Positions 1 to 32,215 of a stretch of DNA of 32,215 nt are shown in pieces; within the stretch, counting starts at the first letter, position 1, and each line of letters starts with the position of its first letter. The notes under the pieces are model-generated. The model ran no database searches, was not told the DNA's origin, and saw only the letters and a list, made by a program, of their open reading frames with translations. Source of the stretch: a virus; IMG/VR virus record IMGVR_UViG_3300020197_000093, positions 1 through 32,215 of that record; one strand, 5' to 3'. The position numbers and the translations under genes are program-made.

Positions 1-204
1 CACCATCATCATCTCCTCCATCATCAGGCGGAGCTCCACCATCATCATCTCCACCATCATCATCTCCACCATCATCAGGCGGAGCTCCACCATCATCATC
101 TCCTCCATCATCATCTAAACCATCATCATCTCCTCCACCACCGCCACCATCATCAGGCGGAGCTCCACCATCATCATCTCCTCCACCACCGCCACCATCA
201 ACCT
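1..204 (-). repeat. In-frame minisatellite encoding Asp/Gly/Pro-rich repeats in gp15 tail
   Basis: A 32-base unit containing ATCAGGCGGAGCTCCACC (plus-strand text) occurs identically at 19-50, 70-101 and 148-179, separated by shorter CATCATCATCTCC units. Offsets between copies are 51 and 78 bases, both multiples of three, so copy changes keep the frame. On the minus strand it encodes DDGGAPPDD and GGDDDGG blocks. The tract touches the window edge, so its full length is unknown. Confidence 0.9.
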
Positions 205-1036
205 CTACATCAATCCCTTGCGATGGACTATAATCTCTATAGTCTCTAAATTCTGAAATAGTTTCATTAAAACCAAAATCATCACCATATGGAATGAGTG
301 GATCATCAGCTGCATTAACAACATTATCATCATTATAATCTTGTAGTGCTTTTGGAGTTACTGTGTATCTCATTTCTCTAATTCTTTGTTGATTTGATGA
401 GTAATCGACTTGAACTTTCTTGATCAATCCATCAGTAGAGTTTGCAATTGGGCCAAACAGAACTGTTTTTGCCGTGAAATTTAGAGTATGGATTAAAACC
501 CTTCTTTCATCAAATCCTCCCATATAGTTATCTTGGAACATAATACCTTCCAAAACAATTGGAATGTCCTTTTGTTCCCCAATAGAACTAACAAGATCTA
601 TTGTAATATTTAATGATGGTTGAAAAAATGGAAGAATTTGTTCAATGATTTGTAAAGCATCTTCATTAAGTTTTGTCATCAAGTTCAATTCAAATGAAAC
701 ATTATATGGAACAGGCATATAGACTTTTATTGGAGTTTCATCGTTTGTAGTTTTAAACGTTTGAACGATTGTTGTTTTTCTGGACGGATCATATTGCAAA
801 CCTTTCATTTCAAATGAAAGTCTTGGGAGAGTTAACGTCTGTTTTGATCCAAGATCTGATTGTTGTTGAATTCTTGCTAAGAATTTTTGAATGGGGCCAT
901 AAGCAATGGGAACTTTCATAATACTTGCATCAGAACCGTTTTCATCCTTATGAACAATTTTAATGTTATTGAATAGTGTTCCAAATCCAATAACAGTTTT
1001 TCTTAATACCTCGTGATAAAAATAATTTCCTAACAT
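1..1036 (-). CDS. 15: gp15-like tail sheath stabiliser / tail completion protein, 3' end cut by window edge
   Basis: This is the T4 gp15 family protein, which caps the tail tube and sheath and joins tail to neck. The visible 345 codons start with MLGNYFYHEVLRKTVIGFG and contain QIIEQILPFFQP near the middle, close to the T4 gp15 motif IVEQILPYFQP as I remember it. The first ~276 residues match the length of T4 gp15 (272 aa). From about residue 277 the protein continues into a low-complexity tail rich in Asp, Gly and Pro (units such as GGEDDDGGAPPDD), with no stop codon before the window edge, so the true C-terminus is unknown. The start ATG overlaps the gp14 stop as TAATG, implying translational coupling with gp14; no Shine-Dalgarno is evident. 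Identity of the core is secure; the acidic extension is unusual. Confidence 0.88.
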   Translation of the reverse strand, partial: MLGNYFYHEVLRKTVIGFGTLFNNIKIVHKDENGSDASIMKVPIAYGPIQKFLARIQQQSDLGSKQTLTLPRLSFEMKGLQYDPSRKTTIVQTFKTTNDETPIKVYMPVPYNVSFELNLMTKLNEDALQIIEQILPFFQPSLNITIDLVSSIGEQKDIPIVLEGIMFQDNYMGGFDERRVLIHTLNFTAKTVLFGPIANSTDGLIKKVQVDYSSNQQRIREMRYTVTPKALQDYNDDNVVNAADDPLIPYGDDFGFNETISEFRDYRDYSPSQGIDVEVDGGGGGGDDDGGAPPDDGGGGGGDDDGLDDDGGDDDGGAPPDDGGDDDGGDDDGGAPPDDGGDDDG

Positions 1037-2466
1037 TAGAATCTATCTCCCATATTTCCATATTCTCCAAATGGATTTGTTTGTTGGAAATCTATGATTA
1101 AATCTCCAGCCTGTTCAAATTCTTCATTCTGACTGAATATATCTATAAACTCACTATCAAGATCGTGTGAAGTATCAATTGCAGAGATAACATAGGATCC
1201 AGTAAATCCAATTCCAGGATACTTCAATGTGCTTGCAGATCCAACAATAACTTCTCCAATCTGGAAATTGCCAGTGACATTTGATACGTGAAGAATCTTT
1301 GTATCGAAGTCCCAATTCTTGACAAGAGCTGTAACAGAACTTGCATATCCAGTAACTGTTTCTAGAGGAGTAAAGTTTCCAGTACCAACTCCAGCTGGTG
1401 GCCCAATCACGATTGTTGGAGCAATTGTATAACCAAATCCTGCGTTTGTTAGAATGATGGATGTTACAATTCCTGCGGTAACATATGCGTTTGCTGTTGC
1501 ACTCATCCCTGTTCCAACATTTCCAACAAAAGTTACAGTAGGATTGCTTACATATCTAGTGCCACCAGAAGTAATTGTAATAATTCCAACAGAATTAAAT
1601 GTACTGATTCCAGATGTTACTGCAATTCCAGTTCCACCTCCACCAATAAATCTTACAATTGGATTTTCTGTATATCCATAACCAGGATTTGTAATCAATA
1701 CATCACTCAGATATAGTTTTCCAGTCCCTTCACTGGTTGACATTATTCCAATTGCACTTGCATTTCCTCCAGATGGAGAAGTGCTGATAGCAATAATTGG
1801 AGTACTTGTATAGTTTATTCCACTATTGTTAATGTAGATGTCTGTAAGTGATCCAGTTCGTAGGGAAGTAATTGCAGTTGCAGTAGATCCAATACCAACT
1901 AAAGTGAGTTTGACTGAATATCCACGACTTAAGAAGTTATCATCAACTTCTTCCACTCCAGTGTTAATGACTTCATCTTCATATTCAAAGACTTCACATC
2001 TTAACTCATAAACATAAACTTTATTGAGTTGATAAAACTCAACTTCATGTTCCACAAATTTAATTTCATAGATTGTATCTGTAAGTGGAAAATAAAGTAA
2101 ATCTCCCTCGCAAGGCCTTGTGGCAAGAATAATATCATTGTCTCCAATCAAGAATGGAGATATAAAATCTTCATATCTCTCTTTGGAAATGATTAGATTA
2201 AGTTCATCTTTTGCTTGAACTCCAAACTTGGTTAGTATATCTCCAGCTCCACCAAAACCTTGATAATTTGAAACATAGGCTTCAAGTGCAAAATTATCAT
2301 CAAATTTTGCAAGGATATTTTCTCGAATGATATCTTTACTTGAGATATATTGTCTTGGCATGTAGATGATCTCAACACCATATATTCTCAGTTGTTCATT
2401 GATCAACTGTTGAACTAAGTTCTGTTCTGACTTGCTTCCTTGAAGGAAAAAGGGGTTGAGTGCCAT
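1036..2466 (-). CDS. 14: gp14-like neck / head completion protein, expanded by beta repeats
   Basis: This is a neck protein of the T4 gp14 family, which with gp13 seals the filled head and makes the surface that the tail binds. The N-terminus (MALNPFFLQGSKSEQNLVQQ, then YGVEIIYMPRQY) is typical of marine T4-like gp14. At 476 aa it is far longer than T4 gp14 (about 256 aa). The excess is mainly residues ~205-356, which hold four GxGY-type beta repeats, while the start and the end (NPFGEYGNMGDRF) look family-like. It lies 3 bases after gp13 and overlaps gp15 by TAATG, the T4 order 13-14-15. No strong ribosome site is visible, so coupling to gp13 is likely. The assignment rests on N-terminal resemblance plus context. 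Confidence 0.84.
   Translation of the reverse strand: MALNPFFLQGSKSEQNLVQQLINEQLRIYGVEIIYMPRQYISSKDIIRENILAKFDDNFALEAYVSNYQGFGGAGDILTKFGVQAKDELNLIISKERYEDFISPFLIGDNDIILATRPCEGDLLYFPLTDTIYEIKFVEHEVEFYQLNKVYVYELRCEVFEYEDEVINTGVEEVDDNFLSRGYSVKLTLVGIGSTATAITSLRTGSLTDIYINNSGINYTSTPIIAISTSPSGGNASAIGIMSTSEGTGKLYLSDVLITNPGYGYTENPIVRFIGGGGTGIAVTSGISTFNSVGIITITSGGTRYVSNPTVTFVGNVGTGMSATANAYVTAGIVTSIILTNAGFGYTIAPTIVIGPPAGVGTGNFTPLETVTGYASSVTALVKNWDFDTKILHVSNVTGNFQIGEVIVGSASTLKYPGIGFTGSYVISAIDTSHDLDSEFIDIFSQNEEFEQAGDLIIDFQQTNPFGEYGNMGDRF
1402..1848 (-). repeat. Four GxGY...P beta repeats inside gp14
   Basis: Residues 207-355 of gp14 contain four related units: LTDIYINNSGINYTSTPI (from 207), LSDVLITNPGYGYTENPI (253), VGIITITSGGTRYVSNPT (293) and VTSIILTNAGFGYTIAPT (334). 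Spacing is 46, 40 and 41 residues. Each unit is a hydrophobic strand, then N/S-x-G-x-x-Y, a Pro and another strand. The same unit appears in gp7, gp8 and the 1432-aa protein. Confidence 0.8.
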
Positions 2467-2469
2467 AGA

Positions 2470-3309
2470 TTAACCAATCATATCCAATGGTAGAGTTTCA
2501 AATTCGCTGCTCATTCTTTGTCTGATTTCTTCAAGTTCACGAATAGCATCGTCATAAATTTGTCTTCCATTTAACTCAACACCACCTGGAAGTTTGACTC
2601 CTTGAAACTTGATTAAATTTTGCCCCCATTGTTTTTTAATGAGTGCTGTCAAATATAACTTAATAAAGTAATCATTATATATTTTTGGAAAATCATTTGG
2701 ATCTAAAATGCGATAACATTCTATGATTATATACTCATCAACTCTTGCATTCGTCCAGTCCATATCAATATATAATCTTCCCTGTCTTTTATTAAAACGA
2801 ATGGCTTTATCTGGACTTAAAAGCCAGTTAATTGTTTCAAGATACTGTTTTGTCATTGAATATGTCAAGAGTTCAATTGATGTAAAGTTATAAACATCAT
2901 TTAAGAAAATTTGATATGCAACGTTGAACATGCCAACAGATAAACCACTTGTATCTAATTTAAAGATACCATTAACTCCAATGACACTATCTGGAATTTG
3001 AAGAAAACTTCCATCCTCTTCAAATTCGAATGTGGTTGATAATCCAACAGTGGATGTGCCAGTGCTTGTGATGATTCCAACAGGAGGATTAATAGATCTT
3101 CCTTGCCCTCTATTAACCTCCTCTTGAGTAATTTTATGTTTTAAATATACTCTTTCTACTCCATCAAAATGTCTTTCGTTGAAATACTGCAGAGCGTCAT
3201 CTACTAGATCATCAATCTGATCGTCGTCTACGTTGATTTCTAATACTGGAGCTCCGAGTCTCCTTAGACAATAATCAATGAGCCCTTGTCTAGAGGATGG
3301 TTTTGCCAT
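2470..3309 (-). CDS. 13: gp13-like neck protein
   Basis: This is a head-to-tail connector (neck) protein of the T4 gp13 family, acting with gp14 after DNA packaging. The 279-aa length is close to T4 gp13 (309 aa). The N-terminal helix region QGLIDYCLRRLGAPVLEINV followed by DDDQIDDLVDDALQYFNERH is the typical marine T4-like gp13 signature. The C-terminus contains an EELEEIRQRMSSEFETL helix. A late-promoter-like box lies 19-26 bases upstream (3328-3335), and no Shine-Dalgarno is visible before the ATG. It leads the 13-14-15 group with 3-base and overlapping junctions, so all three are probably one late transcript. Confidence 0.87.
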   Translation of the reverse strand: MAKPSSRQGLIDYCLRRLGAPVLEINVDDDQIDDLVDDALQYFNERHFDGVERVYLKHKITQEEVNRGQGRSINPPVGIITSTGTSTVGLSTTFEFEEDGSFLQIPDSVIGVNGIFKLDTSGLSVGMFNVAYQIFLNDVYNFTSIELLTYSMTKQYLETINWLLSPDKAIRFNKRQGRLYIDMDWTNARVDEYIIIECYRILDPNDFPKIYNDYFIKLYLTALIKKQWGQNLIKFQGVKLPGGVELNGRQIYDDAIRELEEIRQRMSSEFETLPLDMIG

Positions 3310-3327
3310 TATTGATACTTTTTTCTA

Positions 3328-3335
3328 TATTTATG
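3328..3335 (-). promoter_or_regulatory. Late-promoter-like box CATAAATA before gp13
   Basis: The minus strand reads CATAAATATAG here, differing from the T4 late consensus TATAAATA only at the first base. It overlaps the stop codon of the upstream coiled-coil gene and leads directly into the neck genes 13-14-15. Confidence 0.6.
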
Positions 3336-3516
3336 AAAAATCTTCAGTTTTCTTTCTCGATCTTAATGCCTTGAGTGACTCCACTTCTTGAGTCAAAGTG
3401 GATACCTTTTGGGAAAGACTAATAACTCTCGCTTCAAGAGCAATAGATTGAGTTACAGATTCGCTAAGTTTTTTTTGATAAACAGAAATAAAAATATTAA
3501 AGTCGATATCATCCAT
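3331..3516 (-). CDS. Small coiled-coil protein, 61 aa, unknown function
   Basis: A short helical protein begins MDDIDFNIFISVYQKKLSES and continues with heptad-like LSQKVSTLTQEVESLKAL, predicting a coiled coil over about residues 20-52, then a basic RSRKK near the C-terminus. I chose the ATG at 3516 rather than the longer frame from 3555. GGAG lies 6 bases before 3516, whereas the extra 13 codons fall inside a terminator hairpin. It sits between the tail-fibre gene and gp13. Its role is unknown; a fibre-associated or assembly protein would fit the place, but that is inference. Confidence 0.65.
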   Translation of the reverse strand: MDDIDFNIFISVYQKKLSESVTQSIALEARVISLSQKVSTLTQEVESLKALRSRKKTEDFS

Positions 3517-3526
3517 AATTTTCTCC

Positions 3527-3553
3527 AAAAAATTAGGGGAGGTTTCCCTCCCC
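3527..3553 (-). terminator. Intrinsic terminator after the tail-fibre gene
   Basis: The minus strand reads GGGGAGG-GAAA-CCTCCCC and then TAATTTTTT: a perfect 7-bp GC-rich stem with a GNRA-type GAAA loop and a run of six T. It starts 10 bases after the stop codon of the 505-aa tail-fibre gene. This is the clearest terminator in the window. Confidence 0.85.
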
Positions 3554-3562
3554 ATCAGTTAT

Positions 3563-5080
3563 TTAGAAAGTACCACCATCTACAATTATATTTTGCAGAT
3601 GTCTTCCTGTGACTCCACCAATTGTTGCATAAGAAACCACGGCCTCTGCAGAACCAGCAGTATCAGTAATATATAAACCTTTGAATTCAACATCAGCATA
3701 ATATCCAGAATCAACCGTCAATACACCAGAAGATTCTCCAACTCTTGAAGCGAGAACAATTCTTGATGCTGAGTCATCCCAATAAACTGCACCCAGTCTT
3801 GCTGCACTATCATAATAATGGAGAAGTAAACCAATGTCTTTATTGGCATCAGAAGATGGTGCAGATCCATCGACTTTTGCAAGTTCAATTAATGTATCTT
3901 CAACAGTAATTGACGTTGTATTAACTTGAGTCGTTGTTCCGTCAACAGTTAAGTTAGCAACTGTTAAAGTATTTGTTGATGGATTATAGTAAATTGAAGA
4001 GTCTGTAAAAACTGTCTCTGGAGTAGCAGTTGCATTGTGACTATCAACAAATGTTAGGTAGTATGATGCAGCATTATCGCCAGCAGTAACTGTTTCTACT
4101 TGTTTTGCAGTTGATGCAATACCAGTGATTGATCCGCCACCACCATCAAAAATTATACTTCCAACAGTTAATGTGTTTGATGATGGGTTGTAATGGATGC
4201 CAGAATCAGTGTGGACAGATTCTCCAGTAGCAGATCCATTATCACTATCTACAAATGTTAGAAAGAATGTTGCGTTTGTAGAATTTTGAACTGTTTGGAC
4301 TTGAGTTGCTGCACCAGAAAAGGTAGTTGCAGTTACAATTCCTGAGAAGCTAGCGTTTCTCCATCTCTTACTAACGGATGCATCACCAATATCAAATGTA
4401 GCATCAGTATTTGGTAAAATACTTGAGTTTACATCAGCATTAAATACTACATTATCGGTATTAGCATCACCAAGAGTGATTGTACCACCCTCAAAGGTTA
4501 CTGCACCAACAAAGGTGGAGATACCAGTTACCTTTAAGTTACCGCCAACATTTAAACTTTTCTCAATACCTACACCACCTTCAATAACTAAAGCCCCATT
4601 ATCTTTTGTTGTTGAGTCTGTGGTATTACTAATCGTAGTAATACCAGAAATATCTACATCACTATTGATATCAACTAATGTAGTATTAAATGTAGCAATA
4701 CCAGTAAAAATTGGATTAGCAGATCCACTTCCCCAACTTAAATTACCACTTCCATCATTAGTTAATACAGAAGATGCAGAACCATTAGCTGCTGGAAAAT
4801 AATACGTTACAGCAGCACCTACAGACGCTGGTGATGCTAAGGTAATAAAATGAGTACCGTTACTAGTACCTTCTACAAGATTTACACCACTACCTGCAGA
4901 CGAGGTTTCTTTAGTCCAATATCTAGCGCTACCAAAATACTTATTAGTTGAACTGTTTCCATCTACACCAATATAAAAATTGTATTCATCAGTAATAAAG
5001 GCTGGTTCCCCAGTATTCAAACCTACGGCAGAAAAAGCACTTTGCGTGCCTCTTTTAAATCTGATTGTTGGATTAGCCAT
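3563..5080 (-). CDS. Tail-fibre-like structural protein with repeat duplication
   Basis: This 505-aa fibrous protein probably takes part in host attachment. The N-terminus (PTIRFKRGTQSAFSAVGLNT, then GEPAFITDEYNFYIGVDG) resembles the N-terminal domain of phage tropism determinants and related fibres. The body is Gly/Ser/Thr-rich beta sequence with VTGISTF and VDGTTTQVNTTS strands, typical of trimeric fibres. Residues 258-313 and 325-381 are an internal duplication (both contain LTFVDS and YNPS-NTLTV). The C-terminus ends IIVDGGTF, like the end of the neighbouring 104-aa protein (IDFDGGNF). The start at 5080 is supported by AGGATAGGGC just upstream and a late promoter box at 5114-5121. An intrinsic terminator follows. 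Fibre class is fairly sure; receptor and exact position in the tail are unknown. Confidence 0.76.
   Translation of the reverse strand: MANPTIRFKRGTQSAFSAVGLNTGEPAFITDEYNFYIGVDGNSSTNKYFGSARYWTKETSSAGSGVNLVEGTSNGTHFITLASPASVGAAVTYYFPAANGSASSVLTNDGSGNLSWGSGSANPIFTGIATFNTTLVDINSDVDISGITTISNTTDSTTKDNGALVIEGGVGIEKSLNVGGNLKVTGISTFVGAVTFEGGTITLGDANTDNVVFNADVNSSILPNTDATFDIGDASVSKRWRNASFSGIVTATTFSGAATQVQTVQNSTNATFFLTFVDSDNGSATGESVHTDSGIHYNPSSNTLTVGSIIFDGGGGSITGIASTAKQVETVTAGDNAASYYLTFVDSHNATATPETVFTDSSIYYNPSTNTLTVANLTVDGTTTQVNTTSITVEDTLIELAKVDGSAPSSDANKDIGLLLHYYDSAARLGAVYWDDSASRIVLASRVGESSGVLTVDSGYYADVEFKGLYITDTAGSAEAVVSYATIGGVTGRHLQNIIVDGGTF
3938..4309 (-). repeat. Tandem ~57-aa duplication in tail-fibre protein
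   Basis: Residues 258-313 and 325-381 align over their whole length, with shared blocks QV-TV, FLTFVDS/YLTFVDS, TDS-I-YNPS-NTLTV and a closing DG. The copies are at 4142-4309 and 3938-4108, offset by 67 residues. Confidence 0.85.
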
Positions 5081-5113
5081 GCCCTATCCTACTTTAGTTA
5101 CTTTATCTTTTAT

Positions 5114-5121
5114 TATTTATA
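5114..5121 (-). promoter_or_regulatory. Late promoter box TATAAATA before tail-fibre gene
   Basis: The minus strand has an exact TATAAATA, 34 bases upstream of the ATG at 5080. It lies in the 46-base gap after the 104-aa gene. A ribosome site (AGGA) follows it before the start. Confidence 0.72.
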
Positions 5122-5126
5122 AATTT

Positions 5127-5441
5127 TTAAAAATTGCCCCCATCAAAATCAATATTATCAACTCTATCTAGATTTGTATCCAATACATTAATAAACTCTC
5201 CTGGTATTCCTCCAGGAACAGAGTCTGAGAGAACCTGATCTGGATCTACAAATTTAAATTTTTGACTAGCTGCATCATATTGCAACACAAAATTATCTTG
5301 AAGTCCAGTATCATCCACATCAAATAACTTACGCAAGAGGTTACCTGCAACCCCTATTTGAGATGATACTACTTTAGTTACTGGTGTAGGGCCAACAGTT
5401 ACTTTTAATGTATTTTGTGGTTGAACTTTAATGTTTGTCAT
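5127..5441 (-). CDS. Small structural protein ending in DGGNF, possible fibre/connector component
   Basis: This 104-aa protein begins MTNIKVQPQNTLKVTVGPTP and contains FVLQYDAASQKFKFVDPDQV, a beta hairpin seen in marine phage tail proteins. It ends NIDFDGGNF, echoing the C-terminal DGGTF of the adjacent tail-fibre protein. Its ATG overlaps the stop of the 109-aa gene as TAATG, so the two are probably made in a fixed ratio. A role as an adaptor or short fibre subunit is likely from context, but no known family can be named with certainty. Confidence 0.7.
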   Translation of the reverse strand: MTNIKVQPQNTLKVTVGPTPVTKVVSSQIGVAGNLLRKLFDVDDTGLQDNFVLQYDAASQKFKFVDPDQVLSDSVPGGIPGEFINVLDTNLDRVDNIDFDGGNF

Positions 5442-5770
5442 TAGGTGGTTACTCCTGCTATGACTAAAGCGGTTCCTTCAACAATTCTTGTCTTTGTAGA
5501 TCCACTAGTCAATAAAACATCATAGACATATCTTCCAGGTTTTAATGATGAAGTTGCCCCTGAGGTAAGTGCGATAGCGACTGATCCAGTCGCTGCAGTA
5601 ATTGTCATACTAAATGATGTTTTTGTTGAACTTGCAGGATGTTTTGCTAATTGAGCAGCACCAGTATAACCCGTCAAATTTAATGGTGTGTTATTCGAGT
5701 CTTCTACAAAATAGGTATTAGTAAAATTAGCACCCTGTTCTATTACAATATTAGATACTCTTGCAGACAT
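5441..5770 (-). CDS. Ig-like BppU_N-type baseplate/fibre protein
   Basis: This 109-aa all-beta protein contains VSNIVIEQGANF, then NLTGYTGAAQLAKHP, then LKPGRYVYDVLLTS. The pattern (QGA-F ... LTGY ... GRYVYDV) is that of the Ig-like N-terminal domain of phage baseplate upper protein (BppU_N family), which anchors receptor-binding proteins to the baseplate. The whole protein is only this one domain. It is preceded by an exact TATAAATA box and translationally coupled to the 104-aa protein. Family resemblance is recalled rather than searched. Confidence 0.72.
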   Translation of the reverse strand: MSARVSNIVIEQGANFTNTYFVEDSNNTPLNLTGYTGAAQLAKHPASSTKTSFSMTITAATGSVAIALTSGATSSLKPGRYVYDVLLTSGSTKTRIVEGTALVIAGVTT

Positions 5771-5793
5771 TAAACTTAAGTCTTATTTAATAT

Positions 5794-5801
5794 TATTTAT
5801 A
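5794..5801 (-). promoter_or_regulatory. Late promoter box TATAAATA before BppU_N-like gene
   Basis: The minus strand has an exact TATAAATA, 24 bases upstream of the ATG at 5770. The box includes the stop codon of the 69-aa gene at 5797-5799. Confidence 0.72.
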
Positions 5802-6006
5802 GTTTATCTAAAATTTTGTGCATCAGGCATTTGATTTCACTCATATCCTTTTCCAAATTTTCTATTCTTTCCAGTTCTCTCAATTTTCTATCTCTAGAAT
5901 CCAGATAATTTTGATATGCATTTTTATCATTATTAATGATGGCACCAGTTGAAGGATCCCTCACCAAATCAGGATATCCTTCAACTTTAATATAATTTTT
6001 TTCCAT
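5797..6006 (-). CDS. Conserved small phage protein, 69 aa, C-terminal coiled coil
   Basis: The protein starts MEKNYIKVEGYPDLVRDPST and continues GAIINNDKNAY, a pattern I recognise from small conserved proteins of marine T4-like phages that have no assigned function. The C-terminal half (RKLRELERIENLEKDMSEIK) is a charged helix that should form a coiled coil. I chose the ATG at 6006, one base after the stop of the 2603-aa gene. The in-frame ATG at 6021 would add only MLLHN and overlap that gene. No Shine-Dalgarno is seen, so reinitiation after the giant gene is plausible. Confidence 0.72.
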   Translation of the reverse strand: MEKNYIKVEGYPDLVRDPSTGAIINNDKNAYQNYLDSRDRKLRELERIENLEKDMSEIKCLMHKILDKL

Positions 6007-6007
6007 A

Positions 6008-9000
6008 TTATGCAAGAGCAATGACTCTTAAATCTTTTATCTTTGGAGGTTGAGCTTGGTTTATTGTTGACATAATAATTCTAACCTGGAAAGAATTGAA
6101 CAACGGTAATCCAATTGATGTCCACTTATAGTCATCATAATCGGTAATAACTGGATCTTTTGTTGCAGATATTCCAGGATTAGTATCTGGTTTTCCATGT
6201 GCATTGAAGTTCACGAAATCGTGTCTCCTGGATGGAGAATCATTTCTAAACAATCTGAATTGAGCACGAATTCTAGATCCAGAAGGCCTGTAACCTAATA
6301 ATTGAACTTGTAGTGAAGTTGCTGGATTTTCAAGTTGTACAATCTTAGTAACGTAAACACAATCGTGATCAAATAATACTTCTTTTTTAATTCCTCTTTT
6401 AGTTACATATATTAGATCATCATCATTGTAAGGTGAATTAATTCTATTAGTTGTAGTGATTGCAAATACACGTTCTAGATCAATAACTGGTGATAGATCT
6501 TCATCCTCAGTGGATAAAGTAAGTTGCATTTCTAAGGATCTTCTTCCAGGGAAAGTTCTCAGATGTAAATCTTGGTTTGGTATAGATGCAATTACTCTTG
6601 GTGTCGTGAAGAAATTAATTTCATTCAATTGAATATCATCAAATCCCTGATCAATAAATGATATTGAATTTGGATTATTGATACTTGTTCCAGAAATAGT
6701 TCTCAATCTTGCACTGATTGAGGTTTCAGATGGTACAAAACTCTCCACAACTGGAGTGATCGCTTCAAATGGAATATTATTTGTTGCAACTACCATATCA
6801 CCGCCAACGTTCTTAGCATCATTCAGATATAATGCTGTGTTTGATGATGTCCTATTTTTACCAAGATTAATTGTTGTACCCCGAGAGTTGACAAAAGATG
6901 CACCAACATTAACCTCGATGTAGTAACTATCTAAGGTAATATCTAAAGAATTATCAACATTACTAAATGCATGTTCAGTGTTTAATCTTCTTAGAGAAAT
7001 TCCAGCTATAGAATACTTTCTAAGTTTGGTTCCAATTTTATAGTTAACGCCTTTAGTTTTCTTATTGTATCCATCTCTTTCTTCTCTAGAGATATCTGTA
7101 AGGTTGCCAGCAGGCGCTGTAGTTGTTGTAACTCCAGTGTACTTAATGATTTCACCACTTCCAGGAACAATTGCATATCCAGGGTTTGATACTGATACAG
7201 GTAATCCTTCAAAAGTTTCAAAAGACGTAATGTTAGAGATTGGGAAGTTCACCGTAGTGTCCGCTGCAATCTCAGAAGTCAATGTTACAACACTAGTATC
7301 TGGTTTTATACCCCTGAAATTAACTCTGTTGTTTCTAGCGTGCATTCCGTGATTCTTATGATTTACTCTAATGTATCGTCCCTGACGAACAATGTCTGTC
7401 GTATCATCTGGATCACTCAGCAGATTGAATTCTGTTCCAATCCCAACACCTTTAGAATTATTATTCAATAATTGATAAATCTTGTCTGAGGAGTTCCAAT
7501 CTCCTTGCATATCTTCAATCAAGATTGCATTGATTGCAGAAATAATACCAACGGAGAAGTTAACTTTATTTGCAAGTCCGATTGAAGCATTAACAGTATC
7601 GCCAACAGAAAATGCAGTTCCTCCAACTGTTACATTGACAGATGAAACTGTCCCATTAGTTACCACAATATTTGCCTTCAATCCAGATGCAATATTGTTG
7701 GATTCGTATTCGGTATCTTCTAATCTTCTGGAAATTTGTTTAAGTGTTACATTAGAATAAGTGTGAACTCCAACCGCAGGAGTTAATCCAATTCCAGTAT
7801 TCAAATAAGTGAGAGAAGTTGTTCCTACTCCAACAGCTCCATTAATCAGTACAATTCTACCAGTTGCGTTTGTGGTATCTTGAATAATTCTAGAGTTAGT
7901 TGTCAAAATTCCAGTATTAGTCAAAGGAGAACTAAAGACAAACAATGATTGTCTAGACAACATCAGTAATGGATTTTCGGAGAGAATATCTTGATTTAAA
8001 GATTCATAATCTAAATTACTATTGTAAAACTTAGCAACACCATTGTCAAATGTAAACTGAGCTTTGTATAGTTTAAACTTCAAATCTTCAGATTGACTTG
8101 GAGTTGGTAATGATCCCAATGAAGATCTAAACAGACTTATAATCTGTGGTTGTCTTGAACTGATAACAATTGTTCTATTGTCAACAACTTCAGTTACAGT
8201 AACATTTTCTGTAATCTCCTTAGTAATTATTTCAGTTTCAAATTCTATTGGAGTAAGATCTTTTCCAGTTCCTTTGTCCTTTCTCTTTTTCTTCGATTTC
8301 TTCGAATCTTTATTTTGGAATCCAGGCTTCAGTTTTGGAGTCTTCTTCTCAAGTTTTATTGTTTTCTTTCTAGGCACAATTTTTGTGATATAAGTGAGAG
8401 ACTCACGAATGTCTCTTTGCCCATCTTGTGATACAAAAACTTCATATGAGTCATCTGATGTAATTAAAGTTATTGCATACTGAGTTCCATTTCCTTGGAG
8501 ATAAACTGGTGATGGGAATGTAAAACGAGTCGCTACAGTAGCATTATCAGAGGTATCAATTGAATCCGGCCTCTTTTGAACTTCTGAGAAGGGAAGCACA
8601 ATTCTAGTTGGATATCCATTTTCAGTCGTTCTAATTTGAATAGTTACTGGAGTGTTGATTGCAGTTGCTAAATCATCTGCTCCACTCTTAACATCAGCAT
8701 CTTTTCTTTCCGACTTTTTAGTTGGTTTTGCTTTAAAGAACAAATCAATTGAAGTTGCAAAAATTCCACCTCTTTCAATAACCTTAAAAGTTTGGAATAG
8801 TGGTTCTGGTTGCTTTGTAAGCATTGACTCTTGATTTTTGTCTCTTTCATCTTTAGATGAAATTACCAGATCATCTTTTAAGCTTGTCTTTTCAAAAACT
8901 CCATTTCTAACACTTACAACAGCACTTTGAGTTGTGTCTACTGTTCCAGTACTTTCAAATATAGTTTCTGCAATACTGATGTTTCGTGCACTTCTATTAT

Positions 9001-12000
9001 TGATGTCTACAACGTTGGAAGAAGAACTGTTCATTATGATGAACGATTTTGCTCCACTTGTAAATCTAGGAACTCCAGATCCTTTCTTCCATTTTGGAAT
9101 ATAGAATGATCCAATTAAATCTCCAAAGATATCAGTAATAAATCTAACTCTCTTGATTCTTGCTCTAGATTGACTATTTTGTCCGAGTAGAATCATTCCA
9201 GATTCAATAAATCCATTGAATCTAGTTTCAGATGCAAGCCCTAAGGCAGATGTGTCAACGTTCAATAGAGTTGATGTTGAGGTATATTTAGAAATATTAT
9301 TTCCTCCAGGGAAGTCTCCAATTTTACCTTGAGTATCATATGGTGCGTAAGTGTAGAGTTCATCTGGATCATAATATAATCCTTCTTTATGTCTTGGATG
9401 AGCTAGTCTAAATCTGATTGATGGATCATTCTCAACAATTTGATCTTTTTCATTGTCAGCAGCTTGTCCATAAACCGACTCACCAACTTCAAATGTTCCA
9501 TTGAGCATTTCAATTTCAATGAATTTTGGAACACAATATTTGGTTACATTTTTACCATCAAAGAATATAAAGAATTCTGTTCTGGGCTTAAGTCTCGTTG
9601 CATTGAACTCAACATTCCTACTTCTCATGTAGGTGATGATATTCTTATTGATAAACTTCTTAGCTTTTGATTCTTTATAAGTTGCTGGTGATGACTTATA
9701 TTGAACTCCAGATCTCGTCTCAGATGAGTTGAATGCGTATCTATCTTGTGCTGTATCTCTACCAACATCAACCACACCAGATGTTAATCTTGAAGCATCA
9801 AGCCCTTTAAGATTATTTTTTCCAGCATTTTCATTTGGAATTCCAGTATGATACATAACCCAAGATTTCCAATCAATTGGAACAAATCCAGGAAGAGGAT
9901 CTTTTTGGAAGATATCGATCATTGTAGAGTAGTCACCTTTGAGATCCTCTACCGTTGCTTCCACATTTCTCTCATCAATCCAAATATCACTTTCTGGACT
10001 TAACTTGACTTTTCCAATCCAATTTTCAACGTCAAACGGGTTGATCCTGATTGACTTAGTTGCAAATACAGACTCCAGAGCTTCAACTTCTGCATAATCT
10101 AGGGTAATTAGATCTCCAGTTTTTCTAATATTTGGAGAAACTACGCCATCAATATTTTTTGCATCTTCATTAGGATCTTCATCAAGTTCAATACCTAAGG
10201 CAAGATCAATTCCAGTTGTAAAATGAGATGGCCTGCAGCACCCATCTTCCATATCTATGGAAGCTCTGAATAGTCTAAGATCGTGAGCAGCGTGAGACTT
10301 AAAATTATCTACAAAGAATCCAGACTTAAATCTATCTAATCCAGTTGTTTCATCTTTAATCGTCAATTTGGAAGTATCCATCTCAAGAAGAGATAGTTGA
10401 GTGTAGTATTCAAGATTCTTGATTCTGTCCTCTAATCTTGAAATATCATCCATCGTATATCTTCTATATGATGGAAATGTTACTCTTGCTTCATCTCTGT
10501 CAAATAGATATGGTGGTAAGAATGCCGTTGCGATATGCATTGTTCCGACTGGTGTTTGTGGAACAATTTGAAATTCTGATGGAGGCCCTTGAATTACAGA
10601 GAACTTGCCATTTTTATCTACAACAATTTTATCAACTCTACCTAAGTAGTAACTAAATCCCAATTTAATTGATTTGCCAGATGCCATAACGTATGGATTC
10701 TGGTTTGCATCAATATCAAAGTTTCTTGCTTCGTATTGGAAAGGAGAATATGAACTTGAAGTATTATAATCTTTTACTCTAGGCCTAAAGTCTAAGAAAT
10801 CTGATAATCTCTTTCCACCAAAAACAGGTAGATTTTCTCTATAATTTTCTTCACCATAACTGTTGACACATACAAAGTCTCCAGGAACCGTAGAGTCAAT
10901 AGTATAATAATCAAAAACAACTGTAAGTCTTCTATTTGGAACTTTAGATTTTTCTTTTCTTATAATTCTACCAAAATCACAATAATCATCTCTTTGTCCA
11001 CTATCAAAGTTATATTGTGCAACAATATTAGTATCACCTACAGTAAATGATGAAACATTAGCGACAATCTTTGAATTTTTAAATGTAATTGTTTCTCCAA
11101 CTTTAAATGAAATTTTATTTGACCTAATAACATTAATTGTTGTTGAATCAGTATTACGAATTAAAACTCCAACTGCGCCACTTGTGTTGCCAAGAACAGT
11201 TTCTCCAACAATACCATTATCAGATATAGAAGCAGAGACATTAGTAAGAGTTAGTGTTGGCAGAGTAGGATCTGCATCTGATGATGATTGATAGATTGCA
11301 CGAATTCTAAGGCAATCTGGCTTATTGAGTGAGATTGTATCATCTTCAACTCTTAATCCAAAAGTTCCATTTACTGACAATCCATTATATGCAGTTTTCT
11401 TTCCAGTATTAGAGATTGTTAATACTGAACACTTAGTAAGTTTTTTAATTTTTGCATTTACATCAGTTATCTGTAATGTTGCGTTTAATCTCGATACTCC
11501 AGTAACACTAGTAATTCCACTTAATGTTAAGGTTTTTCTAGTTGCATTGAGAGAAAACTTTGATTGTGTGATATTTTCTACAACTCCACTATCCTCATCA
11601 TAGAGAAGATAGTCATTAGAAGAAAAATCAACAAACTCTTTATCTCCAGTTACAGATACTGAACCAGTTCCCCCTGAAATTGTAATGTCAAACTGCTCTC
11701 TTACAATTATTTCTGGAGGATCAATTGGATCAAAACTAACTGTAGATACGAATGGATTTGGTAGAGGAGATAATAAATCTGCCTTGTTTCTATCACCAAG
11801 ATTTGTATAGACTACTTTAATATTATTAACAGTGGTATTGTTTAAAACCGATCCAATGTTTACTTGACTGACACTTTGCACAGGCCTGACTCTGATACTT
11901 AAAGCATCATTGATATCTACAACTTGGTTGTAATATAGATTTCCACCAAACTGATAACTGATGATATCTCCTTCGTTTACACGATCTGAAGTAAATCTAG

Positions 12001-13819
12001 CTTTAGATGCAGTAATTGTCGTAATTCCAGATAGTGCATCTCCAATACTAAATGTTGAAGATACATCATCAATGGCTATTGAATTTGATAAAACAGCATC
12101 TGCAGTAAAGATTGTTACTCCAGCTCCAGTCTTTGCTTCTACTGAGGAGATGTCTTGAATTCTATAATCAAAAATTTTAGAAATCTGATGTCCAAACTCG
12201 ATTCCGTCGATGATAATTTGTTCATCTTTGATAAATTGTCCCGTTAAACTAGACAGAGTTAAATTTTTGTTATTTGAAACGGTAGAAGTTAAATATCCTC
12301 TTGCTCCACTACTCTTTCCTTCAATTAGAGCTGGAATTTGCACATCAATGTTTGAGGTTAATTTTAACTTTGTGTAAGTGTGAATATCAAATAAGAAGAG
12401 ATTGAAAGTAGTAGCATCTCCAGATATTGCACCATTTGGCCCTGCTCCATAAGCCACCATATCAGGCGTTAGTTGGATGTCATAAACTCTTGCATTACCA
12501 ATTTCACTACCTGTCGTAATGCCAGATGTGTGAACTCTAGTGTCTCTAAAAGAAACATAAGAAGTTAATCCCAAACCAATTCTAGGAGATCCATAAACTC
12601 TATTGAGTTTTAAAACATTACCCATATTGAATGGGAAGTATTCTGGTGCAATTTCTTTCTTAGTCCTTGGTTTTTCCGCATCAAGATATGACTGAGTAGT
12701 TTTGTTAACCTCATACCCCTGAATATATGCCTTTCCTTTTGAAACTTGGTAAACTAAGAGACTGTCCGTTGGAGTATTTCCTTCTGCAGTTTTTTGACCT
12801 TCAGTGTATAATCCATCTCTATCTACATAGTCATCAACAGAATCTCTTACTTTGACTGTAAATGGATTAACGACATAATCGCCAGACGTATCATACGTTC
12901 TCCTTGCGATCTCGTCACGAATTTGATCGTCAACTTGAATTTTTTTAGGTGTTATGGTTTGAATAACTCTTCCATCTTTAACTCTAAACAATTCAATGAA
13001 GTTTTCATCATTGAATGCATCTAATGACTTTTTAACAAAAGTTGTTGTTATTTGAAGTCTATCTGCGCCAGGAGCCGAGAAGTTTGAAAAACCTGAGGCG
13101 TTATCAAATAAAGTTGGATCATCATAAGGTGTTACTACATTTTCATCAATGAGTAGTCCAACTCTGTAACTTGATTTTGTAGAATACTGATCTAATATGA
13201 TTGTATTTCTTGGGACTTTTACAAAGAATCCACGAATAAAATATACACCCTCATCAATTGAAGCTGCTGTTCCTGTTCTTGATGAGTTTAATGTAATGGT
13301 ATTTGCAAATGAAGTACCGGCTTTAAAGGTATTTGTTCCTGCTACTAAATCATCACCATCATCAAGTATTAGATCCTCATCATCTAAAAATTCTTTAGTA
13401 TTATTATCAATGGTAGATGGAGAAAGATACTTGACATAAATTGTATTGATTTGGATATCTGAATCAATCGCAACTACATAATTCCTAACTTTGGCGGTGA
13501 TTCCTGATCTTTTTCCTCTAATTTTTCTTCCAACTAGTTTTGAAAGATATGTGCTTACATCAATACCACCAAAAGTAGAGTCAATCAATACACAGTCATA
13601 CTGTCCGATATATGCAGTGTTTCCTGGGATTACTTTATCGCCATTGTTAAAGAAGTGCTCACCAAACTGCTCAATCTGATATTGAAGTTGAGTTTGTAAA
13701 GTTGTTAGTTCTCTTGCTTGAACTGTAGTTCCTGGCTTAAATAAAACTCTCTTATAATTTTTATCCTCATTAAAATCATCAAAATATGGAGAAATATTTA
13801 AATTTGTCTTTTGTGCCAT
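6008..13819 (-). CDS. Giant virion structural protein (2603 aa) with N-terminal DUF4815 domain
   Basis: This is one of the largest proteins in the window. The N-terminus (TNLNISPYFDDFNEDKNYKR, then VLFKPGTTVQARELTTLQTQ) is the DUF4815 signature, found in big baseplate or tail proteins of marine T4-like phages. Around residues 1400-1440 is a segment containing LKPRTEFFIFFDGKNVTKYC, and around 1814-1852 a Lys-rich linker (KKSKKKRKDK). Near residue 2150 are NHG and 'EIIKYTG' beta modules, and the C-terminus (QAQPPKIKDLRVIALA) is a compact closing strand. It follows gp8 by 4 bases, the place of gp9-gp12 in T4, so it may form the outer wedge or pin and fibre attachment. That role is inference; virion location is well supported by context. 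Confidence 0.82.
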   Translation of the reverse strand: MAQKTNLNISPYFDDFNEDKNYKRVLFKPGTTVQARELTTLQTQLQYQIEQFGEHFFNNGDKVIPGNTAYIGQYDCVLIDSTFGGIDVSTYLSKLVGRKIRGKRSGITAKVRNYVVAIDSDIQINTIYVKYLSPSTIDNNTKEFLDDEDLILDDGDDLVAGTNTFKAGTSFANTITLNSSRTGTAASIDEGVYFIRGFFVKVPRNTIILDQYSTKSSYRVGLLIDENVVTPYDDPTLFDNASGFSNFSAPGADRLQITTTFVKKSLDAFNDENFIELFRVKDGRVIQTITPKKIQVDDQIRDEIARRTYDTSGDYVVNPFTVKVRDSVDDYVDRDGLYTEGQKTAEGNTPTDSLLVYQVSKGKAYIQGYEVNKTTQSYLDAEKPRTKKEIAPEYFPFNMGNVLKLNRVYGSPRIGLGLTSYVSFRDTRVHTSGITTGSEIGNARVYDIQLTPDMVAYGAGPNGAISGDATTFNLFLFDIHTYTKLKLTSNIDVQIPALIEGKSSGARGYLTSTVSNNKNLTLSSLTGQFIKDEQIIIDGIEFGHQISKIFDYRIQDISSVEAKTGAGVTIFTADAVLSNSIAIDDVSSTFSIGDALSGITTITASKARFTSDRVNEGDIISYQFGGNLYYNQVVDINDALSIRVRPVQSVSQVNIGSVLNNTTVNNIKVVYTNLGDRNKADLLSPLPNPFVSTVSFDPIDPPEIIVREQFDITISGGTGSVSVTGDKEFVDFSSNDYLLYDEDSGVVENITQSKFSLNATRKTLTLSGITSVTGVSRLNATLQITDVNAKIKKLTKCSVLTISNTGKKTAYNGLSVNGTFGLRVEDDTISLNKPDCLRIRAIYQSSSDADPTLPTLTLTNVSASISDNGIVGETVLGNTSGAVGVLIRNTDSTTINVIRSNKISFKVGETITFKNSKIVANVSSFTVGDTNIVAQYNFDSGQRDDYCDFGRIIRKEKSKVPNRRLTVVFDYYTIDSTVPGDFVCVNSYGEENYRENLPVFGGKRLSDFLDFRPRVKDYNTSSSYSPFQYEARNFDIDANQNPYVMASGKSIKLGFSYYLGRVDKIVVDKNGKFSVIQGPPSEFQIVPQTPVGTMHIATAFLPPYLFDRDEARVTFPSYRRYTMDDISRLEDRIKNLEYYTQLSLLEMDTSKLTIKDETTGLDRFKSGFFVDNFKSHAAHDLRLFRASIDMEDGCCRPSHFTTGIDLALGIELDEDPNEDAKNIDGVVSPNIRKTGDLITLDYAEVEALESVFATKSIRINPFDVENWIGKVKLSPESDIWIDERNVEATVEDLKGDYSTMIDIFQKDPLPGFVPIDWKSWVMYHTGIPNENAGKNNLKGLDASRLTSGVVDVGRDTAQDRYAFNSSETRSGVQYKSSPATYKESKAKKFINKNIITYMRSRNVEFNATRLKPRTEFFIFFDGKNVTKYCVPKFIEIEMLNGTFEVGESVYGQAADNEKDQIVENDPSIRFRLAHPRHKEGLYYDPDELYTYAPYDTQGKIGDFPGGNNISKYTSTSTLLNVDTSALGLASETRFNGFIESGMILLGQNSQSRARIKRVRFITDIFGDLIGSFYIPKWKKGSGVPRFTSGAKSFIIMNSSSSNVVDINNRSARNISIAETIFESTGTVDTTQSAVVSVRNGVFEKTSLKDDLVISSKDERDKNQESMLTKQPEPLFQTFKVIERGGIFATSIDLFFKAKPTKKSERKDADVKSGADDLATAINTPVTIQIRTTENGYPTRIVLPFSEVQKRPDSIDTSDNATVATRFTFPSPVYLQGNGTQYAITLITSDDSYEVFVSQDGQRDIRESLTYITKIVPRKKTIKLEKKTPKLKPGFQNKDSKKSKKKRKDKGTGKDLTPIEFETEIITKEITENVTVTEVVDNRTIVISSRQPQIISLFRSSLGSLPTPSQSEDLKFKLYKAQFTFDNGVAKFYNSNLDYESLNQDILSENPLLMLSRQSLFVFSSPLTNTGILTTNSRIIQDTTNATGRIVLINGAVGVGTTSLTYLNTGIGLTPAVGVHTYSNVTLKQISRRLEDTEYESNNIASGLKANIVVTNGTVSSVNVTVGGTAFSVGDTVNASIGLANKVNFSVGIISAINAILIEDMQGDWNSSDKIYQLLNNNSKGVGIGTEFNLLSDPDDTTDIVRQGRYIRVNHKNHGMHARNNRVNFRGIKPDTSVVTLTSEIAADTTVNFPISNITSFETFEGLPVSVSNPGYAIVPGSGEIIKYTGVTTTTAPAGNLTDISREERDGYNKKTKGVNYKIGTKLRKYSIAGISLRRLNTEHAFSNVDNSLDITLDSYYIEVNVGASFVNSRGTTINLGKNRTSSNTALYLNDAKNVGGDMVVATNNIPFEAITPVVESFVPSETSISARLRTISGTSINNPNSISFIDQGFDDIQLNEINFFTTPRVIASIPNQDLHLRTFPGRRSLEMQLTLSTEDEDLSPVIDLERVFAITTTNRINSPYNDDDLIYVTKRGIKKEVLFDHDCVYVTKIVQLENPATSLQVQLLGYRPSGSRIRAQFRLFRNDSPSRRHDFVNFNAHGKPDTNPGISATKDPVITDYDDYKWTSIGLPLFNSFQVRIIMSTINQAQPPKIKDLRVIALA

Positions 13820-13823
13820 GGTT

Positions 13824-15416
13824 TTAGAACTCTACTACAATTCTGATGTCTTCGGTTTGAGTGGCTGATCTTGGAATCGCAACTCTATTATCCACATAAA
13901 GAACGTCACCAGAAATAGGATCTATTTCTGGATTTGCAACTCCATTTACAAAACTCAATCCAAGTTTATATGTCCTATTATTTATTTGAGTTTGAGTAGC
14001 AGTAAAAGTCGTATCTATAAAAAGATCACTTCCAGTAAGAGCCCCATTGATAACAGTCGTTCCACCTACTCCAGGGGTTCCAGTGAATCTATAGATGTTA
14101 TACCCATAAGTTGAAGAAGCTAATCCAATAGGTTGGTAATACTTTAAAACTCCAGTTATCTTGTCATAAGAAACAACGTATCCATAAGCTGTAGATCCAA
14201 CTCCAACAGTTTGAGAAATTAAATCGTCACCAGCATAGTTAGTTGTTGTAGTGCCAGCACCAGAGAACTTAATTCCACCCACTCCACTTACTACTGATTG
14301 AGTTTGAAGTGTTGTTTGTGAACCATAAGTAGTTGGATTTTTGATAATTCCAATTCTGGAAAAATCATTTCCTGTTAAAAAATCTGGGTTATCAACTGAG
14401 TTTGAGAAATTGGAAAAAACCATCACTCGGTAAGCTCCAGTTTCTCTATAAATGTCATATCCGTGGCCACCCTTGGGCGAAGTTATAACTTCAAAGTTAG
14501 CAATTGCACTTGTCCCAACACCAACGTTAACTAATCCATTTAGAGGGCCTCCTTCCTCTGAACCAGGAGCTCCTGGTTCAAATTGAATATTTGCAATTGT
14601 GTATTTTGATCCTGGATTTGTAATTGTTACGCTTGATACCTTACCTGAACTATCTACGGTGATTGTCGCTTTTCCACCATATCCATCCCCAAGAATAGGA
14701 ACATTAGTCCAGGTTGTGTTACTTGGATATCCAATTCCAGCTCGATTTATTAACGCAATTTGAACTTCTCCAAGGACTGCATTATTTTTAATTGATAATG
14801 ATTCACCACTTTCTCCCCAATTATCTGGAACTGGAATGTAGTTGACTGAATCAAATTTAATAATTTCTTGGGGACTTAAAGTATAAAGATATTTCCAGAT
14901 ATATCCATCTCCACTTATACCTGCGGATCTTGGATCAAGATCCGTAAAATCTGGTTCATCAACTGAAGGTTGTCCAGAAGGGTTTTCTGGATTTTGCCCA
15001 TTGTTTAAACAAATATAAACTTTATAATTTGAATTGATTACGATATAATCACAGTCATAAACTGAAGATGCATCAGTGATTGGTGATTTTTTGTCGATAC
15101 TATAGTCAGGTTTGTACATTTCATATGTACGTCCAGACTCCCATTTTACTTTTCTAATAACTCTAGTTACATCTCCAGAGTTAACCTTTTTTAATGAAAG
15201 AATAGTTGGCCTATAAGTATTTTCTTCATAAAAATTATCAAGTGGTGGAGGAGGATTATCATTCCAATTTGGAATACCTCCACTATATGTGTTGGTTGGG
15301 TTTGATAATCCAATAAAAGTATAAAAAATATTTTGCGTGCTAGCTGCTCCTACAAAGTTATCAATAAAAGTAGAAGCATTTAATATTCTAAATTGATCAG
15401 TAATAATTGCAGACAT
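13824..15416 (-). CDS. 8: gp8-like baseplate wedge protein, expanded
   Basis: This is a baseplate wedge subunit of the T4 gp8 family. Signature matches to T4 gp8, as I recall it, are DGYIWKYLYTLSP at ~170-182 (T4 DGYVWEYLFEIPP), YIPVP soon after, and a C-terminal VLYVDNRVAIPRSATQTEDI at ~505-524 (T4 IYMENRPPI...DQTEEI). It is 530 aa against 334 in T4. The extra length lies between ~215 and ~500 and includes two GxGY-type beta repeats (INRAGIGYPSN at ~223, ITNPGSKYTIAN at ~265). An exact late promoter box lies 17-24 bases upstream. No Shine-Dalgarno is seen. The next gene starts 4 bases after its stop. Confidence 0.87.
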   Translation of the reverse strand: MSAIITDQFRILNASTFIDNFVGAASTQNIFYTFIGLSNPTNTYSGGIPNWNDNPPPPLDNFYEENTYRPTILSLKKVNSGDVTRVIRKVKWESGRTYEMYKPDYSIDKKSPITDASSVYDCDYIVINSNYKVYICLNNGQNPENPSGQPSVDEPDFTDLDPRSAGISGDGYIWKYLYTLSPQEIIKFDSVNYIPVPDNWGESGESLSIKNNAVLGEVQIALINRAGIGYPSNTTWTNVPILGDGYGGKATITVDSSGKVSSVTITNPGSKYTIANIQFEPGAPGSEEGGPLNGLVNVGVGTSAIANFEVITSPKGGHGYDIYRETGAYRVMVFSNFSNSVDNPDFLTGNDFSRIGIIKNPTTYGSQTTLQTQSVVSGVGGIKFSGAGTTTTNYAGDDLISQTVGVGSTAYGYVVSYDKITGVLKYYQPIGLASSTYGYNIYRFTGTPGVGGTTVINGALTGSDLFIDTTFTATQTQINNRTYKLGLSFVNGVANPEIDPISGDVLYVDNRVAIPRSATQTEDIRIVVEF

Positions 15417-15432
15417 TTTAGAGTTTTTTATT

Positions 15433-15440
15433 TATTTATA
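15433..15440 (-). promoter_or_regulatory. Late promoter box TATAAATA before gp8
   Basis: The minus strand has an exact TATAAATA, 17 bases upstream of the gp8 ATG and inside the 31-base gap after the 1432-aa gene. Confidence 0.72.
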
Positions 15441-15447
15441 ACTTGTT

Positions 15448-18400
15448 TTATGCTTCTAAAGGCACGATTGTGGTTCCAATTGAAGTAACTCTTATGACTT
15501 TAGGGGAAGTTGTTAAACCAGCTGATCCATTTAGATTTTCAGCATTTATTGCAATTGGATTAACTCTTTCATCAAAATCATATATCTTACCCCAAGAATA
15601 ATCTCCATAACTATAATATGTAGTTGCAATACTTGTTAGCCCATTTACAGATTTTACATTTGATGTAACTGTAACGACTCCCGAAATTCCATCAGTATTA
15701 ACTTCATCAGCTCTAAACACACAATCAATGAAAGTAGTTGTGATTCCAATTGTTGATCCAGTTGATAAAATTGAAGTAACGCCTGATCCAACGTTAGTGT
15801 TATATGTTACAAAATAATCTCCTGTAGAAATTCCTGTTCTTGAAGTTGTCAATCCACTATCAATCAATAATGAGAACTTTAGTGCAGGAGTTATAGTAGA
15901 TATCCCAGATGTTGTCGTTACTCCAGTTATTCTTCCATAATCACCTAAAAGCTTACAAGACTTGAACCTTTCAACCTCAAATCGTGGAGGATCAATAAAA
16001 ACTGATGGAGAAGAAGTAGAATCATAATTTCTACCTCCATCAGAAATTACAATAGAAGAAATTGTTCCATCAGATGTTACAATAGCTGTAGCAGCTGCAC
16101 CAATTTTTTCTTTTTTATTGACTAAAGATTCATTGTCGCCAACAATTAAATAAGTATCTTTTACATTGAAATATTCAATATCATTTAGATTAGTTGTTGA
16201 TCCAGAAGAAACTGCAGTCCAAGTTTTAAATTCACTGGATTTTGGTGATATGAAAATTGATCCTGAAGTTCCAACAATTATAGCAGTTTCTGAATTATCA
16301 TCATAAACAACAGATTTCAAGTCCTCTGAAGTTGGAGCGGGAGTTATTTTGTAATAACTTCCATCATTCAAACGATTATTTGGGAAAGTTAAGATTAACC
16401 CATTATCACCAACAACAATAAATGGTATGGTTGAAATGCCTGTGTGAACAATTCCATTTAAGTTTTCTCCAGATAAAGTCGATAGGTGTATAGTTTGCCA
16501 AAATATACCTGGAGGATTACTTAACAACTCCTGATTAATTGAATATGCTGACGTTAAAATCATTGATGAGTTGCCAACAGCAACATATTGAGTCTTAGTT
16601 AAATTTTCACCAACATCATAAACTTGATTGACAATAACTTTGTTTATAGACTCAGTTGTATTAGTATCTCTTTTAACAAGATTGTTTCCAAGAATAGAGA
16701 TTTGTGTTTCGTCGGAGACTTGATATGTAAAAACATTTCCAAATGATCCAACTCCAACAAAATGAGTATCTTCCGAAGAATATGTTATAGAGTTTAATGA
16801 TCCAGTAAAACTATACGGAACAACAGGGTTTAAAATAGAACTATTATCAATACTTGATATCCCTAAAGAATTCCAAGAACTTAAATTTGTACTTGTTGAA
16901 ATATATCCTTCTGTTCCACCAACAATCCAAATAGAGTTGCCATAAGATACAGATTTTAACGACGTTGTAGATGATCCTATACTTGATGAAGTAAAGGAAA
17001 CTAAGTTGGTTGTATATCTGATATTTAATGAAGATCCAACTGAAACAATTTTATTATCATCAGAATGGCTGTCATAATATGAAATTGATGATGATGTTCC
17101 TATTTTTTGAAAAGTTTCAAATTCAACTCCTTCTTCAATTTCTCTTCTAGATATTGTAACCTCTGGGGGGTTTAATTGAGAATAACCACTTCCACTATTT
17201 TCAATTAAAATCGTAGACACTGTTCCACCTAATGAAACAATAGATGATAACTGTGCAACATCTCTTGGAATATCTTTAACAACTTCTACTTGAAGTTGAG
17301 ATTCTGCAATATTATCTTCATCAAATAAACCAACACTTTCAACATATATCTCTGTTGATGTAGTACTAATACCTACTATAATACTTGAGGTTGGTTTAAA
17401 TGATGTCAGAAGAGATTTTCTTGTTTTATAAATTTTTCTATTTGCAATGATAGCGTCTCTAGTTTGTTTTGTCCAATCTAATTTTCTATAAGCTTCTGGA
17501 TCGGGATTTATTCCAAGTCCATCATATGTTGCAGTTCTCACTGTATTTTTATTTTCAATTCTATATACGCCTCTTGGTTCTTGATCAACTTCCTTAGAAG
17601 TCCTACCTTTAATTTTTACAATATCTCCAGCTTTAACAGTTTCTAATACTGTTCTTTGAATTGCATCTAAATCGGAAGCATAGTAAATGTAAACATGCAA
17701 AGATTGATATTGATTTGGAGCTTCAGATAATACAAGGAAGTTATTGATTATTTTATAGTCAATGGTTGGTTTTTGTATGATTCCGTTTACTAGAACTAAA
17801 ACGTTATTTTCTATTTTAAATCTTGCATCAGATTTATTGACTTCAAATCCTATTGGTTGATTAGTGTCCAAATCAACAATATTAAACACTCTTGTAAATC
17901 CATCAGGTGTTGCTCCGATTCCAGTTCTTTTGAGTTGTCCAAAAGAATAGAAATTAAAATTATCCGAATACGTATTATCAACTGTTATCGTAAATTTAGT
18001 TGATCCTGCGAGAGTTCCAATTCCACTTACACTTAATATATCACCCTTTTTATATCCAAATCCAATATTATCAAGATCAAGAGATATAATTGAACCTCCA
18101 GCCCCTACAGAAATACTTACTTTTGCTTCTTGCCCACTATTTGATCCACTAACATAAACTAATGGTAGATTAGTGTATCCATATGGGGGATCTACAATAA
18201 CGTTTGGAACTGAAGTGGTAGTATAACCACTACCAGCGTTTGTAATCGTAAATCCAGTAACAAATCCAACAGAATTGCCAGTTCCAACTAAAGCTACGAT
18301 AGATGCTCCAGAACCCACAGTTGATGCAATATTGACATCTGGAGATGTTAAGTATCCTCCTCCAGTTCCTCTTAATGTGATGCCTGTTATTAATCCAGCA

Positions 18401-19746
18401 GCACTAACGGTTACGGTTGCAGCAGCTGCAACTTGCGATTGATATTTTGAACCTGGATCATAACTGAAATTTAAAATTTTTCCTGATTTTGGTAAATCAT
18501 ATTCAGTATTTCCGCTGAACGTTAGTGTTGTAATTCCAGTGTTAGCTACGATATCATAATCAATCACTGGTTTTTGAAACATTCCATTCAATGATAAAAT
18601 GCCATAGGCATTACCAGTCACTGTAGAAGTGCTCATTCCATAGTTCACATAATTTGATTTTAAATTAAAAGTTTTAGCAATTCCAACAAATTGATCTGAT
18701 ATATCATCAAAAACTACATTTTTATCATACTTTGTTTTGTAAAAAACTCTTCCAGAAAAACTTGATCCTTTGAATGGTGGTGTAGCAAAATGAATGTTTT
18801 CTTCGACGATATTGTAATTACCTTTATATAATTCAACTAAACTTCCACCAGTATGAGCAGTTGCAACTGTACCCATACTACCTCTTTCAACAGTGATTGA
18901 AGTAGTTGCTTGACTTACTAAAGTCACCTTCATTATTTCATCATCAATTGAGATAAAGTCATCTAAAAATACAGATGAAATTCCTGAAACTGGAACAATT
19001 GTTGTTGAGATTCCTAATGAAGTAGTCCCTAATCCTAGGGTGATTCCCTTTCTAAAAAGAGGTGATTGAACCAATCCATCAATAAGAATTAGAGTTCTAG
19101 TATTAGCATTTGTGCAAGAAAAATAATGAGTTGTACCAGATCCAACGGTAGAAAAAGTTAATCCAATACCAGCATAAGCATTTTCTTCAGTTGAAGCTAT
19201 TTTTAAAAATGATCTGGTGCTCTTTATTGCATAAACTGAGGATGGTAATATCGTAGTAGTTCCAACTCCAGGAATAGTAACAGACTGAATTTCAATCGGA
19301 GATCCATCATATTCATATGATATTCTTTCTCCAGTAGAAAAATCATGATTGATTTTTTTAAATAATAACTGTTCTCCCGATTCAGATTGTATGTCTGTAT
19401 TTAAAAAGGATTTTTTAAATATTGGTGTAGAATTATAGTTTGCAGTAAACGTAGAAACGCCAAGTATGGAATCTCCCTGAGACAAACTTCCAATTCCAGT
19501 AAACTGTGAAGATATATTGTCTATAGGCAAGACTAAATTTGTTCTAAATTCAATAAAATCTTGAAGATCTCTTCCTTGAAAATTAATTAAAATACTTTTC
19601 TTTTGAGAGTTTACTTCTTCGGTAACTAATTCAAAATTTGGTCTAGTGTAAAAACTAAAATCACTAAGTAGTTTAATTCTAATTTCGGCGTCAGATTCAG
19701 CTACTTTTGGTTTTAGCTTTGAAGTTCCTATTCCTAGACTTGCCAT
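15448..19746 (-). CDS. Large baseplate structural protein (1432 aa) with beta-propeller region
   Basis: This is probably a baseplate component, encoded between gp7-like and gp8. The N-terminal ~80 residues (LLSDFSFYTRPNFELVTEEV) are unlike T4 proteins I know. Residues ~130-190 carry an NHDFSTG...GD-type module. A DDFISIDDEIMKV module lies near 265. Residues ~440-575 hold three or more GxGY repeats (ITNAGSGYTTT, LDNIGFGYKKG). Residues ~880-1215 contain repeated blades of the form SVSYGNSIWIVGGTEGYIST, AVGNSSMILT, VVGDNGLILTF and IIVGTSGSIFIS, typical of a BNR/Ycf48-like beta-propeller. Another GxGY-type unit follows at ~1220. It starts 3 bases after the gp7 stop. T4 gp7 itself contains a propeller-like part, so this protein may supply that function separately. 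Confidence 0.8.
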   Translation of the reverse strand: MASLGIGTSKLKPKVAESDAEIRIKLLSDFSFYTRPNFELVTEEVNSQKKSILINFQGRDLQDFIEFRTNLVLPIDNISSQFTGIGSLSQGDSILGVSTFTANYNSTPIFKKSFLNTDIQSESGEQLLFKKINHDFSTGERISYEYDGSPIEIQSVTIPGVGTTTILPSSVYAIKSTRSFLKIASTEENAYAGIGLTFSTVGSGTTHYFSCTNANTRTLILIDGLVQSPLFRKGITLGLGTTSLGISTTIVPVSGISSVFLDDFISIDDEIMKVTLVSQATTSITVERGSMGTVATAHTGGSLVELYKGNYNIVEENIHFATPPFKGSSFSGRVFYKTKYDKNVVFDDISDQFVGIAKTFNLKSNYVNYGMSTSTVTGNAYGILSLNGMFQKPVIDYDIVANTGITTLTFSGNTEYDLPKSGKILNFSYDPGSKYQSQVAAAATVTVSAAGLITGITLRGTGGGYLTSPDVNIASTVGSGASIVALVGTGNSVGFVTGFTITNAGSGYTTTSVPNVIVDPPYGYTNLPLVYVSGSNSGQEAKVSISVGAGGSIISLDLDNIGFGYKKGDILSVSGIGTLAGSTKFTITVDNTYSDNFNFYSFGQLKRTGIGATPDGFTRVFNIVDLDTNQPIGFEVNKSDARFKIENNVLVLVNGIIQKPTIDYKIINNFLVLSEAPNQYQSLHVYIYYASDLDAIQRTVLETVKAGDIVKIKGRTSKEVDQEPRGVYRIENKNTVRTATYDGLGINPDPEAYRKLDWTKQTRDAIIANRKIYKTRKSLLTSFKPTSSIIVGISTTSTEIYVESVGLFDEDNIAESQLQVEVVKDIPRDVAQLSSIVSLGGTVSTILIENSGSGYSQLNPPEVTISRREIEEGVEFETFQKIGTSSSISYYDSHSDDNKIVSVGSSLNIRYTTNLVSFTSSSIGSSTTSLKSVSYGNSIWIVGGTEGYISTSTNLSSWNSLGISSIDNSSILNPVVPYSFTGSLNSITYSSEDTHFVGVGSFGNVFTYQVSDETQISILGNNLVKRDTNTTESINKVIVNQVYDVGENLTKTQYVAVGNSSMILTSAYSINQELLSNPPGIFWQTIHLSTLSGENLNGIVHTGISTIPFIVVGDNGLILTFPNNRLNDGSYYKITPAPTSEDLKSVVYDDNSETAIIVGTSGSIFISPKSSEFKTWTAVSSGSTTNLNDIEYFNVKDTYLIVGDNESLVNKKEKIGAAATAIVTSDGTISSIVISDGGRNYDSTSSPSVFIDPPRFEVERFKSCKLLGDYGRITGVTTTSGISTITPALKFSLLIDSGLTTSRTGISTGDYFVTYNTNVGSGVTSILSTGSTIGITTTFIDCVFRADEVNTDGISGVVTVTSNVKSVNGLTSIATTYYSYGDYSWGKIYDFDERVNPIAINAENLNGSAGLTTSPKVIRVTSIGTTIVPLEA

Positions 19747-19749
19747 TTG

Positions 19750-22700
19750 TTATACCTTAGGTTCTGATACGATGATAACGCTTCCGAAAGACTTAAATCC
19801 TGATGTATGATTTAAAGAATCTACTGTTGATTTCCATTCAGTTGGAGAAAGAGATGTCTTAATGTCATATGACATCTTTTGATAATAAACATTATCTGAT
19901 AATTTTTGATTTGATACACTCAATTTACCATAATCTTTTTCCCAACCTATACTATTTACATATGATGAATTGACTACAGCATCTGCAGTTGATGTGTTTA
20001 TTATATCTATAATCCCTCTTTGCAGAGACAAATTACCAAATACAGAGTCTCCTGGTTCAATTACAAATTCGGAGAATTGATTCAGATATCTAACCTTTAA
20101 AACTTTACCATCCCAACCATTGTCTGAAGTGCAAATGAAATCTTCTTTTTGCCCATTTGGTTTTGTGATTGTAATAATTTCTCCATTGGTAAAATCGCCT
20201 AAAACATAGTTTGGAGTAAATCTAGCAAGATCATTTTTTAGGATGACAAATCCATTAGACTTATCTTCATTAAAATCTCCTGGATCTGTACCTGTGATTA
20301 GATAACTGATTGTTTTAGCAGCACTGCTTACTCCAACTACCGAGAAGTTTTTATAATCATTTAATGATGAATTATAGGTAGCAATACCCGATGAAGATTC
20401 AATGCCTTCAACAAATATTTCATCTCCAACTTTTATTTGATTAGCAATTTGTTCAGAGCTTAGATTAAGATCTAAAGTTAAAGTTGCAGTGTCTGTTCCG
20501 CTGTTAAACTCAGCTAACTCAACAATAAATCCATTTCCATTATCTATAGGAATAATTGAAATGTCTCTTGACAGATCATTTCTATTTTGAATAATTGTAA
20601 CTTCAGAGACTGATTGTGCAGTTAATTTAGTTTCAAATACTAATCCAGATATTTCTTTCTTATTTTTGTTTAAAGCGATAAGAGTCGGAGGATCATAATA
20701 ACCTCTTCCACCAGTTTCAATTCCAATTGAATCTAGTTTATAATTATCTATAATTCGAAGACTGATTGGGAATTCTAAAATTGGTTTTACAGTATAATCT
20801 GAAGGAATTTCAAAAGTTGGTTTATAGACTTCATAACGATTTATAGCTCCAATTTTATTTGACTCTACAGAAAGTTGTGCTCCATATCCATATTCAGTAT
20901 CAATTAAGTCAATTGTTGGTAGTCTTAAATATCCAACACCTCCAAATGAAACATCAATCTTATCGATTGGGCCTATATCTGTTTCCGAACTTGTGGTATA
21001 ATTTAATAATGAGGTATTTGTTGAACTATAGGATACTGTTTCAAAGTCGTTTTGTGGTAAAACTGCAATATTAAACTGAGATGATGCATGATTGGTATCA
21101 AAAGCTAATCCAGTTAGATTGAACTTAGAGTTTGATAGTACTATCTTAGAATAGTTTGAAACCTCAGTATCTGGATAAAACTCAGCTACGTCTGAAGATA
21201 TAGTCTTATCTTTTAAGTTTATTGAATAATATAACCCCTTCTCTACCAGATTTGTATCCAAGGCAATATAAGATTCAGAAGTTTCTATTTCAAATTTGGA
21301 ATTTTCGAAATACTTTCCACTTCCTACAAATTGATTTTTAAAATCTTTATCTTCATAGAATTTAAACTCATAGTTACTTAATGAAGGATCCGATAAATCA
21401 AATTTTAAAATATTTCCTTTTACAACATCAATTTTTGGATTAATATATGACATTGTATGGATTCCAGATCCAGTTGTTGTCAATTTAATAAATTCATAGG
21501 AATTTGTTGATCCAAACAATGTATCGGACAGTCTAATTTTATCTTCATCAATTTTTATGATATAATATTCTCTATTATTAACGAGTGGTAAAGCTGGAGA
21601 ATTTGATTGGTAAACAATCTTACTTCCATTTGATAAACCATGATTTCTTATCATGAAAGATGAACCTGAAGATCCAGTGGTAATTTCAGAAGAACTTATA
21701 GTGTTTATGCCAACAATTAAGTTTTGATTAATTGAATCAAACTTGACAACTTTAGTTATTGTTTCATTCGGGATAACGTTTAATGTTACCTCATCATTTT
21801 CAGTTAATCCGTGAGTTTCTCCCAAAGAAACAGTTGCATAAGTTCTTTGAATATCTCCTATGAGACTTTCTCCAAAGTTAGTTATAAATTGGTGTTTTGC
21901 ACCACTACCACCCGTGACAAAGTACAATCCGGCACCAGTGGCTGCCAATCCGACTCTAGTTGTACTCAATCCAATATGATCTATTCCTTTTTCGATCACA
22001 AACACAGTTGACGCTAAAGAAACCACCTCATTAAGATTAATACTGTTAGAAACACTCACAGCAATTCCTGCACCAGAGTTGTATAAAAGCTTGTCACCAG
22101 TGGCTAATCCGTGATTTGGTAAATAAATCCTTTGTTCTTTTAAGAATCTTCTTCTCTGATTAGAAGTACTACCTATTCCAACACTATAGTTAACATAAAT
22201 GCCAGTGGTGCCTAAACCTACAGAATCTTCTGGATCAAAGAATAAAGATCTCTTATTTAATATTGTTTTGTTAAAAAGAATCGTTGGTAGATCAAAACTA
22301 AACTCGGTTTGTTCAACTTCAAGAATATCTCCAGTTGTAATCGCAATTCCTGAGGAAGCAGGTGAACCTGGATTTTTAGGATCATAACCTCTCAAAACTC
22401 TTAATCTATTATTAATTTGATCAACATTCAACACCAACATTGATTCTGATTTGATTCCTACAACATCATTAACCTTGAAACTCTTGTTCAAATTTACGGC
22501 AGTTAGTTCTATGAATGTTGTTAATCCAGTAAAACCAGAATAACTTGGTACATTAGTTGAAATACCTGAGGTTATCTTTGGTACTGAAATATAATGAGAT
22601 CCTATAATTTGTTTAAAGTATGCGGAATCTGTAGTGTCATTTTCTGGAATCTCGTCATCAGAACGAATAGAATTTATTCTTATGACATCTCCCGTCGATA

Positions 22701-25700
22701 AATTATGCGGAATAGAGGTAATTCCAGTAACAGTAGCTCCTTTATAATCAAACTTGACATTATAGAAAAATGTATTAACTCCTACTACTGAAGTTATTGA
22801 TTTACCTACAATTGAAGAAACGTATGCTTCACACCCACTTCCCCCAGTGTTTGTATCGTCAAATTTTATAAATTCATTTACTTTATAATTTGTTCCTGGA
22901 GTAATGACTTTAATTGTGTCAACTTTATTTCCTGAAACTACTATACTCTTAACATTAAAAATTTCTTCTTTAGGTGACGTAGTTAAATCTAAAAACTCAT
23001 AATTATTTGAATCATAGGGGGTTAAATTTTTAGTTAAATCAGTATCTTTGGATTCTAACAAGTTTTGATCCCAAGAATTTTTAAAATTACTTGTATCAAC
23101 AAAATTTTTAAATTTGCTGCCTATAATATATGGATAAACTGGTTCTCTACTGTTTTCGTATGCTCCTGATCCATTGAGAGATGATATCGGACAAAAATAC
23201 GCATAAGTTCCTTTTGGAAATTCTGGAGTGATGCCAAACTTGCCATTACACTCATCAAGATCGCCCGAGTTTACGAATTCATAATCATTATTAAAAAATC
23301 CAAGTGGAAATTCACTTATTGGAGGCCTGTTTTGTTTTAAAACTGATATATATCCAGATTCCATTCTTTTAACTTCAAATGCACTAGTTGGAGATGAATA
23401 TCCATATGGGCCATAAATTGGATTCCCATCATACGCCCAACCTAAAATTGGAGAGTGATTAGGTGATTCAACTTCCTGATAACCATTATCAGTTTTTTCA
23501 ATGTTGTCACCCAATTTTTCTCTTAAGTTTCTAGATACTGTGTAATTAATATACCTATTTCCATAATTTTGATTTAAGGATTCTAAAATAACTCCATCAT
23601 CAGAAGATGTAAGTTGTTTTTTGTTTAATTCAAATGAATTTACATTCCACGATTTTATTTTTGTTCTAAAGGATATTGATGTGGAACTAGCAGCTCCAAC
23701 AGGAACCACTGTAATCGTAGTATTTCCTCTAACATATCCAATTCCAGAGTCTACAATTTGTAAAGATGTAATCACTCCGTCCTGTAAAGTTGGTTTTAAA
23801 ACAGCGCCAGATCCGATACCCGATACAATTACTTCTGGAGTTCCCACATAGTTTGATCCACCTTTTTTGATGACGTAATCAACCAATCTTCCTTCATCAT
23901 TTAATATTGGATTAATTCTGGCTCCAGATCCAGAATTTATCCAAATATTAGGTTGTTTTTCATAATTAAAGATATCTTCAGATCCATATGAAGATCCTGC
24001 ATCATATATGAATACACTTTCTGCTTTACCAAAACATTTTACTCTTTGATATAAAGTTGTACTACCAGCCGCAGTCATTCCAGATATTTCAGCAATGATA
24101 TCTGGATATTTAAAAATGTGTGTTCCTACACCAACGGTTGATATTTTAATATATTTTTCCTGATCTAAAAATTGAGTTGTATCTAAAGTTTCAAATGAAG
24201 TTGTAAAACCAACATCATTAGAATATGATGTTGTTGCAACAGAAATTTTAGATTCTGTCAATCTAAACCTATCATCATCAATTTTTAGAATGTAATATTG
24301 AACTGATGAAGAAATACCAGCTATTGATGTTCCTGATCCAATTTGAGAATATTCGATTAAATCTCCTGTCTCAAAGTTATGTTTTTTGGCAAAAATATAA
24401 TGTTCGTGAGTGTTAACTCCAGTTCTAATAGTGCTCGTTTCCAAATAATCATTTGGTGGATATTTGTTACTATCAATTTTTATTTTTTTATTTCTATAGT
24501 TTGTTCCAGGATCAACAATTCTGATATCTGCCAAAACAGAAATTGGTTCATTAAGAACTAACTTTTGAATTCCAGATCCATGAGAAGTAAAATCTACTGT
24601 ATTGATTCCCAAAATAGCATCATTATTTGTATAATGAAGTTTAATAGATCTTTCGCTCACAACTCCAACAAAATATTGACTATTTTCAGCTAAAGTGACA
24701 CCAATACCAACAGATGTAGATCCTACTCCTACAGATCTAAGAACTCCAGGAGAAGTTTGAAAATTTGAAGAATATAAAACTGAGTCTCCAAGAACTAAAT
24801 TGTGTTTTTGTTCAAAACTGATAATATCGGAAATTGTGTTAACACCAACTGAAGTGGCGAAAAAATCTAAGAAATACTCTTGATCATAAAGAGTTACTCT
24901 TGCATCTAATAAAGCTCCATTTCCATTACCACCAATAATCTTAGCTTTTGGATCTTCTAAAAATCTAAATCCCCTATTATCAATTAAAACTTCTTTAATA
25001 GAACCAGAGACGTTAAGATGAGCATCTATTCCAGATCCATTTTCATCTTCAATAACTAAGACGGGAGGATTAATGACATTAATATCATTTAAAGATTTTT
25101 TAATTTCAATCTCTTCAATATTACCATAGTAAATGTTATATGGAGATTTTGAATCAAGAGCTTCCACTCCGTTTAAAAATATTCCAATAGATCCATTGAC
25201 TCCAGGTACTTCATTTTCAACAATCACTGGTTGAGGAACAACTGGAAACTTTTTAAGTAAATTTTGTGATGTTAAATTCTTTCCATATAGAGTTGATGGA
25301 GTTAACTTATGTAATTGGCCGGTAGTAGAGGAATAAGTTATCTCAATAACAGAATTTTTATATATAGCAGAACGATTCAGACAAAGAGAAATTCTATCAC
25401 CGTCAATTTTTTTAATAAAATATTTTCTTTTGTTTTCTAAATTATCAATAGGAACCGTTGCCCCATCACCAACCTCGTATGTTACTAATTCTCCACTAAA
25501 GTAGTTATGGTTTGGCAGATAAATTGTAAACGTAGTGGTATCAATATGCGTTTTTTGGAAAATTTTTGAATTGTCTTGTGTTTCAATTAGAGAATCTGTA
25601 AGACATGAAGATGCTACATATACATCATTTCCATCAAAATAAGTATTTTGTACTTCAGTAACGTATACATCAACGCCACTATAAATTGAACTAGAAGCTT

Positions 25701-27282
25701 TTTTAATTTTTTTTCTTAAAAAGATATTACTTGTAGAGATTCCACTTAACTCTGAACTATCTAAATTTACAATAACTCCATCCGAAATAGAAGTTACACT
25801 CCCCTCAATAGTTTCAATTTCTGTAGTGCCTGGTTTTTTAACATTTACAATAACTTTATCCTTCTTATAAAGATTAATATAATTATTGAGTTTAAACTCA
25901 CATTGATTTGAAGATAAAATATTGTATGAAGTTATCTCATATTTTTTAGCGATGTTGTATATCCAAGTTGTGAAAATTGGATCAACAGAGTTGATGTATC
26001 CAAAAGACTTGATATTTATTTTGTCATCTGGATTTAAATATCTTGTATTTGGATTTTTTATATCTGATACTATATTTGAAACTGCAAAATATTTTGTTTT
26101 GTCTTCTATTGTACCATAAAGTAAATTATCATCATAGATTTCCTCTCCATGTCCTAGAGATTCTCCAAGTGATGATGTAGATCCTAAACCAATACATCCT
26201 ATAAATTGATTATTAGTTTTTGATGAATAAGTAAAACTCTCTAACCCTTTAGAAGTTTTAATATAGAGTTTTCCACTATCAGAAAATCCTACTGTAGAGT
26301 CAACAGTAATTGATGTTGAATTTATTGGAGATTCTAAAACTGCTTTTGTTACAGCTGTATTTGTAAATGTTCCCGATAAAGTTTCTAAGTCAAATCCTAA
26401 TCTACTATAAAACTTTCCATTAATTGATCTTGGAACATCAGTAAAGAAATAAACAATTCCTTCTGCACCATTGTTCCCATCTTTAGGATTTTGTTTTAAA
26501 GTGACTCCTTTACTTATTTTACGAATATCGCCAGTTAAATCCTCAACAATCAAGAATTTGTTTTCAACCCATTGTCCATCAGAAGGTGTAAACAGTTGAG
26601 TTGCTGGTTTCGTAATAGAAATATCAACCCCAAATAGAATATCAAAAAGAATTCTAAATGAACTATCTGTACCTTTTGACTTATAAAAATCTTTTGCGTA
26701 TTGTGTTAAGTTTGAAACATTAATTTCAGTATTAATCTTTACATTTTCAAATCCTGGGGTATATTGATATTTAAAGTCTTCAAAGAATTTTTTTAAAAAT
26801 AAGTTGCTGAGGTTTTCTACAACATCCCCTTGATTGTGATCTGAAGATACTGTGTCTAAAAATACAAATTCATCTGGGTTATTAACTTCATTAAGACTAT
26901 CGACTCCACAAAATCCTCTAATGCATCCAACAAAAGAAGTTGAAGTGATTCCAGTATAAGTAATGATCTCATCGTTTATTTTCAACAAACCATAAGTTTT
27001 TGGCCAACCTGCAGTTGAAGTAACCGAGATCGTTGTATCATAAAAAGTAACGTCTGCAGAAAGAGTAGTTGACTCTGTTAAATTCGTATGAGTAAATGCC
27101 TCAATATTTGTATAGAAGTTTATATTCTCAAGAATGTCTATAGGAGAACCTTGATATTCCTGAGAAATATAGTACTGCCTTAAAAATTCTTCAAAATTAG
27201 GATTATTTTCTAGAAAGTACTCTGGAATCTGACTTTCTACTATCTGACTAATTTTAACCTTATGTGGAATTTTTTCTTGCAT
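19750..27282 (-). CDS. 7: gp7-like baseplate wedge protein, giant (2510 aa), with YHYH-type domain
   Basis: This is likely the gp7 homologue that starts wedge assembly. Both ends match the C-terminal region of T4 gp7 as I recall it. Residues 22-38 (YFLENNPNFEEFLRQYY) match LLQDSNFEAFCEAYIQY; 198-218 (DFYKSKGTDSSFRILFDILF) match DFYSTKGIEASYKFLFKVLY; and 2466-2505 (YYQKMSYDIKTSLSPTEWKS...) match YYVMKIKSNLPSSRWKS. The T4 N-terminal ~690 residues are absent. Between residues ~220 and 2460 sits a huge insertion of beta modules: GxGY repeats, about six NHG...KIDxD repeats and, at ~1275-1360, a YHYH-like domain (SPILGWAYDGNPIYGPYGY ... LDECNGKFG ... GTYAYFCPI). The ATG overlaps the gp6 stop as TAATG, so translation is coupled. 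Wedge identity is well supported; total length is exceptional compared with T4 gp7 (1032 aa). Confidence 0.8.
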   Translation of the reverse strand: MQEKIPHKVKISQIVESQIPEYFLENNPNFEEFLRQYYISQEYQGSPIDILENINFYTNIEAFTHTNLTESTTLSADVTFYDTTISVTSTAGWPKTYGLLKINDEIITYTGITSTSFVGCIRGFCGVDSLNEVNNPDEFVFLDTVSSDHNQGDVVENLSNLFLKKFFEDFKYQYTPGFENVKINTEINVSNLTQYAKDFYKSKGTDSSFRILFDILFGVDISITKPATQLFTPSDGQWVENKFLIVEDLTGDIRKISKGVTLKQNPKDGNNGAEGIVYFFTDVPRSINGKFYSRLGFDLETLSGTFTNTAVTKAVLESPINSTSITVDSTVGFSDSGKLYIKTSKGLESFTYSSKTNNQFIGCIGLGSTSSLGESLGHGEEIYDDNLLYGTIEDKTKYFAVSNIVSDIKNPNTRYLNPDDKINIKSFGYINSVDPIFTTWIYNIAKKYEITSYNILSSNQCEFKLNNYINLYKKDKVIVNVKKPGTTEIETIEGSVTSISDGVIVNLDSSELSGISTSNIFLRKKIKKASSSIYSGVDVYVTEVQNTYFDGNDVYVASSCLTDSLIETQDNSKIFQKTHIDTTTFTIYLPNHNYFSGELVTYEVGDGATVPIDNLENKRKYFIKKIDGDRISLCLNRSAIYKNSVIEITYSSTTGQLHKLTPSTLYGKNLTSQNLLKKFPVVPQPVIVENEVPGVNGSIGIFLNGVEALDSKSPYNIYYGNIEEIEIKKSLNDINVINPPVLVIEDENGSGIDAHLNVSGSIKEVLIDNRGFRFLEDPKAKIIGGNGNGALLDARVTLYDQEYFLDFFATSVGVNTISDIISFEQKHNLVLGDSVLYSSNFQTSPGVLRSVGVGSTSVGIGVTLAENSQYFVGVVSERSIKLHYTNNDAILGINTVDFTSHGSGIQKLVLNEPISVLADIRIVDPGTNYRNKKIKIDSNKYPPNDYLETSTIRTGVNTHEHYIFAKKHNFETGDLIEYSQIGSGTSIAGISSSVQYYILKIDDDRFRLTESKISVATTSYSNDVGFTTSFETLDTTQFLDQEKYIKISTVGVGTHIFKYPDIIAEISGMTAAGSTTLYQRVKCFGKAESVFIYDAGSSYGSEDIFNYEKQPNIWINSGSGARINPILNDEGRLVDYVIKKGGSNYVGTPEVIVSGIGSGAVLKPTLQDGVITSLQIVDSGIGYVRGNTTITVVPVGAASSTSISFRTKIKSWNVNSFELNKKQLTSSDDGVILESLNQNYGNRYINYTVSRNLREKLGDNIEKTDNGYQEVESPNHSPILGWAYDGNPIYGPYGYSSPTSAFEVKRMESGYISVLKQNRPPISEFPLGFFNNDYEFVNSGDLDECNGKFGITPEFPKGTYAYFCPISSLNGSGAYENSREPVYPYIIGSKFKNFVDTSNFKNSWDQNLLESKDTDLTKNLTPYDSNNYEFLDLTTSPKEEIFNVKSIVVSGNKVDTIKVITPGTNYKVNEFIKFDDTNTGGSGCEAYVSSIVGKSITSVVGVNTFFYNVKFDYKGATVTGITSIPHNLSTGDVIRINSIRSDDEIPENDTTDSAYFKQIIGSHYISVPKITSGISTNVPSYSGFTGLTTFIELTAVNLNKSFKVNDVVGIKSESMLVLNVDQINNRLRVLRGYDPKNPGSPASSGIAITTGDILEVEQTEFSFDLPTILFNKTILNKRSLFFDPEDSVGLGTTGIYVNYSVGIGSTSNQRRRFLKEQRIYLPNHGLATGDKLLYNSGAGIAVSVSNSINLNEVVSLASTVFVIEKGIDHIGLSTTRVGLAATGAGLYFVTGGSGAKHQFITNFGESLIGDIQRTYATVSLGETHGLTENDEVTLNVIPNETITKVVKFDSINQNLIVGINTISSSEITTGSSGSSFMIRNHGLSNGSKIVYQSNSPALPLVNNREYYIIKIDEDKIRLSDTLFGSTNSYEFIKLTTTGSGIHTMSYINPKIDVVKGNILKFDLSDPSLSNYEFKFYEDKDFKNQFVGSGKYFENSKFEIETSESYIALDTNLVEKGLYYSINLKDKTISSDVAEFYPDTEVSNYSKIVLSNSKFNLTGLAFDTNHASSQFNIAVLPQNDFETVSYSSTNTSLLNYTTSSETDIGPIDKIDVSFGGVGYLRLPTIDLIDTEYGYGAQLSVESNKIGAINRYEVYKPTFEIPSDYTVKPILEFPISLRIIDNYKLDSIGIETGGRGYYDPPTLIALNKNKKEISGLVFETKLTAQSVSEVTIIQNRNDLSRDISIIPIDNGNGFIVELAEFNSGTDTATLTLDLNLSSEQIANQIKVGDEIFVEGIESSSGIATYNSSLNDYKNFSVVGVSSAAKTISYLITGTDPGDFNEDKSNGFVILKNDLARFTPNYVLGDFTNGEIITITKPNGQKEDFICTSDNGWDGKVLKVRYLNQFSEFVIEPGDSVFGNLSLQRGIIDIINTSTADAVVNSSYVNSIGWEKDYGKLSVSNQKLSDNVYYQKMSYDIKTSLSPTEWKSTVDSLNHTSGFKSFGSVIIVSEPKV
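23190..23460 (-). other. YHYH-like domain inside gp7 homologue
   Basis: About residues 1275-1363 read HSPILGWAYDGNPIYGPYGY ... SGDLDECNGKFGITPEFPKG ... TYAYFCPISS. This is the pattern of the YHYH domain (GWAxDGxPIYGPYGY ... LDECNGxxG ... GTYHYH). The name-giving YHYH residues are replaced here by YAYF, so any metal or catalytic role linked to those His residues is probably lost. Confidence 0.75.
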
Positions 27283-29174
27283 TATTTTCTGATATATTGA
27301 GTTTCTGTCGAATCGATATAACTAGACGTTGAGATGTGTCTCACTCCAGAAGAACTAGAACCAGAATCAATCAGATCAGGCACTATATCTATGTAGTCGC
27401 GTCTCAGAACCATTCTCAAATAAAGTTCTTTTAATCCAATAATATCATAGGATTCTGGAACTGCCTCAATTTCAATGATTCCACCTGATTTAGTTGTAGA
27501 TGTGATTTGAATGGTATTGATCAAAATTTCTCCAGTTTTATAATTTACTTTTCCAATATTACTATCAACAATTACTGGAACGTTATCTCTCAATTTAAAA
27601 ATAAACAGTGTTCCTTGAGTTTCATTTGTTTTTTTATCAGCAAAATATAGAGTTCCAGTTACTCCGGCAATCTTAAATCCAGTAGATCTAATATTATGAC
27701 TATTTTTATAAACGTGAAACGCATTACCAAAACATAATTCATAATCGGCTTCCAGTTGAAGAGCAACTTGAAGTTGTCTATACATCAGTAATTTTGTAAT
27801 ATTTGATGTAATTGCCTTGTCAGCGCTGTCAATTAAACTTACAACTTTACTATACTTAATTCTTCCTCCAAACTTGTTTATGTCAGAATTATTTGCATAT
27901 TTTCGTAATGATCTTATAACCTTATCTTCAATTACTATTGTATCGCTGCCAACAGTTTGATTGTAGTATACTGTAGATAATACTTCTACAAACAAGAACT
28001 TCAAGTCAATTATTTCAGGAGAAACTCCGGCTACAGAATATGATTTTAATTTCTCCTTTAGTTCTTTTTTTACGAAGTTTGATAAGTAAAACCCATTTCT
28101 AGGTTTTAGGGTGATAAACACTTTACCGTACTGTGGAGGATCTAAATCTTCTCCACCAAAAGCTGTAACGGATTCAGTATTTGGAAAAATCTCAGATAAA
28201 ATAGCTTCATAGTCTTGAGTTGTTACTGCTCTGTATTGAGAAGCATAAACCTTCGGAGCAAACTTTTTGATAGATTCTACACTTTCAATAAAATCTCCAT
28301 TTTCAGCTTTTGAAATTGTAGTAATTGATGGAATTACAGATGTGACTGGAGAATCTTCATTGTCTTTTAGAACTCCAATAAAACTAAACTGTTGAATTCC
28401 ATTACCTTTAGAACCACCACTAACAATATAAGTACATTCAATTTCATTGTTATTTAAAAGTTTTCTACCAAACTTACCATCACCAAATACAAGTTCATAT
28501 TTTTCGTCAGAAATCTCATATAAGTAATAAATTTCACTTGAAGATGTTGTTGAGAAAATATTGGAGACTTGAAAATATTCTCGATAACTTGTGGTATTTT
28601 TGTCAAGAGAAACTTTTACTCTTAATGTGCTAGTATCAACAAAAGGATTTGGTAAAATAAACTTCTGATCTTTTTGATCTAGATTGACTGTGAAGTTAGT
28701 AGTTACATAAGTGCCTTCATAAATTTCAACATTATCAAAGAAAGCAATTCCATTATTGACTGGAACAATAATGTCTTGTGGGATACAGAACGTAACACTA
28801 CTATTTTTAGATGAACCTGTTGCAACTAATCCAGCTTTAAGAGTTAACGATACTGCATTTGTATCAGTTCCTAAGTTGACACTAAAATCAATTGTTGCTC
28901 TTGCAGATCTTCTTGATCTTGGAACATATCCAATATTTCTTGCTAAGGAAACTACATTTTCCCTAAGTGTTGAAGTTTCCAAAAATGACTCATTCGCCAC
29001 CATATTGGCATTGTATGAGTTAATATAAGTATTATACGCTAAAATATCAATCAAAACTGAGAGGTTTGATCCTTCAAAATCAAAATCGGTAAACTTCCCA
29101 TTTGCCCTGAGATAGTTTTTAATACTCAGTTTGATCTGATCAAAATCTAGGTTAGTATACTGAGTAAATGCCAT
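27282..29174 (-). CDS. 6: gp6 baseplate wedge protein (BaseplateJ-like)
   Basis: This is the T4 gp6 family wedge subunit that forms the inner ring of the baseplate together with gp25 and gp53. At 630 aa it is close to T4 gp6 (660 aa). The conserved N-terminal part reads NYLRANGKFTDFDFEGSNLS, then VLIDILAYNTYINSYNANMV, then ESFLETSTLRENVVSLARNI and GYVPRSRRSARA (residues ~18-95), the standard marine T4-like gp6 block. A mid-protein segment, FAPKVYASQYRAVTTQDYEA, is typical of gp6/gpJ proteins. It starts 2 bases after the gp25 stop and overlaps the gp7-like start by TAATG, so gp25-gp6-gp7 form one coupled unit. Confidence 0.93.
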   Translation of the reverse strand: MAFTQYTNLDFDQIKLSIKNYLRANGKFTDFDFEGSNLSVLIDILAYNTYINSYNANMVANESFLETSTLRENVVSLARNIGYVPRSRRSARATIDFSVNLGTDTNAVSLTLKAGLVATGSSKNSSVTFCIPQDIIVPVNNGIAFFDNVEIYEGTYVTTNFTVNLDQKDQKFILPNPFVDTSTLRVKVSLDKNTTSYREYFQVSNIFSTTSSSEIYYLYEISDEKYELVFGDGKFGRKLLNNNEIECTYIVSGGSKGNGIQQFSFIGVLKDNEDSPVTSVIPSITTISKAENGDFIESVESIKKFAPKVYASQYRAVTTQDYEAILSEIFPNTESVTAFGGEDLDPPQYGKVFITLKPRNGFYLSNFVKKELKEKLKSYSVAGVSPEIIDLKFLFVEVLSTVYYNQTVGSDTIVIEDKVIRSLRKYANNSDINKFGGRIKYSKVVSLIDSADKAITSNITKLLMYRQLQVALQLEADYELCFGNAFHVYKNSHNIRSTGFKIAGVTGTLYFADKKTNETQGTLFIFKLRDNVPVIVDSNIGKVNYKTGEILINTIQITSTTKSGGIIEIEAVPESYDIIGLKELYLRMVLRRDYIDIVPDLIDSGSSSSGVRHISTSSYIDSTETQYIRK

Positions 29175-29176
29175 TA

Positions 29177-29581
29177 TTATGCCTTAGTTGATTGAAGAAT
29201 AAATGATAAGTTTTGAGGAACAACCTCAGAACCAAGAAGATCATATATGATTTCTACATTACATTCGTTTGTGTCTGAAGATATTACAGAAGTCACAGAC
29301 TTAACTTTAATTCTTGGTTCAAAATTTTCTAATACCAATTTAATCGTTTGTTCAATTCCGATATCTAAAGTTATATCTGCAAGGCTGAACAAAGCATTGC
29401 GAATTGATGAACCAATCAACGGGTTAAAAAATCTATCTCCATTATTTGTAAAAATAAGGTTTCTGATAGATCTTTTAACCGCATCTTCATTTTTAATCAG
29501 CAAAATATCGTTTGATATCGGATTTCTTTTGAAAGAAAGACTAATATCGACAAATTTCTTATCGACTCTTTGAATCGGCAT
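29177..29581 (-). CDS. 25: gp25 baseplate wedge protein (lysozyme-like fold)
   Basis: This is the gp25 family protein (GPW_gp25), part of the conserved wedge core that links baseplate to sheath start. Its length of 134 aa equals that of the family (T4 132 aa). NEDAVKRSIRNLIFTNNGDR, then FFNPLIGSSIRNALF, then the signature EPR triplet at 88-90 (LENFEPRIKVKSV) are all present. Despite the old 'lysozyme' label, gp25 is structural. A TATAAATA box lies 24-31 bases upstream at 29605-29612. The ribosome site is weak (AGGA about 15 bases away). It is first in the gp25-gp6-gp7 run. Confidence 0.94.
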   Translation of the reverse strand: MPIQRVDKKFVDISLSFKRNPISNDILLIKNEDAVKRSIRNLIFTNNGDRFFNPLIGSSIRNALFSLADITLDIGIEQTIKLVLENFEPRIKVKSVTSVISSDTNECNVEIIYDLLGSEVVPQNLSFILQSTKA

Positions 29582-29604
29582 TAGAAAATATAAAATCCTA
29601 CCAA

Positions 29605-29612
29605 TATTTATA
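29605..29612 (-). promoter_or_regulatory. Late promoter box TATAAATA before gp25
   Basis: The minus strand has an exact TATAAATA, 24 bases upstream of the gp25 ATG. It lies in the spacer of an imperfect inverted repeat whose 10-base arms are at 29591-29600 and 29611-29620. Confidence 0.75.
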
Positions 29613-29617
29613 GGGTT

Positions 29618-29782
29618 TTACATCGTGATTTTCCCATATGTGGGTTCAGTTCCATATTCCCAGTCATCATAGTCCTCATCATTTCTGATTTTTTCATGCA
29701 ATTCAGTTTGTTTTGAGAGATTATGACGATTTTTGACAAGATCTTGATGTAAAGTCTCAATGAGAACCTCTTTTTCTTCCAT
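29618..29782 (-). CDS. Small acidic protein, 54 aa, unknown
   Basis: This short frame encodes MEEKEVLIETLHQDLVKNRH, then NLSKQTELHEKI, then an acidic NDEDYDDWEYGTEPTYGKITM tail written here only in part (DEDYDDWEYGTE). A good Shine-Dalgarno, AGGAG, lies 6 bases upstream of the ATG, and the gene begins 12 bases after the 226-aa gene in the same direction. The N-terminal half should be helical and the C-terminal half acidic and aromatic. I do not recognise a family. The ribosome site and tight packing make it a likely real gene. Confidence 0.68.
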   Translation of the reverse strand: MEEKEVLIETLHQDLVKNRHNLSKQTELHEKIRNDEDYDDWEYGTEPTYGKITM

Positions 29783-29794
29783 TTTAGCTCCTGA

Positions 29795-30475
29795 TTAGTG
29801 AAAATCAGAACTTTTTACGGGGTTGCTATCCCGTTCTTGTGCTGTTTTCCAGAAATATTCGTCCTCATTGCCCATTGCAAGACGTTCATAACTGTTTTCA
29901 ACCTGATAATATCTAGTCGATACCTTAAAATCGGGAGTTTTTGGATCTTTTGGTGTTAAACTGTTGTCATATATGCGTATACGGTTGTTTGGATAGAGTG
30001 CATACTGCCCATTTTGCAATTCGATGAGGTTAAACGACTTATGTTCTGCAGGATTCTCCGAAGTTGCATAGTCAATTACGTTTGGATCCTGATGATAATT
30101 ATCTAAAGTGCAAATGTAAGTGCCTTTTTGAGGTCCATGATCTCTTGTATAGCATTCATAGTCCATAGATCCAATAAACTGCTTATGAATAGACACTACA
30201 CCATAATCCATACAATTCCAAAATTGTAAATTAGGTAAACTCATGTCTGGGGTAGGAGTTTCTGGACGAGAGACAAAGGCGCTGATCGGTAATTTGTCAT
30301 ACATTGCAGCATACTCTGGTAAGTATGTTTCAAAATAAAAAACACGCCCAGGAATCGACTTAGCCGATACCCAGACGCCTTTTACAAATTCTCCCCAACC
30401 ACTTTGATGATCTGTAAGATATTCTTTACGAACCCAAATTTCTTCAGATGGTAAATTGGTGATGAGACATGACAT
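29795..30475 (-). CDS. Conserved marine T4-like phage protein, 226 aa, unknown function
   Basis: The protein begins MSCLITNLPSEEIWVRKEYL and includes GWGEFVKGVWVSAKSIPGRV, FWNCMDYGVVSIHKQFIGSM and GQYALYPNNRIRIYDNSLTP. It is mixed alpha/beta, soluble, and has no signal peptide or membrane segment. I recall similar proteins next to gp25 in marine T4-like phages, but no function. The start has a good ribosome site (AAGGATAAAC) and lies 2 bases after the 50-aa gene. Its fixed place just before gp25 suggests a virion or assembly role; this is inference. Confidence 0.8.
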   Translation of the reverse strand: MSCLITNLPSEEIWVRKEYLTDHQSGWGEFVKGVWVSAKSIPGRVFYFETYLPEYAAMYDKLPISAFVSRPETPTPDMSLPNLQFWNCMDYGVVSIHKQFIGSMDYECYTRDHGPQKGTYICTLDNYHQDPNVIDYATSENPAEHKSFNLIELQNGQYALYPNNRIRIYDNSLTPKDPKTPDFKVSTRYYQVENSYERLAMGNEDEYFWKTAQERDSNPVKSSDFH

Positions 30476-30477
30476 GT

Positions 30478-30630
30478 TTATCCTTTTCCTTGTCCTCTAT
30501 ATTTTTTACGAGCAGCGTTTCGACTACTCGCAGAGTATTTAGTGTGTCCACCATCACCCTGACGTGTTCCTTTTGGTTTTGCAGGAACATAGTTTGTTTT
30601 GTTCATTGCATTGATCGATTTTTTTGCCAT
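30478..30630 (-). CDS. Small basic protein, 50 aa, conserved in marine T4-like phages
   Basis: It encodes MAKKSINAMNKTNYVPAKPK, then GTRQGDGGHTKYSASSRNAA and RKKYRGQGKG: a strongly basic, probably disordered peptide rich in Lys, Arg and Gly. The ATG has GAGGT 7 bases upstream, and the gene lies 8 bases after the glycosyltransferase-like gene and 2 bases before the 226-aa gene. Its charge suggests binding of nucleic acid or an acidic partner, but this is inference. I recognise the pattern from cyanophage genomes, where it is unnamed. Confidence 0.77.
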   Translation of the reverse strand: MAKKSINAMNKTNYVPAKPKGTRQGDGGHTKYSASSRNAARKKYRGQGKG

Positions 30631-30638
30631 AACTTACC

Positions 30639-31385
30639 TCAAATAACACGCATTTTTTCATGACCCACACGAATCTTTGGATCACACCAGATTTCATAAC
30701 CTTTTTTCTTTGCATCAAGACAGAATGAAACATCCTCTCCACACATGTCCTGAACGTTTCCAGATTCAAAGACTTGCATCTGTGGTGCAAACCAAGGATA
30801 CTCTAGATTTTCAAACACTCCATTTTTAATTGCAACCCAACCAAAACCAGTATAGTCTACAGTGAAGATCTTCTTACGACGACTCATGGTTTCTACAGTT
30901 TCATGATTCATCACTCCACCATTCTTAGCGAAATCATCTTCTTCCAACCAGTGAGCGACCGAGGTAGTTACTCCATCTTCTGTAGCATACCAACCAGCAG
31001 CGATATCCTTATCCATGTGAATCAGACGATAAAACGCCTCAGTATTAAAAACGATATCATTATCAATCCAAAGTTGATAATCGTAATTAAGTTTTCCATC
31101 CCATGGTTTTTGATTTGGTCCACGAAGAACATTTGCACCCAGACACTTACATCGGGCAAAGTTCACCATTGAACTATAATCCTGAGAAATTTGAATTGAA
31201 CAACCGTTTTGAACTAGATCAAAACAAAGTTGAACGAAGTTTTTTAGAAACGTATATGAACAACCTCTACCTGGAAGACAAAATACAACACTTTTGCCTC
31301 TTGCCATTTCCTTTGCTCGTTCCAAGTCAAATTCATCCTGATTCACATCTGGCGTACTTGCCAGAACCTTAAAGCCTTTTGCCAT
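30639..31385 (-). CDS. Glycosyltransferase-like protein (GT-A fold)
   Basis: This 248-aa protein probably transfers a sugar. It contains SVVFCLPGRGCSYTFLKNFV (residues 32-51), then YDYQLWIDNDIVFNTEAFYR (101-120) with DND in the position of the GT-A metal-binding DxD, and GEDVSFCLDAKKKGYEIWCD (216-235) with the late acidic pair seen in GT2-like enzymes; H242 follows in VGHEK. The start at 31385 has GAGGA 3 bases before the ATG and a CATAAATA box further upstream. It heads the minus-strand cluster leading into gp25. Targets could be virion proteins, DNA or host glycans; the sequence does not tell. Confidence 0.78.
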   Translation of the reverse strand: MAKGFKVLASTPDVNQDEFDLERAKEMARGKSVVFCLPGRGCSYTFLKNFVQLCFDLVQNGCSIQISQDYSSMVNFARCKCLGANVLRGPNQKPWDGKLNYDYQLWIDNDIVFNTEAFYRLIHMDKDIAAGWYATEDGVTTSVAHWLEEDDFAKNGGVMNHETVETMSRRKKIFTVDYTGFGWVAIKNGVFENLEYPWFAPQMQVFESGNVQDMCGEDVSFCLDAKKKGYEIWCDPKIRVGHEKMRVI

Positions 31386-31422
31386 AAATCCTCAATGGGG
31401 AATAAAACAATCATAACACAGG

Positions 31423-31430
31423 TATTTATG
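31423..31430 (-). promoter_or_regulatory. Late-promoter-like box CATAAATA (leftward)
   Basis: The minus strand reads CATAAATACC, one base from the T4 late consensus. It lies 38 bases before the glycosyltransferase-like ATG and faces away from the rightward box at 31450, leaving 19 bases between the two. Confidence 0.6.
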
Positions 31431-31449
31431 AGTGTCAATAACAAGAAAG

Positions 31450-31457
31450 TATAAATA
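31450..31457 (+). promoter_or_regulatory. Late promoter box TATAAATA (rightward)
   Basis: An exact TATAAATA on the plus strand ends 23 bases before the ATG at 31481. With T4-like spacing the transcript would start near 31464, giving a leader of only about 17 bases. Confidence 0.72.
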
Positions 31458-31480
31458 TTTAAAACCTAGTTACTATTCAA

Positions 31481-32020
31481 ATGGATCCCAAGGATATTCG
31501 AAATCTCGTAGAGTCTTATCAAAACGTATATGCTGAACAGGAAGTTTCAGAAGATATGTACAGCACTGTCAAGGGAGGTCTTGAAAAAGGTGCTGAGGCA
31601 TTAAAGAACAGCCCCCGACTGGCTGGAGCAGTGAAATTTCTCGTTGGACCTGTGGGAAGTAATAAAGGAAAAAGAACTCCTTCCAAAAAAGATCAAAATA
31701 GAAAAATCAAAGCGAACGAAGATGTAGAACTTTATAATATTGTATTCAATCACTTGATCGAAGAAGGTTTCGCATCATCTGAAGAGAACGCTAATAAGAT
31801 TATCAGTGTGATGAGTGATGAGTGGATTTCGAGTATTGTTGAAGGTGTTGGTGGATATGATGATCCATTCATGGGACCACATACGCCAATGGGAAGGGCT
31901 GTTCGGTCGGGACTCAAGGCAGCAGGAAATGTTGCAACCCAAGTTGTAAGAAAAACAGTCCCACCAAATATTCGCAGCGCAGTGGTGAAGAAAGTACAAG
32001 AAATAGGGTCTGGAAACTAA
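31481..32020 (+). CDS. Putative internal head protein with CTS-like leader, 179 aa
   Basis: Residues 1-25 (MDPKDIRNLVESYQNVYAEQ, then EVSED) are nearly the same as the start of the next gene's product. A helical domain follows at ~80-121 (DVELYNIVFNHLIEEGFASS ... MSDEWISSIVE), a pattern I recall from small proteins of marine T4-like phages. Residues ~46-77 are basic (KGKRTPSKKDQNRKIK), and the C-terminus (RAVRSGLKAAGNVATQVVRK) should form basic amphipathic helices. The leader resembles the T4 capsid-targeting sequence, with L-V-E at 9-11 as a possible prohead-protease site. No Shine-Dalgarno precedes the ATG. A head-core or injected role is inference. The gene is expressed away from the baseplate block from its own late promoter. 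Confidence 0.8.
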   Translation: MDPKDIRNLVESYQNVYAEQEVSEDMYSTVKGGLEKGAEALKNSPRLAGAVKFLVGPVGSNKGKRTPSKKDQNRKIKANEDVELYNIVFNHLIEEGFASSEENANKIISVMSDEWISSIVEGVGGYDDPFMGPHTPMGRAVRSGLKAAGNVATQVVRKTVPPNIRSAVVKKVQEIGSGN

Positions 32021-32033
32021 CAGGAGTAAAAAA

Positions 32034-32215
32034 ATGAACACAAAAACAATTCGCAATCTTCAAGAAGCATATTCAGATGTTTATGCATCTCAAGAACTTA
32101 CTGAAGACCAAATATGGGAAGAAGTTGAAAACTGGGTTAATGCTCTTCTAGAAGAAGGTTATGACTTAAGTGATTATACCTGGGAAGAAATGTACGAGGA
32201 GTGGAAGCAGAGTAT
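32034..32215 (+). CDS. Second CTS-like leader protein, cut by window edge
   Basis: The visible 60 codons begin MNTKTIRNLQEAYSDVYASQ and continue ELTEDQIWEEVENWVNALLE, then EGYDLSDYTWEEMYEEWKQS. The first 25 residues share 15 identities with the previous protein. The second part, with LLEEGY and EEW, resembles the IEEGF...DEW segment of that protein. AGGAG lies 7 bases before the ATG, and the gap to the previous gene is 13 bases, so the two are cotranscribed. The rest of the gene is outside the window; similar marine phage proteins that I recall continue into long variable or repetitive tails. Function is unknown; an internal head protein is the best guess. Confidence 0.83.
   Translation, partial: MNTKTIRNLQEAYSDVYASQELTEDQIWEEVENWVNALLEEGYDLSDYTWEEMYEEWKQS

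Follow-up and report, generated by a model that had tools for sequence, protein, structure and literature searches.

In bacteriophage T4 the protease gp21 is active in the prohead only, and residues 4 and 7 of the internal protein IPIII are aromatic. The propeptides removed by gp21 are 10-19 residues long; in IPIII, targeting is influenced by residues 4 and 7 and processing by residues 8 and 10 (PMC9026906). In the giant phages phiKZ, 201phi2-1 and SPN3US too, head proteins have N-terminal propeptides that a gp21-like protease cuts after Glu, and many proteins are ejected (PMC9026906). The T4 core proteins gp67 and gp68 are missing from cyanophages (PMC2984593), which makes a different core chemistry plausible in these phages. 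Among the open-licence papers that our searches turned up, none gives a description of the leader considered here or mentions capsid-targeting sequences in cyanophages by name.

The DNA analysed (hereafter the window) is a virus record of 32,215 bases, a fragment of a T4-like cyanobacterial phage whose relatives are cyanophages, mostly Kyanoviridae. Its minus strand encodes baseplate proteins (PHROGs baseplate wedge families), and these genes adjoin, on the opposite strand, ORF1 and ORF2 at the right end (Table 1). ORF1 has relatives with 83% (L006) and 76% (L007) identity, and its whole-protein search of isolate phages gave mostly weak matches; the relatives of ORF2 are 290-590 aa long and have a C-terminal module C plus a basic tail. 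No credible relative was found in the Pfam and PDB searches. In the AlphaFold2 model of ORF1, which is low-confidence overall (mean pLDDT 61.7), residues 3-18 are helical, the C region forms helices (block pLDDT 82-89) and the remainder is low-confidence.

Table 1. Features at the right end of the window (a slash within a motif marks the predicted cut)
Feature	Position	Strand	Remarks
T4-type late promoter TATAAATA	31450..31457	+	31 nt upstream of ORF1 start
ORF1	31481..32020	+	179 aa; leader joined by a basic linker to module C, then a basic tail
ORF1 leader	31481..31555	+	residues 1-25; helix 3-18 in model
Predicted gp21 site LVE/S, ORF1	31513/31514	+	between residues 11 and 12
ORF1 module C	31730..31843	+	residues 84-121; ends in second gp21-type motif IVE/G
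ORF2	32034..32215	+	60 aa read; cut off by contig end
ORF2 leader	32034..32108	+	residues 1-25
Predicted gp21 site LQE/A, ORF2	32066/32067	+	between residues 11 and 12
ORF2 module B	32118..32204	+	residues 29-57; helices 24-41 and 50-59 in model

The sequence-only reading of this locus had claimed that the two proteins share 15 identities in their first 25 residues, and the comparison bears this out (M1, K4, I6, R7, N8, L9, E11, Y13, V16, Y17, A18, Q20, E21, E24 and D25), M1 being the fifteenth beside the 14 that it named; the placing of LVE/S and LQE/A at residues 9-11 was likewise correct. A search of the genome with ORF1 finds ORF2 (E=1.1e-4) over residues 1-27 only. Outside the leader family, at least 15 ungapped identities occur in 2 of 50,221 within-genome pairs of N-termini. 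Three adjacent gene pairs of related genomes also have 15-20 identities, and by their N-termini these look like tandem duplicates. The further claim that most of the sequence after the leader differs holds for residues 26-60, with one identity in an ungapped comparison. It needs one qualification: since complete relatives of ORF2 carry module C, as does ORF1, the two are modular relatives and not strangers with the leader alone in common.

A search of viral contigs with ORF2 gave 76 loci. Early counts of leaders that had been chosen by pattern were circular, and were replaced by a count in which proteins were collected through module B (WVNxLLEEGYDLSDYTWEEMYE) or module C (YDxxxxHLLDEGYADTEEAAxxIMxxMSEEWxxSIxE) and their N-termini read afterwards, so as to avoid selection on the leader. 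Of the 92 distinct N-termini collected in this way 74 are leader-like, in an alignment that still uses a leader profile and a fixed Tyr anchor (P2' Y). The consensus is LxE[AS]YxxVY: P3 is L, M or I in all 74, P1 is E in 70, P1' is A or S in 71, P5' is V or I in 73 and P6' is Y or H in 71, P2 being free. The leader is a real family, carried by dozens of otherwise different proteins in related viruses. The bodies behind it contain much proline, alanine, lysine and arginine and hardly any cysteine, and their net charge per 100 aa is +9.3, against -21.4 for the leader, B and C modules.

One explanation for such sharing would be mere inherited homology among paralogous late proteins that stay unpackaged and work in the infected cell. 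Complete relatives often have leader, B and C together and tandem copies are common, as this would predict; yet the bodies between the modules do not align with one another, the leader is also found on L2 bodies (described below) that have no module C, and one leader protein, ORF89 of S-SCSM1, is labelled a virion protein. We therefore hold this explanation to be very improbable.

Some proteins of these phages carry the modules in other arrangements. P-SSM2_140 (L004:19998-20153) is a stand-alone module C of 51 aa encoded between uvsY and uvsW. Leader-like motifs (SLADAYRAVYSEEA, WGDAYASIYE) repeat inside L147:7977-9449 (ACG-2014f 263) and L159:3092-4492 (the RN05-S virion protein). S-SZBM1_194 (L084:23253-25376), with 707 aa and located beside the small terminase gene, has a module B and a far-internal FITYREFIAEG that closely resembles the T4 leader, and is possibly a polyprotein processed within the head.

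The predicted gp21 site is not confined to the leader, as gp21-type motifs repeat at the ends of B and C. We counted [IL]xE[AGS] in 71 unique leader proteins, with the expectation obtained by shuffling, and found 67 in leaders (6.5 expected), 59 in B (8.5) and 84 in C (15.3), counts that are inflated by common descent; nor are the related genomes independent of each other. In the other 16,764 residues, those of the bodies, there are 6 against 13.9 expected, a depletion across 140 body segments that is moderate and less affected by common descent. Per 1000 aa the motif occurs 8.9 times in leader proteins, 11.5 in the scaffold gp22, 2.4 in replication proteins and 0.5 in tail proteins, so that leader proteins resemble gp22 in motif density, unlike replication or tail proteins. 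The major capsid proteins of these phages have an FLxE[AS] motif within residues 31-80, which is the expected gp23 site.

It could nevertheless be argued that the leader docks proteins to the prohead core without being cut at E/A, the conserved unit being the helix L-x-x-x-Y-x-x-V-Y, with E-A as helix surface and any processing elsewhere. Y13, V16 and Y17, past the site, are as conserved as the site itself, P1 is not E in 4 of the 74 leaders (K, L or Y stands there in some), and in L3 relatives the hydrophobic pattern persists although E-A is missing (LGFLYENI). The conserved Y, V and Y would count against a cut propeptide, since a classical one would not need them. Against docking without a cut, P1 E and P1' A or S are each kept in about 95% of leaders though P2 is free, and the motif, though scarcer than expected in bodies, repeats at the ends of both B and C; we regard such docking as unlikely.

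By promoter sequence the leader genes are late genes. TATAAATA is the T4 late promoter and also a cyanophage late promoter, and NATAAATA has been described as the cyanophage late promoter (PMC2984593). In six long contigs or genomes, TATAAATA precedes 16 of 18 leader genes at a distance of no more than 60 nt, and likewise none of 85 replication genes and 64 of 1501 other ORFs, a comparison whose p-values overstate independence, the genomes being related. Several of these leader genes have replication genes for neighbours, with nrdB adjoining or with gp46 on one side and a peptidase gene on the other, and thus their neighbourhood does not explain the promoter. Counted over the whole window, TATAAATA is no commoner than chance would give (5 copies, 4.2 expected); only its placement before genes is informative. 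On the minus strand it occurs at window positions 5114, 5794, 15433 and 29605, each time 24-41 nt ahead of a minus-strand ORF start, which is consistent with these four sites being late promoters of structural genes.

Tandem cargo genes are found downstream of nrdB in these phages, and the second of them (L2) begins in most relatives with a T4-type leader, such as MKSFSQFLEES in S-SRM01 and MKSFREFMIEA in G004. In G006 a matching L2 body (48.5% identity over 301 aa) has in front of it instead the AYxxVY leader followed by B. L2 in G006 represents one clear event of leader exchange. On L3 bodies the AYxxVY leader is found in L012, L022 and L047, and elsewhere another N-terminal helix (LGFLYENI type) takes its place. 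This third N-terminal type, MSRISQDFINxLGFLYENI (L054, L033, L037 and L003:22631-24229), keeps the hydrophobic spacing of the leader and not its E-A cut motif. The L2 cargo of S-SRM01 (L003:21245-22588) and of relatives also has a hydrophobic Gly/Ala-rich stretch, GGLLGGTAGAIGGGGLLSAATGTAGAMAGG, which might insert into membranes.

Proteome support comes in the first place from the T4-type leaders. Of the 6 S-CREM2 proteins with such a leader, 5 appear on the published list of virion proteins, compared with 47 of the other 213 (p=0.003), and in this phage T4-type leaders do mark virion proteins; in S-SZBM1 one of three was detected in the virion. The five S-CREM2 proteins are the SAM hydrolase, the APH-like kinase, the cytidylyltransferase, gp13 and gp136, and the leader could explain the packaging of the virion enzymes and unknowns of this phage. 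These begin with T4-type leaders (MKDFDSFLEE, VKRFDAFLTE, MKNFSSFLTEA), and the Cas9-like protein of S-CREM2 has one after a short extension (PLRFASFMAEA); the proteins observed are gp6, gp13, gp14, gp136 and gp154 (L148, L085), and also gp12. S-CREM2 has no protein with the AYxxVY leader, B or C, so its proteome gives no direct test of that leader; a suspected relationship of S-CREM2 gp111 to S-CRM01 gp292 was rejected, as there was no significant match.

For the AYxxVY leader, fold matches of the low-confidence ORF1 model, which we used as a lead only, pointed to ORF89 of S-SCSM1. This protein starts MDSKTFNSLSEAYAAVYS. It carries the leader and module C, its gene has a late promoter, and the record labels it 'virion protein'; no other such leader was found in S-SCSM1 in a scan of all start codons of the genome. 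The label presumably reflects the mass spectrometry of the corresponding paper, in which 45 proteins were detected against 48 virion labels in the record (PMC9602691), and it is good but not final evidence for an AYxxVY leader protein in the virion. A second leader protein labelled as a virion protein occurs in RN05-S (MSSSMRNFMEAYAAVH), the label possibly having been copied by homology. The match of phrog_2667 (internal head protein) to one leader member (E=0.006, no stretch passing on its own) was too weak to use. ORF89 and S-IOM18 SWYG_00152 (L161:1124-3010) have in common a basic module, GKHGQSxxEYADSRSxGGKMVSGDSKMSGAEYTHGRRVKAANPG, which 246 phage records match. Proteins with this module are named cytidyltransferase in some records, a name that looks misapplied, the true enzyme being the neighbouring gene.

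The sequence-only reading had also proposed a marine-phage leader that loads varied cargo into the head. The shared leader on many different bodies and the one labelled virion protein favour the loading of varied cargo, although the label does not place the protein in the capsid; 'marine' proved too narrow, as S-SRM01 comes from a reservoir and S-CREM2 from an estuary. The leader might also be thought to send proteins elsewhere in the virion, to the neck, tail or baseplate for instance, given that the ORF89 label is silent on place in the particle and that baseplate genes adjoin the leader genes in the window, though on the other strand. This we find quite improbable in view of the prohead-only activity of T4 gp21, the scarcity of the motif in tail proteins compared with leader proteins and gp22, the replacement of a T4-type leader by the AYxxVY leader on the same cargo, and the basic bodies, which are as expected beside packaged DNA. 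The capsid location of the leader proteins is one that we infer.

We consider it fairly likely that the leader acts as a propeptide for loading proteins into the prohead, equivalent in function to the T4 capsid-targeting sequence though unlike it in sequence, and that gp21 cuts or releases it. Its probable role is to dock cargo within the growing head, and it probably bears a site at which the head protease cuts. The leader would be a short amphipathic helix whose hydrophobic stripe, to judge by the spacing, is formed by P6, P3, P2' and P5' or P6', and this helix would dock late-made cargo on the scaffold core, its supposed partner. The protease gp21 would then cut L-x-E/A or L-x-E/S between E11 and residue 12, in the middle of both helix and stripe, breaking the docking helix and leaving the basic body free alongside the DNA within the head. 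B and C look like additional docking modules, also acidic, with a site of the same type at their ends, and by analogy the cargo could be delivered into the next host cell. It is possible, if doubtful, that cyanophages, lacking gp67 and gp68, use a modular loading code in which the leader helix and repeatable B and C modules, each ending in a gp21 site, would dock a wide variety of basic or membrane-like cargo to the scaffold and then be excised, filling the head with injectable proteins.

If the propeptide reading is true, it would provide a sequence rule telling which of the many 'hypothetical' proteins of these viruses, abundant in oceans and lakes, go into the head, where the proteome papers of these viruses leave undecided whether proteins are carried by the virion or are contaminants, and there would be a second head-targeting tag besides that of T4.

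Among known families, PHROGs 3708 and 27516 match the leader plus B, and 3708 again, along with 22522, matches the C-bearing region of relatives, none of them having an assigned function. By description, the giant-phage propeptides, N-terminal and cut after Glu, resemble what is predicted for the AYxxVY leader; those phages are not Kyanoviridae. The likeness to the T4 capsid-targeting sequence, which had been proposed from the sequence, stands in part. Like that of IPI, IPII and IPIII, the AYxxVY leader is N-terminal with about 10 residues before an (I/L)xE site, and as with the T4 internal proteins it is common to cargo with different bodies, these being basic and their genes late; the exchange with a T4-like leader and the one virion label point the same way. 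Unlike the T4 sequence, it has no aromatics at positions 4 and 7 in ORF1, ORF2 or the consensus, its conservation runs about 7 residues past the predicted cut (Y13, V16, Y17), which makes the element a longer helix, and it comes with the extra acidic modules B and C. Given the first two of these differences, the AYxxVY leader does not by its sequence belong with the T4 capsid-targeting sequence. Nearer to T4 are the MKxFxxF[IL]xE leaders on cyanophage virion enzymes (cytidylyltransferase/NMNAT, SAM hydrolase, APH-like kinase), which occur in the same phages with the same site and which, unlike the AYxxVY leader, have the proteome support of S-CREM2; the two kinds replace each other on cargo L2, yet their sequences differ (MKxFxxF against LxEAYxxVY).
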